Shown here piece after piece: positions 1 to 64,000 of a stretch of 64,000 nucleotides of DNA. The position numbers and the translations under genes are program-made. Below the pieces are notes generated by a model. It saw only the letters and a list, made by a program, of their open reading frames with translations, was not told the DNA's origin and searched no databases. The DNA is from Calditrichota bacterium. Lineage in GTDB: Bacteria; Zhuqueibacterota; Zhuqueibacteria; Zhuqueibacterales; Geothermadaptataceae. The stretch spans positions 1 through 64,000 of the forward strand of contig QQUE01000004.1 of NCBI GenBank assembly GCA_008501765.1, read 5' to 3'. Positions within the stretch are counted from its first letter, which is position 1; every line of letters begins with the position of its first letter.

Positions 1-92
1 ACATTGAAGTCTTCTATAATCGTGAAAGATTGCATTCTTCACTGGGTTATATGAGTCCTATTGAATTCGCAAAACAAAAAATCGCTGCATAA
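1..92 (+). CDS. IS3-family transposase OrfB, C-terminal fragment
   Basis: Partial at the window edge. The frame starting at base 3 ends with YNRERLHSSLGYMSPIEF followed by a few residues and TAA. This is the hallmark C-terminus of the IS3/IS150 OrfB integrase (rve/DDE domain): an YN..R.H..LGY.SP..F motif. The catalytic DDE residues lie upstream of the window, so whether the transposase is intact cannot be judged. It ends about 35 bp before the inferred IS terminus, as expected for this family. Confidence 0.85.
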   Translation, partial: IEVFYNRERLHSSLGYMSPIEFAKQKIAA

Positions 93-127
93 CTTAACTA
101 ATAGTCCGTTTTTCTATTGCAAGATCA
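1..127 (+). mobile_element. IS3-family insertion sequence, right end
   Basis: The last bases of an IS3-type element: the 3' end of its integrase gene (stop at 90-92), then a short non-coding tail ending in GATCA at 123-127. Read on the opposite strand the tail starts TGATCTTGCAATAG, which matches the TGA...-type terminal inverted repeat usual for IS3-family elements. The rest of the element lies outside the window, so the other end and the target duplication cannot be seen. The element is inserted in a gene whose reading frame resumes right after position 127. Confidence 0.7.
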
Positions 128-928
128 TTAGAGTATAGCAATAAACTTAAAGATGAAATTAAAAACACTGATAAAACTCCATTTAAAAGTAATACAATCA
201 TTCTATTACGTAAGGATATTTTTGATTATGTCTTAAAATTTTCTAGAGAACCCGACAAGCTAATCATTCGATCTTATGAAATAGATTGGTCAAAAAACTT
301 GAGTCTGTTAAAACATTTAATTGAGGAAAGATTTAGATTTAGTTTAAATTTAAAAAAAGAAGATCTAATACAAGAAGTATGGAATGAATATTTTGAAATT
401 GCTGAATTTAATCAAGATCCATTCGAAATAATTAAAAAACTGATTGTTGCCCGCCCTCGAGATCTAATTTATATGTTTACAAAAATATTTGAATCTGCCG
501 TTAACAATGACCACATAAAAATAAATTCTGAAGATTTTGATTATGCAATAGAAGCATATTCGCTTTTTTTGAGAAAAAATTTAGTTGCAGAATTAAAAGC
601 CGAATTCCCTGAAATTGAAGAAATATTCTTAAAAATTCAATATGATGCGGTTAATTATGTTATTGAGTATTCAAAATTTATTAATCTGTTAAAGTTATTA
701 AATTATAACGATGAAAAAATCAACAAACTGCTAGAGTCGTTATTTGATAAAAATTATATCATAGCCCTTGATCAGAAAGAAAAAATACCAATCACCAACT
801 TTGAAGTATTTAAGGCAAAAATCCAGAAAAGAAGATTTAAGTTGTTTAATAGAAGTAAAGCATTACTAATTCCAAATCCCCAAGAGTACTATTTAAAAAA
901 TTGGCGAATACAAATAAATAACAATTAA
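128..928 (+). pseudogene. P-loop ATPase gene (Sll1717-like), 3' part, interrupted by the IS
   Basis: The frame is open from directly after the IS end (128) to the stop at 926-928, about 266 codons, with no good start near 128; the first usable start is TTG at 299. The stretch encoded by 128-298 continues the same protein, which implies the IS split a longer gene. The C-terminal half aligns by eye with the intact ATPase at 54539-56014: R(K/E)(D/E)I(F/Y), then I.W....L..LI..R, then RPR(D/E)(L/I)I. The Walker motifs should be upstream, beyond the IS. The gene is markedly AT-rich against the neighbouring parE. The family is a KAP/Sll1717-type P-loop ATPase of unknown role, sometimes found in defence islands. 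The remnant is unlikely to be functional unless an internal start makes a C-terminal fragment. Confidence 0.6.
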
Positions 929-1121
929 TTTCTCAAATTTGCGCAACAACTCGATAACGCAACTCATTCCCGAACTACTGTATTAATTTCCACCATTTTT
1001 TTCTTGATTTGTGAGAAGAAATCTGTTATCATATCTAATCATTTTTATCAGATTTAAGTTTTGTCCTGCAAACAGGCAATCTTCAATCGCCTCTCAAAAT
1101 GGCCCCGATTTAACGAAAAAT

Positions 1122-1154
1122 AACCCTGACAGGATTACAAATCCTGTCAGGGTT
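1122..1154. repeat. Perfect 14-bp hairpin repeat upstream of parE
   Basis: AACCCTGACAGGAT (1122-1135) and its exact complement ATCCTGTCAGGGTT (1141-1154) are separated by 5 nt. It lies 30 bp before the parE start codon and has no T-run, so it is not a standard terminator. It may be a dispersed palindromic repeat or a 5'-UTR hairpin. The stretch 929-1121 shows nothing else recognisable. Confidence 0.8.
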
Positions 1155-1183
1155 GCATGATAATCAACCAACGAATGAGGATT

Positions 1184-3043
1184 ATGGAAAACGTACAATA
1201 CACCGAAGAAAATATCCGCTCGCTGGATTGGCGCGAGCATATTCGCATGCGGCCGGGCATGTATATCGGCAAAACCGGCGACGGCTCCAGCCCCGACGAT
1301 GGCATTTATGTGCTGGTAAAAGAAATCATCGATAACTGTATCGACGAGCACGTGATGGGCTTCGGCCGTACCATCGATATCAAGATTTCCGACCACAAAG
1401 TCACAGTGCGTGACTATGGCCGTGGCATACCGCTCGGCAAAGTCGTCGACTGTGTCGCGAAAATAAATACCGGCGGAAAATACGATTCCAAAGCTTTTAA
1501 AAAATCGGTGGGATTGAACGGCGTCGGCACCAAAGCCGTGAATGCGCTTTCCAATTTTTTTATGGTCGAATCGATCCGCGACGGCAAAAACAAGGTCGCA
1601 GAATTTCATCAGGGCGAGATTACCAAAGACCACAAAATCGGTAAATCAACAAACCGCAACGGCACACTGATTACGTTCGTGCCCGATGCCGTAGTTTTTA
1701 AAAATTTTCGCTACATCCCCGATTTTCTCGACAACCAGCTGTGGAATTATGCCTATCTCAACTCCGGTTTGACCATCAATTTTAATGGCAAGAAATATTT
1801 TTCCAAAAATGGTCTGCTCGATTTGCTTTCACGTAAAGCCGACACCGACAATATGCGTTATCCGATCATTCATCTCAAAGGGGATGACATCGAAATGGCG
1901 ATAACGCACAGCGGACAGTACGGCGAGCAGTATTATAGCTTTGTCAACGGGCAATTTACCACCCAGGGCGGCACGCATCAAAATGCTTTCCGTGAGGCTT
2001 TTGTAAAAACAGTGCGCGAATTTTTTCAGAAAGATTTTGACGCAACAGATATTCGCCAGGCGATCGTTGGCGCCATTAGCGTGCGTATCGAAGAACCGAT
2101 TTTTGAATCGCAGACAAAAACAAAGTTGGGTTCTACAACGACGGCCCCGGACGGTCCCACACTGCGCACATGGATTAATGATTTCGTAAAAAAAGCCCTC
2201 GATGACTATTTACACAAACATGCCGATATCGCCGAAGCGCTGTTAAAACGCATTCAGCAATCGGAAAAGGAACGTAAAGAGATGGCTGGTATTCGCAAGT
2301 TGGCCAATCAGCGAGCGAAAAAAGCCAATCTTCATAACAAAAAGCTGCGTGACTGCCGTTCTCATTTAAACGATAAACGCGGCAATAAACAGCTCGAAAC
2401 GACACTGTTTATCACTGAAGGGGATTCGGCGAGCGGCTCGATCACAAAATCGCGCGATGTCGATACGCAGGCTGTCTTCAGCTTGCGCGGCAAGCCGCTC
2501 AACTCCTTCGGATTGACAAAAAAAATCGTTTATGAAAATGAAGAATTCAACTTGTTGCAGCACGCCCTCAATATCGAGGACGGCATCGAGGGGTTGCGTT
2601 ACAACAACGTGGTCATCGCCACAGATGCCGACGTTGACGGCATGCATATCCGCCTGCTCTTGCTAACTTTTATCCTGCAATTTTTCCCGGAGCTGGTGCG
2701 CAGCGGCCATTTGTATATTCTCGAAACACCGCTCTTTCGGGTGCGCAATAAAAAGGAAACGATTTATTGTTACGACGAAACGGAAAAACAAGTCGCGATG
2801 GAAAAAATCGGCAAAAGTGCTGAAATCACCCGTTTCAAGGGATTGGGCGAAATTTCACCAAGCGAATTTGGCAATTTTATCAATGAAGATATTCGCCTTG
2901 TGCCCGTATTGATCGAAGAAAATGCACCAATCGAAAAAACGTTGAGTTATTATATGGGCAAGAATACTCCGGAACGACAGGAATTTATTATCGAGAACTT
3001 AAGGATTGAGAAAGATTTAGCGGATGAGCAAAATGGAAAATAA
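1184..3043 (+). CDS. parE: DNA topoisomerase IV subunit B (GyrB/ParE type)
   Basis: ATPase subunit of a type IIA topoisomerase that, with the ParC-like partner, decatenates or relaxes DNA. About 619 aa, the length typical of Bacteroidetes-type ParE. The GHKL ATPase has IIDNCIDEH (Mg-binding Asn), DYGRGIP and [12 protein letters not shown]. The TOPRIM domain has TEGDSASGS and the acidic [12 protein letters not shown]. The C-terminal end carries [13 protein letters not shown]. Start chosen at ATG 1184 because it is preceded by GAGG at the right spacing and gives the usual [16 protein letters not shown] start; in-frame ATGs at 1157 and 1175 would add up to 9 residues. The 3' end overlaps parC by 20 bp, implying co-transcription. 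The assignment as Topo IV rather than gyrase rests on length and pairing; a separate gyrase is not visible here. Confidence 0.95.
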
Positions 3044-5609
3044 TAATAATCCAACTGCGACCAACGGCAATAACGGCGATGTTCTGCACGAGCTGATCCA
3101 TGTGGATGGCTTGTATGAAAGCTGGTTTCTGGATTATGCATCTTATGTTATTCTTGAACGAGCGGTACCGGCGCTTTTTGATGGCTTGAAACCCGTGCAG
3201 CGGCGGATTCTTCATTCGATGAAAGAAATGGACGACGGCCGTTTTCACAAAGTTGCAAATATCATCGGGCAAACGATGCAGTTTCACCCACACGGTGATG
3301 CGGCTATCGGGGATGCTTTGGTGAATATGGGGCAAAAAGAGCTGCTCATCGAACCACAGGGAAATTGGGGCGATACGCGCACCGGCGACCGCGCTGCAGC
3401 GGCGCGATACATCGAAGCGCGGCTGTCAAAATTTGCTTTGGAAGTAATTTTCAACCCGCAAACAACCGAATGGCAGCTTTCCTACGACGGGCGAAAAAAA
3501 GAGCCGGTTCTGCTGCCGGTTAAATTCCCGCTGGTTCTGGCGCAGGGCGCCGAAGGAATCGCTGTTGGTTTGGCAACCAAAATAATGCCCCACAATTTTA
3601 TCGAATTGATCGACGCATCCATTGAAATTCTCAAAGGCAACGATACGCGAATTCTGCCCGATTTCCCCTCTGGCGGATTGGCGGACTTTACAAATTACAA
3701 TCACGGCCAGCGGGGCGGAAAAATTCGTGTGCGGGCAAAAATCGAATCGACGGACAAACGCCTGCTAATCATTCGCGATATTCCCTATGGCACGACCACC
3801 ACAGGATTGATGGACTCTATCGTCAAAGCCAACGATAATGGTAAAATCAAAATCAAAAAAGTCGTCGACAACACGGCGCAGGATGTTGAAATTCAGATCG
3901 AATTGCCATCCGGTGTGTCGCCCGACGTGACCATCGATGCGCTCTACGCTTTTACCGACTGCGAGATTTCCATTTCACCTAACTGCTGCGTTATTGTCGA
4001 TGAAAAGCCCTGTTTTATCAGTGTCGACGAAATGCTGCGAACATCGACAGCACAGACGGTGCAATTATTAAAAAAGGAACTGGAAATCCGGCTGACCGAA
4101 CTGGCGGAAAAATGGCATTTCAGTTCGCTGGAAAAAATATTCATCGAGAACAGGATTTACCGTGATATCGAAGAATGTGAAACCTGGGAAGCTGTTCTTG
4201 AGGCGATCGACCGCGGGCTTGATCCTTTTAAAAAGCTGCTTAAGCGGGAAGTGACCACAGACGATATCCTCCGCCTCACTGAGATTCGCATCAAACGCAT
4301 CTCAAAATTCAATTCATTTAAGGCTGATGAACTGATTGGCGCACTGGAAAGTGAGATGAAAGAAGTGCGCCACAATCTGAAATACCTGACCGAATTTGCC
4401 ATCAACTATTTTGAAAATTTGAAAGAAAAATACGGCAAGGGCCGCGAACGGCGCACTGAAATTCGTACGTTTGACACGATTGCGGTGCAGCAAGTCGCTG
4501 TGGCGAATCAAAAATTATATGTCAACCGGACTGATGGATTTATTGGTTACAGTCTGAAAAAAGATGAACTAATCAGTGAATGTTCAGAAATAGACGATGT
4601 CATCGTTTTCATGCAAAACGGTACTTTCAAAGTGGTGAAAATTGCCCCGAAAGTTTTCATCGGCAAGGATATAATTTATGCCGCCGTCTGGAAAAAAGGC
4701 GATGAACGCATGGTGTACAACATGATTTATCGCAACTTGGAAAGTGGCAAATCGTTCATAAAACGATTCGCTGTAAAAAGTATAACACGCGACCGTGAAT
4801 ACAATCTCGCCGGCAGCGCCAAAGGGGCAAAAATACTCTATTTCACAGCCAATCCAAACGGAGAAACAGAAATTGTCACGGTTACGCTGAACAGCCGCTG
4901 CCGGGCGCGGAACAAAGTTTTCGATGTCGATTTTGCAGAAATAGCCATCAAAGGGCGGTTGTCGCAGGGCAACACGGTGACGAAGTATCCGGTCACAAAA
5001 ATCTCGCAAAAATCAGCAGGCGATTCCACATTCGGCGATCTCGATATCTGGTACGACCCGACGATCGGTCGCCTAAACACAGATGAACGCGGCGATTTTC
5101 TCGGACATTTCGGCTCCAACGACCTCATTCTGGCTTTATACAAAGATGGAAGCTATCAGCTTTCTTCGGCAGAATTAACAAATCGTTACGAGCAGGATGA
5201 CATCGAAATTATCATGAAATTTGATCCGAAAACAGTGATTACCGCCGTGCATTATGACGGCGCGAAAAAATACCATTTTGTGAAACGATTTCGCATTGAA
5301 ACTTTGACAACCGGCAAAAGATTCAGTTATATTTCCGATCACCGCAGCTCGGAACTGCTGCATGTTTCAGTTGAGGAAAGACCGCATATCGTACTCGATT
5401 ACGAAAAAGGCCGGCAAAAAGAACGCTTGCAGGAACTCGTGAATTTGTCGGAAATTATCGATGTCAAAGGCTGGCGCTCGCTTGGAAACAGGCTGACGAT
5501 GTACGCATTTGTATCACTCAAACCCATCGAAATTCATGAGTCTATTGAAAAAGATGAGCCAAAATCCGAGGGCAAGTCACCCGATAATGAGCAGATTTCA
5601 TTGCTTTAA
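3024..5609 (+). CDS. parC: DNA topoisomerase IV subunit A (GyrA/ParC type)
   Basis: DNA-cleaving subunit, 861 aa. The winged-helix core has [13 protein letters not shown] and [13 protein letters not shown]. The catalytic tyrosine is probably Tyr129 in [14 protein letters not shown] coiled-coil tower and exit gate follow, and from about residue 490 a C-terminal domain of repeated strands (for instance [17 protein letters not shown]) that resembles the GyrA/ParC beta-pinwheel. The canonical GQRPLM-type GyrA box was not seen, which favours a Topo IV role. Start at 3024; an in-frame ATG at 3033 is possible. The gene begins inside the end of parE, a translational-coupling arrangement. The last about 35 residues are rich in Glu, Lys and Ser and look unstructured. 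Confidence 0.95.
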
Positions 5610-5630
5610 ATTATAGAAATTACTTACCAG

Positions 5631-5663
5631 ACGTGCCAGGCACTTTGGAAATGCCTGGCACGT
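5631..5663. repeat. REP-like hairpin, left flank of the REP transposase
   Basis: A 33-bp 13-7-13 hairpin. ACGTGCCAGGCAC pairs with ATGCCTGGCACGT around loop TTTGGAA, with one mismatch at the innermost pair. The loop and core are the same as in the hairpin at 6272-6304, after the transposase gene. The outer second pair is C-G here and T-A there, a compensatory change that preserves pairing. It sits between the parC stop and the transposase start. Confidence 0.85.
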
Positions 5664-5695
5664 TTAGTACCACCACATCAAAAAAGGGGACAATC

Positions 5696-6265
5696 ATGCG
5701 ACGCAAGGTCGTTTTTGAAAAGGGTGAGTATTATCATATCTACAATCGTGGTGCAAACCGTGATACAATTTTTCGCCAACCTGAGAATTATCTCTTCTTC
5801 CTCGAACGTGTTAACAAATACATTAAAAGTCATGACATTCGTGTAATTGCATATTGCCTGATGCCCAATCACTATCATTTTCTACTTCGACAAAACCAGG
5901 AGACCGGAATCAGCGCTTTCATTCAAGCTATTTTCAATAGTTATTCCAAAGCGTTCAACAAAATGTATAATCGAACTGGCACATTATTTCAAGGTCGATT
6001 TCAGAGTGTGCATATTGAAAAAGAGAATTACCTGATCCACCTTTGCCGCTACATCCACCGCAATCCGATCGAGGCTAATCTTGTGACTCATCTTGAAGAA
6101 TGGCCTTATTCAAATTACCTGGAGTGGATTGAAATACGAAATGGATCCATTGTCGACCACGAATTTGTTCGCACCTATTTTCGAACTCCTGAGGAGTATA
6201 TAGATTTTGTACACGACATGCAGGTATCCCCGGCTTTGGATAAGTATACTATTGAGGGAGATTAA
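5696..6265 (+). CDS. REP-associated tyrosine transposase (RAYT, Y1 family)
   Basis: Single-strand HUH endonuclease of the TnpA-REP type, which nicks and is thought to mobilise palindromic REP sequences. 189 aa. The N-terminal YHIYNRG is typical. The HUH metal-binding motif is HYH in MPNHYHFLLR. The candidate nucleophile tyrosine is in CRYIHRNPIEANLV. FQGRFQS is also a family signature. Start set at ATG 5696 behind AAAGGGG; an upstream GTG at 5633 lies inside the hairpin and would add non-family residues. Flanked on both sides by near-identical 33-bp hairpins, the expected layout for a RAYT with its own substrates. No disruption is seen, so the enzyme may be active. Confidence 0.92.
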   Translation: MRRKVVFEKGEYYHIYNRGANRDTIFRQPENYLFFLERVNKYIKSHDIRVIAYCLMPNHYHFLLRQNQETGISAFIQAIFNSYSKAFNKMYNRTGTLFQGRFQSVHIEKENYLIHLCRYIHRNPIEANLVTHLEEWPYSNYLEWIEIRNGSIVDHEFVRTYFRTPEEYIDFVHDMQVSPALDKYTIEGD

Positions 6266-6271
6266 CGAATT

Positions 6272-6304
6272 ATGTGCCAGGCACTTTGGAAGTGCCTGGC
6301 ACAT
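6272..6304. repeat. REP-like hairpin, right flank of the REP transposase
   Basis: Perfect 13-7-13 hairpin: ATGTGCCAGGCAC, loop TTTGGAA, GTGCCTGGCACAT. It starts 6 bp after the transposase stop codon. Same architecture as the 5631-5663 copy. It could also help end transcription, although no strong T-run follows. Confidence 0.85.
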
Positions 6305-6435
6305 CCAATTTCTTAATACTTTTCATCACTTTTTCTAATTTCTCAAGTTAACGCTTCAAAGCCACGATGTATTATGATAGGCCTTAACAGATTTACAGAA
6401 ATTCAGGATATGAGAAATTAAAATGGGAGTCAGAA

Positions 6436-6852
6436 ATGCAGCCATCACAAATGAATCAGGAACGCAGAGATCGGGACCGAAAAAACGTCTGGAAAAATAT
6501 CACATTCGAAACCGATGATGGTTGGGAAGTTGGATTTGCACGCGATATCAGCGAAACCGGAATTAATATTATTTCCAGCAAGCTGCTGGATAAAGATGAA
6601 ATCACCGTCATTACACTGCAAAATTTTCTTAATCTTGAAAAGCGCGTGATTTTTGGCAAAGTTGCATGGACGGATCCCCACAAACTCATCGCTGGGACCG
6701 ATCGCCACGCGCCGGCAATGGGCATCGAATTCCTCGAACCCCAGCCCATCGAAACTTTTGGTTCCATTGACGAACTCGATCTGGCCATGAAAATATTCGA
6801 TTCTGCTGCAATGGCTCCATCCGAGGTCAGCAAAACTCTTGCAGGAAGCTGA
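6436..6852 (+). CDS. PilZ-domain protein
   Basis: 138 aa. The PilZ fold binds cyclic-di-GMP. The two ligand motifs are visible: an Arg-rich RRDRDRKNV near residues 10-18 and ARDISETGINI (D/N-x-S-x-x-G) at about residues 36-46. A beta-barrel body and a 35-residue C-terminal helix follow. There are no other domains, so it is a stand-alone c-di-GMP effector candidate; its partner is unknown. Start ATG 6436 follows GGGAG. It is single, with a likely terminator at 6885-6917. No diguanylate cyclase or EAL gene is in the window. Confidence 0.85.
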   Translation: MQPSQMNQERRDRDRKNVWKNITFETDDGWEVGFARDISETGINIISSKLLDKDEITVITLQNFLNLEKRVIFGKVAWTDPHKLIAGTDRHAPAMGIEFLEPQPIETFGSIDELDLAMKIFDSAAMAPSEVSKTLAGS

Positions 6853-6884
6853 AATTCAACATCCATTTTCCTTAGAAAAAATTC

Positions 6885-6917
6885 AAGCGGTTCGTTTCCC
6901 GACAGACCGCTTTTTTT
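6885..6917 (+). terminator. Rho-independent terminator after the PilZ gene
   Basis: AAGCGGT (6885-6891) pairs with ACCGCTT (6906-6912), and the stem runs into a T-run at 6911-6917. It is about 33 bp after the PilZ stop codon. The stretch from here to minC (about 180 bp) is AT-rich and probably holds the min operon promoter; no clear boxes were assigned. Confidence 0.7.
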
Positions 6918-7094
6918 ATGTCAGAATAAAATAAATTTAATCCACACTCATTTTCAAAAATAGAACAAAATACTTAATTTTTATAGCACTTAGCCTATTT
7001 TTAACTTGCATTTGTCCTCCAGAAAACCTACACTACTTTACGTTGTTAATTCCGTATCTTTTTAATTTGTCAATTCAGTATTTCAGGCACATAA

Positions 7095-7820
7095 ATGAGC
7101 GAAAAATTAGGGGTAATTTTCCAGGGTACAAAATCTGGACTCACAATCGCACTGGATGAAACGCAACCGTTCAACGACCTTTTATCCCAGTTAAAAAAGA
7201 AACTCGACGATTCCGGTTATTTTTTCTCCGATGCCAATGTGACTTTAAATCTTGGCCGGCGTGATATTTCTGAAGAACAATTTGATTTGATCAAGAAAAT
7301 TACAAGCAACGGCCCCGGTTTAAATGTTACCGGAATTAAAACCTACTCTGATGTATCTCTTGCAACTGCAAAAAAATTAGGATTGCAAGCCATCTTAAAT
7401 CAGGAAAATCATGCAGAAAAACCGGCAGCATCCCAATCAACAAGCCCAAAACTACCAGCCTTGCCAGCCAGCCTTGTAAGAAATACGATCCGCTCCGGGC
7501 AAATTTATGAGTCCCCGGGTCACCTTGTAATTCTTGGCGATGTCAATTATGGTGCGGAGATCGCCGCTGCTGGTGATATCATCGTTTTTGGATCTTTGCG
7601 CGGCAATGCTTTTGCAGGCGCTACCGGGCGCAAGCAAGCCATCGTGGCAGCGCTTCACCTGGCCCCAATGCTCTTACGTATTGATCAGGCTGTTGCCCGT
7701 TGTCAGGAAAAAAAATCTTCGCAAAAGGCGGAATTCGCGTTTATTGAAAACGGAAAAATTGTAATCGATGACTGGACAAATAAAAACAGACTTTCCATAG
7801 TCGATTCTGAAAATATTTGA
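7095..7820 (+). CDS. minC: Septum site-determining protein MinC
   Basis: Inhibitor of FtsZ ring assembly; works as a MinC-MinD complex on the inner membrane. 241 aa. The N-terminal domain (about 1-105, starting MSEKLGVIFQGTKSGLTI) is the MinC_N fold, followed by a Pro/Ala/Ser linker. The C-terminal beta-helix (about 125-225) shows the family signature RSGQ.YES.GHLVILGDVN...EI.A.GDI.VFGSLRGNAFAG. First gene of a minC-minD-minE operon; minD starts 25 bp later. It is complete and collinear with the standard order. Confidence 0.95.
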   Translation: MSEKLGVIFQGTKSGLTIALDETQPFNDLLSQLKKKLDDSGYFFSDANVTLNLGRRDISEEQFDLIKKITSNGPGLNVTGIKTYSDVSLATAKKLGLQAILNQENHAEKPAASQSTSPKLPALPASLVRNTIRSGQIYESPGHLVILGDVNYGAEIAAAGDIIVFGSLRGNAFAGATGRKQAIVAALHLAPMLLRIDQAVARCQEKKSSQKAEFAFIENGKIVIDDWTNKNRLSIVDSENI

Positions 7821-7845
7821 AATAAATTGAACCAAAGGACGAAAC

Positions 7846-8637
7846 ATGTCTGAAGCTATCGTAATTACTTCAGGAAAAGGCGGGGTCGGCAAAACAACCG
7901 TTGTTGCCCATGTCGGCACCGCCCTGGCAAAACGCGGCAAAAAAGTGGCGGTGATCGATGCTGACATTGGTTTGCGCAATCTCGATATAATTTTAGGACT
8001 GGAAAACCGGATTGTCTACGATTTGGTGAACGTGATCGAAGGCGCCTGCAAGCTCAAACAAGCCCTTATCCGCGATAAACGTGTGCCGGGATTGTACCTC
8101 CTTCCCGCTTCCCAATCCCGGACAAAAGAGGCCGTTACCCCGGAGCAAATGAAAAAATTATGCGATGAACTGCGGCAGGATTTCGATTATATCCTTATCG
8201 ATTCTCCGGCCGGAATTGAAGGCGGATTTCGCAACGCACTCGCGGGAGCAGACCGGGCAATCGTGGTGACGACGCCGCATGTTTCGGCGGTACGGGATGC
8301 CGACCGGATCATCGGGCTGATCGAAGCGGCTGAAAAAGGGATCCCGCAACTCATAATCAACCGTTTGGATATGGACATCGTAAAAAAGGGTGAAATGCTC
8401 GATCAGGATGATGTCATCGAAATCCTGGCCGTGCGGCTGCTCGGAATCGTACCCGAAGACGAGGGTGTTTTATCGGCCTCAAATCGCGGTGAATCCGTGG
8501 TTATGAATGGGAAATACAGGTCTGGCGAAGCTTTTAACCGCATTGCCGGGCGCATCGAAGGCGAAGATTTGCCATTCATGGATCTGGATTTCAACACTGG
8601 ATTCATGCAAAAATTAAAAAAGTTTGTGACAAAATAA
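7846..8637 (+). CDS. minD: Septum site-determining ATPase MinD
   Basis: Deviant Walker-A ATPase that binds the membrane as a dimer, recruits MinC and is released by MinE. 263 aa, the usual size. Deviant Walker A is KGGVGKTT at about 11-18. Switch I has DADIGLRNLD and switch II DYILIDSPAGIEGG. The C-terminal FMQKLKKFVTK is a good amphipathic membrane-targeting helix. Preceded by AAAGGACG. It sits between minC and minE with short gaps. Confidence 0.97.
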   Translation: MSEAIVITSGKGGVGKTTVVAHVGTALAKRGKKVAVIDADIGLRNLDIILGLENRIVYDLVNVIEGACKLKQALIRDKRVPGLYLLPASQSRTKEAVTPEQMKKLCDELRQDFDYILIDSPAGIEGGFRNALAGADRAIVVTTPHVSAVRDADRIIGLIEAAEKGIPQLIINRLDMDIVKKGEMLDQDDVIEILAVRLLGIVPEDEGVLSASNRGESVVMNGKYRSGEAFNRIAGRIEGEDLPFMDLDFNTGFMQKLKKFVTK

Positions 8638-8659
8638 AGCTGCTTCATAGGAGAAAGAT

Positions 8660-8920
8660 ATGGCCTGGGTTGCCAATTTCATGAAAAAAGAATCATCCAA
8701 AGAGAGTGCGAAAAGCCGGTTAAAATTGGTGCTCACGCACGACCGTGCCAGCATTTCGCCCGGTGTTCTGCAGATGATCAAAAAAGATATTTTGGGTGTG
8801 ATTAAAAAATATGTCGAAGTAGATGGCCGCCGGATGCAAGTTAATATCACAGAGGATGCATCCAAAGTGGAGTTGGTCGCAAACATTCCTATAAAAAATG
8901 CCAGGCAGCGGGAATTGTAA
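8660..8920 (+). CDS. minE: Cell division topological specificity factor MinE
   Basis: Stimulates MinD ATPase and drives Min oscillation, which confines division to midcell. 86 aa, normal length. The N-terminal part includes an anti-MinCD segment (KSRLKLVLTHDRASISPG, about 18-35), and the C-terminal topological domain follows (KKDILGVIKKYVEVD, then a strand ending VELVANIPIKN). Start ATG 8660 follows GGAGAAAG. The last codons form the left arm of the hairpin at 8898-8934. Confidence 0.93.
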   Translation: MAWVANFMKKESSKESAKSRLKLVLTHDRASISPGVLQMIKKDILGVIKKYVEVDGRRMQVNITEDASKVELVANIPIKNARQREL

Positions 8921-8934
8921 TGCACGCCTGGCAT
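8898..8934. terminator. Hairpin across the minE stop codon
   Basis: ATGCCAGGC (8898-8906, inside minE) and GCCTGGCAT (8926-8934) are perfect complements around a 19-nt loop that contains the stop. It lies between convergent genes (min operon and 8948-10108). It has no T-run, so it may be a weak bidirectional terminator. The core TGCCAGGC/GCCTGGCA is also the core of the REP-like hairpins beside the transposase, so it might be a related repeat. Confidence 0.45.
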
Positions 8935-8947
8935 CAGTTATCACAAT

Positions 8948-10108
8948 TTAAGGCTCAGGGGTGATTTCAATAATTTTGAGCCCTTCTTCAGCAGCAGCTA
9001 CAAACAATTTATTTCCCCTGGAAATAACATAATTGACAGATGCACCAAAACTTATCGAGCCGAGCAATTCCAGCCCTTCTGCGTCAATTTTTAATACGGC
9101 CAATCCTGAAGTGTCGTTAGCTAAAAATACCAGACTATCATTTACCGAAACGCCATTGCAATGACCGCCACCGGGTATCGCATATTCATAGCATATTTCT
9201 TTCGTCTGTAAGTCGATGGCTTTAAGCCCGCACGCACCCGAAGAAAAAAACAGGATATCCCCTTTCAAATCAGTCTCGGCTTTCGATTGGAACATATTGT
9301 CACAGCCAAGTGAAATAGTTTCCATGAAGGCAGTGTCAAGCGTGCTGAAACTATGCAGTTTCGTGCCAGTGCCTTCCATGACATAAATTCCATCCCGGCT
9401 GACTTCCAACGCTTTGGCACCATTGACCGGTGTAAATGCATGTTTTTTATTGTGAAGATCAAAAATAGCCAACCCCCCGTTGGTTGTGCCGGTTGTAATC
9501 AATGCTGTTTGATCGACAATCACAATATCATTAGCGTTATAACTGGGCAGATCAAATATTTCATAATTTCCGGTCAGCAAACCGGCATCCAGTTCTACGA
9601 TGGCAAAAACAGCCGGACTGGAAATATTATCAATTTTATCACTATTTGCCGCGCCACCTACAAAAACTCTGTTCTCTGATTGCATAACAATCGTAATATC
9701 TGCCTCGGTAAAAATCATGCGGGAAAGAATTTTGGGTTGCGACACCTCTGCGATATTTATGATTTCAACACCGCCAACGTATTCCTGCTGCGGCGTCGCA
9801 TACGCGACGTAGGCAAAATCGCCGTTCAAAGTTACATGCACGGCATGCAGGATTTTATCGCCCCATTGCAAAGGAGCAACATCGGCATGCAGCAGAAAAT
9901 TTAATTCAGATGAGTTTTTGCTTACCGCCTTGAACGGCAATTGAACTGCATCAACCTTTTGCAGATGTGCATTTAACTGCCCAATATTGTTATTAACTTC
10001 AACTTTTTCATCAATGTGCTCAGGAGACACAACTTTTCCGCAGGAGTTGAGCAGCGCCAGACCCGTGATTAGTACAAAACAGACGCCCACTTTCATCAAT
10101 CGCTTCAT
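8948..10108 (-). CDS. LVIVD-repeat beta-propeller lipoprotein
   Basis: 386 aa. The N-terminus is a lipoprotein signal with lipobox LLNSC (Cys23), so it is probably an outer-membrane or periplasmic lipoprotein. The rest is repeated beta units of the kind VEIINIAEVSQPKIL, LAIFDLHNKK, LKAIDLQTKEI and LAVLKIDAEG, the LVIVD pattern that folds as a beta-propeller. Function unknown; such proteins are usually adhesion or scaffold modules. It has its own promoter region upstream (10109-10757) and ends convergently against minE. Confidence 0.8.
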   Translation of the reverse strand: MKRLMKVGVCFVLITGLALLNSCGKVVSPEHIDEKVEVNNNIGQLNAHLQKVDAVQLPFKAVSKNSSELNFLLHADVAPLQWGDKILHAVHVTLNGDFAYVAYATPQQEYVGGVEIINIAEVSQPKILSRMIFTEADITIVMQSENRVFVGGAANSDKIDNISSPAVFAIVELDAGLLTGNYEIFDLPSYNANDIVIVDQTALITTGTTNGGLAIFDLHNKKHAFTPVNGAKALEVSRDGIYVMEGTGTKLHSFSTLDTAFMETISLGCDNMFQSKAETDLKGDILFFSSGACGLKAIDLQTKEICYEYAIPGGGHCNGVSVNDSLVFLANDTSGLAVLKIDAEGLELLGSISFGASVNYVISRGNKLFVAAAEEGLKIIEITPEP

Positions 10109-10757
10109 TGCAAACCCTCTAAAATATTATCAAAACCAGGAAAATCTATTCCTAATCATCGGAAATTTTTTAAAAGAATCAAGCGAGGAAATTGAAAACT
10201 GAGCCTGTTTAATCTGTGAGAATAAAATTATTGCAATCATGCCCGGTGGTGCTCTCCACATTCTATTGTAGTAAACAGACACCTTTTGATCTTTTCCAAT
10301 AATTTAAAAAAAATAATTGATTCTGTCAGTTTCTTTTCAAACTTTTTGTGGAGGTTAATATCAGGAGGGAAATCAATACACTGCGCCGATTCGGGAAATT
10401 AAAACACACTTTGTACCTGGTTATCCAAATAAGTCAGCAAACTTAAAACTATGATTAATAGATAATTGTCCGCTAATTTCGCAAATTTTACGAATAAAAA
10501 TAATTGAAAATTCAGGCTCGTTTACACAAAAAAAATATTCGTGTTAATTCGAGTGATTTGTAGTTTGGCTTTATAAAATAATAAGTTATCCTTGCGGAGT
10601 TATTTGGATAGCCAGTCACTTTATACGTTAACTACGAGGATATTTTCACGCATAAATTTGTAAGAGGTAATGCCTGGAGTGCATTGCCTTCATGCAATAC
10701 AAAGTTAATTATAAAAGAAGCAGCGGGCTATAAATTCAACCAATGGATTCTATAACT
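10109..10757. other. Intergenic region, 649 bp, AT-rich
   Basis: Separates two minus-strand genes. It should hold the promoter of the LVIVD lipoprotein gene near its left end. No convincing ORF is seen. The only repeat noticed is GAGTGCATTGCCTT.ATGCAAT at 10677-10698, which recurs at 21223-21244. Confidence 0.5.
10677..10698. repeat. Short dispersed repeat, copy 1
   Basis: GAGTGCATTGCCTTCATGCA plus AT. The same sequence with one change (T for C) occurs at 21223-21244, where it is one arm of an imperfect hairpin. ATTGC/GCAAT inside can form a small stem. Confidence 0.5.
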
Positions 10758-11966
10758 TTACAACGCAACATCAATGCTATCGCTGGTTGAAAAAGACTTA
10801 TTTTTCTGCCCGCTTTTGGATACATGCAAACCGTTAGATGATGCGAAATTTTTATTAGATCGGGCGGGATTTTCCGCATTGCCACCGCCATGAGACGCAC
10901 CATTAAATTTAGTTTTAAAATTTAATAGCCTCAGATTGCTGCAGGGAATATTAATTTCGGTTCCAGATGGAAGCTGCAATGAAATTGAAGTCAACGACCT
11001 GTGCTCCGCTTTCAATGATAACAGCAACAGTCCTTTGAAATCCCAAATATTCATGTCCTCAGCGGAAACAAGGAGCTCATGTATCAAACTTCGGAAAAAT
11101 TTCGACAAACCCACGATCGATGGATCGGTTGATTTTTTGACAATTTTCTGCCACGTTTCTGGTGAAAAAGGCAAAACCAAAACGGTTTCCCCGTTCAACT
11201 CGACACGGTGCAAACAGGATTGAATCGAGATATTTTTTTCCGGCTTTCTGCTCGTCATAATCCCCGGATACCGTTCTTCGAAATCCTGCTCAATTTGTAT
11301 TATTTCATTTTTAATCTGTTGCCCGATATCAGCAGTACCGATCTGCTTTAATGCCTCTTTCCATTCTTTGCGTTTATTCCACAGAAAAGCAACTTCAGGA
11401 TTTTCCGTGCAATCTTTCCTGAATTCCGCGAGTAATTCAAAAAAATGCCTGCGCTGTTGGTCCAATTTAATGGCACGCTCAATTTCCGCCGCAAACCGGG
11501 CATTGTACTGTTCCCACATTGTTTTCTGAGAAAAATTAAATTCTTCGATTAAATTATCACGGCATACCAACAAGGTTTCGACGAGCGGTCTGGTCATTTC
11601 GATATTTTGTTGCTCCGCCGCTATCACATGCTCTACTGCCTCTTGTTTTTCTTCGATTTCAACGACCGTTTTCTTTGCTTCAGCCATCTCTTTACTATAA
11701 ATGGAAATTTGCTTGAGAATGGTTTCACGCCTGTTTTCGAGCTCCCGCAATTCCTGTTGGCTGCCATTAATCAGGTTTTGTCGATCGGACAGTATTTGTA
11801 GCATCTCTTTTCTGCTCATGTGCCGGTCGTTTGTTAATTGCCGGATTCGAACAATTTTTTCTTCTGCACCATGTTTAACATCCAATAAACGCTTTAATTG
11901 ATGCTCAAGTACACCCATCGAGCTGCTGTACTCTGAATACAATTCATCAATTCTTCTTTTAACCAT
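10758..11966 (-). CDS. Coiled-coil protein of unknown function
   Basis: 402 aa, no signal peptide, so probably cytoplasmic. Residues about 1-235 are strongly helical with heptad-like Glu/Lys/Leu/Ile spacing (for example LRELENRRETILKQISIYSK), a long coiled coil. Residues about 250-350 form a mixed globular part (ETVLVLPFSPETWQKIV, then an HELLVSAEDMNIWDFKGLLLL segment). The last about 45 residues are Ser/Asn/Gly-rich and unstructured. No family was recognised. It is followed by no gene on its strand until 10108, so it is monocistronic. It is divergent from the porin at 12211. Confidence 0.7.
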   Translation of the reverse strand: MVKRRIDELYSEYSSSMGVLEHQLKRLLDVKHGAEEKIVRIRQLTNDRHMSRKEMLQILSDRQNLINGSQQELRELENRRETILKQISIYSKEMAEAKKTVVEIEEKQEAVEHVIAAEQQNIEMTRPLVETLLVCRDNLIEEFNFSQKTMWEQYNARFAAEIERAIKLDQQRRHFFELLAEFRKDCTENPEVAFLWNKRKEWKEALKQIGTADIGQQIKNEIIQIEQDFEERYPGIMTSRKPEKNISIQSCLHRVELNGETVLVLPFSPETWQKIVKKSTDPSIVGLSKFFRSLIHELLVSAEDMNIWDFKGLLLLSLKAEHRSLTSISLQLPSGTEINIPCSNLRLLNFKTKFNGASHGGGNAENPARSNKNFASSNGLHVSKSGQKNKSFSTSDSIDVAL

Positions 11967-12181
11967 TCGACACTCTATATTTTTAATAATTTAAATCCAT
12001 TATCAAGCACTGTTTTTGGCGTGCGTTAAATAGCAAATACCAGCTAAGATATATCGCTGCAGACCAGTATTAAGCGAATTAAAAAAATCTGCAAAACTGC
12101 TTGCATTTTAATAAAAACAAAAATATATTAGCCACCTTAAACTTATAAAACAAAGACATTCGTTTAAACTTACGATTTTTT

Positions 12182-12189
12182 GTTATACT
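12182..12189 (+). promoter_or_regulatory. Candidate extended -10 promoter of the porin gene
   Basis: TGTTATACT (12181-12189) fits an extended -10 element (TGnTATACT) 21 bp before the porin ATG. No good -35 hexamer stands 17 bp upstream. The surrounding 11967-12210 is AT-rich and lies between divergent genes. Confidence 0.35.
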
Positions 12190-12210
12190 CATAAAACAAA
12201 TGGATTTATA

Positions 12211-13293
12211 ATGAACAAAGTGCGGCTATCCACCTCAAAAAACACTTTTCTTTTACTGTCTTTATTTTTCTTCCAGAATCTTTTTGCCCAGGATGAGTTT
12301 TTTGAACCTAAAACCACCCTTGGAGGCTATGGGGAACTCCACTATAATTTGGAAAAAACCGCCGATACGCCTGCAAGCAAGCTTCTCGATTTTCACCGTT
12401 TTGTTCTTTTTTATTCCCATACCTGGACGGAGAAGTGGTCGCTTAAAGCCGAAGTTGAACTTGAACATAATTTTGTGAAAGAGGGGCAAGGGGAATTGGA
12501 ACTTGAACAAGCCCACATCAACTATCACCATTCAAACGCATTTGGATTTCAGGTCGGCGTCATTCTTCCCTCTGTCGGGCTGATAAATGAAGTTCACGAA
12601 CCGCCGGTTTTTCTGAGTGTTGAGCGCCCGGAATATAGCAAAAATATCATTCCGACAACCTGGTTTGGAAATGGTCTCGCCGTTTATGGACGAAAACATG
12701 GTTTCGACTACAAAATCGCGATCATGGAAGGATTGAATGCGGACGGAATCAGCAATAAAAGCGCAATTCGCGGTGCCCGGCTCAAAGGATACAAATCCAA
12801 TGCACGGGAATTATTATACAATGGCCGCGTAAATTTTAGCCCAGTCCCCGGATTTATGGCCGGTTTCTCGTACTCGCAAACAAAGGCTATGGGCACGGAT
12901 ATCGACATTCCGCTAACATTGTTTGAAGTGCATGCCCAATTGGTCAAAAAAAACGTCCATATGAATTTTGAGTGGGGAACAATAAATTACGATGATTCAG
13001 ACTTAGAAAAATCGAGCGGTTATTATTTTGATCTGGGCTATGATATTTCCACACAGCTCGGCATAAATTCAGCCGTGATACCGTGGGTTCGAGTCTCCGA
13101 TTACAATACGGCGGCCAGCACACGCATTGGCGGCGACAGCGAAAAAGAATTCCATTATTCCAAATGGCTGGCCGGACTGTCGGTCAAACCGATAGATGAA
13201 GTTGTTTTTAAAATTGATTACGGGGTGCGGTCGCACGATTTGAGCGGGCAAGAAATAAAATTATTCAATATCGGCGCGGGTTATATGTTCTAA
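12211..13293 (+). CDS. Outer-membrane porin, phosphate-porin-like
   Basis: 360 aa with a signal peptide (about 1-26, ending LFAQ). The mature part is amphipathic beta-strands typical of a 16-strand barrel: GGYGELHYN, WSLKAEVELEHNF, FGFQVGVILPSVGLINE, and a final strand ending in aromatic Phe (GAGYMF). The GYGELHY start and AEVE.EH motif resemble the Porin_O_P/OprP-type group. The substrate is not determined. It starts a cluster with an FMN-binding protein (13387) and a small membrane protein (13947), all on the same strand, which suggests a shared envelope role. Confidence 0.75.
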   Translation: MNKVRLSTSKNTFLLLSLFFFQNLFAQDEFFEPKTTLGGYGELHYNLEKTADTPASKLLDFHRFVLFYSHTWTEKWSLKAEVELEHNFVKEGQGELELEQAHINYHHSNAFGFQVGVILPSVGLINEVHEPPVFLSVERPEYSKNIIPTTWFGNGLAVYGRKHGFDYKIAIMEGLNADGISNKSAIRGARLKGYKSNARELLYNGRVNFSPVPGFMAGFSYSQTKAMGTDIDIPLTLFEVHAQLVKKNVHMNFEWGTINYDDSDLEKSSGYYFDLGYDISTQLGINSAVIPWVRVSDYNTAASTRIGGDSEKEFHYSKWLAGLSVKPIDEVVFKIDYGVRSHDLSGQEIKLFNIGAGYMF

Positions 13294-13386
13294 TAAATTG
13301 CATTCACACGCTTTGTCTGCCATTGCGTGTTTCAACCGGCAATAAAGTTTGATGCACATCTATTTACCTTTGGAAGAATCAATCCT

Positions 13387-13950
13387 ATGTTCAAATATAT
13401 TGTACTTTTTCTGATTTTAACAAACCCGGTATTTGCTGGCGGAATAAAATCAAATACTGAAACCCTGATATTGTCACAATTTCAGGACGATGTTTCCCTA
13501 TCTTTTGAAAAATATTTATTGCCGCAGGATTTAAAAATAGAGGTGGAAAAATTCTGCCGGCAACGATTTTACCGGGACCAGATCTATGTCTGGCAAATAT
13601 TTCAAAATGAAAAACCAATTGCTTTCGCCATTTTGGATAATGTCATGGGTAAAGCCATGCCAATCACTTTTTTAGTCATTTTCGACACTCATGGCACCTT
13701 GCTTTTCGCCGACATTATAAAATACCGCGAGGCGATCGGAGGGGCAATCACTAATCGCAGGTGGCTGAGGCAATTTGAGGGCTGGAAAGCAGAAAACGTC
13801 CGGACAGAAATGCCAAAGATAGATGGGATCAGCGGCGCGACGATTTCGGTGAATGCTGTTGCCAAAGGTGTACAAAAACTGACCCTGCTTTTTCCAGAAA
13901 TTACAAACCAGATCAGGGAAATCCAGCAAAAAACACAGGTGGTTGAGTGA
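13387..13950 (+). CDS. Exported FMN-binding domain protein
   Basis: 187 aa. A signal peptide (MFKYIVLFLILTNPVFAGG) argues for the ATG at 13387 over the upstream in-frame ATG at 13327. The C-terminal part has DGISGATISVNAVAKG, the FMN-binding (RnfG/NqrC type) motif in which the Thr of SGAT is the residue that carries covalent FMN. The body (VWQIFQNEKPIAFAILDNVMGK) matches the same fold. Such proteins move electrons outside the cytoplasm. It overlaps the next gene by 4 bp. FMN attachment would need an ApbE transferase, which is not in this window. Confidence 0.8.
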   Translation: MFKYIVLFLILTNPVFAGGIKSNTETLILSQFQDDVSLSFEKYLLPQDLKIEVEKFCRQRFYRDQIYVWQIFQNEKPIAFAILDNVMGKAMPITFLVIFDTHGTLLFADIIKYREAIGGAITNRRWLRQFEGWKAENVRTEMPKIDGISGATISVNAVAKGVQKLTLLFPEITNQIREIQQKTQVVE

Positions 13951-14456
13951 AATTATATTTATTGCCTTCACACGCAAAAAAAGCAATAGTCGCCTTTTTG
14001 TTTCTTTTGACAAGCGGTGTACTTTTCGGGCTGGTCTATTTAAGCACGACAACTGGCATGAGTCCAACCGGTACAGCCGCACATTATGCAGGCGATCCTG
14101 TAACTAAAGACGAGTTGGATATGCATGAAAATTATGCAAAACCACTTTCCGAAATGTTAATTACAACTCACAATCATCTTATCGGATTTGCGTATATTTT
14201 TGCTCTCACCTGCGGATTGTTTTATTTTAACTCGATCATCGAGGGCCCACTGAAAGGTTTTCTCCTGGTTGAACCATTTATTTCCGTTCTGATTACTTTC
14301 CTTTCGCTTTGGGGCATCCGGTTTGTAAATCCTGCGTTTGCGGTTATCGCCATCGCCGGTGGAATTTTAACCTATTTCTCCTATTTCCTTATCGTTTCAA
14401 TTCTCGTGTTCGAGCTCGTTTTTAAAAAAGATGCGACACAAATTAGTACAATTTGA
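13947..14456 (+). CDS. Four-helix integral membrane protein
   Basis: 169 aa. GTG start at 13947 overlaps the previous stop by 4 bp, so it is translationally coupled to the FMN-binding protein. Four membrane segments at about 12-32, 72-92, 100-125 and 128-160. TTHNHLIGFAYIF contains two His residues at the entrance of helix 2, possible haem or metal ligands. A periplasmic loop between helices 1 and 2 has DELDMHENYAKPL. No family name was recognised. From context it may be a membrane electron-transfer partner of the flavoprotein. It ends 14 bp inside the convergent SpoIID-type gene. Confidence 0.65.
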   Translation: MKLYLLPSHAKKAIVAFLFLLTSGVLFGLVYLSTTTGMSPTGTAAHYAGDPVTKDELDMHENYAKPLSEMLITTHNHLIGFAYIFALTCGLFYFNSIIEGPLKGFLLVEPFISVLITFLSLWGIRFVNPAFAVIAIAGGILTYFSYFLIVSILVFELVFKKDATQISTI

Positions 14457-15786
14457 CCAACTCACATCCGGGATAATAATGTTGAATTATTTCCGAGCTT
14501 TCATAGCCGTTTAACGCCATGCCCAGCGCACCGATTTGGCACAAGCCCACGCCGTGCCCCCACCCCGCTCCCCGAATTATAAATTTATCAGGTATGCTCG
14601 ATTCGGCTGGTATTTTTTCGATGACAATTGCAGAGCTATAGAGAAATCTTTTATGCAATGCGGCTCGAATGGCCACGTCGCCTTCAACACGTTGTTTCTG
14701 TTTTTCACCCCGCCGCGTTGTGTATTCGATCGTAACAGATTTTAAACGCCCGGAACCACCCCGGTCGCCGGTTCGAATAGCGTGAATATCTCTCGCGTCG
14801 AGAGCCAGCGTATCCTTGAGCGTAGCCCGCATTTCATCCTGCGAAAGTTGATGGTGCCAGCGATAGTATTGCCCTTTTTCATCAACCCCGCCGAGATATT
14901 TAATCAGACCATTCTCCGGTATCGTCGCCGGGCTGCAAAAACCGGGTGGCTCACCGGTGAGCCATTTTTCCATCGCACTTTCATTGTTAAGATTGATATG
15001 CTCGATTTTATTTTGATCGCTGAAATCACGCTTTACCTGCAGATACTCTACACTCGTGCCACCCCAGATCGTTTCAAACGATTCCATCATGCCACCGCAA
15101 CTTTTTGAATAGCGTGCGTCGCAGATTTTATCCTGAAACAGCGCAACAGTGCCATATGTATTTCTCGCCCCGGTTATACTTTGCGGTGTCAAAAAATTCG
15201 TCCCCTGATACCTTTGACAGCAATCGTCGTTACAAACATCCATGCCCAGTGTGCGGTGTTTTTTCTCCACATTGGCCAACATCCAGGAACGGGCAGCGAT
15301 TGTCTGCGCTTCGATGAGTGCTGGTGGGCACGCAGCCCCCATTTCAGAGGTGGAAACGCACATCAGGTAATGTTCAAAGGGCAGATGGTTTATCAACACC
15401 AATTCGCTGCCAACGGCTTTTATTTCAATGTGGCCGGGCAAATAAACATTTATTGTTTTCTTCCAGTGAAAATCACGACCGGCAATGACGTCATGCACGA
15501 GCAGGCCGGTTTTATGCCCAATTTCCCCATCATCTCGACCCCGTATTTTTACTGACTTCCCCCGGTATTCTTCGCCATCAGCATGTTTATAAAGAACAGT
15601 TCCCGACTCAGAGGTGCATTTGATTCGATCCCCATCGTTCAGCAGCGTACGTTCTTTTCCTTCGCCCCAGATTAAATATCCCGAAGAGGTGATTTCAACA
15701 GTTATTTCTCTAATCGCATCTTCGGGCAAAATGATGCCAACGCTAATTTCGGGTTCAGATTTTGGAATTTCTTGATCATTGAGCAT
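14443..15786 (-). CDS. SpoIID/LytB-domain protein
   Basis: 447 aa. SpoIID-type enzymes are peptidoglycan lytic transglycosylases or amidase enhancers. Visible signatures: EAQTIAARSWMLAN, then YQGTN, SCGG, and the C-terminal GAGWGHGVGLCQIGALGMA plus IIQHYYPGCEL. The catalytic Glu is expected in the LPFEHYLMCVSTSEMG region. A SpoIID N-terminal strand domain precedes. No signal peptide is visible at the N-terminus (MLNDQEIPKSEPEIS), which is odd for an enzyme acting on the wall: either export is non-classical, the true start is different, or the protein works inside. It may have a role in cell-wall turnover. Confidence 0.85.
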   Translation of the reverse strand: MLNDQEIPKSEPEISVGIILPEDAIREITVEITSSGYLIWGEGKERTLLNDGDRIKCTSESGTVLYKHADGEEYRGKSVKIRGRDDGEIGHKTGLLVHDVIAGRDFHWKKTINVYLPGHIEIKAVGSELVLINHLPFEHYLMCVSTSEMGAACPPALIEAQTIAARSWMLANVEKKHRTLGMDVCNDDCCQRYQGTNFLTPQSITGARNTYGTVALFQDKICDARYSKSCGGMMESFETIWGGTSVEYLQVKRDFSDQNKIEHINLNNESAMEKWLTGEPPGFCSPATIPENGLIKYLGGVDEKGQYYRWHHQLSQDEMRATLKDTLALDARDIHAIRTGDRGGSGRLKSVTIEYTTRRGEKQKQRVEGDVAIRAALHKRFLYSSAIVIEKIPAESSIPDKFIIRGAGWGHGVGLCQIGALGMALNGYESSEIIQHYYPGCELVKLY

Positions 15787-15948
15787 TTATTTTTCTCCTG
15801 GTTAAAATTCTCATCTAATTAAATAAAAATCCATCTGAAAGCAATAATTTACTTCTTTAATTTATTTAAAACGAAATTGAGCGCCGCTTCTATTTTAAAT
15901 TTCCACGCCCCAGCCGATTATATAAGACAAAAATGAAAGCAGAACTGA

Positions 15949-16125
15949 ATGAATTCGATAGACACACTGCAGGCGAATTTTCAACAATTGTCAAATTTGC
16001 TGCAATACATAGCAACTGAACCATTTGATATCGCACAAAAAATAACCGAAGCTAACATTGAAATTCAGGCAACTGGATTGACCAATGAACCCGGCAAAGG
16101 TGAACAAATAGACGTGACTATTTAA
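15949..16125 (+). CDS. Small hypothetical protein, 58 aa
   Basis: Below the size of most gene calls. ATG 15949 to TAA 16123-16125. The protein is polar and helical, starting MNSIDTLQANFQQLSNLLQY and ending GKGEQIDVTI. It has no signal peptide and no Cys. Codon use looks normal, and it sits just before another small gene on the same strand. It has a weak ribosome site. No family recognised; it might be a chance ORF. Confidence 0.35.
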   Translation: MNSIDTLQANFQQLSNLLQYIATEPFDIAQKITEANIEIQATGLTNEPGKGEQIDVTI

Positions 16126-16177
16126 AAATGCATTTCACAAACGAATAAAACTTGATTGCGAATGTTAGGGTAGGACA

Positions 16178-16408
16178 ATGTGGATTAAAGCGCAGAGTAG
16201 TGAACTTTTCAATTTGAATGCCATCGAATCGTTGTCACTCGTGGCCAAGGATAAATCCAAGGCGATTGTGGCGATGCCGAGTGATAAAAAAGATTTGAAT
16301 ACGAGAAATGGGTATGTGTTGTTTACTGGTTCAGCAGCAGATTGTGAAATTACATTGGCAGAAATTGAAGCAGCGATCGTCGGGAATGTCGACTTTCTTG
16401 AGCTATAA
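16178..16408 (+). CDS. Small conserved-type protein, 76 aa
   Basis: ATG 16178 follows TAGGACA. The sequence MWIKAQSSELFNLNAIESLS, then a strand YVLFTG and an EITLAEIEAAI helix, resembles a widespread group of about 70-residue proteins that begin MW(I/L)...N(L)..(V/I)E.I. That group has no known function. Its predicted order is beta-beta-alpha. It lies between the 58-aa ORF and the convergent DUF3820 gene. Confidence 0.5.
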   Translation: MWIKAQSSELFNLNAIESLSLVAKDKSKAIVAMPSDKKDLNTRNGYVLFTGSAADCEITLAEIEAAIVGNVDFLEL

Positions 16409-16452
16409 ATTTCCATCCATTTCTAATCGGGCGCACCGTCCCCGACAACAAC

Positions 16453-16710
16453 TCATTCAGAAAAATTCGATTTACCATGCAATCGATTGATAAGCGGTTT
16501 CAACAACTCTTCCAACCCATTTTGTTTTATTTCATTTATTGTGCTTAAAAGCATCCCCAGTTCACCACTCGGAAAACCCTCCCGGCCAAACCACTCCAAA
16601 TATCCGGCAGGCAATTGGTAAATAAATCGGCCCTTGTATTTGCCAAATGGCATGGGAGTCGTAATTAGTTTTTCCAAAATTTTTGGATTCATTTCATTCA
16701 TAATTTTCAA
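16453..16710 (-). CDS. DUF3820 family protein
   Basis: 85 aa. Carries the DUF3820 signature MPFGKYKGRFIYQLPAGYLEWF followed after a gap by GELG. Its function is unknown; in some bacteria the family is described as a putative quorum-sensing-regulated factor. Start at the first Met; in-frame Mets at residues 4 and 7 are possible. It has no signal peptide and no metal motif. The following minus-strand gene is separate, on the other side of 36 bp. Confidence 0.8.
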   Translation of the reverse strand: MKIMNEMNPKILEKLITTPMPFGKYKGRFIYQLPAGYLEWFGREGFPSGELGMLLSTINEIKQNGLEELLKPLINRLHGKSNFSE

Positions 16711-16746
16711 CTCGAAATGACAGATTTCCTATTCAAGCTATCGGCA

Positions 16747-17868
16747 TCAATTCTCGAAAAGATCAAGCAAGACGTCCCAAATTGATTTTTTCTGAAAATT
16801 ATTGGAATGCGGTGAAGGCGGATTCTCATCCATCAAATATTGCAAATGTGCCTGTGTGGTAATTCCTATCGGACCTTCATAAATACCACCATGTTGAAAT
16901 CCATCATAAACGCGCACATCGATGATATTTTCTTTATCAAATTTTATAATCTCAGCAGGAATGCGGTAAATTCGCATTTGGAGATAGGTATCGCCGAGAT
17001 CACCGACTTCGACAAATCGGGAGAAACGCCCTGTCCGTCCAATGCGCTGGCCATTAAAATATGTTTCATCGTAATCATCAATTTTACCCAAAACCAGGAT
17101 GAGCGCCTGATTCTCAAGACGGGAGGGAATGACCACTTTTTTGCGATACCAGCCATAACCATCATAATCGTCCAGGCCTTGTTTTCCCCATTCTTTGGGC
17201 ACATCAAGTTCCATCCAGTCATCGCCGGGATTTTCGTAAAAATCATCGGGCAGATCATAATCTATCATCTTGAATTTCCAGACGCCGGCGAGCGGGATAA
17301 CGACGCTCATATCGGTGAATATACCAATTTTATTCCCACCAACAATGCCACCATTTAAATACTTGTCGTACACCCGGACAGCAATGACATTTGCGGCGCC
17401 AAAATTGAAATAGTGGGCCGGTACATTGTAAATTCGTTGCTGGTCATAAGCCGTCATATTGCCAGGGTAAAAATCACCCAGGCCGCCGATGAAATGTCCA
17501 TTCAAAAAGACCTCATCAGCATCATCAATATAGCCTAAAAATAAATTATAGGCCTCGTATTTTTGTTCCGGCATAGTAAAGGATTTTCGATACCACGCTA
17601 TTCCATCATAACCGGAATAGCCTTCATCTTCCCAATCGGCCGGCACGAATATTTCACCCCAGCTTCGATCATCCAGGTCAAATTTCTTCCATTCCGGATT
17701 GTCGCCAATTTGAAACCTCCACATGCCTCGCAGCTCGACAATTTTTTTATACCGTTGTAAATCAGAACTTTGTGCGTTCAGCGCAGTAAAAAATGAGGCT
17801 GCAACCACCACACAAATTTGCCACTTCAGGAGGCTATAAAAATGAGGACGAATTTTATTCAGGCCCAT
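16747..17868 (-). CDS. Exported double jelly-roll (GH2 sugar-binding-like) protein
   Basis: 373 aa with a signal peptide (about 1-32, ending LNA). It is made of two similar modules, about 45-195 and 200-345. Each has a LxGxWxFxxxD start, then W....VP..W...G...YDG..WYRK, FLGYIDD.DEVFLNG or VLGKIDDYDETYFNG, then YRIPAEIIKF and a V.D...GG end. This is the galactose-binding jelly roll found at the N-terminus of family 2 beta-galactosidases. No TIM barrel follows, so a binding rather than catalytic role is likely. The two modules are an internal duplication. The substrate is unknown. Confidence 0.7.
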   Translation of the reverse strand: MGLNKIRPHFYSLLKWQICVVVAASFFTALNAQSSDLQRYKKIVELRGMWRFQIGDNPEWKKFDLDDRSWGEIFVPADWEDEGYSGYDGIAWYRKSFTMPEQKYEAYNLFLGYIDDADEVFLNGHFIGGLGDFYPGNMTAYDQQRIYNVPAHYFNFGAANVIAVRVYDKYLNGGIVGGNKIGIFTDMSVVIPLAGVWKFKMIDYDLPDDFYENPGDDWMELDVPKEWGKQGLDDYDGYGWYRKKVVIPSRLENQALILVLGKIDDYDETYFNGQRIGRTGRFSRFVEVGDLGDTYLQMRIYRIPAEIIKFDKENIIDVRVYDGFQHGGIYEGPIGITTQAHLQYLMDENPPSPHSNNFQKKSIWDVLLDLFEN

Positions 17869-18036
17869 TTTTCATACCGGATTTGGGGGTTCGTCGTTAG
17901 CGCGCATTCCCGCAAACTGATAGCGGGAATGCTAAAGTTTGCGCAATTACGCCTGCTCGATGAAAGCAACTTAGTCAGCCCGGCACCTTTTCGATTTTTT
18001 AGAGAATTTCTCGGTAGCATCACGTTTTTATCCCGG

Positions 18037-18528
18037 TCAAAATTTAATTGGATGTGATCTTTTCTGAGCAGCGACTGTACTACTTTCCATTTTCATTATT
18101 TTATTATGCATTGTATTTACGAGCTCGGAATAAACCAAATTTTCCTGGTCAAAAATATTTTTATCAAGGACTTTTATGATTTTTACCTCGGCAAGCCATG
18201 CCGGATTTTTAACAAATATTGAAACAATAAACGCTTTATAACGCACATTTTCAGATTGTGCCTGTGCAGCAAGCGAATCGATTTTTTCTTCGAGCACAGC
18301 ATAGTTTTTTTCGGGAAATGCGGCTGTTAATTGCAGAATAAACAGCAAGCTGGATTCCACGACTCCTTCGTTGGGACTGGAAAGATTCTGGCCATACGAA
18401 AATATAACACGTGGTAATTGCTTCTCGATACTTTTTTTGAGATTTTCAGTACAGTTTGATTCCTGTGCGATCGACATTCCCGGCACCAACGTCAACAGTA
18501 AAACGAGAGTTAATTTGTAAGATTTCAT
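18037..18528 (-). CDS. Small secreted protein of unknown function
   Basis: 163 aa. Signal peptide MKSYKLTLVLLLTLVPGMSIAQ, then a helical, HEAT-like pattern (VVESSLLFILQLTAAFPEKN, IDSLAAQAQSENVRYKAFIV). One Cys just after the signal (Cys26). No family was assigned. It lies downstream of the response regulator gene on the same strand. Its upstream region has a TGTCA-N5-TGTCA repeat (18624-18638) identical to the one before the histidine kinase gene, so it is probably under that two-component system. Confidence 0.6.
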   Translation of the reverse strand: MKSYKLTLVLLLTLVPGMSIAQESNCTENLKKSIEKQLPRVIFSYGQNLSSPNEGVVESSLLFILQLTAAFPEKNYAVLEEKIDSLAAQAQSENVRYKAFIVSIFVKNPAWLAEVKIIKVLDKNIFDQENLVYSELVNTMHNKIMKMESSTVAAQKRSHPIKF

Positions 18529-18623
18529 GACATACTCCTATAATTGATTTATTGGGTTTTTCCAACTTTCACGTCCAATTTACGGGCAAGAGTTATCATA
18601 GATGTCATTGAACCGTTGGAGTA

Positions 18624-18638
18624 TGTCAAAAAATGTCA
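18624..18638. promoter_or_regulatory. TGTCA-N5-TGTCA operator candidate, copy 1
   Basis: Direct repeat TGTCAAAAAATGTCA with a 10-bp period, the spacing expected for an OmpR-family dimer. It is about 95 bp upstream of the secreted protein gene (18528, minus strand). A further TGTCA lies at 18603-18607. The same 16 bases occur at 21122-21137 upstream of the histidine kinase gene. Confidence 0.55.
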
Positions 18639-18665
18639 TCACAAAACTTTTATTGAATCCCGGAT

Positions 18666-19352
18666 CTATGGGATAAATTTATAACCAATTCCATGGACTG
18701 TGAGAATATGCCGCGGGTGTGCCGAATCAGCTTCCGCCTTTTGCCTTAATTTCAACATAAAGTTATCAATCGTGCGCGTTGTCGGGAAGGCATCGTATCC
18801 CCAAACCGCGTTGAGCAATTCTTCACGGCTGACTATTTCATTTTTATGTTGCCATAAATGACGAATGATCTCAAATTCACGATGGGTCAATGGCACATCC
18901 TTCCCATCGCGCATTGCTGAAAATCGCTGCAAATCGACGGTAAGATTTCCGAACTGAATTTCTTCATCCAATGTCTGACCGGCAAATTCATTTTGCCGTC
19001 GCAATGCAGCTTTCACCCGCGCCAGCAATTCCCGCAAACTGAATGGTTTGGTAATATAATCATCGGCGCCAAGCTCCAATCCCAGCACTTTGTCAATTTC
19101 TTCACCTTTCGCCGTGAGCAATATAATAGGCGTTTTAATCCCGCTTTTACGCGCCTTCTGACAAACATCAAAACCGGAAATCTTCGGCATCATTACATCG
19201 AGAATGATGAGATTGTACGAGTTTTCAATTATTTTTTCCAGGCCGGCAGCGCCATCTTCTGCCACATCCACTTCATACCCTTCGAATTCAAGATTGTCAC
19301 GCAGCCCACGCTGCATACTTTCTTCATCCTCGACAATGAGAACTTTATACAT
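18666..19352 (-). CDS. OmpR-family response regulator
   Basis: 228 aa, DNA-binding transcription factor. The receiver domain (1-118) has the acidic pair in VEDEES, phospho-acceptor Asp52 in NLIILDVMMP, Lys in ITKPFSLREL (KPF motif). The winged-helix domain (about 130-226) has LTHREFEIIRHLW and the turn VRT-like recognition region (RTIDNFMLKLRQKAE), ending with HGIGYKF. It is downstream of the kinase gene (19453-21036) by 100 bp and almost certainly its partner. The direct repeats at 18624 and 21122 are candidate sites for it. Confidence 0.92.
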   Translation of the reverse strand: MYKVLIVEDEESMQRGLRDNLEFEGYEVDVAEDGAAGLEKIIENSYNLIILDVMMPKISGFDVCQKARKSGIKTPIILLTAKGEEIDKVLGLELGADDYITKPFSLRELLARVKAALRRQNEFAGQTLDEEIQFGNLTVDLQRFSAMRDGKDVPLTHREFEIIRHLWQHKNEIVSREELLNAVWGYDAFPTTRTIDNFMLKLRQKAEADSAHPRHILTVHGIGYKFIP

Positions 19353-19452
19353 TCGACTCCCTCTTTCAGTTGAAATTCGGGCAATTTTCGCAAATTATCG
19401 CCATAAAATTATCGCATATTCATACATGTTTTATCGAACCCCGGCCAGAGCT

Positions 19453-21036
19453 TCAATTATCATTGCAAGGAGAATTTGGAAAGAAAAATTGAAAAACACT
19501 TCCTTTTCCGGGTTCACTTTTAATGATTATTTCGCCCTGATGCGCTTTGATTATATGCTTCACCAATGACAGACCGAGTCCTGATCCCTTCGTTTCGTGC
19601 ACCAATGCACCGGAAACACGATAAAATTTTTCGAAAATCTTTTTCAAATGTTCTCTTTTAATTCCAATTCCATGATCTTCGATTGAAATGGCAACGCCAT
19701 CGTGCTCGGAAGATGTGGTAATTTTGAGAAACTTGTCTTCCGGGCTGTATTTCATTGCGTTGTCGATGACATTTATAAACGCCTCGGTTAACGCTTCGCT
19801 ATCACCCAAAAGATTTAGGGGTGCTGTATGCTTGTCAACAATCAGCTCAAAACCTTCGTTTTCAATATGATAGGCGTAATTGTGAACAAGCCGGTCGATA
19901 ATGCTGTTTAAATCAATTATTTTAAATTTATATTCCTTTTTGCCGGCTTCCATGCGTGAAAAATTTAAAATATTATTTACTTTATGACTCAGCCGCTCTG
20001 TTTCGTGACGTATAATTCCGTAATATTCCTGTTTTTTATTTTCATCACCGACGCGGCCCAACTCGAGCGTTTCCGAAAACATGCGAATCAATGCCAGCGG
20101 TGTTTTTAACTCATGGGAAACATTGGAGACGAAGTCTGATTTTAACTGGGTCAGGTAGAGGTCCTTACGAATATTCCGGTAAATCAGGAATCCGGCAACG
20201 ACCAATGTCGAGCTTAAAAAGACAAGAAACCAGACCGTTCGCTGAAACTGCGCCTGCAGCAATCCGGGAAGCTCCGCAATCTCTAATTGAATACCGAGCT
20301 GAAATCCGGGCATAATCCACAATTTATTGGTCAGGTCAAATACTGTATCTGGTTGTGCCGCCGTGCTGTAAATTGGTTGCCTGCGTTGTTCGTCATAACA
20401 ACTGAGCACAAAATCACTTCCGGCGACACGCCGCATTTCGGGAGCGATGATTGTCTCAATGACAGTCTCGGCAGGCAAAATAAAACCAGCAAAATCGGGC
20501 TCTGCCTTCTCTTTAGCAACGGTGAAAATGATTAACAAAAGTGTAGGATTTTCTGCTATAGCGCTCAAATAAACGGATTCAAATGTCAAGAACTGTTTTT
20601 TGTGCAAGTCCACCAATTTATGCAATTTAGTTTTTACATTGGCTTCCTGTAATTTGGCTAAAATTAATTCGCCATTCAGCTCACCACGGTTCTTTTCGAT
20701 CAGGCGGAATGAATCCAGGTTTTTATCCAGAAGAAAAACAGAAACAATCTCGCTTTCAATTTTCAAAAAATCGATGATGAGATTTTCAGCAGAAACGCCG
20801 TCCCGTAATACGACGTCCGCCAAGACACTGCGCCGGAAAAGGGCGATCCAGTTCTCAACGATATTCCGGGTATTTTGGTTCACACTGAAAAGAATCGTTT
20901 TCAACTGTTTGCGGTAGGTTTCTTCAATTAAATTTTTGTGTTCAGCGAGGCTTAAAAATTGATATGAAATGATAAAAACTGTAGGAACCAGCACGATTAA
21001 AATTAAAAGTATGCGTATTTTTCGAAGTGACTGCAC
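19453..21036 (-). CDS. Membrane sensor histidine kinase
   Basis: 527 aa. Helix 1 at about 8-29, an extracytoplasmic sensor of about 235 residues, helix 2 at about 266-286, no obvious HAMP domain. HisKA with the phosphorylated His308 in NVSHELKTPLALIRMF. HATPase_c with N box NVIDNAMKYSPEDK, G1 box DHGIGIKREHLKKIFEKF and G2 box GSGLGLSLVK. Intact and probably the kinase for the regulator encoded just downstream. The sensor domain is not of a recognised family, so the stimulus is unknown. Its upstream region has a TGTCA-N5-TGTCA site, suggesting autoregulation. Confidence 0.92.
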   Translation of the reverse strand: MQSLRKIRILLILIVLVPTVFIISYQFLSLAEHKNLIEETYRKQLKTILFSVNQNTRNIVENWIALFRRSVLADVVLRDGVSAENLIIDFLKIESEIVSVFLLDKNLDSFRLIEKNRGELNGELILAKLQEANVKTKLHKLVDLHKKQFLTFESVYLSAIAENPTLLLIIFTVAKEKAEPDFAGFILPAETVIETIIAPEMRRVAGSDFVLSCYDEQRRQPIYSTAAQPDTVFDLTNKLWIMPGFQLGIQLEIAELPGLLQAQFQRTVWFLVFLSSTLVVAGFLIYRNIRKDLYLTQLKSDFVSNVSHELKTPLALIRMFSETLELGRVGDENKKQEYYGIIRHETERLSHKVNNILNFSRMEAGKKEYKFKIIDLNSIIDRLVHNYAYHIENEGFELIVDKHTAPLNLLGDSEALTEAFINVIDNAMKYSPEDKFLKITTSSEHDGVAISIEDHGIGIKREHLKKIFEKFYRVSGALVHETKGSGLGLSLVKHIIKAHQGEIIIKSEPGKGSVFQFFFPNSPCNDN

Positions 21037-21121
21037 TCTGGTTCTCGCTTTTCTGGCTTGAAATTATCAGTGAAAATATAATACAAATATTCAAATTATG
21101 CTGTTTTATTCGGTCAGGATT

Positions 21122-21136
21122 TGTCAAAAAATGTCA
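21122..21136. promoter_or_regulatory. TGTCA-N5-TGTCA operator candidate, copy 2
   Basis: Exactly the same 15 bases as 18624-18638. It is about 85 bp upstream of the kinase start (21036, minus strand). The two copies are at a similar distance from their downstream genes, fitting binding by the OmpR-family regulator of this locus. Confidence 0.55.
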
Positions 21137-21222
21137 TTGGCGCGGGATATCGACCACCCTAAAAAGAAAATATTGTCAATGATAGAAAGCAGGACTCTGT
21201 CACGCCTAAATTTATGTTTTTA

Positions 21223-21273
21223 GAGTGCATTGCCTTTATGCAATGTATAGCAATCCATAAAGGGTTTGCACTC
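21223..21273. repeat. Imperfect hairpin repeat, copy 2
   Basis: GAGTGCATTGCCTTTATG (21223-21240) pairs with CATAAAGGGTTTGCACTC (21256-21273) with about three mismatches. The left arm is nearly the same as the repeat at 10677-10698. Confidence 0.6.
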
Positions 21274-21644
21274 CGTGCACACCGAAATATATTAAGGCGC
21301 TGTGCAGTATCGATTTTCAACATGGACAGCCAATCACACTTTTAGGTTTGGCAAACCAGGAAAAGCAATCAACATTTTGTTACAACTTCTCTGTATTTAC
21401 AAACTAACCCGTTGTGCAGAATTCATTCTGATTAGTCACAGGACGACTTTTTCTCGTCATTCCGTCATGCTTTTAGACGGAATCCATCGTTTTACAGTCT
21501 AAATCTCGTTTGGATTTCCGCTATAATTATAAAAGCAATTTCCAAGATTTTAATTTTTTTTATTTGCGAATAAAAATAGTTTAAGTATGTTGTATTTTCT
21601 TTAATGAAGATACAAATAAGGTGAACAGGAATAGAAAGGACTCA

Positions 21645-22364
21645 ATGCGAAGAAAAATTGCGCGCGCCCGGATTATTGTAAAACGATCAATTAGCCGAGT
21701 CCATGTAAATCAAGCCATTCTCGATTTTGGCCGTCCGCCATTACCGCGATATAAAAATGCTCGCATTAAACGCTACAAAAGTTCGCAGGCGAAAAAATAT
21801 GCTATGTTCCTGCGTGAGCTCGTTTCCAACCCCCGCAATGTGGGAGCAGCATGTCCGAGTTCAAAAGGGCTGGCAAAAACAATGGCCTCATTCATACCGC
21901 TCAATGACGATGGGTATATTATCGAATTGGGCGCTGGAACAGGTGTGGTAACATCCGCAATATTGGAACGCGGTATTGATCCATCCCGTCTCATTGTCGT
22001 AGAGATATCAGAAAAACTGGTTAAATTTTTACGAAAACAGTTTCCCCAAATTCACGTCGTTCATGGCAGCGCCGCCGTCTTGAAGGAGCATTTGGATTTT
22101 ACCCTTGGAGATGAAAGTCACCGAATTTCGACCATAGTTTCCAGTCTGCCAATGCGATCACTTCCGGACAATTTAGTCGACTCGATTAAACAGCAGCTAC
22201 ATGATATTCTGCCGCACAACGGGAGGCTTATCCATTTTACCTACGCACTGAAGCCAGCATCACAGAGTTACTCTTCCTGCTTTCAGAAAGTAAACTCAAA
22301 AATACGCTGGGCGAATCTACCACCAGCGCGGGTAGAAGTTTACCACCGTTCGCCAATTAACTAA
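21645..22364 (+). CDS. Phospholipid N-methyltransferase-like, SAM-dependent
   Basis: 239 aa from ATG 21645, which follows GAAAGGA; an upstream GTG at 21621 is less likely. Methyltransferase core has the SAM motif IIELGAGTGVVTSAIL and an acidic loop VVEISEKLV. The preceding FLRELVSNPRNVGAACPSSKGLAKTMA is characteristic of PmtA-type phospholipid methyltransferases (rRNA dimethylase-like fold), which methylate phosphatidylethanolamine. SSLPMRSLP is the post-SAM motif. The N-terminal 50 residues are basic. The substrate is inferred from family likeness only. Confidence 0.7.
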   Translation: MRRKIARARIIVKRSISRVHVNQAILDFGRPPLPRYKNARIKRYKSSQAKKYAMFLRELVSNPRNVGAACPSSKGLAKTMASFIPLNDDGYIIELGAGTGVVTSAILERGIDPSRLIVVEISEKLVKFLRKQFPQIHVVHGSAAVLKEHLDFTLGDESHRISTIVSSLPMRSLPDNLVDSIKQQLHDILPHNGRLIHFTYALKPASQSYSSCFQKVNSKIRWANLPPARVEVYHRSPIN

Positions 22365-22397
22365 TCGAACAAAAATCAATCCGGCTCGATCAGCTAA

Positions 22398-23591
22398 TTA
22401 TTCTTGCAGAAACAGGGTCCAGGCATCTACCGTGAGTTTTTCCAGCTCACGGCATTGCAACTTTATGTCATCATAATTATTTTTTATGCACTCATTTTGC
22501 TGTAAGCGCAGCTGTAAATCAAAAGGCGCGGCAATATGTTTAACGTGACCCTTGCCAAGTTGCACACCCACGTCGAATACGATTTCTCGTAGCATCTCAA
22601 CATTTTCAAATGACTTGTTAATATCGATTTCTTTGTAATTATCAACCCAGGAATGCACCCAGAAATTTTTATCTTTATGGAAGAAATAACCCAGGTGGTT
22701 AAATGGCGTGTAGGCAATTCTTGCCTGGCCTAATAATACGCGAAATGGATCAATTTTATTGCCTGCATTGATGCATTCAATCCCGCTGATATCCCGAACT
22801 TCCTTCATTTCAAGAACGATATCATCCATGGGATCGGTGGTTTTCCCCTGAATTCGCAGCACATATTTCATATCTAAAGCGCTGCCAATCCCCATTTTTA
22901 AATAACCGATAGCCACTATATCAAAATAGGAAGCGCCTCTATTCGGATCCTCTGCCTGCATCATTCGAATGTAAGGTTTGATTGCCTCTGTTAGCTCCTC
23001 GATTTCACTTTCCGGCATGGGTTCCATAATTGAAGCAACCCATTTAAAATACGCGTTGCGATTAACCTTGAATTTAGCGCGCTTTTGAGCTGCCCAGCTT
23101 GGTTCAGCGACGACCAAATCGGGATTATTCCCGGCTTGCTGATAACCGTCGAGAAAGGTATCAAACAGTTTTTCACTCTCCTTTTCCCACCCCAGTTGAC
23201 GGCAGGCCAATCGTAAAGAGACACCGAAGCGCATGATATCCACTAAACCCGGGCCGGTGGATGAATCATCAAAATCCGTCAGGCCGCGCCCGAGGTCCGT
23301 GACAGCGTATTGCTCAAGATGGGCGTCACCGTGCAAGTTCAGCGAAGGGCTTGTAATCAGCATTTCTTTAAATCTATTGCAGACTTCCTGGCTAAATACA
23401 ATATTTATGAACCGGAAGTAGCCATGGGGACTGGATTTAACCCTTTCCAATAAATCCGGATTCGATGAGAAGTCATGCGTATTTTTCGAGATAAAAAGGG
23501 GATTGTCTGCTGCCTGCAAAAGTGGCGGTAGCAAAAGCCCTATCGTACATAACAGGATTTTAATGCCTGCGTTCATTCTTCCTGCGTTCAT
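22398..23591 (-). CDS. Exported DUF2252 (kinase-fold-like) protein
   Basis: 397 aa from ATG 23591. DUF2252 proteins belong to the aminoglycoside-phosphotransferase/HipA-like kinase group. Motifs: LHGDAHLEQY (catalytic-loop-like) and TDFDDSSTGPGLVDIMRF (metal-binding DFDD). Unlike typical members, it has a signal peptide (ILLCTIGLLLPPLLQA), so it works outside the cytoplasm. Start: a 15-bp tandem duplication creates two ATGs, each after an AGGAAGA; the first (23591) has GGAGG in front and is preferred, the second is 23576. An upstream frame extension to 23636 exists but lacks this ribosome site. Confidence 0.7.
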   Translation of the reverse strand: MNAGRMNAGIKILLCTIGLLLPPLLQAADNPLFISKNTHDFSSNPDLLERVKSSPHGYFRFINIVFSQEVCNRFKEMLITSPSLNLHGDAHLEQYAVTDLGRGLTDFDDSSTGPGLVDIMRFGVSLRLACRQLGWEKESEKLFDTFLDGYQQAGNNPDLVVAEPSWAAQKRAKFKVNRNAYFKWVASIMEPMPESEIEELTEAIKPYIRMMQAEDPNRGASYFDIVAIGYLKMGIGSALDMKYVLRIQGKTTDPMDDIVLEMKEVRDISGIECINAGNKIDPFRVLLGQARIAYTPFNHLGYFFHKDKNFWVHSWVDNYKEIDINKSFENVEMLREIVFDVGVQLGKGHVKHIAAPFDLQLRLQQNECIKNNYDDIKLQCRELEKLTVDAWTLFLQE

Positions 23592-23681
23592 TCTTCCTCC
23601 GTTCGAAACTTTTCTATTTTCAATTATTTGTTGCATTGTACAGAGCTGTCAATCAGATAACGCTTCATTCGAAAAATTCAC

Positions 23682-26135
23682 TTATTTAATTTTATCTGGA
23701 ATCAAACTATCCAGATTGGCCGGAAAAATAACTTTGAAACATGTGCCCTTTCCAACTTCGCTGCAGACTTCTATTTTTCCCAGATGATCTTGCATAATTT
23801 GGTAACAAATTGACAGTCCCAGTCCTGTGCCAACCCCGACACCTTTGGTCGTGTAGCCGGGATCAAATATTTTTTCAAGGGCTTTTTCCGGAATCCCGTT
23901 GCCCGTATCTTCGATTTCAACACTGACCAGATTATTTTTTAATTCCGTGGTGATGGTGATCACGCCTTTTTTCGAAATCGCCTGACTGGCGTTCATCAGC
24001 AGGTTTAAAAACACCTGATTTAATCGACCCGGATAACAGGCGATGAGCGGTAGTTTTGCATAATTTTTAACCACTTCGGCTTTATGTTTGATTTCGTGGT
24101 GCACCAGTGTTAAAGTATCTTCCAGACCTTCGTGGATATCCACTTCCTTGAGCTCGGCTTCATCCAATCGGGCAAAACTTTTAAGACGTTTCACGATATT
24201 TGTAACACGGGAGCTCCCGGATTCTATAACTTTATTGGCATCATCAACCACATGCATGAGCCTGGTTATTTTTTTATTTTCAGTTACGGATTCGCTGCAT
24301 TCGGTTTCGAGAACTTCTTTAAGTTTCAGTATAGCGCGGCTCATCGTATCGTGCATACTATGAATTGCGCCAACCGGTGTGTTGATTTCGTGGGCAATTC
24401 CAGCAACTAAATTTCCCAGTGCAGCCATTTTTTCCGACTGCACAAGCTGAGATTGCATGGTTCGCAACTCCGCATTCGATTTCTCCAAATCGCTGAGAAA
24501 ATTTTTCCGTTCCGTTACATCGGCGCTTACACCGCAGATACGATAAATATCACCTTCCGGAGTTCGAATTGGGAAGAGCGTCCCTTTTATCCAACGAATC
24601 CCATCTTTGGGGTGAATGATGCGGTATTCAAAATCAGTTTTACTGGTAATATCCCCGTGGATGCCTTGCCGAATTATTCTGCGGTCCTCAGGGTGAATAA
24701 ATTGTAGCAAATCTGCGTCTTTAGGCAATTCATCAAATTTATGACCAAAAATTTTGCTGAAAGCCGGACTGACATAGATAATTTTACGGGACTTATAATC
24801 ACGCATAAAAAAGAGCAAATCGACATTTTCCATGAGCTGACGAAAACGCGTTTCACTTTCTCGCAACGCTTCCTCTGTTTTGCGGCGTTCGTCAATATCG
24901 TACAGCGCACCAACGATTATTTTCTCATTATTCAAAACAGTCGTCGCCAGAGAAATAATCATCCAAACTGGGTTGCCATCGTGCCTTTTTATTTTAACTT
25001 CATGTCCAAAAACATAGCCTTTTTCTTGCAGGATTTTTAGGATAGCATCTCTGTCGGCAGGGTTCTCATAAACATCAACCGTTTTAATTCCACGCAGATT
25101 TTCAACATCAAAACCGAGCAAATTACCCAGGGGTTTATTGGCGTAGAGAATCTTGCCGTCCTCAAATCGGGTCACAATAAATGGCATCGGTGAAACATCA
25201 ACAATTGTGTGCAGCAGCGCATCGTTTTGCCACCAGGCTGTCATGTCAGCAAAAGACCACAACCGGCCAATTTTCTGCTTCGCTTTATTGAATACAACAA
25301 TACTGAAGAGCGCGACTATTCTGGATCGCTTGGTATTTAATTCAAGTCTGCGGTGATTGAGTTCATGCATAAAATCAGCATCGGGTTTATCCGGTTCAAC
25401 GCCGAGCTTCCGATGTAATTTGTCAAATAAATCAGGATTCTGAAATTTTGTACGCACGGATTTCATTATTTCAGTAATTGGCTTGCCGGTGATTTTCGTT
25501 ACATTTAGCCTAAAAAATTCGCTCACTCTCTTGTTTGCCACCAGGATTTTATCCTCATTATCCACCAGGATCATCGCCGATGTTGAACTGTCGATTAGCG
25601 CACGCATGGCATCGCGGTTGTTAGAGAGTTCTTTTAAAATATCCTCGAGCTCCACATTTTTTTGTTCCAATGTTTCTTTCATTCCCAGCAAAGAAATATT
25701 AGCATGGGCCAACTCAAAAGTGTTCAATTGCTGATTTTTCTCTTTTTCTCCCATCATACGAAAGCATAATTTTTTATACTCGATGGCACGGTTTATCCGG
25801 AACACAACTTCATCTTTACGGCAAGTTGAGAGCACAAAATCGGCGAAAACGCCAAACGAGAGTTTTTGGGCAAATTCGAGCTTTTCCTGCGGTAAACAGA
25901 GGACGACGGGAACTTCGGGATTCAGGAGTAGTTTTTCTGAGATCAAGACATCGGCCAAATCATCATTCGCCAGCAGCTCGGTGATGACGATATCACAAAG
26001 AGGCGCACTTTGACTTTTCTGCCAATGTGTAATGTTGCTAATCTCAACTTGCCAGCCATCTTCGTGCAATTGGTCTAAAAATTCTGGCAGCACAGTCAAG
26101 GAATTATTTAAGTAGAGAATGCTTTGTTTATTCAT
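23682..26135 (-). CDS. Multi-PAS hybrid-type sensor histidine kinase
   Basis: 817 aa, no membrane helix, so cytoplasmic. The N-terminus (1-120) resembles a degenerate receiver domain. It is followed by a coiled coil and three PAS units (about 175-300, 305-415, 425-542; the last with PAC-type GVSADVTERK). HisKA has His582 in LVAGIAHEINTPVGA. HATPase_c has QVFLNLLMNASQAI, DTGNGIPEKALEKIFDPGYTTK and GTGLGLSICYQIM, the type seen in stress and chemotaxis-like kinases (HisKA of the Fe-S/Kre-like class). It is the last gene of the operon 29496-23682, 55 bp after the receiver gene. Confidence 0.9.
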   Translation of the reverse strand: MNKQSILYLNNSLTVLPEFLDQLHEDGWQVEISNITHWQKSQSAPLCDIVITELLANDDLADVLISEKLLLNPEVPVVLCLPQEKLEFAQKLSFGVFADFVLSTCRKDEVVFRINRAIEYKKLCFRMMGEKEKNQQLNTFELAHANISLLGMKETLEQKNVELEDILKELSNNRDAMRALIDSSTSAMILVDNEDKILVANKRVSEFFRLNVTKITGKPITEIMKSVRTKFQNPDLFDKLHRKLGVEPDKPDADFMHELNHRRLELNTKRSRIVALFSIVVFNKAKQKIGRLWSFADMTAWWQNDALLHTIVDVSPMPFIVTRFEDGKILYANKPLGNLLGFDVENLRGIKTVDVYENPADRDAILKILQEKGYVFGHEVKIKRHDGNPVWMIISLATTVLNNEKIIVGALYDIDERRKTEEALRESETRFRQLMENVDLLFFMRDYKSRKIIYVSPAFSKIFGHKFDELPKDADLLQFIHPEDRRIIRQGIHGDITSKTDFEYRIIHPKDGIRWIKGTLFPIRTPEGDIYRICGVSADVTERKNFLSDLEKSNAELRTMQSQLVQSEKMAALGNLVAGIAHEINTPVGAIHSMHDTMSRAILKLKEVLETECSESVTENKKITRLMHVVDDANKVIESGSSRVTNIVKRLKSFARLDEAELKEVDIHEGLEDTLTLVHHEIKHKAEVVKNYAKLPLIACYPGRLNQVFLNLLMNASQAISKKGVITITTELKNNLVSVEIEDTGNGIPEKALEKIFDPGYTTKGVGVGTGLGLSICYQIMQDHLGKIEVCSEVGKGTCFKVIFPANLDSLIPDKIK

Positions 26136-26190
26136 AGGAATTCAATGATTGAAAATGAGCCCGGAGCCCCGGTCGGTCTTCAATTCATAA

Positions 26191-26673
26191 TTAAACAAAC
26201 GTTTTTAAAATATCAATTTGCAGCCCCTGCAATTCATCGTAGGCTTTGTTAATTTCATTAATTTTGTCCTGCAAACGCTGCATTAATTTTTTCTTCTCCA
26301 GACCATTGCGCACAATAATTCGAATATCCTCATTGTCCCACGGCTTTTCGATGTACTGAAATAATCCAACCTCATTAATCGCTTTTATGGCATTTTCTTT
26401 ATCCGCATATCCGGTGAGAATAATACGTGGCACTTCCGGCTTCATCTCGCGCACTTTAGCGAGAAAGCTGATACCATCCATTTCCGGCATCAAATAGTCA
26501 GAGATCACCAGGTCAACCGGATTCCCCTCGATATAAACCAGCGCATCCTTTGCTCGCGTAAAAACTTCGATATGATAATCCGTTTCCAGCGCAAAAAACG
26601 AACTAAGGCTGGTTAATACCATTTCTTCATCGTCAACCAGGACGATTGTGTCATTTTTTGTATCATCACTCAT
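26191..26673 (-). CDS. Stand-alone receiver-domain response regulator
   Basis: 160 aa from ATG 26673, which follows GGGAG. The receiver has LVDDEE, phospho-Asp59 in LVISDYLMPEMDG, and PGY-like ILTGYADKENAI, EKPWDNEDI. A 40-residue helix (LMQRLQDKINEINKAYDELQ) follows. No DNA-binding or enzyme domain, so output is through protein contacts. Overlaps the preceding PP2C gene by 8 bp; its receiver is very similar to that protein's, a recent duplication. Confidence 0.9.
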   Translation of the reverse strand: MSDDTKNDTIVLVDDEEMVLTSLSSFFALETDYHIEVFTRAKDALVYIEGNPVDLVISDYLMPEMDGISFLAKVREMKPEVPRIILTGYADKENAIKAINEVGLFQYIEKPWDNEDIRIIVRNGLEKKKLMQRLQDKINEINKAYDELQGLQIDILKTFV

Positions 26674-27904
26674 TAATATCTCCCAATTTCCGTTTTCTTT
26701 CAATTCCCAAAAGTGTTATATCATCTCTGTTTGGATTTAAATCTTGGTGTTTTGTTAACACGTCCAATATACTTTCAAAAATTTTATCTGTTGTCAATTG
26801 CATATTGTCCTGCATTATTTGGAACATGGCTTCATCCCCGAATTGGATGCCTTTCTCGATGGCATATTCGGCAATTCCATCGGTGAACGCAACGAAACAG
26901 TCCCCCTCTTGCAGGTCAATTTGTATTTCATCCCCGGAAAAATATTCATTTTCGTCCATCAATCCAAGCAATAGTCCGTCGGCCGGCAATAATTCCACTG
27001 ATTGGCGTTGACGGGAAAAAATAACCGGATGCGGAATTCCGGCATTCATAAACCGGCAATCCCCTGTTTTTATGTCGATTACCACCAGGAGCGCCGAAAC
27101 AAAAACTCCTGCTGGCAGGCTGCGGGCTAAAAATGCATTCATTCCGCGAAGAATTTCTGCCACAGTTGTTCTGGTATCAATATAGGCATTTATCGCAAAT
27201 TTCAGCAAAATCGTGATGAGTGCAGCCTGAATTCCGTGGCCGGTGATATCTGCCAGCAGCACTGCATATTTGTTATTTTTCAAAGGAATTATATTGTAAA
27301 AATCGCCGCCGATTTCCATTGCGGGAAGAAACTTTACCGTGAAATCAAAGATGTCCGATACCGGGAATGATTCAGGCAGCATTCGTGATTGCAAGTCACG
27401 CGCCAACTGCAACTCATTTTTAAATCTGTTTTGCGCCCGGGCCAGGGCATCAACATGGCTTTTGGCCGCGTCGAGATCCCGGATTTTCTTGTGCAATGTG
27501 CGGTTGAGTGAGCTGTTGGCAATACCGTTGCGAATTATCATGATAAGCCGGTTATTGTCCCACGGTTTTTCGATATACTGAAACAAGCCGACCGTATTTA
27601 TTCCTTTAATCGCGTTTTCTTTGTCCGCATATCCTGTGAGTAAAATCCGCGGAATTTCCGGAAACAGGACTTTAACTTGCTGAAGAAATTGCAAACCATC
27701 CATTTCCGGCATATAAAAATCAGAAAGCACAACATCAAATTCTTCTGCTTTTAATGCAGCCAAAGCTGCTCGCGGGCTTTGGAAAGTTTTAACTTCGTAA
27801 TCGGTCTCCATTTCTAAAATCATGCGCAGGCTTTCGGTCACCATTTTCTCATCGTCGAGGATGAGAACTTTAGGCCTGGTTGCATTGGATCCGGTGCTGC
27901 TCAC
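26666..27904 (-). CDS. Receiver-PP2C phosphatase (RsbU/SpoIIE type)
   Basis: 412 aa. A receiver domain (phospho-Asp62 in VVLSDFYMPEMDG) is joined by a coiled coil (ending NELQLARDLQSRMLP) to a PPM/SpoIIE serine phosphatase. Its motifs are AMEIGGDFYNI and ADITGHGIQAALIT (metal-binding Asp), FMNAGIPHPVIF, FTDGIAEY. Such proteins dephosphorylate anti-anti-sigma factors or STAS proteins in partner switching. None of those partners is in the window. Start overlaps the upstream kinase stop by 4 bp. It is probably activated by the kinases encoded on either side. Confidence 0.92.
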   Translation of the reverse strand: MSSTGSNATRPKVLILDDEKMVTESLRMILEMETDYEVKTFQSPRAALAALKAEEFDVVLSDFYMPEMDGLQFLQQVKVLFPEIPRILLTGYADKENAIKGINTVGLFQYIEKPWDNNRLIMIIRNGIANSSLNRTLHKKIRDLDAAKSHVDALARAQNRFKNELQLARDLQSRMLPESFPVSDIFDFTVKFLPAMEIGGDFYNIIPLKNNKYAVLLADITGHGIQAALITILLKFAINAYIDTRTTVAEILRGMNAFLARSLPAGVFVSALLVVIDIKTGDCRFMNAGIPHPVIFSRQRQSVELLPADGLLLGLMDENEYFSGDEIQIDLQEGDCFVAFTDGIAEYAIEKGIQFGDEAMFQIMQDNMQLTTDKIFESILDVLTKHQDLNPNRDDITLLGIERKRKLGDINE

Positions 27905-29496
27905 TTTTTACCTTTCTGCGGGCGCACAGGCAGGATGAAGCGGAAAGTGGTGCCCTTGCCGACTTTACTGTCTACCTCGATTTTACCGCCATGGCTTTCG
28001 ATAATATTGTAGACGATCGACAGCCCGAGTCCAGTTCCGACACCAACACCTTTCGTCGTAAATCCCGGATCAAATATGCGCTGCAAATCAGCGTCCTTGA
28101 TGCCTTTGCCAGAGTCGGTAAATGAAATGATGACGTGCTTATTTTTCAGCTCGGTTTTGATTGTTATTTTTCCCTTGCCCTCGATAGCCTGGATTCCATT
28201 GACCAGAATATTCATAAAGACCTGGTTAAGCTGGTTGGGATGACAACGCAACAGGGGCACATTCCCGTACTGTTTTTCGATCTCAATCAAGTTTTTCGTG
28301 TAATGATAAACCAGCATCAGCGTATTATCAATTCCCTCGTGCACATCAAATTCCGCAAGCACGGCCTCATCAAGGCGTGCGAATTTGCGTAAACTATTGA
28401 CGATGGCAATTATCCTCTTCGCGGCTGTTTTATTAACTGAATTCAATTTTATTGCCTGATCAAACAATGAGCAGAGTTGGGTATGTTCATCTTCGCCCTC
28501 CAGAATTCCAGCTTCATGGAAGAGGCCGTGCATTTTATCGACGATGCGGGTTATAATATCATTGTTGGCTGCCAAAACACCCAAAGGCGTGTTCATTTCG
28601 TGGGCAACTCCAGCCACCAGATTCCCCAGAGAAGCCATCTTTTCAGCCTGGATGAGTTGTGTTTGTTTTTGTTTGAGTTGCCGCGTGCGCTCTTCGACCC
28701 GGTGCTCCAAATTGTTTTTCGCTTCAATGAGATCGTTTTCAAGAGCCCGCTGCTCGGTCACATCCTGGACAATGCGTATCTCATACCAGGATTTGTCCGC
28801 ATCGAGGAGGTACGAAGAACCAAAGAGATAATATTTATGATTGCCCAATTCCCGTTCTTCAAAATAAGCGCCATGAGCAGAAATATAACACTGTTGTTTT
28901 TCCTGATCTTTAAATGGGCTGTGCAGCCATTCTTGCGAATTATTGCCATTTGAACCTTCAGGAAACATTTTTTTGAGGATATTGTTTTTGAATGTTACCA
29001 CCGGTTTACCTTTAGTCACCCGGATTACTGCCAATCCCAATGGCATCATGTTGAGAATGGTTTCAAAATTTTTGCGATGGGCTTTTGTCTCCTCCTCCAG
29101 CTTGCGGCGCTGGCTCACATCCCGGCAAATTCGTTGAATTATTTTTTTACTGCCGTACTCGATCAGGCATGAGCTGATATCAATATCGATTAATTTTCCA
29201 TGTTTGCCAAGAAAGTGCAACTGCCTGTTGTAACCAACACCTTCGGAGCGAACCCGACCGAACAGTTCCCGCGCTTCTTCAACTTCGTCCGGGGGATGCA
29301 GTTGCCAGATTTTTTTCTTCAGCAATTCTTTTTTCGAAAAACCGGTCACCTCAGAAACACGCTCATTGACAGAAATTATCGCTCCCGTTTCCGGGTCAAC
29401 ATCGATAATTGCGTCCATCGCCTGTTCAATTTTTTTGCGGTATTTCTCTTCCGATTCCCGCAATTTTTTTAATTCTTTGTCATCAATAAATGCCAT
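27901..29496 (-). CDS. PAS-domain sensor histidine kinase
   Basis: 531 aa, soluble. PAS units at about 17-130 and 140-250. A coiled coil leads into HisKA with His299 in NLVAGVAHEMNTPLG, and HATPase_c with NQVFMNILVNGIQAIEGKG, FTDSGKGIKDADLQRIFDPGF and GTGLGLSIVYNI. The C-terminal half closely resembles the 817-aa kinase of the same operon. First gene of the operon, ahead of the receiver-PP2C. The upstream intergenic stretch contains the 169-bp element at 29574. Confidence 0.9.
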   Translation of the reverse strand: MAFIDDKELKKLRESEEKYRKKIEQAMDAIIDVDPETGAIISVNERVSEVTGFSKKELLKKKIWQLHPPDEVEEARELFGRVRSEGVGYNRQLHFLGKHGKLIDIDISSCLIEYGSKKIIQRICRDVSQRRKLEEETKAHRKNFETILNMMPLGLAVIRVTKGKPVVTFKNNILKKMFPEGSNGNNSQEWLHSPFKDQEKQQCYISAHGAYFEERELGNHKYYLFGSSYLLDADKSWYEIRIVQDVTEQRALENDLIEAKNNLEHRVEERTRQLKQKQTQLIQAEKMASLGNLVAGVAHEMNTPLGVLAANNDIITRIVDKMHGLFHEAGILEGEDEHTQLCSLFDQAIKLNSVNKTAAKRIIAIVNSLRKFARLDEAVLAEFDVHEGIDNTLMLVYHYTKNLIEIEKQYGNVPLLRCHPNQLNQVFMNILVNGIQAIEGKGKITIKTELKNKHVIISFTDSGKGIKDADLQRIFDPGFTTKGVGVGTGLGLSIVYNIIESHGGKIEVDSKVGKGTTFRFILPVRPQKGKK

Positions 29497-29573
29497 GATG
29501 CTGCCTATTTTTCATATGAACGTGTTTTCCAAATCTCAAATCAATTTATATTCAACTTAAAAGTACTTTTAAG

Positions 29574-29742
29574 TTAACGTGAGTTCGATATAAGCTGTAA
29601 CATTCTTTACCAAACATAATTATAATAGAGCGAAGGCGTCTCGCCGAGCGTTTCGTGCGTTATCCTCGGCGGGACGCCTTCGGACTATATTCTATAATTA
29701 ATTCGTTTTGTCCCAATTCTTCTAATATCGAACTCGCGTTAA
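29574..29742. mobile_element. MITE-like element, copy A (169 bp)
   Basis: Terminal inverted repeats: left TTAACGTGAGTTCGATATAA, right ends as the complement TATCGAACTCGCGTTAA. TTAA stands at both ends, which looks like a target site. Inside, CGAAGGCGTCTCGCCGAG (29631-29648) and CTCGGCGGGACGCCTTCG (29665-29682) form an 18-bp hairpin with one G-U pair around a 16-nt loop. There is no coding capacity. Near-identical to 42158-42326 (about ten differences by eye), same length. Confidence 0.85.
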
Positions 29743-29765
29743 GTTAGAAAATGCGTCGAGACTGA

Positions 29766-30701
29766 TTAATTCTCCGGTCGGTTAAAAATAAAGAGCACAG
29801 GCCGGGTATCATTTTTGTCGTTCTGCCGCGCGGCGCCATTATTATCCAGAACCATGTAAACAAAATCATCATCAAGAAACAATCCTTCTGCGTGGCCATA
29901 TTCCATCTCTTCATACCGCCAGGCGGAATCGTTTTCTACGTGTGCATATGTCCATAGGGCTGTTTCCGTAATAGCCTTGTCGGAAAGGTCGATCTGCGTC
30001 ACAGCGCCAATAGCACGCTCCAGCGCAAAAAGATGCGTGCCGTCAAAATGCAACCCGGCATAGTCCGGCGTCCGTTTGCCAACAGCTGGAAGGATGGAGT
30101 GATCCTGTTTGGTGGCGACAATACTTTGCGGCATGGTGCCGGTATCCAGCCGGATCATGCCGCGCGGCTGCCGTTCGGCACAGAGCACAAACTGATTGCC
30201 TTCAATGCGTGTAAGCGCTTCAAAATTCGCATTTCGTCTCTGAAACAAGCCCGCCTTTTCACCAAAGGGCTTTAAATTTGGCGTTATCCATTCGACAATT
30301 TGACCACCGGCACTGATTTTTAGAATTCGGAAAGCCTGCTCGCTCACCAGATAAAAATTACCTGCCGGATCGACAGTAATTCCTTCAAAATCAAGGAAAT
30401 CGATCCCATCCAATTCGGGTGCTTCAAATTTTATAAATGGAATCAAGCGCCCGGTTTTATTTTCCAAATCGACATCGAGATAAAAAATCGTGTGATCGTG
30501 ATCATCGGAAACCGTAAACAGGCTGTCATTGCGCATAATTAAACCGGAGGGTTCTACAGGTTCGGAATAATCAATGGCAACAGCTGCGACAAGTTCAAGG
30601 ATTTTGGTATCAAGTTTAGCCAAATAATCAAACTGACTTGTTTCCTGCTCTCCCGTACAAGAAAATAGAAAAAAAAATAACAGCCACAGAGACTTTTTCA
30701 T
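29766..30701 (-). CDS. Phytase-like/SdiA-regulated-type lipoprotein
   Basis: 311 aa. Short lipoprotein signal MKKSLWLLFFFLFSC (Cys15). Body is a beta-propeller with LDFEGITVDPAGNFYLVSEQ, NANFEALTRIEGNQFVLCAER, and an acidic EEMEYGHAEGLFLDD. This matches the esterase-like/phytase-like propeller family (SdiA-regulated/PF13449 type) in which acidic residues bind Ca. The function in this organism is unknown. It follows the cNMP-binding gene by 48 bp on the same strand and may be in the operon 34012-29766. Confidence 0.72.
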   Translation of the reverse strand: MKKSLWLLFFFLFSCTGEQETSQFDYLAKLDTKILELVAAVAIDYSEPVEPSGLIMRNDSLFTVSDDHDHTIFYLDVDLENKTGRLIPFIKFEAPELDGIDFLDFEGITVDPAGNFYLVSEQAFRILKISAGGQIVEWITPNLKPFGEKAGLFQRRNANFEALTRIEGNQFVLCAERQPRGMIRLDTGTMPQSIVATKQDHSILPAVGKRTPDYAGLHFDGTHLFALERAIGAVTQIDLSDKAITETALWTYAHVENDSAWRYEEMEYGHAEGLFLDDDFVYMVLDNNGAARQNDKNDTRPVLFIFNRPEN

Positions 30702-30749
30702 ATAAACCCTTCTTTTGCGAGTCTTTCCACTTTTGGTTCCTACTTTTTA

Positions 30750-31172
30750 TTATGCCGTGCGCGTTAAAAGAGCACGCAATCGTTTTGACATCGATTTTAA
30801 AATACCTTCGGTGATGCGTTGGTGGTCGGCCAGTAAATCGAAAAAATCTTCCCGTTCAATTCGCAGCAGGTGGGATTCCTGCAGACAAGTGGCGGTCACA
30901 ATCCGTGGTTCATCATCGAAGAGCGCCCAGGTACCAAACACATCTTTTCGTTGGGCAATCATCACCTCGTCGCCATTGCGGTGCAGCCGCACTTTACCGT
31001 CGATTACCAGAAACATCGCCTCCGAAGCATCACCGAGACTATAAATTTTTTCGTCAGCCGGGAATGTCATTTCCTCAGTAATCATCGCAATGTAGGACAA
31101 GTCTTCACTGGAAGCAAACTCAAAAATATCCACGTCCTGCAAAAATATTACTTTTTCAACAACAGTGAGCAT
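30750..31172 (-). CDS. Cyclic-nucleotide-binding domain protein
   Basis: 140 aa, a single cNMP-binding beta-barrel: IFEFASSEDLSYIA, then a phosphate-binding-cassette region ending ALFDDEPRIVTATC (the Arg and acidic residues fit but the GE.ALL. consensus is degenerate). No HTH follows. It starts 11 bp after the HEAT-repeat transporter stop, so it is probably co-transcribed. Such domains are often fused to or next to Npt-type transporters in other bacteria. Ligand not predicted. Confidence 0.8.
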   Translation of the reverse strand: MLTVVEKVIFLQDVDIFEFASSEDLSYIAMITEEMTFPADEKIYSLGDASEAMFLVIDGKVRLHRNGDEVMIAQRKDVFGTWALFDDEPRIVTATCLQESHLLRIEREDFFDLLADHQRITEGILKSMSKRLRALLTRTA

Positions 31173-31183
31173 CGTCTGGTATC

Positions 31184-34012
31184 CTACTTCATTTGGTCAA
31201 GTGCGAACTGGGCGGATTGGCAAATTTTGTAGTCATTATCATTCACCAAAGATTGAACATGCGCTACATCAAAACTAATTTTACTTGCTGCGAGCCAGTA
31301 GAGCGTGCAGCATTTAAGCCAATTGTCGTTACCGTCCAATATTTTATTATAACAGTTTTTTCTGGTGATGCTGGTGTTTTTTGTTTTAAATTGCTGCCCT
31401 GAAAGCAGATTGTCCAATGATGGCGATTCAATTATAGGAATAATAAAAGCTTTCAGGTCAGAATCCAACACATTTTCGAGATATTCGATCGCATTCGCGC
31501 GAGCATCAGAATGTCCCCCATGGATGGCTTTATAAGCATTACGCAAGTCATTGCCTTCCAATTTTGACAATCCGAGAAACCGGAAAAGTCGTTTGAGCGA
31601 GTCATCCAGGCGTTCTCGCAGTGTTTTTTCCAAAAGCGACGAGGCTTGCAAAGCCGCTGCGGACAAGGGTGGTTTGCGTTTACCCTTCACAAACTCTTTT
31701 ACTATTGTATTGTGAATGCTTAAAATCGCAAAATTATCCAGATAGGCCATTTGTTCCTGCCATATTTTCTCTTGCACAATCCTGCCGTTAAAATTAAGCA
31801 ACGGAAAATTTTCGTGCAAATTACTCAACGCTTTTACAATTTGCCGGCGGACGGGCTGGTCGGCATTGTCGAGTGCATCAAACAAAACATTGACAACAGC
31901 CTGTGTTCCGATAAGCGCTAAAACACGCGGGATGGCGATTTTAATATTGGGTGGACTATCTGAATCTTGCAATGCCTTCGTCAAAATTTCAACATTATCC
32001 TCGCCACACTCTGCCAGGGCTTCACGGGCGTATTTTCGCAAACGCGGGGCGTCAAGAAATTGTAGCAGTTTTAAACTGAACTCTTCGGAACAGGTTTTCC
32101 CTGCACTCATTATGGCTGCAATTTGCACATTCATATTCGCATCATCGAGCAACTCACGCAGGATTGGATACAATTCCTCCAAATTGGCCATGCCAATTAC
32201 CTGGACAATATTAATTTTAGTATGAATTTTATCTTCAAAATTGTAGGTATTTTTTTGCAGCTTTACCTGAATTTTATGAACGATAGGCGCAATGGCAATT
32301 TTATCGATAAGGGAAGGGTTTTCCTCCATTTGCATGGCTGCACACATAATAGCTGAATTTTGAACGTGGATATCATCGTGAACCAGGGCTTTTTCAAGGG
32401 TTGCTATCGGATCCAAAGAATGCTTGCACAAATGGTGCAATGCGGCAACGCGTTCTTCGTGGGAGCCGGATTCAAGCAAGGCCGCTGCTTCGTAAACAAG
32501 ATCATTATCGTAGTTGGAAATAATTGAAAGGACTTTTACTTTCACCTCACTGGATGGATGGGCAATGAGCTTGCGAAAATATGGCAAAAAGCGCTCATTT
32601 TTAACATTTTCGAGCAGGTCGAGAACATAAAGTATCCGCCGTTCATTTTTGCCATCCAAAACTTTTATCATCGAATCAATAACCGCAGCGTCATCGAGAT
32701 TGACAGTTTGCGTTTCGAGATCGATCGACCTTTGTTCGATAGCAGTGCGAAAAGATTCCACATATTCAGCTTTTAATTTATAATTCAGATAGAGCCAAAT
32801 GAAAATCAAAACAACGCTGATTGCGCTGATATAGCCGATATGCAGCTTAAAACCGAGGGTTATTATAATCAGCAATAGACCGCTCAAACCGGTAGAAAAA
32901 TTATCGATAAATACATCGATGAATGTTTTCACTTTATTTTTCACAGCCGCCGGAATGGGCAAGCTAACCAGTTCGAGACCGGCTTTATTTACCGACTGTT
33001 TAAATGCCCCTTCACTGACTTTCATCAGAATGGCGGCCCAAAGCGCTGGATTAAAAATAATCAAAATCGCCCCGGTGAGCACCCCCACCGGCAAAATAAA
33101 CAGGGACGTGCCGACCCCGAAATATTTTAAAATCCGGCTGGTAAAGAACACCTGAATCAGCAATGAAAAAATACTGAGATTGGAGAGCCAGAAACCGAAA
33201 AATGCAGTGAGCTCGTCCTTGTCCGTAATCGATTCGACTGCAATGGCATTAAATTGATAATCCACCAAATTCGCCACCAGGACGCTGATGCCCACGATGC
33301 TGGCGAGAAAACTCAAGTGTTTTGAGCGAAAAATTAAACTTAAAGCGCTTTTTTCAGAGGATTTTTGTTGCAATCGTTTTTGTTGCTGCATGCGCTCGCG
33401 GTAGTTATTGCGGGCACTTATTTTCCACACGAATTGAATGATCACCATGCAAATTGAAAGAAAAAACACACAAACGAGAATAAGATTGGCAGTCCCGACG
33501 ATGGCAGCAAAAAATTTTGTGAGATATCCCCCAAGAATTCCACCGGCAATGGCGCCGGCGCCGACGAATCCGAACAAACGACGTGCTTCCCGCGCATTGA
33601 AAACATAATTGGCCAACAACCAGAACTGCGAGGTGATGATCACCGCAAAAATGGCCACCCAGACATAGAAAAAATAAATAAACCAACCGGCAGAATACTC
33701 AAAATGGAGCAGTGTCCAGAAGCCCAAAAGTTGCGCAATAATAATTCCTGTTGCGCTTAAAATCAACCTGTTTAAGCGAATATGATTGGCAAATTTCGAA
33801 TAAATGACTGTCACCAATGCGGCCAAAATCGCCACGAGGGTAAAAGCGTAGGGTAATTGCTCCACGCCAAAACGGGTAAGAAATAACGAATTGCGAACCG
33901 GTTTGATTATCAGCAAAGAGGCAATCAGCAAAAATATATACGAAAACATCAGAAGAGCGCGCAGCCCCTCCCCTTCGCGAATGTCAAATACCCGGCTTAA
34001 TAGTTTATGCAT
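31184..34012 (-). CDS. Npt1/Npt2-type transporter with C-terminal HEAT repeats
   Basis: 942 aa. The first about 430 residues form about 11-12 membrane helices and resemble ATP/ADP translocases and MFS carriers (start GEGLRALLMFSYIFLLIAS, KPVRNSLFLTRFG). The C-terminal about 500 residues, likely cytoplasmic, are HEAT/armadillo repeats (for example SHEERVAALHHLCKHSLDP, LAECGEDNVEILTKAL). The substrate is unknown; key ADP/ATP translocase residues were not checked. First gene of an operon with a cNMP-binding protein. The window has a second, shorter member at 38792. Confidence 0.75.
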   Translation of the reverse strand: MHKLLSRVFDIREGEGLRALLMFSYIFLLIASLLIIKPVRNSLFLTRFGVEQLPYAFTLVAILAALVTVIYSKFANHIRLNRLILSATGIIIAQLLGFWTLLHFEYSAGWFIYFFYVWVAIFAVIITSQFWLLANYVFNAREARRLFGFVGAGAIAGGILGGYLTKFFAAIVGTANLILVCVFFLSICMVIIQFVWKISARNNYRERMQQQKRLQQKSSEKSALSLIFRSKHLSFLASIVGISVLVANLVDYQFNAIAVESITDKDELTAFFGFWLSNLSIFSLLIQVFFTSRILKYFGVGTSLFILPVGVLTGAILIIFNPALWAAILMKVSEGAFKQSVNKAGLELVSLPIPAAVKNKVKTFIDVFIDNFSTGLSGLLLIIITLGFKLHIGYISAISVVLIFIWLYLNYKLKAEYVESFRTAIEQRSIDLETQTVNLDDAAVIDSMIKVLDGKNERRILYVLDLLENVKNERFLPYFRKLIAHPSSEVKVKVLSIISNYDNDLVYEAAALLESGSHEERVAALHHLCKHSLDPIATLEKALVHDDIHVQNSAIMCAAMQMEENPSLIDKIAIAPIVHKIQVKLQKNTYNFEDKIHTKINIVQVIGMANLEELYPILRELLDDANMNVQIAAIMSAGKTCSEEFSLKLLQFLDAPRLRKYAREALAECGEDNVEILTKALQDSDSPPNIKIAIPRVLALIGTQAVVNVLFDALDNADQPVRRQIVKALSNLHENFPLLNFNGRIVQEKIWQEQMAYLDNFAILSIHNTIVKEFVKGKRKPPLSAAALQASSLLEKTLRERLDDSLKRLFRFLGLSKLEGNDLRNAYKAIHGGHSDARANAIEYLENVLDSDLKAFIIPIIESPSLDNLLSGQQFKTKNTSITRKNCYNKILDGNDNWLKCCTLYWLAASKISFDVAHVQSLVNDNDYKICQSAQFALDQMK

Positions 34013-34566
34013 AAAGATGTTTGAAGATTGAAAAGTTGGAATGTTGACACGTTTTAAGTTGCGGCAAATTTAATATTTAGTTGGGATAAATACAAGCGGA
34101 GTGTGGGAGGAAAACAATCATTCACCAATAAGCACCGTACAATTTTCAATTTATTAGATTAGGAGCAAGATTGGCGAAGTTTTAAGAATCGCAAATTCCA
34201 TGCAAGGAAATAGTGGTTTCAACAGCATGTTCGGGATTTTTTGGACTCTCCGCTGTCTTAGTTATTAACGCATTGCACCTGTATCGCACGACCGGCGTAC
34301 TGAAGTTCAAATTGCAGGGGCCATGTTTGTATCAAGTAGAATCTATTCACGGAGATTGTGGCTACAAGAATAATGGAGTAAAGATGATACACAAACCCCG
34401 CCTGTTGATAATTGTACTAACAATTTTATCGTACTATTCAGCAATGGGTTTTACTAATTCAGCCTTTAAATGTGTATTGTCTACCGCTCCTATATGCCAA
34501 TATTTTATAAGCACCTGACGATTTAGTATTAATTCGCTATCTGTGAAATAAAAAGAGGAATCTTTC
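34013..34566. other. Intergenic region, 554 bp
   Basis: Divergent: the transporter to the left, a PorV-like gene to the right. A 44-codon ORF at 34384-34518 (preceded by GGAG, N-terminus hydrophobic: MIHKPRLLIIVLTILSYYSA) might code a tiny membrane or secreted peptide, but support is weak. Nothing else recognised. Confidence 0.45.
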
Positions 34567-35610
34567 ATGTATTACGGTCTTTTGCTTGTTTTCAGTCTCT
34601 TACCGTCCCTGCTTTATGCTCAACAGTCTAGCCTCGATTATTTCCTCATTCACCCCGCCAGCGCCCGCAATCTGGCCATGGGTGAGTCTTTGGTCGCCTT
34701 GTCTGGTGGCATCGAGAGCGTCAATGAAAATCCTGCCGGATTAAATGGCATGACGAGTCAATGGGCGGCGCGCTTAACGCGCCGGCCACCGCAGCACAAT
34801 CTCCTCTTCGCAAACGATGATTTTTCACGCTATCACTATTTTACCGCAGCCTGGCGCTACAACGCGACCAATACCTTTGCCGTTCAATACAATGATGCCG
34901 ATTTCTTTGCGCTTGAGAATCTGCCTCTGGGCCAAGGTACTGGGAGTGATCGCTACACAGCCACCGTCATTGGAATAACCTGGGCGCACCAGTTAACGAG
35001 AGAGTTGCATTTTGGTATCACCGGCAAACGCATCGTCAGTCATTACTACAACACCGCAACGAGTTTTGCCGGTGACATGGGCCTGCTCTTTCATAAAAGA
35101 GAAATAATTCGCAACCAAAGTCTTGTGGGCGATTTCAATCTGGCGGCGAGCCTCAGTCATGTCGGCCAGGGAATTGCGTACATCGTTGAATCGCAAAAAG
35201 ACCCGCTACCCCGGCATTTGCAAACGGGTTTTGTCCTCGGTATTCAATCCACCAGAAAACACGCCCAATTAGCAAATCCAATTTGGGGGGCACACCTGGC
35301 CGCCAGCTATCAAAAAAGCTTTCAGCCTGAAAATGAAAACTGGGAGTGGGGAACCGGGATGGAATTTGACCTGCTTCAACTTGTCTTTATGCGATTTGGA
35401 TACCACGCAGTCCGGCCAGCTATCTCCGGGCTGCTGCCAAATAAAAAATTTGAAACTGGCATGACTTATGGCGGTGGGGTGAGAGTTCCGTTGGAAAAAT
35501 TTTTAAAATCACACATCCCGCTAACCTGTCGATTTGATTTTAGCTCATCGCCACAGGGTACGTATATTGAGCGTTATTCAATGTATTCTTTTATGATGGA
35601 ATTTCGTTAA
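34567..35610 (+). CDS. PorV/PorQ-like outer-membrane protein
   Basis: 347 aa. Signal peptide MYYGLLLVFSLLPSLLYAQ. The mature N-terminus has ARNLAMGESLVALSGGIESV followed by NENPAGL, the signature of the PorV/PorQ (UPF0164) barrel family related to FadL. Beta-strands follow through the length, ending with aromatic MEFR. In Bacteroidetes the family includes type 9 secretion components, but no other T9SS genes are here, so the role is open. Isolated gene; ends before the hairpin at 35651. Confidence 0.7.
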   Translation: MYYGLLLVFSLLPSLLYAQQSSLDYFLIHPASARNLAMGESLVALSGGIESVNENPAGLNGMTSQWAARLTRRPPQHNLLFANDDFSRYHYFTAAWRYNATNTFAVQYNDADFFALENLPLGQGTGSDRYTATVIGITWAHQLTRELHFGITGKRIVSHYYNTATSFAGDMGLLFHKREIIRNQSLVGDFNLAASLSHVGQGIAYIVESQKDPLPRHLQTGFVLGIQSTRKHAQLANPIWGAHLAASYQKSFQPENENWEWGTGMEFDLLQLVFMRFGYHAVRPAISGLLPNKKFETGMTYGGGVRVPLEKFLKSHIPLTCRFDFSSSPQGTYIERYSMYSFMMEFR

Positions 35611-35650
35611 TTTTAGGATGTATTTTATTAAGAAGAAAATTATTTTTTTC

Positions 35651-35678
35651 AAATGTCCCACTTTGAATGGGGACATTT
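35651..35678. terminator. Hairpin after the PorV-like gene
   Basis: AAATGTCCC (35651-35659) and GGGACATTT (35670-35678) pair perfectly with a 10-nt loop. No long T-run, so it could be a terminator or a dispersed repeat; loop ACTTTGAATG resembles the CACTTTGGAAGTG loop region of the REP-like hairpins. Confidence 0.45.
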
Positions 35679-35748
35679 GCTGTTTATACAAAAACCTTTG
35701 ATTTGATAGGGTGTTGGATTATTTGGCTAAAAATCAAAAGGACAGGCA

Positions 35749-36120
35749 ATGCGCACTTCTAATCGTCTTGTATTTATAATTCTATTTGCCAGCTTCATTT
35801 TGCATACTTGTGCATTCCACCAGGGAGCCACAAAGATGACCGGCGTAAAAAATAGTGAAAAACTAATAGGCCAGACAGAAGAGAAAAATAAAAAGGAAGA
35901 ACGTGGCTCAATAGGGCCGGTTTTATTTTTCGGTTTCATTGGATCAATACTAGGTAAAGCCATGGTGCCTAAAATGGAGATAGGTCGAATTAACCTCAAT
36001 TACTCGGAAAAGGAGCAAATAGGCATCTATTTCGGATTTTTTGTTGGCGCTATCGTTGGCTACAAGATTAGCAAGACAGGCAAAGAAAGAAAAGATGAAG
36101 ACTCAGAGAGGTCATTGTAA
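35749..36120 (+). CDS. Probable small lipoprotein with glycine-rich helices
   Basis: 123 aa. N-terminal signal ends with LHTC (Cys21), a weak lipobox. Two hydrophobic Gly-rich stretches, GPVLFFGFIGSILGKA and IGIYFGFFVGAIVGYK, look like a glycine-zipper pair. A central charged Glu/Lys stretch separates signal and helices. No family recognised. ATG 35749 follows AAAAGGACAGGC. Not next to any related gene. Confidence 0.55.
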   Translation: MRTSNRLVFIILFASFILHTCAFHQGATKMTGVKNSEKLIGQTEEKNKKEERGSIGPVLFFGFIGSILGKAMVPKMEIGRINLNYSEKEQIGIYFGFFVGAIVGYKISKTGKERKDEDSERSL

Positions 36121-36199
36121 TAATTATTGGGAAAATACAAGCGGAGTGTGGAAGAACATTTTAAGATGTTCTGTCTGCTTGAAACATCAATATAGTGCG

Positions 36200-36289
36200 A
36201 TGTGCCGCGCACTTCTTTGAACTCTCTATAATTGGAATGCTCAAAATAAATCCCCTTCTTAACAAAAAGCATATAAGTGCGCGGCACAT
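36200..36289. repeat. 90-bp REPIN-like element, copy 1
   Basis: ATGTGCCGCGCACTT (36200-36214) and its exact complement AAGTGCGCGGCACAT (36275-36289), 60 nt apart. The element at 58930-59019 has the same 15-60-15 layout with a different arm core, so the pairing is conserved while the sequence varies. Lies downstream of the lipoprotein gene and 64 bp before the DUF2459 stop, in the 36121-36353 gap. Confidence 0.8.
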
Positions 36290-36353
36290 TTTCACTGGTT
36301 TGCACCACATTCAAGTTTGAGCAGAAAATTGTGGAAAATGAGTTAATACAAAC

Positions 36354-37019
36354 TCATTTTTGGTCGTCAGGTTTTTCTTCAACACGTTTAATACTTTCAA
36401 CAACACTTCCCGCCGTTAAATTTAACGCAGGATAAATTTTCAAACCGCTGTTTTTTAATGCTTTTGCTGACCAGGTGTTGCAGGTATTAAATAAATGGTA
36501 TTTGCCTGTAGCTTTGTAAAAATAGCTGTGGCCGTAAATTCCTTTCCCCAAGTTCTCCACTGCATTATTCTCATCTCTTTGGAAACTTTTTTCAATGAAT
36601 ACTAACAATTGATTATAGTCAGATTGGGAGACGGACAAACTGAACAGCCTGTCTTTTGCGAAATATTTTTCAGGTGAAACCGGGATGCCAACGACATGTA
36701 AAACTGACTTCGTTGGCCAGAAGAGTGAGCGCAGCGCCAGGCGAACAGAAAATTTTTGCGAGCGGTAAAATCCTTCATCCCCCCAGCCAAATTCTAAAAA
36801 TGAGGCATCAGAAAAAGTTTGTTCTATTTGTGGAATGCGTAAATTTATATCTCTCGCAGGAATGATAATTCCGGTGTGCCAGCCGTGATTTACAACGAAG
36901 ATTTTGAAGGCTTTGCCACTGGCGATTAAATGTTGGGGCGTGTCTAATCTCTGGTTGGAAAATGATATTAGCCACAACAATAATATACTAATTTGCCAGA
37001 AAAATATATACATATTCAA
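36354..37019 (-). CDS. DUF2459 family membrane-anchored protein
   Basis: 221 aa. One N-terminal membrane helix (about 3-20), then the DUF2459 signatures VVNHGWHTGIIIPA, FGWGDEGFY and CNTWSAKAL. The family is a putative cysteine-type hydrolase (CNTWSA Cys with His residues), sometimes described as urease-associated. Here no urease genes are present. The start is Met1 or Met3. The neighbouring genes are on other strands, so it is monocistronic. Confidence 0.82.
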   Translation of the reverse strand: MNMYIFFWQISILLLWLISFSNQRLDTPQHLIASGKAFKIFVVNHGWHTGIIIPARDINLRIPQIEQTFSDASFLEFGWGDEGFYRSQKFSVRLALRSLFWPTKSVLHVVGIPVSPEKYFAKDRLFSLSVSQSDYNQLLVFIEKSFQRDENNAVENLGKGIYGHSYFYKATGKYHLFNTCNTWSAKALKNSGLKIYPALNLTAGSVVESIKRVEEKPDDQK

Positions 37020-37147
37020 AATACCTCTTTAAACATGCAATGATACATATTCAAAATCATTGCATGTTGTCAAACTATTTGCTAAAATGATAGGCAATTT
37101 GTTCAATCATTTGACAAAATGTATACTTCACAAAGAAATACTATAAA

Positions 37148-38338
37148 ATGAATTTTCAAGAATTAGACTCATTTCACAATTTAGCACGCGAACAGGGGAA
37201 AAAATACCCTAAAAAACGCTTTTTGTACGAAGAAATTATTAAGGAAAGCGGGAAACATTTTACAGGCATCGTCGGATCGCGTGGTATCGGTAAAACAATC
37301 CTGCTCAAGCAATTGGCTGTCGACTTTGAGAATGCCTTTTATATTTCCTTAGATAGCACCTCCGAAATAAACCTATATGAAGCGATAAAATCATTGAATG
37401 AGAATTATGGTTTTAGGCTTTTCCTGTTGGATGAAATCCACTTTTATAAAGATTATAATCGCGATCTGAAAAAAATATTTGATTTTTTAGAGGTAAAAAT
37501 CATTTTTACAAGTTCAGCAGCATTATCGATTCATGAAAGTAGTTATGATTTATCGCGCCGTGTAAATTTGAAAACCTTATATCCTTTTTCATTCCGGGAG
37601 TATCTTTATTTCAAAGAAAATAAAAAACTACCGAGACTGTCATTCAGCGATATCTTAAATAAAAAATGGCAACCCGAACATTTCAGACAATCGGCCCACT
37701 TCAACAACTACGTGCAAGGAGCGCTCTTCCCTTTTGCCCTGGAAGAACCAGATATATTTACCTTGCTCCGAAATATAATACAGAAAATCCTATACCGCGA
37801 TATTCCAGCCATTGCTAATTTACGCGTTGCTGAAATCCAGCATATAGAAAAACTAATTTCATTTATCGGCAAGTCGGCTGTTGATGGCATAAACTACTCT
37901 TCTGTTTCGCGCAATCTCGGTATTACCAAATACAAAGCTGAACATTACATACGCCTGCTGGAAAAAGCATTTGTACTCAACGTCGTTTTTCCATCTGGCA
38001 CAAATGTGCTCAAAGAACCGAAAGTTCTGATGAATTTACCCTTTCGACTACTTTTCCAGTCTTTAGATGAAGCCATTGGCGGCATCCGGGAAGATTTTTT
38101 TATCGAAACGATGAAAATGAATTCTTTTAAGTTCAACTATCTCAAATCGACCCGGGGTACAAAAACTCCAGATTACTTAGTCGATACCGGTGAAAATGAG
38201 CTGGTTGTAGAAATAGGCGGCAAAGGAAAAGGCAGGGAGCAATTTAAGGGGATCGATAAAAAGAAGAGCATTATCTTAACCCATTCTGAAATTATTGATG
38301 GCATAAAACGTCCGTTATTTTTAGCCGGCTTTTTATGA
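37148..38338 (+). CDS. AAA+ ATPase with DUF4143-type C-terminus
   Basis: 396 aa. Walker A GSRGIGKT at 43-50, Walker B RLFLLDEIHFYKD at about 93-104, an Arg-containing sensor region (TSSAALSIHESSYDLSRR). C-terminal half is a winged-helix plus DUF4143-like nuclease-fold end (TPDYLVDTGENELVVEIGGKG), the latter resembling a PD-(D/E)XK core (D, E-I-G-x-K). AT-rich compared with housekeeping genes here. The family is large, poorly characterised and often in accessory DNA. No toxin partner is adjacent. Confidence 0.8.
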   Translation: MNFQELDSFHNLAREQGKKYPKKRFLYEEIIKESGKHFTGIVGSRGIGKTILLKQLAVDFENAFYISLDSTSEINLYEAIKSLNENYGFRLFLLDEIHFYKDYNRDLKKIFDFLEVKIIFTSSAALSIHESSYDLSRRVNLKTLYPFSFREYLYFKENKKLPRLSFSDILNKKWQPEHFRQSAHFNNYVQGALFPFALEEPDIFTLLRNIIQKILYRDIPAIANLRVAEIQHIEKLISFIGKSAVDGINYSSVSRNLGITKYKAEHYIRLLEKAFVLNVVFPSGTNVLKEPKVLMNLPFRLLFQSLDEAIGGIREDFFIETMKMNSFKFNYLKSTRGTKTPDYLVDTGENELVVEIGGKGKGREQFKGIDKKKSIILTHSEIIDGIKRPLFLAGFL

Positions 38339-38483
38339 TAGAAAAATTGATAGGCGACCTTAATTTTCAACCAGTTTAAATGTTGGATTTCGATTTAGCC
38401 GAAATGAATTCTGATTTATATTTTGGATAAATAAATTACGCTCTGTTAAAGGAACGGTATGAATTATCCAGCGATCGCTTCTA

Positions 38484-38660
38484 AATTCCCATCCTTGAAA
38501 AGGAGGGGAAATCAACCGGAGCGTTAAGCGAAGGTTGGAGGGGTGGTTGCTGAGATGAGCCTGGAAATTGATAAAAAAGTAGCTGATCGCATAAAACCAC
38601 CCCTGATTTTTCCGCTGAACGCTCCAAAATCTGTCCCCTCCTTTTTCAAGGATGGGAATT
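38484..38660. repeat. Long imperfect foldback element (177 bp)
   Basis: Several successive pairings: AATTCCCATCCTTGAAAAGG (starting 38484) with CCTTTTTCAAGGATGGGAATT (ending 38660); GGAGCGTTAAGCG with CGCTGAACGCTCC; and AGGGGTGGTT with AACCACCCCT. No ORF. It lies in the 38339-38791 gap between the DUF4143 ATPase and the Npt-type transporter; nothing else is recognised there. Confidence 0.75.
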
Positions 38661-38791
38661 GCTAAAGCGCTTCACGCTTCAAATGGCTTGGTATATGACC
38701 TGACTGGAGACAGTATAATAATCAACTTGTTTCTTAAACAGAGCCTTAAATTATTACCAATTCTCATCTGATATTTACTATGATCCTCATT

Positions 38792-40129
38792 CTATTCAAC
38801 TTCGTTATTTATCAATTTCTCCGTACCCAGCTTCTTATTCAAAACCCCAATGCGAAAAGCGACAAATAACCACAGACAAACCAACATAAGGTTGAAGAGT
38901 GCAAAATGGCTGGTTTCAAATGCCAGCAAGTTCACGCCTACGTACACGATAACAGCTGATAAAACATCGCCGGCACGCTGGAAAAATGTATCGATCGCCT
39001 GTTTGGCTTTGTATTTTTGCTCGCGGGTTGTGGGTAGAAAGAGCACGTGGCGCACGGTATTTTGCAGCGAATAGTCAGTGGCATTTTCAGCTGTTTTCGT
39101 CCAGCGGACGATGGAGAGAATTGGGAAAAATGCCAGAAAAACGTAGCCACCCAGGGCAATGAATGGCAAAATCAAAATGGCGATTCGAATGCCGAGGTAT
39201 TTCAGAATTCTCGAAACCAGAAAAAGCTGTACCAAAACGCCGACTATATTAACCACGGTGAAGAAATCAGCATAAAACTTTCCAATATATTCCCCGACGG
39301 TCAATCCCAACGCTGCGCTGTTTTGCGCAGCATCTGCCGTGACAATTTTACCGAGAATGTACTCACCCGTGGTATTTACCCAGTTTAACAACAGAATTAA
39401 AATGCCGATAAGCAGCAGATAGCGATTTTTTAAAATCAGCGTAAAAGCTCCTTCGCCGCCAATCGCTTCTTCAGCCGTATCTGTTATCTGTTTTATTTTT
39501 ACAACTTTACTTTTTTCCCGGGAATCGACGAAATTCGTGATTAATAAAGACAAAAAAAGCAGCCCCGCCGACACCAGAAGCAACTGATAAATTCCCAACG
39601 GTTCGATTAATAAACCGGCGAATGAACTGCCAAACACCGCCCCAGCCGAAGCGCCGAAAGCAACAATTGCAAACAGGCGTTTTCCGGCTTCCGGCGTGTA
39701 TAAATCGTTGGCAAACGCCCAAAACTGCGAAACAACCATCAGACTGAAAATGCCGACCCACAGGTAAAAGACAATGCCCAGCGGTACTTCCATTTGAGCT
39801 AAAATATAGAAAAGAATCAGGCAGAATGTAAAAAAAAGCACGACGATATTGATCAATTTCCGGCGTGGAAAAGTATTTGCCAGCCAGTCATAAAGCCGCA
39901 CTGCGCCGATGAGTAGAATTGCTTGGCCTGCAGCGGAATAGCTTTTTATTTCTGCGCCGCCGCCGGCAAGAATGAGCGGCTCCCGCACAACTTTCGCAAT
40001 ATAATAGGCCGTTAAAATAAGAAAAATATTCAGCGTAAGCAGAACGACATTAACACCCTCGCCGGAGCGTGTTTCAGCAAAGAGGCTTAAAAAGCGATCA
40101 AGATAATTTTTAGATTGCGGCTTGTTCAT
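38792..40129 (-). CDS. Npt1/Npt2-type transporter, short form
   Basis: 445 aa, about 12 membrane helices. N-terminus RSGEGVNVVLLTLNIFLIL and YYIAKVVREPLILAGGG match the translocase-like start of the 942-aa protein (31184-34012). FWAFANDLYTPEAGKRLFAI and NTVRHVLFLPTTREQKYKAK are further family-like motifs. No HEAT domain here. Probably transports a nucleotide or organic phosphate; substrate unproven. It follows the PhoU gene by 90 bp on the same strand. Confidence 0.72.
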   Translation of the reverse strand: MNKPQSKNYLDRFLSLFAETRSGEGVNVVLLTLNIFLILTAYYIAKVVREPLILAGGGAEIKSYSAAGQAILLIGAVRLYDWLANTFPRRKLINIVVLFFTFCLILFYILAQMEVPLGIVFYLWVGIFSLMVVSQFWAFANDLYTPEAGKRLFAIVAFGASAGAVFGSSFAGLLIEPLGIYQLLLVSAGLLFLSLLITNFVDSREKSKVVKIKQITDTAEEAIGGEGAFTLILKNRYLLLIGILILLLNWVNTTGEYILGKIVTADAAQNSAALGLTVGEYIGKFYADFFTVVNIVGVLVQLFLVSRILKYLGIRIAILILPFIALGGYVFLAFFPILSIVRWTKTAENATDYSLQNTVRHVLFLPTTREQKYKAKQAIDTFFQRAGDVLSAVIVYVGVNLLAFETSHFALFNLMLVCLWLFVAFRIGVLNKKLGTEKLINNEVE

Positions 40130-40219
40130 TTTCTTTCCCGGAGGGTGAAATGTGAAAAAAACAGAGCGGCCGGAACCGCCCTTGTCAAAATAATATTCGT
40201 CGCAAAACCATTGCGCAGG

Positions 40220-40900
40220 TTACGAATCTTCTTCCACCCGGAAACCAATTTTATCGAACGGATTAATGATGCTCGTTGCCACATTTATCAAGTGTGCCGC
40301 AATTCGCTTCAAATAACGCACATAAAGTGCTGTGGCTGTCGCCTCGCCAGCACTGAGATTTTTGTCTTTTTCCAGGACACAAGCATCAACAATTTCATCG
40401 CTTGCTTTAAGAACCCAGAAGTTATCATCAACACAACTGCGTGCCCGTTCTTTTTCGGAGGAGGTAAGAATCGGCAGCAAATTCTTAAACATTTTTTCCA
40501 CAGCTTTTTCGATTTTTGTCAGTTCGGCGTCATGAATGCCTGCCCCCAACCGTGCCGGGTGCACTTTCGCGAGATCAGCAATATTTTTTGTGTAATCGCC
40601 AATGCGTTCAAGATCGATAACGATGCTGGTAAGAATCAATCCTGGAATAATGTTCGAACCGCCTGTAACTGCGAGATATTTCAGCACCTTTCGCCGCACT
40701 TCCCGCTCATATTTATTAAGTATCATATCTTTTTCACGAATCTCATCCCGGCCATCTGCAGTCTCTTGATGGCGCAGGATTTTTACTGATTCCACGAACA
40801 TTTCGTAAGCATTCTCAAGCATAATTTCAGAATCATTATATGCCTGTGTAAGTGAATTATCTCTGCGCCAAAGTTCCAGCAATTCTTTAAATTTTATCAT
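40220..40900 (-). CDS. PhoU-domain protein
   Basis: 226 aa, all helical, with two PhoU-like three-helix repeats. Typical: ILRHQETADGRDEIREKDMI, then VIDLERIGDYTKNIAD (the DLERIGDY metal-binding motif) and the degenerate second repeat YLKRIAAHLIN. PhoU proteins regulate phosphate uptake through metal-bound contacts. It starts 4 bp after the Na/Pi cotransporter gene stop, so the pair is co-transcribed and the PhoU probably controls that transporter. Confidence 0.88.
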   Translation of the reverse strand: MIKFKELLELWRRDNSLTQAYNDSEIMLENAYEMFVESVKILRHQETADGRDEIREKDMILNKYEREVRRKVLKYLAVTGGSNIIPGLILTSIVIDLERIGDYTKNIADLAKVHPARLGAGIHDAELTKIEKAVEKMFKNLLPILTSSEKERARSCVDDNFWVLKASDEIVDACVLEKDKNLSAGEATATALYVRYLKRIAAHLINVATSIINPFDKIGFRVEEDS

Positions 40901-40904
40901 ATTT

Positions 40905-42026
40905 TTATCCTGCCACGTATATTAAAATTATGGGTATTATAAAAAACAAAATGAGTACGTAAAGCAGCGGTACAAATTTTGATTTTACGGAGTACTCGGC
41001 CAATTTTTCTGCAAGCATCAGCGGGAATTGTTTGAACGGCCAAATTATGGCGATGCCTGTGATATTAAAGAGCAAATGTGCAAATGCCACTGTTACCGCT
41101 GCCAAATTTCCGGTAACCAGCGAAGCAAGCATGGCTGTGACGGTCGTTCCAATGTTGGCGCCCAGTGTAAACGGGAATATCTGCCGCAGTGTCAAGATTC
41201 CGGCTCCGGCCAAAGGAACGGCCACCGACGTCGTAATCGAACTCGATTGTACGGCAACTGTTATCAGAATGCCCAGTACTAATGCTCGGCCTGCATTGCG
41301 AAACAATGTTTCGTTGAAAAAACTTTCCACTTTACCGATCACCATTGCTTTCAAATTGACGACAAGATAGCGTAAAGCAATAAATAGCAGGATGACTGAA
41401 ATGATGAGCATTGCTGTTCCAGAAGGATCACCAGATGATGTGAAGATGCCAGAATATTGCTGAATCAAACTCACAGTGGGTTTAACGATTATTTTTATCG
41501 GATTTATTAACTTTAGTCCACCAGAATCCTGTAGTGCATGGGCGAGAAATTCAGAACTGATCCCGAGAAAGTTCGTCCCTAATTGTAGTGGAAATAAAAT
41601 GATAACTGCCATCACGTTAAAAAAATCATGCACCGTTGCTGCAGAAAAAGCGCGTTTAAATTCATCCTCACGATTGATATGACCAACAGAAACCAAAGTG
41701 TTTGTCACACTTGTACCAATATTTGCCCCCATAATAATGGGGATTGCCCGTGCCACATCAAGTGCGCCACCCGCTACCAGACCAACAGTCATCGATGTGG
41801 TTGTGGACGAACTTTGCACGAGCGCCGTTGAAAGCACACCAATAAATAGCCCTACAAATGGATTTGCCGTTGTCGTTAAAAGCTGCTGCGCGAAATCTTT
41901 GCCAAAAAATTTGAAAGATGCGCCCATCAACGAAATACTCACAAAAAATATATAGAGTAATCCCAGCAAAATTATAAGGCGAATTAAAGGATGCAACTTT
42001 TTATTTGTAGTGATAACTTCCTCCAA
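40905..42026 (-). CDS. Na+/Pi cotransporter
   Basis: 373 aa, about 9 membrane helices. Carries the duplicated QSSS motifs of the PF02690 family: VQSSSTTTSMTVGLVAGG and VQSSSITTSVAVPLAG, with GANIGTSVTN and GANIGTTVTA. Uses sodium to take up phosphate. Upstream of PhoU in the same operon. Usually fused with or next to PhoU, as here. No Pho box identified. Confidence 0.93.
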   Translation of the reverse strand: MEEVITTNKKLHPLIRLIILLGLLYIFFVSISLMGASFKFFGKDFAQQLLTTTANPFVGLFIGVLSTALVQSSSTTTSMTVGLVAGGALDVARAIPIIMGANIGTSVTNTLVSVGHINREDEFKRAFSAATVHDFFNVMAVIILFPLQLGTNFLGISSEFLAHALQDSGGLKLINPIKIIVKPTVSLIQQYSGIFTSSGDPSGTAMLIISVILLFIALRYLVVNLKAMVIGKVESFFNETLFRNAGRALVLGILITVAVQSSSITTSVAVPLAGAGILTLRQIFPFTLGANIGTTVTAMLASLVTGNLAAVTVAFAHLLFNITGIAIIWPFKQFPLMLAEKLAEYSVKSKFVPLLYVLILFFIIPIILIYVAG

Positions 42027-42157
42027 AGTTTAATAATGTTATTATAAAATTGCTAAAAGCATTGTTCAAACTCAAAAATAATAATTATCAAACTTACTCT
42101 TCCAGTGGTGAGCATGGCAAGCAAATTCTTAATCCAAGCACCTTGTATTCAGGCTAA

Positions 42158-42326
42158 TTAACGTGAGTTTGATGTAAGCTGTAACATTCTTTACCAAGTA
42201 TAATTAAAATAGAGCGAAGGCGTCTCGCCGAGCGTTTCGTGTGTTATCCTCGGCGGGACGCCTTCGGACTATATCCTATAATTTATTCGTTTTGTCCCAA
42301 TTCTTCTTATATCGAACTCACGTTAA
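42158..42326. mobile_element. MITE-like element, copy B (169 bp)
   Basis: Same length, same terminal repeats and the same internal hairpin as copy A (29574-29742), with about ten base differences by eye. Flanked on both sides by TAATTAA-like sequence; its right end touches the stop codon of the phosphoesterase gene. With 42027-42157 it fills the 300-bp gap after the Na/Pi gene start; no other feature is seen there. Confidence 0.85.
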
Positions 42327-43565
42327 TTAATAAGAAAGAATTGAGAGTTCAGCGATAATGTTTTTTCCGGTTGTGGTTTTATTAATTTCAATTATGCGCG
42401 CCAACAGACTGTCTTCGGCCACGCGAATCAATCCATAGTGGTATTCTTTTTTTAGCACAACCGGTTCGATATCCAAACCGATATCCAGATACTCTTTTCG
42501 GTATTTCTCAGCCAATTCCGCATCCGGGATGGAACGCAAAGGCACACCGCCACCGCCATTGATCAATAGTTGAATTTCCGATTCTCCTTGGCGAATTATC
42601 GAATGTTCAAAATAATGTTCGTGGCTTGAGAGAATCACCTGCACCCCGTTCCGGTGAAAAAGATCGAGCAGTATTTTTAATTTATCAATCAATTCCGGGC
42701 CATTTTCCTCATTAAACCAGTCAGCGTGATGCATGCCAAAGGAAACCGGGGGATGGTGCATAGCCACAATTTTAAACTTTTTCGTGCAATTAGCCAGTTC
42801 TTTTTCGAGCCAGCCCTTTTCCGGCTGCTTCGCAGGGGCCACAAACCATTTTTCAAACAGAACATTCTGACTGTCGTCGGGAATATCCTGATACTGATCG
42901 ATAATTAAATCCGTGTCGATCACAAACATCGCCGCATCCGGGAATTCAAGTGTATAAAACTGTGGGTACGCAAAGATCGCATTGTAATTCGGTTTGCCAA
43001 ACCGGGCGTCATTCACGTGTTCATGATTGCCAATCACCGGCACAAAAGGGATATCATTGAGGAGATTCGATTCTTTCCTGTTCTCGATTAAAAATTGCTC
43101 CCAATCACGAGGCTGGCGGCCGTCAGCGATAAAATCTCCCATGCCCAAAACGAAATCAAAATCCGCATTTTGGTACTCCTGCACAATCGCATCACGAACC
43201 AGGATGCGCTCTGATTTACCATAATCAGCGACATTGCGAACACGGTTAATTACACCGACAATCCCCTGAGCAATCCAGTATGGGGCCAGTAATACACGCC
43301 AGCTCAGCCAGTTTTCCTTTTTCAAAAATGTTTCTAATATGCGCCATCCGGGGCGGCTATCGCCATAAATGATAAAACTTGGATTGTGATCAAACTTAAA
43401 GCTGGAAATTTTGGGAACCGGATAGAGTTCCGGATCGACTTTATCGGTGACCAGTCCGCGCGAAGCACAACTCTGCTGCAGGATTATGCCAATACAAACG
43501 AGAATTAGAATTTTGAAAATGCGTATTTTCAACCATGACCAATCAGGATGGTTCGAAGAGGGCAT
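42327..43565 (-). CDS. Lipoprotein metallophosphoesterase (calcineurin-like)
   Basis: 412 aa. Lipobox ILQQSC (Cys33). Calcineurin-type motifs in order: IIYGDSRPG (metal ligand Asp69), FVLGMGDFIADG (GD), PVIGNHEHV (GNHE), AMHHPPVSFG and LSSHEHYFEH (GHxH-like). All ligands look present, so it should be an active dimetal phosphatase anchored to the membrane facing outward. It is the last of a three-gene operon with the kinase-motif lipoprotein and the Omp85-like barrel. The upstream gap is one nucleotide. Confidence 0.88.
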   Translation of the reverse strand: MPSSNHPDWSWLKIRIFKILILVCIGIILQQSCASRGLVTDKVDPELYPVPKISSFKFDHNPSFIIYGDSRPGWRILETFLKKENWLSWRVLLAPYWIAQGIVGVINRVRNVADYGKSERILVRDAIVQEYQNADFDFVLGMGDFIADGRQPRDWEQFLIENRKESNLLNDIPFVPVIGNHEHVNDARFGKPNYNAIFAYPQFYTLEFPDAAMFVIDTDLIIDQYQDIPDDSQNVLFEKWFVAPAKQPEKGWLEKELANCTKKFKIVAMHHPPVSFGMHHADWFNEENGPELIDKLKILLDLFHRNGVQVILSSHEHYFEHSIIRQGESEIQLLINGGGGVPLRSIPDAELAEKYRKEYLDIGLDIEPVVLKKEYHYGLIRVAEDSLLARIIEINKTTTGKNIIAELSILSY

Positions 43566-43566
43566 G

Positions 43567-45270
43567 TTAATAAAATCTCCTTAAACCTAAAATTTCTATC
43601 TGGCCATTTTTTTCATTTCGGTGCAGATAAACAGCAACCGGTTTGCTCCAGTTTAAATTGTCTGTTCTTTTAGTTTGCAAGCGGACTTGCAGGTTGTCAT
43701 CTCCTGAAATTTTCTTAAAATAGGTACTGGATAAATTGATATTTAAAGAACGTCCGACCATGTGCGAGTCGAGAATTTTACCATTTTTCGACAATAATTC
43801 ATAGCGGTAGCCACTTTTTTTTCGTTGTTCGAGACCGGAATCAACCGCCAGATCTCGAAACTTAAGTTCCAAATCCCCTTTTTTATTTTGAATGAGCGCA
43901 AACCCATCAAGAGGATTGATGCGCGAAAAAACATAGCGTCCGACGATATCCCGGCGTTCGATGAGCCTTTTTGTGAGATATTCATTTGCTCCCGGTTCAG
44001 GATAATTGCCTGTTTCCACAGCAGCCCGCAACAAACTGTCCGAGAAAGACATGATAATCCGTGCCGCCCAAAATGCATCTCGCATGGTGGCATTTTCAAA
44101 CGCCGGGTTGGGAATTATCGGATCGTAACTTTGCGGATCAAAATCCTTTGATTCGAAATGTCCGATGGATTTAAAAGGCACATTCCACTCTTTTTCCCAG
44201 GGTTTTACCCACAATCCGAGCGTTAGCAAACGCCCCACCATGGCATGGGGATCAATAGTATTTTCATGACCAATGTACGCAGGCATTGGTTCATCGCCCT
44301 GGCTGCCGAGCGTCGATCCAAAATCGATAAGCCAATGGCGCAGATACCCCTCATCGAGATAGCTTGTGTAAGAGTTATTCGCCTTGGTATCATAGTGGTT
44401 CAACCATGCCGCGATATATTTCAGGCCACGCAGCTCCCGCCGGTGCTGATGCGGCACAATATCGTTGAAATCATCTTTGCGCGTCCCTTGATAACGGAAT
44501 GGTCCCTTGGGTTTACCGGGAATATATTTGCTCGCCACAGCGCGCATTGTTCCATCGGGCTGGCGCTCAATTCGACCTAGCAAGGCCGCAAAATCATCCT
44601 GATTCATCAGCCGCTTGCGGCCTTTTTCATCGGTGATTTTTACATCATCACCCAATTTTAAAATTTTGGGATCAAAATAAACGATGTAATTTTCCGGAAC
44701 GTGGAATCCAGCGGCATAAAACAATTTGGTTCCAACCACCTCCGCCCCTGTCGACAGACCGGAATAGCCGATGGGATCAAACTTCATTACATAGCGCTGA
44801 CCCTGTTCATCAATTATGCTAAACCCGGGTGTAACACCCTCGGCTTTCGCGCGGAAAATTGTCCAGGTGCTGCCTGGATCCGGGACATGCCCTTTGTCGG
44901 GCCCTCGCTTTATCATTTCTTCGGTCCAGCCGCCAAGATGAATCCGGTTCTCAAACCAACTGGAATTTTCAACATTATCCAATGCGTTTACATTCAATGC
45001 TTCTTTGCGATTATTTGAAATTCGCCTGTAAGCGCGCGACAAATCGAGCATCTGTTCAAGCTGTTCAGTGAACTGCTTATCAAAGCCATCCCCGAGAATA
45101 TTGATATCCCGTTCAGCCATTTCTTTCACTGGCACACGGTCATCAGGCAAGGATTCCGGCACGACAAAATGTGCGGTACGGCCACATGCAATGAAAAGTG
45201 TCGTCAGTAGCGTTAATAACAACTTAAAACATATTTTCCGAACGTCCAATTTATCTTCTCCACCAAACAT
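43567..45270 (-). CDS. Lipoprotein with protein-kinase-like motifs, unknown function
   Basis: 567 aa. Signal with lipobox near Cys29 (LLTTLFIACG). No family recognised. Features that look kinase-like: RYVMKFDPIG (Lys163, strand 3), TGAEVVGTKLF (Glu177 in a helix), the catalytic-loop pattern H-x-D-x-K-x-x-N in NHYDTKANN (His292, Asp294, Lys296, Asn299), and a DFG in LIDFGSTLG (Asp316). This order and spacing resemble the HipA/PIK and secreted kinase groups. The C-terminal about 120 residues look like a beta domain. Predicted to act outside the cytoplasm. One nucleotide separates it from both operon neighbours. Confidence 0.6.
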   Translation of the reverse strand: MFGGEDKLDVRKICFKLLLTLLTTLFIACGRTAHFVVPESLPDDRVPVKEMAERDINILGDGFDKQFTEQLEQMLDLSRAYRRISNNRKEALNVNALDNVENSSWFENRIHLGGWTEEMIKRGPDKGHVPDPGSTWTIFRAKAEGVTPGFSIIDEQGQRYVMKFDPIGYSGLSTGAEVVGTKLFYAAGFHVPENYIVYFDPKILKLGDDVKITDEKGRKRLMNQDDFAALLGRIERQPDGTMRAVASKYIPGKPKGPFRYQGTRKDDFNDIVPHQHRRELRGLKYIAAWLNHYDTKANNSYTSYLDEGYLRHWLIDFGSTLGSQGDEPMPAYIGHENTIDPHAMVGRLLTLGLWVKPWEKEWNVPFKSIGHFESKDFDPQSYDPIIPNPAFENATMRDAFWAARIIMSFSDSLLRAAVETGNYPEPGANEYLTKRLIERRDIVGRYVFSRINPLDGFALIQNKKGDLELKFRDLAVDSGLEQRKKSGYRYELLSKNGKILDSHMVGRSLNINLSSTYFKKISGDDNLQVRLQTKRTDNLNWSKPVAVYLHRNEKNGQIEILGLRRFY

Positions 45271-45271
45271 T

Positions 45272-46555
45272 TTACAGCCCTTTATTCAAAGAGAAATAAA
45301 ATCGTCCGCCATCGTCACTTACACCGAATTCTGTTTTCAAAACCAAACCGCCACTGTTGTAAACACGCACGCCACCTCCGTAGCCTGTCTGCAAATTTTT
45401 CGTATCCATTTCTTTCGTGATATCGAACGCGACTTTGCCGGCATCAGCAAAAATATAGGCATCGACCATGCGCAATATGGGGTAGCGGTATTCCAGCGAG
45501 CCGAGAAACATATCTCGATCACGGAAGCGGCCGCGGCTGAATCCGCGAATTGTTTCCTCGCTGCCAAGTTCACTCAAATAATAAAAAGGGATTTTTTTAT
45601 CGCCGAATGGTTCTGTCGTTTCCGCTGCAATTCGAAATGCCAAAGTCCGCTCATAAAAAAAATGAACAACCTGGGTAAAGTCGAATCCCGCACGCCAGAA
45701 ATCAAAGTGGTCTTCGCCGATATCATTGAAAACTCCAGCGTGAATCCGGAAATCCGTCGCCGAGGTCGGATTTCCCGGTCTGTCATTTCGATTAAAATTC
45801 AGATTCACTTGCCAGGTCAGCAAATCGGCGGGTTCTTCAACACCCGGTAGTGTACTTTCATCGTAGATTTCAAAAATGGGCGTATGTTCAAGCTCATGGC
45901 TGGGCCTGACTTTGTTTACCTCATAACTTCCTGTGACGTTAATCGACAGGTTAGTAATGGGATTTATGCCAAGACAGATTTCAGTCAGTTTTTGCCGGAA
46001 ACCATAATCACTGCGGTTCTCTTTTTCTGCCAGGGGGCCGAGTCCATAGATAGACTCTTCATCAAGTTTTGTGTAGCGATATAAATATCCGCCCCGAACG
46101 AAACCGTTGAGCAGTGAAAATTCATTCTGCTTAAACTCAAATTTCATTCTGTCGCCATTAAAACTGCTCGTGGCCGTCATTTTTAATCGGCTCGTTTGCT
46201 GCCATAAACTTTTTTGAAAATAATAAAAACCGGCCCCTGTGCGTGTGCTGTAAGTCGGCCGCACTCCGCGCAAACCATCGTCGGAAGTTAAACGGTCGAC
46301 AGTTTTGGGGACAATTTTTGACTTATCGACAAACTCAAGCACTTCTCTTGAAGTTTCGAGTGCTAATTTCGGGGGTAACATGAGAAGGTCACCGGGGAAA
46401 TCGAGGATTTTTTCCCAGGTGGATTTGGACTTCAATTTTTTGGCGAGAAGTTTATTCTGCGTTTCGGGCTTTTTTTCTTCCTGGGCCACGAGCCTGCCAA
46501 AAGAAAAAAAGGTACAAGTAAATACAATCAGAATAAAAACTTGTAGGCATCTCAT
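45272..46555 (-). CDS. BamA/TamA-like outer-membrane barrel
   Basis: 427 aa from ATG 46555, giving a signal peptide (MRCLQVFILIVFTCTFFSFG). An in-frame ATG at 46645 would add 30 residues before the signal and is not favoured. The mature protein is a 16-strand type barrel, with the surface-antigen feature RGFSRGRFRDRDMFLGSLEYRYP and an aromatic-poor end (RFYFSLNKGL). No POTRA domains are obvious, so it is a short TamA/Omp85-type barrel without its periplasmic arm. First gene of the operon with the kinase-motif lipoprotein and the phosphoesterase. Confidence 0.78.
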   Translation of the reverse strand: MRCLQVFILIVFTCTFFSFGRLVAQEEKKPETQNKLLAKKLKSKSTWEKILDFPGDLLMLPPKLALETSREVLEFVDKSKIVPKTVDRLTSDDGLRGVRPTYSTRTGAGFYYFQKSLWQQTSRLKMTATSSFNGDRMKFEFKQNEFSLLNGFVRGGYLYRYTKLDEESIYGLGPLAEKENRSDYGFRQKLTEICLGINPITNLSINVTGSYEVNKVRPSHELEHTPIFEIYDESTLPGVEEPADLLTWQVNLNFNRNDRPGNPTSATDFRIHAGVFNDIGEDHFDFWRAGFDFTQVVHFFYERTLAFRIAAETTEPFGDKKIPFYYLSELGSEETIRGFSRGRFRDRDMFLGSLEYRYPILRMVDAYIFADAGKVAFDITKEMDTKNLQTGYGGGVRVYNSGGLVLKTEFGVSDDGGRFYFSLNKGL

Positions 46556-46923
46556 CGGACACTGCCCTGCCTTTTGTTTGAATTTTACCGGTTTTTGCAC
46601 TAATCCCGATTCCTGTATAATTTTCAATGGATAAGGCATAAACATAACAATATACTACAAAATTCCTAAAAACAATGTATCTGCTGGTTTTTACGAATGC
46701 AGGATCAGAGCTTTTCCCTGGACCGGAATGTAAATAAAATTGAAAACAAAATACAGAATTAATATGACATAAATTCAGCGAAACCAAATATAATAATATA
46801 TCAAATATTAAGTCCTTCGCTATCAAAACTGTTGTATTTATAATAAAAATTTATTTGCTTGATATAATTCAACAGCGGGAGCTCGCAACTAAATTCAATC
46901 AAAATAAGAGGAGTTAAAGTTAG
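46556..46923. other. Divergent intergenic region, 368 bp
   Basis: AT-rich; separates the barrel operon (minus) from the haem-binding gene (plus). It should hold two promoters. No boxes assigned with confidence. GAGGAG stands just before the start at 46924. Confidence 0.5.
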
Positions 46924-47373
46924 ATGAAATTCTTCACCTTTAAACGTTTCGTATTCCTGATAATCGTTATTTTAGTAATCATTCAATTTGTGCCTGTCGA
47001 ACGTTCAAATCCGCCTGAATCTGCCCCGCTGGTTGCGCAAAAAGAGGTCGCGCACATATTAAAAACATCTTGTTATGACTGCCATTCAAACCAGACGGTG
47101 TGGCCCTGGTACAGCAACGTAGCACCGGTTTCATGGATATTAATCGACCACGTAAAAGAAGGCCGCCGGCATCTCAATTTTTCGAACTGGAACGAATACC
47201 AGGGTAAAAAGAAATTAAAAAAGCTCGACGAATTAATTGAAGAGGTCGAAGAAGGCAACATGCCGTTGGAAGGCTATCTCAAACTGCATAAAGACGCGAT
47301 CTTAAGCACTGAAACGAAAGAAAAACTGCTCGACTGGGCCCATTCTGAAATGGATTCGGTGAGTTTGGATTAA
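46924..47373 (+). CDS. Haem-binding domain (c-type) protein
   Basis: 149 aa. One membrane anchor (about 8-24), then CYDCHSNQTVWPWYSNVAPVS, with a CxxCH haem c site. The body and WPWYS.. motif match the Haem_bd (PF14376) family. Probably periplasmic and membrane-anchored, for electron transfer. ATG 46924 follows GAGGAG. Monocistronic; the downstream hairpin at 47392 separates it from the AT-rich pair. Confidence 0.85.
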   Translation: MKFFTFKRFVFLIIVILVIIQFVPVERSNPPESAPLVAQKEVAHILKTSCYDCHSNQTVWPWYSNVAPVSWILIDHVKEGRRHLNFSNWNEYQGKKKLKKLDELIEEVEEGNMPLEGYLKLHKDAILSTETKEKLLDWAHSEMDSVSLD

Positions 47374-47391
47374 GATTTCCAAGTTACTTGT

Positions 47392-47410
47392 TGCACCGCT
47401 GAGCGGTGCA
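47392..47410. terminator. Hairpin between convergent genes
   Basis: TGCACCGC and GCGGTGCA with a 3-nt loop (TGA). 8-bp stem, no U-tract, about 18 bp after the haem-binding gene stop and 90 bp before the TOPRIM-like gene stop. Acts possibly as a bidirectional terminator. Confidence 0.5.
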
Positions 47411-47498
47411 TCGAGTGATTGATGAAATTTTATACTAACAGCTTTTATTGTTATAAACGAACAGGTAGTTCGAATAGTATTAATCATCGATAATATCG

Positions 47499-48161
47499 TC
47501 ATCTCGAATTAAATGCATCTATAAAATCATTAAAGCTTTTTATATGATTAGTGTCATTGAACCTTGATCTAATTCGTTGAAAATATTTACGATTATACAG
47601 TACTTTAGGCTTTTTTTTGGTGTAAGTAAGATTTCTATATTTGTCGTTTAGTAAAGCACGAAGATATCGCTCTGCAAATTGAGCCCTATTTAAACCATCA
47701 CTATTTAAATCTGGTAATAGTTCTGGATCATTATCCAAAACATCCCAAATTTTACGATATCTCTTTACTTTTACTAAATTGGGATTTCGCGCAACAATAA
47801 ATTGATTACCTAATCCCCAAGTTTCCAAACAAAAATGTTGTACAATTATTTTATATTCGATATCAAAGTTCAAGTCAGAAATAAAGTTATCTATTTCATT
47901 TTTTTTATCATTATAAGTCATATCCTCTGAATCTATCGCTACGATAAAACGATCAAAGTTATTATTTTCTGATACATCTTTGGCACCAGCGGTAATTACA
48001 TCAAAATAATTTGGGTAACCTCCACCACTAACAATAAATATATTATTCTTTTTCACATCGTTTATATTTTGTACAATCGTAAATTTTGAGTTTAAATATG
48101 GAACCCACCTTGAATAAACTTCTTTTTCTCCAAATCCCTCGACAACTAAATAGATATTCAT
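47499..48161 (-). CDS. TOPRIM-like protein, partner of the ATPase
   Basis: 220 aa, no signal peptide. N-terminus MNIYLVVEGFGEKEVYSRWV puts a Glu (E8) in a V(E)G.GE motif, and FIVAIDSEDM (D77, E79, D80) gives the acidic second motif, together fitting a small TOPRIM nuclease-like core. The rest is basic and aromatic. It overlaps the ATPase gene by 4 bp (ATGA), so the two are translationally coupled. Strikingly AT-rich. Function inferred by analogy with ATPase/TOPRIM anti-phage pairs (PARIS, AbiL, OLD-like), not by recognised homology. Confidence 0.6.
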   Translation of the reverse strand: MNIYLVVEGFGEKEVYSRWVPYLNSKFTIVQNINDVKKNNIFIVSGGGYPNYFDVITAGAKDVSENNNFDRFIVAIDSEDMTYNDKKNEIDNFISDLNFDIEYKIIVQHFCLETWGLGNQFIVARNPNLVKVKRYRKIWDVLDNDPELLPDLNSDGLNRAQFAERYLRALLNDKYRNLTYTKKKPKVLYNRKYFQRIRSRFNDTNHIKSFNDFIDAFNSR

Positions 48162-49279
48162 CGGGCACCTTTGGAGTAAAAGGGATCATTAAGTAATTGA
48201 ATAAATGCCTTTTGTTTTGAGTTTCCAAATTTTTCACTGAATTCGCTGCCTGGTTTTATTCTTACCGTAGAACCTTTTCTATTGAATACCAACCAATTTT
48301 TTATTGGCATACTATTTATTAAATATGGATGATGGGTCGTTATGATAAACTGATTATTCCTTCCATTGTCAATTAAAAACTGTGGAAGAAAATCAATAGC
48401 GTTTATGCCTAACGAGTTTTCATATTCATCAATTATATAAACTGATTCCCCTGGCAAGGTCAATATATCCGTTACAATTAACATAACTTTTTGCATACCT
48501 GAAGAGAGTCCCTGCAAGGGAATCCAATCTCTTACGCCTCTCTCCTTTACCAAAAGGACTGGAACTCTTGCATCGCCCGCTGGAATTAGATCATCCTTAA
48601 AAATATCAACTTTTGTTTCTAAAACAGATGGAAAAATTTGCTTAAAGAACTGTGTAGCAAGGGTATATAATTCAGGAAAAGCTTGCTCAAATATATATAA
48701 CCTTGAACTAACTTTTAACGATTGGTTCCACAATTTTTCTAAATTTCTACTGTCCTTAAAATGGTCTAAGACAGCATTTGGAATTGACTCAAAAGATAAA
48801 GCTTCCTGAAGAACATTTTCATGAAAAACCCTTCTTTGTACGTGTGTGAATATTTTATGAACCGGTTTAATTACTTCTTCTTCTTTTAATAAAGTGATAC
48901 TTGAAACTTTACTGTCAAGCTTAGGTAATTTTTGATTTAAAAAATAAAACTCTTTTTCTCCTCGCTGTATAATTTTTTCTTCTTTAGCTCCATTTTTCCT
49001 TATTAGTGATTCACTTTTTATAACATTTTCAGAATTAACAGCACCTGCTTCGTATTTCCACAAATACTCATTACCCCCTGCTTCAATTACAATTTTCCAC
49101 TTCCCAGTTCTAATTTGTTTTCCTTTAGAGACAAAGTCTGAAAAATTAAATAACGTGTTCAGAAAACGTGTTTTTCCCGTACCGGATGCACCAACCAGAA
49201 GGTTAATCGAACTAAAATTAACTTTGTCAAACTTCCAAGGCTCAGCATCGACACCTGTATATTTGTAGTATGTTATCAT
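48158..49279 (-). CDS. ABC/SMC-type ATPase (AAA_15/21-like)
   Basis: 373 aa. Walker A GASGTGKT at 30-37, a 200-residue insert, ABC signature-like LSSGMQKVM, Walker B ESVYIIDEYENSLG and the H-loop FIITTHHPYLIN. This is the layout of the AAA_15/21 ATPases seen in OLD-type and other anti-phage systems. It is AT-rich like its partner. First gene of the pair; 4-bp overlap with the TOPRIM-like gene. No DNA-binding or methylase gene is adjacent. Confidence 0.82.
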   Translation of the reverse strand: MITYYKYTGVDAEPWKFDKVNFSSINLLVGASGTGKTRFLNTLFNFSDFVSKGKQIRTGKWKIVIEAGGNEYLWKYEAGAVNSENVIKSESLIRKNGAKEEKIIQRGEKEFYFLNQKLPKLDSKVSSITLLKEEEVIKPVHKIFTHVQRRVFHENVLQEALSFESIPNAVLDHFKDSRNLEKLWNQSLKVSSRLYIFEQAFPELYTLATQFFKQIFPSVLETKVDIFKDDLIPAGDARVPVLLVKERGVRDWIPLQGLSSGMQKVMLIVTDILTLPGESVYIIDEYENSLGINAIDFLPQFLIDNGRNNQFIITTHHPYLINSMPIKNWLVFNRKGSTVRIKPGSEFSEKFGNSKQKAFIQLLNDPFYSKGAR

Positions 49280-49412
49280 TATTTATCCCAAGTTATTTTA
49301 ATTCCTAGTTTTACTAATCAAACAAATCATTTTCAAGTTCAATATATTGTTCAGTTTCAATAAACACAATTAATGTTTTCTTGCCTGACTAATGATGGAA
49401 TCCTTGTGTAAA

Positions 49413-52400
49413 CTAATGCCGCCCGTAACACCCACAGGTTTCGTGGCCAAAACCCAGTGTTTCTCCTCGCCAGATGAATGCATCATTGCTTTTGCCTCGT
49501 TCCCAGTAGAATTTCTTCCGCTTTTTCGGCCGGTTGCCGATTTCGTTCATCGTGGCCGCGTCATACAAACGGCCATTTGCCATCACATAAACGATGCTGT
49601 CGGTGTTGCGGATATTTTCCAAAGGATTGTTCTCGAGAATGACTAAATCCGCCAATTTTCCTGCCACAAGTGAGCCGATGTGTTTGTCAAGTCCTAAACT
49701 TTTTGCACCGTTCAAAGTGGCGCAGCGCAATGCCTGCAGTTGCGTCATTCCGCCAAGGGCAAAATTCCACACTTCCCAATGCATGCCCAGGCCTTGCAAC
49801 TGGCCATGACCGCCCGTATTCACCAGCACGCCGGCATCAACCAGTTTCTTCAAATCCTGTGCAACACGGATATGGCCGAAATCATTTTCCGGAATTTTCA
49901 ACCGGCGGCGCGAGCGCGAATCGATGATGGGGCGCGGATAAAAAGTCAGCAGCCGCTCATTTTCCCAAACATTGGAATGCTGATACCAGTAATATTCGCC
50001 GGAAATAGCCCCGTAGGAAACCAGCAGCGTCGGTGTATAAGCTGTTTTGCTCGCCGCCCACAAGGATAAAATATCCTTGTAAATCGGTGAAATGGGAATG
50101 TTATGTTCAATGGTCGTGTGGCCGTCCAAAATCATCGACATGTTGTGAAAAAATGTCGATCCCCCTTCGGGCACGACTTCCATTTGCAGTTCGCGAGCAG
50201 CCTGCAGCACCTGCTGGCGCTGGTTGCGTCGTGGCTGATTGTAACTTTTCACTGAAAACGCACCCACAGCTTTCATACGCCGCAGGTGGGATCGGGCATC
50301 ATCCAAAGAATTGACGGTCGCTTTAAAATCGCCATCGGCGCCATAAAGAATTGTGCCGGTTGAATACGCCCGCGGACCGACCATCTCACCCGCTCGTACC
50401 ATCTCTTCAAAAGTAAAAGATGTTTCTGTGGTCGTCGACGGATCGTGCATCGTGGTGACGCCGTAGGCCAAATTCGCATAATAGCCCCAGTGCTGTTGCG
50501 GCAACAGACCTTTGCCAAAATTTCCAGCATGCGAATGGGCGTCAATCAATCCGGGGATGATGGTTTTGCCACTGACATCAATGGTTTTTAAACCCTCGGC
50601 AATCGTCACATCTGCTGTTTTTCCAATGCTTTCGATACGGTTATTTTTGATGAGAATCGTGCCATTTTCAATTACTTCATCCCCGTTCATCGTGATAATA
50701 CGGGCGCCGACGAGGGCAAGCTGTTCTTTCGGCATATCGGCATTCATTTTCCAGCTCAGATTTACGCCACTGCTATCGATGGCAGGCAGGCTGTCCGGCG
50801 CGCCGGGCACAAAAGTGAAGCTGTTTTTTAAATCGCGGGTAAAATATTCCGGCCCGATCGTCCAATGGAGTTTTTTCGAATCACCGGACCAGTGCAGATA
50901 ATCACCGGCATCGTGGGTGACTTTTTTGAGCGGAATAGCTTTGGTGTCCTTATTGAGCTCAAAACTAGTGCCAATCGTCGGAAATGGAGCAATATAACCA
51001 TGAAATAACTCGGTAAAAGCCAACCATTTGCCATCTGGACTGAGGCTGATATCGCTGACATATTTGAGATCAAATATCTCACGTTCATCATTGCCATCGA
51101 GGCGCACCGACTTAAACTTTTTCTTGAGTCCGCCGCCTGATAAAAAATAAATGCGATCACCCATGGCATTGAAAACGGGTTTTCTACCACCGCTAGTTAT
51201 TTGATGTTCCGGCCCCCCATTCTCTGCCATCCAGTAGAGCCCGGGCTCAGCGCCATGAACATAGCCCAGGCGAAAATCTCCGCTGCCGCGACGGTAAACG
51301 ATGCGCTTTTCATCCGGTGAAAAGGACGGTTCCATGAAATATCCCTTTTCACGGGTTATCTTTTTCGGTTTGCCGGAGGGAAACTTCATTTTATAAAGTG
51401 CGCCATGTTCGTCATCGTCCCAGGTGGAAAAAACCAGCCAGCGGCCATCTCGACTGAAAGCCGGGTAAAATTCAAAATGGGCATCCTGGGTGAGTCGTTC
51501 GGCCTCACCACCAGCAACTTTTCGTTTCCACAAATGCCCCATGGCGCTAAAAACGACCCATTCGCCATCCGGCGAGGTACGGACATCGCGCAGCATTTTA
51601 ACATCGAATTCTTCCTGCCCGATATTTTGTTCAAAACGCACTGCTTCCGAAATGTAGTGTTTTGCCGTCGCTTGAAAGGGAATGTTTTTCAATTCTTTCG
51701 TGGCAGTATCGATCATCCAAATCTTCCCTTTTGCCCAGAAAACGATATTTTTATTGTCCGGCATCCAGCTAAAATTTGGATAAAGTCCAAAAATCGCCCA
51801 CGCTTCCTGTTGATCTGGATTAAGTTCATCATAAACCGGCCATTGTTCCCCCGTCGCCAGGTCGCGGATGTAAAGTACAGATTTCAGTCGAATTCGGCGG
51901 ACAAACGCCAGCAACTTGCCATCCGGAGAGATCTGTGGTCGAACAGCGCCACCCGGCCCGCTGACGATCGTGCGCACCGTACCTTTTTCGCGGTCGTAAC
52001 GGCGGATTGCATAAATTTGTTTGTTGGGATCTTTGTTATATTGAAAATAGCCACCGGGGTACATGTCCTCGCTGAAGTAAACATAACGGCCGTCGGGAGA
52101 AAGCACCGGCTCGCCTGCGTCCTGCTGGTCATTTTTCCTTTTTGTGAGCTGAATCCCTTCGCCACCAGAAATGTGATACATCCACATTTCTCCGGCGCCG
52201 AGAGAACGCTGGCTGGTAAAATGTTTACGGGCGATGAGATACTGGCCATCGGGTGTCCAAACGGCATTGTTGAGCAAACGGAAGTCTTCTTCCGTCACCT
52301 GACGAGCTTCATTGCCGTCGTGGTCCATCACCCAAATATTGTCGGCGCCGCCCGCATCGCTGGTGAATGAAATCATTTGCCCGTCAGGGCTGAAACGGGG

Positions 52401-52673
52401 TTGCACCTCAAACGCCGGCCCCTTGCGCAACGCGATCGCCTGGCCGCCGTTGATTGAAACGAGGTAAATATCACCGAGCATATCAAAGACGATCTCGTCG
52501 CCACTGGGGCTGACATCGAGATTCATCCAGGTGCCTTCGTCGGTAGTAATTTCCAGCGAATCTATGGGGCCATGAAATTCATTTACATTCCATTTCTTTT
52601 TTACTTCTTTTTCATTTGCCAGAATATTTGTAGAAAGTAGAGCAAAGAATATGAAAAACAAAAATCTCCGCAT
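49413..52673 (-). CDS. TolB-propeller/amidohydrolase fusion, exported
   Basis: 1086 aa with signal peptide (MRRFLFFIFFALLSTNILA). Residues about 40-640 contain repeated SPDG.. and PDG.. units of TolB/WD40-like beta-propeller repeats. The C-terminal domain (about 655-1060) is an amidohydrolase of the imidazolonepropionase-like group: metal ligands HSH at 713-715 in GLIDAHSHAG, a candidate carboxylated Lys in SVKSYN (Lys809), His857 in TTIEHN, and NTGGHGQLQG. A common fusion in FCB bacteria, in the periplasm. The substrate is unknown. Monocistronic. Confidence 0.9.
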   Translation of the reverse strand: MRRFLFFIFFALLSTNILANEKEVKKKWNVNEFHGPIDSLEITTDEGTWMNLDVSPSGDEIVFDMLGDIYLVSINGGQAIALRKGPAFEVQPRFSPDGQMISFTSDAGGADNIWVMDHDGNEARQVTEEDFRLLNNAVWTPDGQYLIARKHFTSQRSLGAGEMWMYHISGGEGIQLTKRKNDQQDAGEPVLSPDGRYVYFSEDMYPGGYFQYNKDPNKQIYAIRRYDREKGTVRTIVSGPGGAVRPQISPDGKLLAFVRRIRLKSVLYIRDLATGEQWPVYDELNPDQQEAWAIFGLYPNFSWMPDNKNIVFWAKGKIWMIDTATKELKNIPFQATAKHYISEAVRFEQNIGQEEFDVKMLRDVRTSPDGEWVVFSAMGHLWKRKVAGGEAERLTQDAHFEFYPAFSRDGRWLVFSTWDDDEHGALYKMKFPSGKPKKITREKGYFMEPSFSPDEKRIVYRRGSGDFRLGYVHGAEPGLYWMAENGGPEHQITSGGRKPVFNAMGDRIYFLSGGGLKKKFKSVRLDGNDEREIFDLKYVSDISLSPDGKWLAFTELFHGYIAPFPTIGTSFELNKDTKAIPLKKVTHDAGDYLHWSGDSKKLHWTIGPEYFTRDLKNSFTFVPGAPDSLPAIDSSGVNLSWKMNADMPKEQLALVGARIITMNGDEVIENGTILIKNNRIESIGKTADVTIAEGLKTIDVSGKTIIPGLIDAHSHAGNFGKGLLPQQHWGYYANLAYGVTTMHDPSTTTETSFTFEEMVRAGEMVGPRAYSTGTILYGADGDFKATVNSLDDARSHLRRMKAVGAFSVKSYNQPRRNQRQQVLQAARELQMEVVPEGGSTFFHNMSMILDGHTTIEHNIPISPIYKDILSLWAASKTAYTPTLLVSYGAISGEYYWYQHSNVWENERLLTFYPRPIIDSRSRRRLKIPENDFGHIRVAQDLKKLVDAGVLVNTGGHGQLQGLGMHWEVWNFALGGMTQLQALRCATLNGAKSLGLDKHIGSLVAGKLADLVILENNPLENIRNTDSIVYVMANGRLYDAATMNEIGNRPKKRKKFYWERGKSNDAFIWRGETLGFGHETCGCYGRH

Positions 52674-53034
52674 GGTGCCTCCAATAAAAAAATGATGGTC
52701 GATTGGTTAAAAAACAAAATAAAAAAGAAAAAGAAAAATCATAGGAAAAGAAATCAGATTGGAAGCGGGAATATTTAAAAATGTGCTTTTCACATGGTGA
52801 TTTCAAAATCCCAATATACGGGATCAAAATTTGGCGGTTTGTCCAAAATGCAATCTCAGCTTTTCATCAATATTCGTTTGGAGTCAATTAATCCGGAGGA
52901 ATCAATGCAATAAAAAATGCCGAACGAGTGAATAAAACCACTGTCCGGCATTTCAAATATTTGTCCCCGCAATATTAATAAATTTGTGAGGAATTTAATG
53001 TTTCTCGCCTGCAATTAAAAACTGTTGCTACCAA
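52674..53034. other. Intergenic region, 361 bp
   Basis: Lies between two minus-strand genes. It has the promoter region of the amidohydrolase gene at its left and the terminator of the beta-helix gene (52911-52953). Nothing further. Confidence 0.5.
52911..52953 (-). terminator. Terminator of the beta-helix lipoprotein gene
   Basis: On the minus strand, AAATGCCGGAC pairs with GTTCGGCATTT (one mismatch), followed by TTTA. It starts about 80 bp after the stop codon at 53035. Confidence 0.6.
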
Positions 53035-54054
53035 TTAGTTACAGGGTTCGAGCGCGATTGTATTTCCGAAACCATTGTCGACAAATGCAACGCCATCATT
53101 ATTACAAGATTTCAGGTCAGTAAACGTGTTGTAATTGGAGATATCGAGTGCGAGACCGTCGCCATTGTTCCAGGTCGTTTCTGTGTTATAGAATGTGGTG
53201 CTCCAGGTATCATACAAGCGAACAGATGCAGAAGAAGGGCCGTTATAGTTAAATTTATTATGATCACCAAAACTACCATCACAATAATACATATACATAC
53301 CACGGTAACCATTGTTGCTGGCAGAATTTCTGTTCATTTCAACCTGCATACAGAAATCACCATAAATGCCATAGCTATCGTTATAATTCGCAGAATTGCC
53401 TTTGAGTTTATGACCACCACCGTTGGTTAAGTAGAAACCAGCATCGTTTGAGGACAGCGTGCTGTTTTTAACCGTACAATACCCGCTTCCGTCCAGCCAA
53501 ATACCAAAAACGTGGTTGTTTACAGTCACATTTTTCACATAAATATCGCTGCTGATCCAAATATCCAATCCGGCATAGGGGCCAGAATCACCATTAAAAA
53601 CCAGATTGTCAACGTAGACAAAGGCATTAAAATAAATAAGGAAACTACCATGAATGACTGCCTGACCATCGTTGGCGGCGGTAATACGAATTCCCGGGGT
53701 GAAAACGAAAACATCTTCCCAATAGTGACCATCAGCAATTACCACTTTGTCGCCAGGTACGGCAGCGTCAACGGCAGCCTGAATTGATGGGTAATCTGAA
53801 CTTGAAACTTTCAGCACAGAACCATCGGCAGGAATTTGCGACCGACGGAAATTGCTGTTGTCAACTGCAGGTTTGACGCGACGTGCTGTGTCGACATTGA
53901 ATGCAAGCGGCTCAGGATTCGAACCGGATCGTTTGTGGAGCAGATTTTGTGTATCGGAGCTGCTGTCTTCAACAGTTGTTGGATTTGGTGCTTGGTCGCA
54001 TGCCATAAAAAAGGCAAAGATTAAAAGTAGAAATACTAAACTTAGACGTTTCAT
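53035..54054 (-). CDS. Right-handed beta-helix lipoprotein
   Basis: 339 aa. Lipobox FFMAC (Cys19). A linker is followed by a NosD/parallel beta-helix domain (about 85-320): SIQAAVDAAVPGDKVVIADG, then repeated short units such as NDAGFYLTNGGGHKLKGNSA, YGIYGDFCMQVEMNRNSA. These are often carbohydrate-binding or cell-surface proteins, sometimes pectate-lyase-like. No catalytic motif is apparent. Terminator downstream at 52911. Confidence 0.85.
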   Translation of the reverse strand: MKRLSLVFLLLIFAFFMACDQAPNPTTVEDSSSDTQNLLHKRSGSNPEPLAFNVDTARRVKPAVDNSNFRRSQIPADGSVLKVSSSDYPSIQAAVDAAVPGDKVVIADGHYWEDVFVFTPGIRITAANDGQAVIHGSFLIYFNAFVYVDNLVFNGDSGPYAGLDIWISSDIYVKNVTVNNHVFGIWLDGSGYCTVKNSTLSSNDAGFYLTNGGGHKLKGNSANYNDSYGIYGDFCMQVEMNRNSASNNGYRGMYMYYCDGSFGDHNKFNYNGPSSASVRLYDTWSTTFYNTETTWNNGDGLALDISNYNTFTDLKSCNNDGVAFVDNGFGNTIALEPCN

Positions 54055-54538
54055 GAACTACCTCCAAAATTTTGAAAAATTAGAAATCCTCAAACAAATT
54101 AATTTATACGGAAGTCCCAAAAACGATTGTGCTGGTCGCTCCCGGGTCCCCGGCAGAGCTTCATCAATAAATTGACGCATGCCCTGCTTTCCGGTCGATT
54201 CCGAAAAATATTTTGCAGGCGAGAAAATACGATCAGAATCGCTCAGATTTCGAATTTAATTTGACATCCGTGTGAGATTTTAAGAAATGCGTAAATATTA
54301 ACAGAACCAGTCCGTCGATACCTGTGAGAAGATTTAATCCCAACTTCTAAAAAATCAGGGTTAATACAAATAGTTATCAAGAAAAGTTTAGAACCCCATG
54401 CGCTATTTTAACTGTTTTAATTAAGAAGTGCAACACATTTTTAATAAAGATTGTTTCTAAAACTAATAGCTTTATAATTTAAGCAAGAAATTATATGCGG
54501 AATAAATTTTAAACAGGCCCAAATCAAGGGCTGTGAAT
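54055..54538. other. Intergenic region, 484 bp
   Basis: Between two minus-strand genes. Holds the promoter of the beta-helix gene near its left end; the right part is the 3' side of the P-loop ATPase gene. AT-rich, no repeat or ORF supported. Confidence 0.45.
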
Positions 54539-56014
54539 TCAAATGCCCAAATAGGAGCGAAACATCGGGTGCAAATCAAATCGATCAACGATGGCCAAAT
54601 TTAATGACGGTTCCTGATAACAGCCGACAAAACACGTCGTGGCTTCACCATTAATATACACATGCATACACGCCCGAAAAAATCCCGTTCGCCACAGCGT
54701 TTCGATGAAATCATCCGGGGTATTTTGGTCGTTCAGCCAGCTCAATGCCTCCGGACATTTTTTTTCGCCTGCGACGATTTCAAGCCAGTGATTTTCCAGC
54801 GCATTGCGTTCCCAACACAAATTTCCCAGTCTGAAAGTTTCAATCACTTGCTTGAGTCCCGGATACTGATATTTGAACTCAGAAGCAATATCATCTGTGC
54901 GGTATCTGGAATAAAACTTTTCCACTTCTTTAATGGTTTTCCCGGTGATTTTTGTGCGCAGATTGTGTGCTCGCAAACATTCGTTGACAAAAAAGATTAT
55001 CTCGCGGGGTCGAAAAAGAGAGCGTTCGACAATATAATTAAAAGTACTTTTCTGCCCATCTTCCATCTTTTCCTCAAAAATGGAACACCACAGGGTCTGC
55101 GATTTCATATTCTCGGTTTTGAAATTCAAACTTGTGGCTAATGCATGGCGCAGGCGCTGCACGATAAGCTGAAATAAATCATCCGGCGTCCAGCGAATGA
55201 ACTCGATTAAATCCCGTACTTTCTGCGAATCATCGTAGAGCTCGGGGATATTTTCATAAATCTCTTCACGAATAGTTACCATCACATCAATGTTAGGAAA
55301 TTGTTGGTTGATTTGAATGACGGCCTTAAAAAGTCCGGCAATAAATTGCCGTGCGTCATCCGAGGCATCCCAGCCGTTGTCGAGTTCATCAAAGAGAACA
55401 ATGATTTTTCTATTTTTTGATAATTCGAGAATAGCCGGAATGACGGCCTGCAAATCTGCTAATTTATAGAGATTGTCAAGCTCCCGCGTCGGATCGTCAA
55501 AATGTACTCCACTGAGCGACAGCTTGGAAATATTTGAAAATCTTTTTAACGAGCTGAAGAGTATTTCCATCGGCATGGAAAGTTGCAAATCAGCATTCTT
55601 TCGCAGAAAGGTGGAAATTTTAGTCAAGTACCGCTGATTGCTCCGGTGTTTCGTAATGTTGGCGGCGAGTAATTTCATCGCCGTGACCAGGATGACAAAT
55701 TTCCAGCCTGAGTTATAAGCGCCCAGGCGTGCCCATTCGGCGCTGGAATCGAACTGCCGTGAATTTCGTAATAAATCGTAGAGATAGTCGCTGGGTACAA
55801 TTTCTTCGACCAGCGTGCCGTTTTTTCTCTCTTGCTGCGCCAACATTTTAAATATGGCCGATTTACCGCTGCCGCGATTGCCGATGAGTATTTTTGTGTG
55901 CCGCAGGGCCACACGACGATAAATACTCGTTTCAAAAAAATAGGTACTTAATAGATTGTCATGTTCCGCTGCCAGCCCACCGATGTTGAGGTCACGAATC
56001 TGCTCCGGTTTCAT
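54539..56014 (-). CDS. P-loop ATPase, Sll1717/KAP-like
   Basis: 491 aa, soluble. Walker A GNRGSGKS at 45-52, Walker B KIIVLFDELDNGWDA, a following MVTIREEIY segment and the RPREIIFF motif. The start is IRDLNIGGLAAEHDNLL, as in this family (DUF with KAP-type ATPase). The same C-terminal features are found in the truncated gene at 128-928. Role unknown; members are common in accessory and defence-associated DNA. Codon use here is not as AT-rich as the 128-928 copy. Confidence 0.75.
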   Translation of the reverse strand: MKPEQIRDLNIGGLAAEHDNLLSTYFFETSIYRRVALRHTKILIGNRGSGKSAIFKMLAQQERKNGTLVEEIVPSDYLYDLLRNSRQFDSSAEWARLGAYNSGWKFVILVTAMKLLAANITKHRSNQRYLTKISTFLRKNADLQLSMPMEILFSSLKRFSNISKLSLSGVHFDDPTRELDNLYKLADLQAVIPAILELSKNRKIIVLFDELDNGWDASDDARQFIAGLFKAVIQINQQFPNIDVMVTIREEIYENIPELYDDSQKVRDLIEFIRWTPDDLFQLIVQRLRHALATSLNFKTENMKSQTLWCSIFEEKMEDGQKSTFNYIVERSLFRPREIIFFVNECLRAHNLRTKITGKTIKEVEKFYSRYRTDDIASEFKYQYPGLKQVIETFRLGNLCWERNALENHWLEIVAGEKKCPEALSWLNDQNTPDDFIETLWRTGFFRACMHVYINGEATTCFVGCYQEPSLNLAIVDRFDLHPMFRSYLGI

Positions 56015-56219
56015 GTTTACTCCTCAGAAATATAAATGGCTCCCATTTCAGGTTACAACTAACATATTAGGAATGGATATGGCAAGTGATTTCGTCCCAG
56101 TTTAGCATTCCCCCATATCGTTGAAAATCAAATAATCTGAAAACCGTAGAATATCAAAAGTTACAATAAAACACGAACTGTTTTGTAAAAATTTATTATT
56201 TTTATAACTTCTAAAATAA

Positions 56220-56420
56220 TTAACGTGATTTCGATGAAAGAACAAAATGAATTTGAAACAAGTCATCCCGGCTCGAGTGCCAACGAGATGCCAGGATCTC
56301 CCTGGTAAAACACTTCAACTTTTGTTCGAGTTAATCGTTCGAGATCCCGGTATTTTGCGCTGCAAAAACCGGGATGACTAGACAGATTAGTACAAGTTCC
56401 TTATGTCGAACTCACGTTAA
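56220..56420. mobile_element. MITE-like element, variant C (201 bp)
   Basis: Ends are TTAACGTGATTTCGAT and TATGTCGAACTCACGTTAA, the same inverted termini as copies A and B. The interior differs: it has GTCATCCCGG (56262-56271) with CCGGGATGAC (56369-56378) as an inner inverted pair. It sits in the 56015-56566 gap between divergent genes; the rest of the gap shows nothing else. Confidence 0.75.
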
Positions 56421-56566
56421 TTAGCCAATTACAAAGTCTATATTCAGGCTCAAAACAGAGGATTTCATTTTCGAATTCTGCATGAAATCCCGGGGCAAAG
56501 TAGCACGTTTTTTTTTGATCCCAAATTCTTCATCAAGTGCAATCAATCGCAGAAAGATTTTCACAA

Positions 56567-58801
56567 ATGCCCAATCAGCAAAAAATTACCTACATCGCCG
56601 CGTTCCTGTTTCTGGTTTGTACAGTCGCTTCTGCCCAACAAAACCAGGTCCTGCCAATCACCAAAATACAGGAAAAAATTACAATCGATGCTCGATTTAA
56701 TGAAACGGTGTGGCAATCGATCAGCCCGCTAAAAATGGTAAGCAGTTTTCCTGTGGAAAATGCTCTACCCAGTGAAAAGACCGAAATTCGTATTGCCTAT
56801 GATGATAAATACATTTATGTAAGCGGCCAGTTTTTCATGAGTAACAGCCAGGACATCCGTGGAAATTCATTCAGCCGGGATGGTGGCTCCCAAAGCGATG
56901 ACTACTTTGGGTTCATTCTCGATTCCTATAACGACAACGAAAATGCACTCGGGTTTATAACAACGCCCGCCGGAATCCGAATTGACCAGTCTATTTATAA
57001 CGACGCGCAGGGTTTTGGCCCCAATGAACCAATAAATATGAGCTGGAATACTTTTTGGGATGTTGAAACACGTGTGACCGATGCCGGATGGTTTGCCGAA
57101 ATGCGCATTCCTTTTTCCAGCCTGCAATTTCAGGAAAGCAACGGCACAGTCGTTATGGGTTTGCACACCTGGCGCTGGATCGGTAAAAAATCGGAGTCGG
57201 TAAATTTTCCTGCGTTCCCGCAAAAATTCGATATGGGATTTATCAAGCCTTCCATTGCCCAAAAAATTAGCTTTTCCGGTATCAAAAATCAAAAACCTGT
57301 CTACATAACGCCTTATGTTTTAACCGGTTATAATCATGAGTTTGACCTGAACAATGACGAAACAAAATATGTGCAGGACAAAAAATTCACCAAAGAAATC
57401 GGGCTTGATTTGAAATATAGCCTGACCAGCAATCTGACGTTGGATTTGACTGTAAACACAGATTTTGCCCAGATCGAGGCAGATGATGAGGAAGTTAACC
57501 TGACACGATTTTCGCTTTTTTTTCCCGAGAAAAGGCTGTTTTTTCAGGAGCGCTCCAGCATTTTTGATTTCGACACCGGCGGACGGACCAGGCTTTTTTA
57601 CAGCCGCAGAATCGGCATTGATGAAGATGGCAATATTATCCCAATTTACGGTGGCGCCCGGCTCGTAGGCCGAGTTGGCAATTGGGATCTTGGTTTCATG
57701 GATATGCAAACGAAAGAAAGTGAACTCCTGCCGTCGGAAAATTTTTCAGTATTGCGTTTGCGTCGGCAAATTTTTAATGCCTATTCCAATCTCGGCAGCA
57801 TGGTAACGGCACGCCTCGGTCGCCATGGAGACAAAAATATAGCCTACGGAATCGATACGGATGTGCGGCTGCATGGCGATGACTATCTCTCATTTACGGC
57901 TGCGCGGACTTACATTGAAAATAAAGATGAGCCTGTCAGCAATGCCTTAAAAAACAGCGGCCGCTTGAATTTGAGCATCAATCGACGGGCACGGGAAGGC
58001 TTTGGCTACGGAATCAGCTCATCCTGGGCTGGCAAAGATTACGATCCGGGAGTCGGATTTGTCTTCCGTTCTGATTTCACCCGTTTTGGCGGCAGAGCCG
58101 GATATACCTGGCGGCCCAATGAACAATCTTTCCTGCAAAACCTGACGTTACGGATGCGGCAGCAGACCTATTTCCGCAATAGCGACAAGGAAGTTGAGAC
58201 AGTTTCTGCCGGCCCGCAAATGATTATAAATTTTAGGAACACCGCATTTACGTTCTCCTCTCTGGAAACGAATTACGAATCACTGATTGAAGAATTTGAA
58301 CTCACAGATGACATAATTATCGAACCGGGCAAATATCGTTTTACGAGCTTCCGCACATTCATCTCCTCACCGGGATCCAGATTGTTTCATTCACGCGCCT
58401 TTTTTGTCTTTGGCAACTATTTTGATGGATTCCGCAGCACATTTTCACTGTCCCCTGAATGGATCATCTCCAAATATTTCACGGCCGGCGGCCAGATTGA
58501 GTACAATAAAATCAGCTTTGACGGGAAACGCGAAGATTTCCGCGGGGATGTCTATCAGCTCCGTTTGAAAGCCGCAGTCAATGTCAAATTATCCAGCAGC
58601 GCGTTGATACAATACAACACCGCCGAAGAACGCATCACAACAAATTTCCGCATGCGGTTTAATCTCAGCGAAGGGAATGATTTTTATCTGGTTTACAACG
58701 AGGGAACCAACCTGGATTTGCAACGCGAACTACCCTTTTTGCAGCGCAGTGCGAACCGGACTTTTCTCATAAAAGTCAACTATACCGGCAGGACAAAATA
58801 A
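56567..58801 (+). CDS. DUF5916 outer-membrane protein with CBM9-like domain
   Basis: 744 aa from ATG 56567 (signal peptide follows: ITYIAAFLFLVCTVASAQ). A GTG 30 bp upstream is possible. N-terminal (about 30-220) is carbohydrate-binding family-9-like: KITIDARFNETVWQSI, FGFILDSYNDNENALGF, WFAEMRIPFSSLQF. The remainder is a long barrel-like domain of the DUF5916 type with FSLFFPEKRLFFQERSSIF. These proteins are exported and their function is not established. Single gene. Confidence 0.82.
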   Translation: MPNQQKITYIAAFLFLVCTVASAQQNQVLPITKIQEKITIDARFNETVWQSISPLKMVSSFPVENALPSEKTEIRIAYDDKYIYVSGQFFMSNSQDIRGNSFSRDGGSQSDDYFGFILDSYNDNENALGFITTPAGIRIDQSIYNDAQGFGPNEPINMSWNTFWDVETRVTDAGWFAEMRIPFSSLQFQESNGTVVMGLHTWRWIGKKSESVNFPAFPQKFDMGFIKPSIAQKISFSGIKNQKPVYITPYVLTGYNHEFDLNNDETKYVQDKKFTKEIGLDLKYSLTSNLTLDLTVNTDFAQIEADDEEVNLTRFSLFFPEKRLFFQERSSIFDFDTGGRTRLFYSRRIGIDEDGNIIPIYGGARLVGRVGNWDLGFMDMQTKESELLPSENFSVLRLRRQIFNAYSNLGSMVTARLGRHGDKNIAYGIDTDVRLHGDDYLSFTAARTYIENKDEPVSNALKNSGRLNLSINRRAREGFGYGISSSWAGKDYDPGVGFVFRSDFTRFGGRAGYTWRPNEQSFLQNLTLRMRQQTYFRNSDKEVETVSAGPQMIINFRNTAFTFSSLETNYESLIEEFELTDDIIIEPGKYRFTSFRTFISSPGSRLFHSRAFFVFGNYFDGFRSTFSLSPEWIISKYFTAGGQIEYNKISFDGKREDFRGDVYQLRLKAAVNVKLSSSALIQYNTAEERITTNFRMRFNLSEGNDFYLVYNEGTNLDLQRELPFLQRSANRTFLIKVNYTGRTK

Positions 58802-58929
58802 CTTTCGTGTGGGATGGGAGTTTTCCTGGTGTGTATTAACGGAATGATTATTTTTGTGCCAGAACAACCGCTCTCTCCCCATTTCACAAATTTAGATTTA
58901 TAAGCTGATCTATTCATAAACTGGAAAAA

Positions 58930-59019
58930 ATGTGCCTGGCACTTCTACAAGTTACGAAAACACATAAAAGCAACTCTGCTTAGTTAAATTTATAAAAATC
59001 AACTAAGTGCCAGGCACAT
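58930..59019. repeat. 90-bp REPIN-like element, copy 2
   Basis: ATGTGCCTGGCACTT (58930-58944) and its exact complement AAGTGCCAGGCACAT (59005-59019), 60 nt apart. A nested pair CTTAGTT/AACTAAG (58979-58985, 59001-59007) sits next to the right arm. Same 15-60-15 geometry as 36200-36289; the core GTGCC-T-GGCAC matches the hairpins flanking the RAYT gene. Confidence 0.85.
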
Positions 59020-59478
59020 CCACTGCGCTTTATGAATAATTCAGGATAAGGATGAGTATTTGATCAATTCTTCGATACCATAGAAAATAAATGTTCTGTA
59101 CTTTATCTCATTTCCCCGATTTTAGAAAGACTCACCCAAATTATACTTGCCGGATTTTTGTATTTTTTAACCTGAATAATTCGCACACAAGGGCACTAAG
59201 TCCACAAAAAATATTTAAATACTTATAAAACATAACTTTGTGTACCCCGTGGCTTTGTGAGAGCTAATTTTAATAGATAACTTAGTTTTTCTTCTCGTCT
59301 TATCTCAAACATCTAATTATCAACAGGTTAAGAATATTTTAAAAAATATTTGTGAATAAAGCAGGTTAATATTTACTCTTCTCCAAATTTTTAAACATTT
59401 GTCAAGTACAGACGAAAACAATATTACGTCTATAGCCATAGGATCAACTGACTTACTTTATTCATAAAGGTATAAATT

Positions 59479-59568
59479 ATGTGCCTGGTGCCTGGTGCTT
59501 GGTTGATTCTTTTAAAGTTAGCAAATAAAGAACTTTTGATATTTTTAACAGGCTTGAATAAGTGCCAG
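59479..59568. repeat. Decayed REPIN-like copy
   Basis: Left side ATGTGCCTGGTGCCTGGTGC plus TT (59479-59500, internal GTGCCTG duplication), right side AAGTGCCAG at 59560-59568. The 59-nt gap is nearly the same as in the intact copies. The complement of the right arm is recognisable but broken. Confidence 0.5.
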
Positions 59569-59653
59569 TTATATTCTTACCAGTCTATTAATTGTTCAGA
59601 CTAATTGATTCAACTTATTCAAAAAACTTTCTCTGCAATCGTAGGTAAATTCG

Positions 59654-62083
59654 ATGACACAAAAAATTGCATACAGTAAGAAAAACGCCGTTCTGAAGCG
59701 AATAAACAACTTAACAATACTTCAAAAAATTTTCAGTGTGGTATTTATTCCATTTACCTTAATGATGTTAGCCCATCTTTTTTCTCAATTTGAAAAATCT
59801 GCATTGCATGACCTTAATACGGCAAGCCAAATGGATATCCATGTTTTCGAGGCGAAAACAGCCGTGCAAAATTTCTTTAGCACAAAGCAGCTGCATTACA
59901 TTGAGGAAGTTAATGTGACTGTAAACAGTTTGGAAGAACATATTATTGAATTTTCCCGTGAGCAGGATATCAGGGAGATTAATAGCTTAACTGCAACTTT
60001 CAGCTCGATTTTTCTGGAGATTGCAGAGATCACAAAAAAACAAGGCATCGACCACGACAGTGGAATTGAAGGTGAGCTGCGAGCGGCAATTCAGGAATCT
60101 GAGCGACTGATTAAAAATTTAGACCAGGATAAATGGCTCGTTTCCTTGCTGACATTGCGGCGGAGCGAAAAAGACTATTTCCTGCGCAATGACCAAAAAT
60201 ACGTAACGCAATGGAATACAAATTTTACAGCATTAAGAAAGATGATTGTCGATTCTGACAGCGCTGCTAACGAAACAAGGGCTATTAGTGCAGCGCTGGA
60301 CAGATATCAGGAAAATTTTTCACAATGGGTGGCATTAAATAAAAAAGCGGAGAAATTGACCTCCGAATTCTCGGGTATAGCCGATAAAATTCAGTCGGCG
60401 ATTAGCATACTTACAATAAAAACACAAGCGTCTGCGCACACCCAAATGTTCATCGCCCGGGCTGTATTTGCCGCTGCGTTATTGATTTCAATTTTCATAG
60501 TCTATCTGGCAAAGAATACCATTATTGAGCCATTACTTGAACTAAAAAAGGCGGCTGTTGAAGTTGCTGTCGGTAATTACGATGTAGCTATCAGGAATGA
60601 TTCAAAAGATGAGATTGGGCAGTTAGCAACGGCATTCGTAAAAATGGTTGAAAATGTAGCCCGCCTACTCGAATATGTAAATAAATTACCAAATCCCACT
60701 TTCGTTATCGATAAAAATTTCACTCTTGATTTTATGAGCGACAGTGGAATGGCATTATTGAACAGGCCCAGAGAAGAAATAATCGGTAAAAAATGCTACG
60801 ATTTATTTAAAACCGACGATTGCCATACAGAAAATTGTACTTGTTCATTAGCGATGAAATTGGATGAAGCACAAACGCGCGAAAACATAGCACGGCCACA
60901 TGGTGCTGACGTACCAATCATTTACACAGGGGCACCCTTAAAAAACAAAAATGGTGAAATAACAGGCGCGATCGAAAATATCACTATTTTTACAGAGATC
61001 AAAGAAAGAGAAGATTACCTGAACCGCAGCGTAAAAATGCTGCTCAACGAAATGGAGAAATTAGCGCAAGGTGATTTAAATATTAATCTGCAGGTCGAAA
61101 AAAAGAATGACAGTGTCACACAATTGATACAAGGATTCAATAAAGCAACAAACAATATCAGGTCAATGCTGCTAAAAGTTGTCGATTCAACCAACTCACT
61201 TGCAAGCGCCAGCGAACAGCTAACTGCCACTTCACAGGAAATTGCCACCGGAACCCAGGAACAGAGTTCTCAGGCACAGGAAATAGCCAGTGCTATTGAA
61301 GAGATGGCAGCCACAGTCCATGAAACGTCAAAGAATATTCTCGCCGTTGAACAATTCGGAAATGAAGCTGGAGAATATGCGAAACAAGGTGTGGAAAAAG
61401 TCAATGAATCCAGGGTCGGCATCGAACGCATTACCGAGAGTTCGCAGATGACCGGGTCTATAATAACCTCCCTTTCAGATAAAACGAATCAGATTGGCGA
61501 AGTCACGCAAGTCATCGATGAAATTGCCGATCAGACCAATTTACTCGCCTTAAACGCAGCCATCGAAGCAGCCCGGGCGGGTGAACAAGGCCGTGGATTT
61601 GCTGTCGTTGCCGATGAAGTGCGTAAATTAGCCGAGCGCACAACTGTCGCGACCCGTGAAATCGCCGAAATGATAAAAGGCGTGCAACACGATGCCAGGG
61701 AAGCCAATGAATCGATGCAGCAGGCAAACAGGTCTGTTGAAGAAGGAAGCAAATTAAATGAAGAGCTGGTTGCTACTTTAAATCAGATATTTACTGCAAC
61801 CGAAAAAGTGGCCCACGAAATAAGTCAGATGGCTCATGCAAGTAAGGAACAGTCCGGCGTTGCAACTGAAATAAGTAACAGTGTTGAGGCAATGCGGCAA
61901 GTTTCCAATCAATCCGCCGTCGGAGTCGATCAAGTGGCTTCTACTGCGCGCAGCCTCGGAGAATTGACACTGGGGCTCAACAAACTTGTCAACCAATTCT
62001 CGCTGGGAAATTCATCATCCTCCATGCAAGAAAAACAATACCAGGTTGAAGAAGATAATTTTTCTGAGCCCACGGTAATATAA
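59654..62083 (+). CDS. Methyl-accepting chemotaxis protein with PAS domain
   Basis: 809 aa. Helices at about 24-44 and 266-287 enclose a 220-residue extracytoplasmic helical sensor. HAMP at about 287-340. PAS (about 343-450) with cysteines 381, 390, 395 and 397 in the KKCYDLF...CHTENCTC segment, a recurrent Cys-containing PAS type. The MA signalling domain (about 520-780) has the conserved hairpin [38 protein letters not shown]. No C-terminal CheR-binding pentapeptide. No other chemotaxis genes are in the window. A terminator follows at 62088. Confidence 0.93.
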
Positions 62084-62087
62084 ACTT

Positions 62088-62146
62088 AAATATTCAGCGG
62101 TATTCATCGTGCAAATGACGCGCATGTCGCTGAATATTTCTTCATT
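62088..62146 (+). terminator. Terminator of the chemoreceptor gene
   Basis: AAATATTCAGCG (62088-62099) pairs perfectly with CGCTGAATATTT (62128-62139), a 12-bp stem with a T-rich tail TTTCTTCATTT. It begins right after the stop codon. Confidence 0.65.
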
Positions 62147-62310
62147 TAATTTTCACTATTTTATCTGCGGAACTCACCGTATTTTTCTATTCATCCCTCG
62201 GAATAATTTCTAAATTTCCCCTGTTCTACCAATCAATTAAATTTAATTTTACAACAATTCCAGCCATGAAATTCTGGCTCGGAACACTATTTTAATATGG
62301 AGTCAAAACT

Positions 62311-63372
62311 ATGAAAGTGATCCTAATTTCCTTTTTTATGCTATTAATTGTACTATCCTATCAAATGATTCAGCCACGTTCTTCCAGCGGCGCACCGCCG
62401 TTTGAAAAAGCCACATTTGCCGGCGGGTGTTTCTGGTGCATTGAGGCGCCCTTCGAAAAAATCGACGGTGTTCACGAGGTCATTTCCGGCTATGCCGGTG
62501 GAGAAAAAGCCAATCCGACTTACAAGCAGGTAAGCTCGGGTAAAACGGATTATATCGAAAGTGTGCAAATTTTGTTTGATCCGCAAAAGGTAAGTTACAA
62601 ACAATTACTGGAACATTTTTGGATGCAATTTGATCCCACGGACGCTGGCGGTTCATTTTACGACCGGGGTCACCAATATACTTCGGCCATTTTTTACCAC
62701 AACGCAGAACAAAAAGGAATTGCCGAAACATCGAAAAAAGAATTGCAGGACTCGGGGCGTTTTTCAAAACCAATCGTTACAACGATCCGGGAAGCAGGCG
62801 TTTTTTACCCCGCGGAAGACTACCACCAGGACTACTATAAAAAGAATTCGGCGCATTATCAGCGCTATCGCCGGGGATCCGGCCGTGATGTTTTTATTAA
62901 CGAACATTGGGCAGATGCGATGAACAACAAATTCAGCTATCGAAAACCATCGGATGATGAATTGAGAGAAAAACTCACCGAGCTGCAATATCATGTCACT
63001 CAGGAATCTGGTACGGAACGAGCCTTTCAAAATGAATATTGGAATAACAAAAAAGATGGAATTTATTTAGACATCGTTTCGGGTGAGGTGCTGTTTAGCT
63101 CGAAAGACAAATTCAAATCCGGTTCCGGCTGGCCGAGTTTTGTTCGTCCTTTGGAATCAAAAAATATCGTTGAAAAAGTCGATAAAAGCCTGTGGTCGGA
63201 GCGGATCGAAATTCGCAGTAAAAATGCGGATTCGCACCTTGGCCATGTTTTCAACGACGGCCCCGCTCCCACCGGCCTGCGTTATTGTATCAATTCAGCA
63301 GCGCTGCGTTTTGTAGCGAAAGAAGATTTGCAAAAAGAAGGTTTTGCAGAGTATATGAAGTTGTTTGAGTAA
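62311..63372 (+). CDS. msrAB: Exported methionine sulfoxide reductase MsrAB fusion
   Basis: 353 aa. N-terminal membrane anchor/signal [17 protein letters not shown], so it acts outside the cytoplasm. MsrA domain (about 31-195): catalytic Cys40 in [33 protein letters not shown]. MsrB domain (about 215-350): [26 protein letters not shown] continues to SGSGWPSF, then [10 protein letters not shown] and the catalytic Cys in [11 protein letters not shown]. The usual recycling Cys (SGCGWPSF in many MsrB) is Ser here. Repairs oxidised methionine in envelope proteins. Confidence 0.93.
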
Positions 63373-63384
63373 AATTAATTTCCA

Positions 63385-63416
63385 CAGTCGCGCAGTTCTC
63401 GCTTCCTGTGCGACTG
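63385..63416. terminator. Bidirectional hairpin between convergent genes
   Basis: CAGTCGCGCAG (63385-63395) and CTGTGCGACTG (63406-63416) pair with one mismatch, 10-nt loop, between the msrAB stop and the stop of the next minus-strand gene. Confidence 0.6.
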
Positions 63417-63422
63417 AATTCT

Positions 63423-64000
63423 TTATTTATCCGGAATAACGATAACCGCCGTATCATCCAAAATCAACGGGGCTTGCGGATCGTCCGTGCCGCCAAATTC
63501 GAATGGCCCCCCTGCTTTGCTCATCCGCCGGTAGCCTCCCTCCGACCCCTTGCTGTCCCAGGAAGTAATGTAAATTTTCGCCCCGACCAAAGTCGCAGGA
63601 TTTCCCAGCGCTTCCGGCGGAAATTGCAGGATTATTTTCTTGTTTTGCATATCTACTTTTACGGATTGCGTCGGCGTTATCACAGAGCCGAATCGCTGAG
63701 CATCCGCCCCTTCCATTGCATACAACTTATTATGCCAGCCGGCGACGAGCGCTGCATAATTCCATTCAAAATCCGCCGGAGCCTTGGCATTCAGCCCGGG
63801 AAGTTGCGTTGCCCCGCGCTGTTCCGGCAAATCGATAAATACATGAAATAGCGCATGATCGAAACCAGTTGGTGGCAGCCATGGATTGCTGATTTCACCC
63901 ACCGTCAACTCAATTTGCAGGTTGGCACCAAAAGCAAGCACTTCCACTTGTTCGATATCCATCTGGCGTGTATAGCCAATGTGTGTTGGTTTAAGGTAAT
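63423..64000 (-). CDS. Glucodextranase C-terminal-like protein, 5' end outside the window
   Basis: The frame is open to the right edge of the window (the codons before ATG 63962 read ...YLKPTHIGYTRQ), so the gene is partial at its start; at least 191 residues are present. Features match the C-terminal module of glucodextranase (SLH-like/PF09985 type, DOMON-like beta-sandwich): SNPWLPPTGFDHALFHVFID, VDMQNKKIILQFPPEALG, KIYITSWDSKGSEGGYRRM. This module is usually at the end of large exported sugar-acting or amylase-type enzymes. The catalytic part would lie to the right of the window. Confidence 0.7.
   Translation of the reverse strand, partial: YLKPTHIGYTRQMDIEQVEVLAFGANLQIELTVGEISNPWLPPTGFDHALFHVFIDLPEQRGATQLPGLNAKAPADFEWNYAALVAGWHNKLYAMEGADAQRFGSVITPTQSVKVDMQNKKIILQFPPEALGNPATLVGAKIYITSWDSKGSEGGYRRMSKAGGPFEFGGTDDPQAPLILDDTAVIVIPDK

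What the first reader, a model, noticed from the sequence alone, without database searches (positions are those of the whole stretch)
47499..49279. AT-rich ATPase/TOPRIM-like pair, candidate anti-phage module
Two coupled genes (ATGA overlap) give an ABC/SMC-type ATPase (Walker A 30-37, LSSGMQ signature, Walker B, H-loop) and a 220-aa protein with VEGxGE and DSED acidic motifs that fit a TOPRIM nuclease-like core. This is the component logic of PARIS, AbiL and OLD-like defence systems, but the small protein was not recognised as any of them. The base composition is much more AT-rich than the flanking envelope genes, which suggests transfer.
Basis: partly seen in the sequence, partly recalled or inferred. 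Interest (0 to 1): 0.72.

Follow-up and report, generated by a model that had tools for sequence, protein, structure and literature searches.

The report
Two-gene ATPase–TOPRIM phage-defence module
Two tightly coupled genes encode an ATP-driven sensor and a small predicted nuclease that travel together between unrelated microbes, including at the slot where P2-type prophages keep anti-phage genes, so they are most likely a little-described relative of known phage-defence pairs such as AbiL.

Summary
Two AT-rich, overlapping genes encode a compact ABC/SMC-like ATPase (373 aa) and a 220-aa protein. The small protein models as β1-E8-α1-β2-α2-β3-D77xE79-α3-β4 (pLDDT 96.9), the order of a TOPRIM core. 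E8, D77, D/E79 and E113 are kept in all 66 relatives aligned. Fold searches alone were not significant, so the TOPRIM call rests on profiles: 93% probability to RloB, 91% to HEC-01B/DUF4276, but only 4% to the AriB-type DUF4435 profile. It falls below the curated Pfam cut-offs of RloB and DUF4276.

In 90 of 93 homologous loci the ATPase lies directly upstream, usually with the same 4-bp overlap. The other three are broken or cut by a contig end. Searched separately, both proteins find the same seven plasmids. The pair is scattered over about 13 phyla, sits on small plasmids and a filamentous-phage-like element, and occupies the gpA–gpQ (old/tin) hotspot of P2-like prophages. Close relatives of the window's genome lack it.

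Best reading: an unnamed sister lineage of AbiL and HEC-01 operons, in which the ATPase restrains and senses and the TOPRIM nuclease shuts the infected cell down. Defence activity, trigger and substrate are untested. New variant of a known kind.

The parts
47499..48161 (-). Small TOPRIM-like protein, 220 aa, predicted nuclease effector
   Evidence: ORF; AlphaFold model pLDDT 96.9; hhalign to RloB 93% and HEC-01B/DUF4276 91%; 66 homologues aligned
48158..49279 (-). ABC/SMC-like ATPase, 373 aa, predicted sensor and regulator
   Evidence: ORF; Pfam AAA_21 1.9e-16; PADLOC AbiLi 2.5e-21; model pLDDT 91.6 and Foldseek to retron PtuA, Rad50 and SMC heads
48158..48161 (-). ATGA stop/start overlap that couples the two genes
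   Evidence: Sequence; the same 4-base overlap in 50 of 90 measured homologous loci
48126..48140 (-). TOPRIM motif 1, E8-G9-x-x-E12, directly after strand 1
   Evidence: Invariant in 66 homologues; model
47925..47933 (-). TOPRIM motif 2, D77-x-[D/E]79, at the end of strand 3
   Evidence: D77 invariant, position 79 D in 35 and E in 31 of 66; model
47805..47840 (-). Third motif Q108-x-x-C111-x-E113-T-W-x-L-G-N119 after strand 4, lines up with RloB NPCFEVW and HEC-01B REYEAWFLGS
49169..49192 (-). Walker A, G30-T37
   Evidence: G30, G35 and K36 invariant in 62 homologues
48491..48508 (-). ABC signature LSSGMQ, residues 258-263
   Evidence: S259 and G261 invariant in 62 homologues
48425..48442 (-). 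Walker B, residues 280-285 (D284, E285), followed by E287-N288-S-L-G291
   Evidence: Invariant in 62 homologues
48329..48334 (-). H-loop, H316-H317, in a T-[S/T]-H-H motif
   Evidence: T314, H316 and H317 invariant in 62 homologues

Best explanation
The pair is a two-gene, mobile anti-phage (abortive-infection type) module. The ABC-type ATPase, probably a head-to-head dimer or higher assembly, holds the small TOPRIM protein inactive and senses an infection cue. On sensing, the TOPRIM protein uses E8, D77, E79 and probably E113 as metal ligands to cut nucleic acid (tRNA or DNA) and halts the infected cell. SHOWN by computation: the obligate operon, conserved catalytic-type residues in both proteins, remote homology to RloB/AbiLii and HEC-01B, horizontal spread, and location on plasmids and in the P2 gpA-gpQ hotspot. 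INFERRED: complex formation, sensing, nuclease activity, substrate and phage defence. It is a separate lineage alongside AbiL and HEC-01, not PARIS.
For: Obligate pairing: ATPase within 200 bp upstream in 90 of 93 loci, 50 with the same 4-base overlap; the three exceptions are a broken pair (L016), a contig end (L042) and a split small gene (L058). tblastn with either protein alone finds the same seven plasmid records among 72,556. TOPRIM-type effector: model order and acidic positions; RloB matched by 46/66 and DUF4276 by 43/66 members at E<=0.1; AbiLii 52/66, HEC-01B 31/66; hhalign 93% and 91% with E8, D77/79 and E113 in register. ATPase: PADLOC AbiLi matched by 62/62 members; Foldseek to retron/Septu PtuA and Rad50/SMC heads, E about 1e-12 to 1e-10. 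Mobile or defence setting: small plasmids, a Zot/capsid/integrase element in Methylovorus, beside a XamI-type restriction-modification locus in Planktothrix, and between replication gene A and portal Q in several P2-like prophages, including an annotated E. coli one, the locus that Rousset et al. describe as an anti-phage hotspot (PMC9122126). Transfer: AT-rich, absent from 80 of 81 other same-phylum genomes and broken in the one that has it, 100/98 clade with Nitrospirota and Nitrospinota, next to a synteny break in a same-genus relative. Precedent: AAA partners neutralise TOPRIM_OLD toxins of the RloB class (PMC10440598); AriB TOPRIM cleaves tRNA (PMC12409363).
Against: Foldseek with the small protein gave no significant hit in PDB or BFVD (best E 0.018-0.024; RloB-like protein second at E 0.023 in BFVD). 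The immediate neighbourhood in the window and in many relatives is housekeeping, with only sporadic defence genes nearby. No activity data exist for this lineage. The reference profiles used for hhalign held only 3-4 sequences each.
Confidence: 0.68

Rival explanations
1. A plain toxin-antitoxin or plasmid-stabilisation module: the TOPRIM protein is a toxin kept in check by the ATPase, and retention of the element rather than phage sensing is the selected function.
For: Found on small plasmids of 10-15 kb in Acinetobacter, Proteus and Methylovorus. AAA:TOPRIM_OLD pairs behave as toxin and antitoxin in E. coli (PMC10440598). F. nucleatum AbiLii is toxic (PMC3985639).
Against: Many copies are chromosomal with no plasmid context. 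P2-like prophages carry it at the anti-phage hotspot. No antitoxicity of AbiLi was seen in PMC3985639, and PARIS deletions are not toxic (PMC9122126).
Confidence: 0.15
2. It is simply a divergent AbiL (AbiLi + RloB/AbiLii) or HEC-01 (ATPase + DUF4276) system, not a lineage of its own.
For: Same gene order and domain logic in AbiL-like and HEC-01-like reference operons; best PADLOC hits are AbiLi and AbiLii; hhalign above 90% to both.
Against: The window protein scores 12.5 bits to RloB (cut-off 31.5) and 14.4 to DUF4276 (cut-off 30.2). The family profile gives reference RloB and HEC-01B proteins only 3-7 bits. It is about equally far from both.
Confidence: 0.12
3. A DNA-repair or housekeeping pair of the RecF-RecR type (SMC-like ATPase plus TOPRIM protein).
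For: Weak RecF match; Foldseek hits to Rad50 and SMC heads; housekeeping neighbours in the window.
Against: Found in 2 of 99 related genomes including its own; spread over about 13 phyla on plasmids and prophages. A housekeeping pair would be inherited vertically.
Confidence: 0.04

Closest known systems
AbiL (AbiLi ATPase + AbiLii/RloB), Lactococcus plasmid abortive infection system
   Same: Two-gene operon, ATPase upstream, small TOPRIM-like protein with EGxxTE, DxD and a C/xE-W motif; best PADLOC hits AbiLi and AbiLii; hhalign 93%
   Different: Below the RloB curated cut-off; ATPase shorter (373 aa against 424-450 aa in reference loci); different third motif (CxETWxLGN against NPCFEVWLxLH)
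HEC-01 (HEC-01A ATPase + HEC-01B/DUF4276), a PADLOC candidate defence system
   Same: ATPase upstream of a TOPRIM-like partner of about 200 aa, near-identical coupling, WFLGS/WxLGN motif; hhalign 91%; ATPase profile scores the four reference HEC-01A proteins at 18-43 bits
   Different: Below the DUF4276 cut-off; the window protein has no HEC-01B hit at E<=1
PARIS (AriA + AriB)
   Same: ATPase plus a separate TOPRIM effector; AriA is the best PDB sequence relative of the ATPase profile (E 4.9e-9); shares the P2/P4 mobile-element niche
   Different: Effector unrelated at profile level (DUF4435, 3.9%); compact ATPase of 373 aa against 464 aa for AriA
OLD, Gabija GajA and retron ATPase-TOPRIM
   Same: ABC ATPase + TOPRIM combination; P2 old sits at the same gpA-gpQ locus (PMC9122126)
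   Different: Those are single fused proteins; here they are two genes
WonAB and PD-T4-4
   Same: ABC ATPase paired with a nuclease in two-gene operons; WonAB is carried by a prophage (PMC12137116)
   Different: Their nucleases are PD-(D/E)xK type, not TOPRIM

Membership tests
AbiL | Bicistronic ATPase then RloB-type protein | tested here: met
   Order and coupling as in four RloB reference loci
AbiL | Effector over the RloB (PF13707) curated cut-off | tested here: not met
   12.5 bits against 31.5; family-level remote homology only
AbiL | Phage abortive infection | not testable with these tools
   Needs a phage challenge
HEC-01 | ATPase of HEC-01A type upstream | tested here: met
   HEC-01A models hit at 1.3e-10, 62/62 members
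HEC-01 | HEC-01B / DUF4276 partner | tested here: not met
   DUF4276 14.4 bits against 30.2; no HEC-01B hit for the window protein; 31/66 relatives hit weakly
PARIS | AriB/DUF4435-type effector | tested here: not met
   hhalign 3.9%; no DUF4435 hit
PARIS | AriA-type ATPase | tested here: inconclusive
   AriA models 7.5e-21, but these are broad AAA models that many ATPases match
TOPRIM superfamily | β1-E-α-β2-α-β3-DxD(E)-α-β4 core with conserved acidic residues | tested here: met
   Model pLDDT 96.9; E8, D77 and D/E79 invariant
TOPRIM superfamily | Significant structural match to a solved TOPRIM domain | tested here: not met
   No Foldseek hit at E<=0.001 in PDB or BFVD; RloB-like protein and primases only as weak hits
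OLD/Gabija | ATPase and TOPRIM in one polypeptide | tested here: not met
   Two ORFs in the window and in the homologous loci
ABC/SMC-type ATPase | Walker A, LSSG-type signature, Walker B and H-loop | tested here: met
   Invariant in 62 homologues; AAA_21 over cut-off

The most novel reading that the evidence does not exclude
A so far unnamed, phylum-crossing immune system whose compact ABC ATPase senses a phage cue different from those of PARIS and AbiL, and whose TOPRIM effector, with the added invariant Q-x-x-C-x-E-T-W-x-L-G-N element, cuts a substrate not yet known for TOPRIM effectors.
Probability: 0.25. Interest if true: 0.65.

Novelty: new variant of a known kind. Interest (0 to 1): 0.48.

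Why it matters
It links AbiL (RloB) and HEC-01 (DUF4276) through a third lineage with the same operon logic. This supports a broad class of split ABC-ATPase/TOPRIM immune modules, of which, as far as found here, only PARIS has a known trigger and substrate. The E. coli P2-like copy and the small plasmid copies make the class directly testable in laboratory strains, and the catalytic residues to mutate are clear.

Tried and rejected
1) PARIS membership: rejected on the effector profile. 2) Foldseek proof of TOPRIM: not obtained. 3) PDB sequence hits for the small protein: none, even with the family profile. 4) A conserved third gene: Pfam and PADLOC tallies over 129 flanking proteins show no recurrent partner. 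5) Defence islands as the general rule: only scattered PtuA, MADS and PIN hits, so not claimed; no background set was scanned. 6) Transposon ends, tRNA target or terminator at the locus: none found. 8) Whole-genome composition of the host: the genome was not available as a file, so composition was judged against the window's genes. 9) HEC-01B search in viral contigs found nothing. 10) Housekeeping RecF/RecR-like pair: rejected on distribution.

Full report
WHAT IS THERE. Two genes on the minus strand, 48158-49279 (373 aa) and 47499-48161 (220 aa), overlap by ATGA. They are the second- and third-most AT-rich of the window's 42 ORFs of 150 aa or more (GC 0.287 for the small gene and 0.331 for the ATPase gene, against a mean of 0.427) and lie between a haem-binding-domain gene and a PD40/amidohydrolase gene.

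THE SMALL PROTEIN. No database names it: Pfam gives DUF4276 at 14.4 bits and RloB at 12.5 bits, both under the curated cut-offs of 30.2 and 31.5. Homologues were collected from plasmids, a phage record, viral contigs and genomes and 66 sequences, the window's included, were aligned. E8, G9, E12, Y16, W19, G48, D77, I106, Q108, C111, E113, Y166 and Y180 are invariant, and position 79 is D or E throughout. The AlphaFold model (pLDDT 96.9, pTM 0.91) runs β3-7, helix 10-23, a short strand 28-30, β40-45, helix 51-65, β71-77, helix 83-96, β103-108, with E8 after the first long strand, D77/E79 at the end of the third and C111/E113 after the fourth. This is the order expected of a TOPRIM core (established knowledge of the fold). 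Foldseek did not confirm it at E<=0.001 in PDB or BFVD; the second BFVD hit is an RloB-like phage protein (E 0.023), and DnaG-type primases, a topoisomerase and a TOPRIM protein appear lower down. The stronger support is from profiles: individual relatives match RloB (46/66, best 8.6e-6), DUF4276 (43/66, best 4.8e-7), DUF3226 (6), OLD-like_TOPRIM (2) and Toprim (1) at E<=0.1; hhalign gives 93% to RloB and 91% to HEC-01B/DUF4276 with the acidic residues in register, but 3.9% to DUF4435, the AriB-type domain.

THE ATPASE. Pfam AAA_21 1.9e-16; PADLOC AbiLi 2.5e-21 and AriA 7.5e-21. All 62 aligned sequences keep G30, G35, K36, S259, G261, D284, E285, H316 and H317. The model (pLDDT 91.6) resembles retron/Septu PtuA, Rad50 and SMC heads. 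By sequence profile the best solved relative is AriA (E 4.9e-9).

OBLIGATE PAIR. In 90 of 93 loci the ATPase lies within 200 bases upstream, 50 times with exactly the 4-base overlap; the other three are a broken pair, a contig end and a split small gene. The 93 loci include some near-copies. Searching 72,556 plasmids with each protein separately returns the same seven records. No third gene recurs in the flanks.

DISTRIBUTION AND TRANSFER. The family is spread over about 13 named phyla. The tree puts the window copy in a 100/98 clade with Nitrospirota and Nitrospinota, while 80 of 81 other genomes of its own phylum lack it and the remaining one carries a broken copy. In a same-genus genome the gene block up to the haem-binding gene is collinear, the amidohydrolase gene lies elsewhere and no module is found, so the module sits next to a synteny break.

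SETTING. Relatives sit on 10-15 kb plasmids of Acinetobacter, Proteus and Methylovorus (the last with Zot, a capsid gene and an integrase), on larger Nostoc, Planktothrix and Bernardetia plasmids, and in Planktothrix beside a XamI-type restriction-modification locus. In P2-like prophages it lies between the replication gene A and the portal gene Q, also in an annotated E. coli chromosome (1 of 5,426 genomes). Rousset et al. describe exactly this interval as a hotspot of anti-phage systems and the home of P2 old and tin (PMC9122126).

MECHANISM. By analogy: in PARIS the AriA ATPase senses and the AriB TOPRIM effector cuts tRNA (PMC12409363); in AAA:TOPRIM_OLD pairs, including an RloB-class one, the ATPase neutralises a toxic TOPRIM protein, and the authors speculate that these are abortive-infection systems (PMC10440598); F. 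nucleatum AbiLii is toxic in E. coli, though AbiLi did not neutralise it in that study (PMC3985639). I therefore propose ATPase restraint and sensing, then TOPRIM cleavage and shutdown of the infected cell. The anatomy, coupling and setting are shown; activity, trigger, substrate and complex are inferred.

CLASSIFICATION. AbiL-like (ATPase 424-450 aa + RloB) and HEC-01-like (ATPase about 400 aa + DUF4276) reference operons have the same order, but the family profile scores their small proteins at only 3-7 bits. The window pair fails the domain cut-offs of both and the PARIS effector test. It is filed as a new variant of the split ABC-ATPase/TOPRIM kind, probably sister to AbiL and HEC-01.

LIMITS. 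Reference profiles for the three known effectors were small (3-4 sequences). No complex model, no activity data, and no background set for defence enrichment among neighbours. Preprints were not searchable, so an existing name for this lineage cannot be excluded.

Noticed in passing
window 37148-38338 (+): AAA_14/DUF4143 ATPase of 396 aa matching the PADLOC candidate PDC-S01 (1.9e-26); PDC-S01 is a very common single-gene candidate and may be generic.
   Followed up: partly
window 54539-56014 (-): P-loop protein of 491 aa, over the cut-off for Pfam ORC-CDC6-like and with a weak nSTAND3 hit, and a partial match to PADLOC PDC-M28C (2.7e-12); possible second defence gene within 6 kb of the module.
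   Followed up: partly
window 299-928 (+): Most AT-rich ORF of the window (GC 0.254, GC3 0.210), 209 aa, no Pfam or PADLOC match.
   Followed up: partly
L004 1082-2949 and 6688-8554: The 10-kb Proteus terrae plasmid carries the module twice; the two small proteins share one accession, and the second ATPase is split into two ORFs.
   Followed up: no
L002 1-9816: Methylovorus plasmid pMsip02 looks like an integrative filamentous-phage-like element (Zot, capsid protein, integrase) carrying the module as cargo.
   Followed up: no
L016 / L096: The only same-phylum homologue (a KSB1-division genome) has two stops in the small gene and a truncated ATPase.
   Followed up: partly
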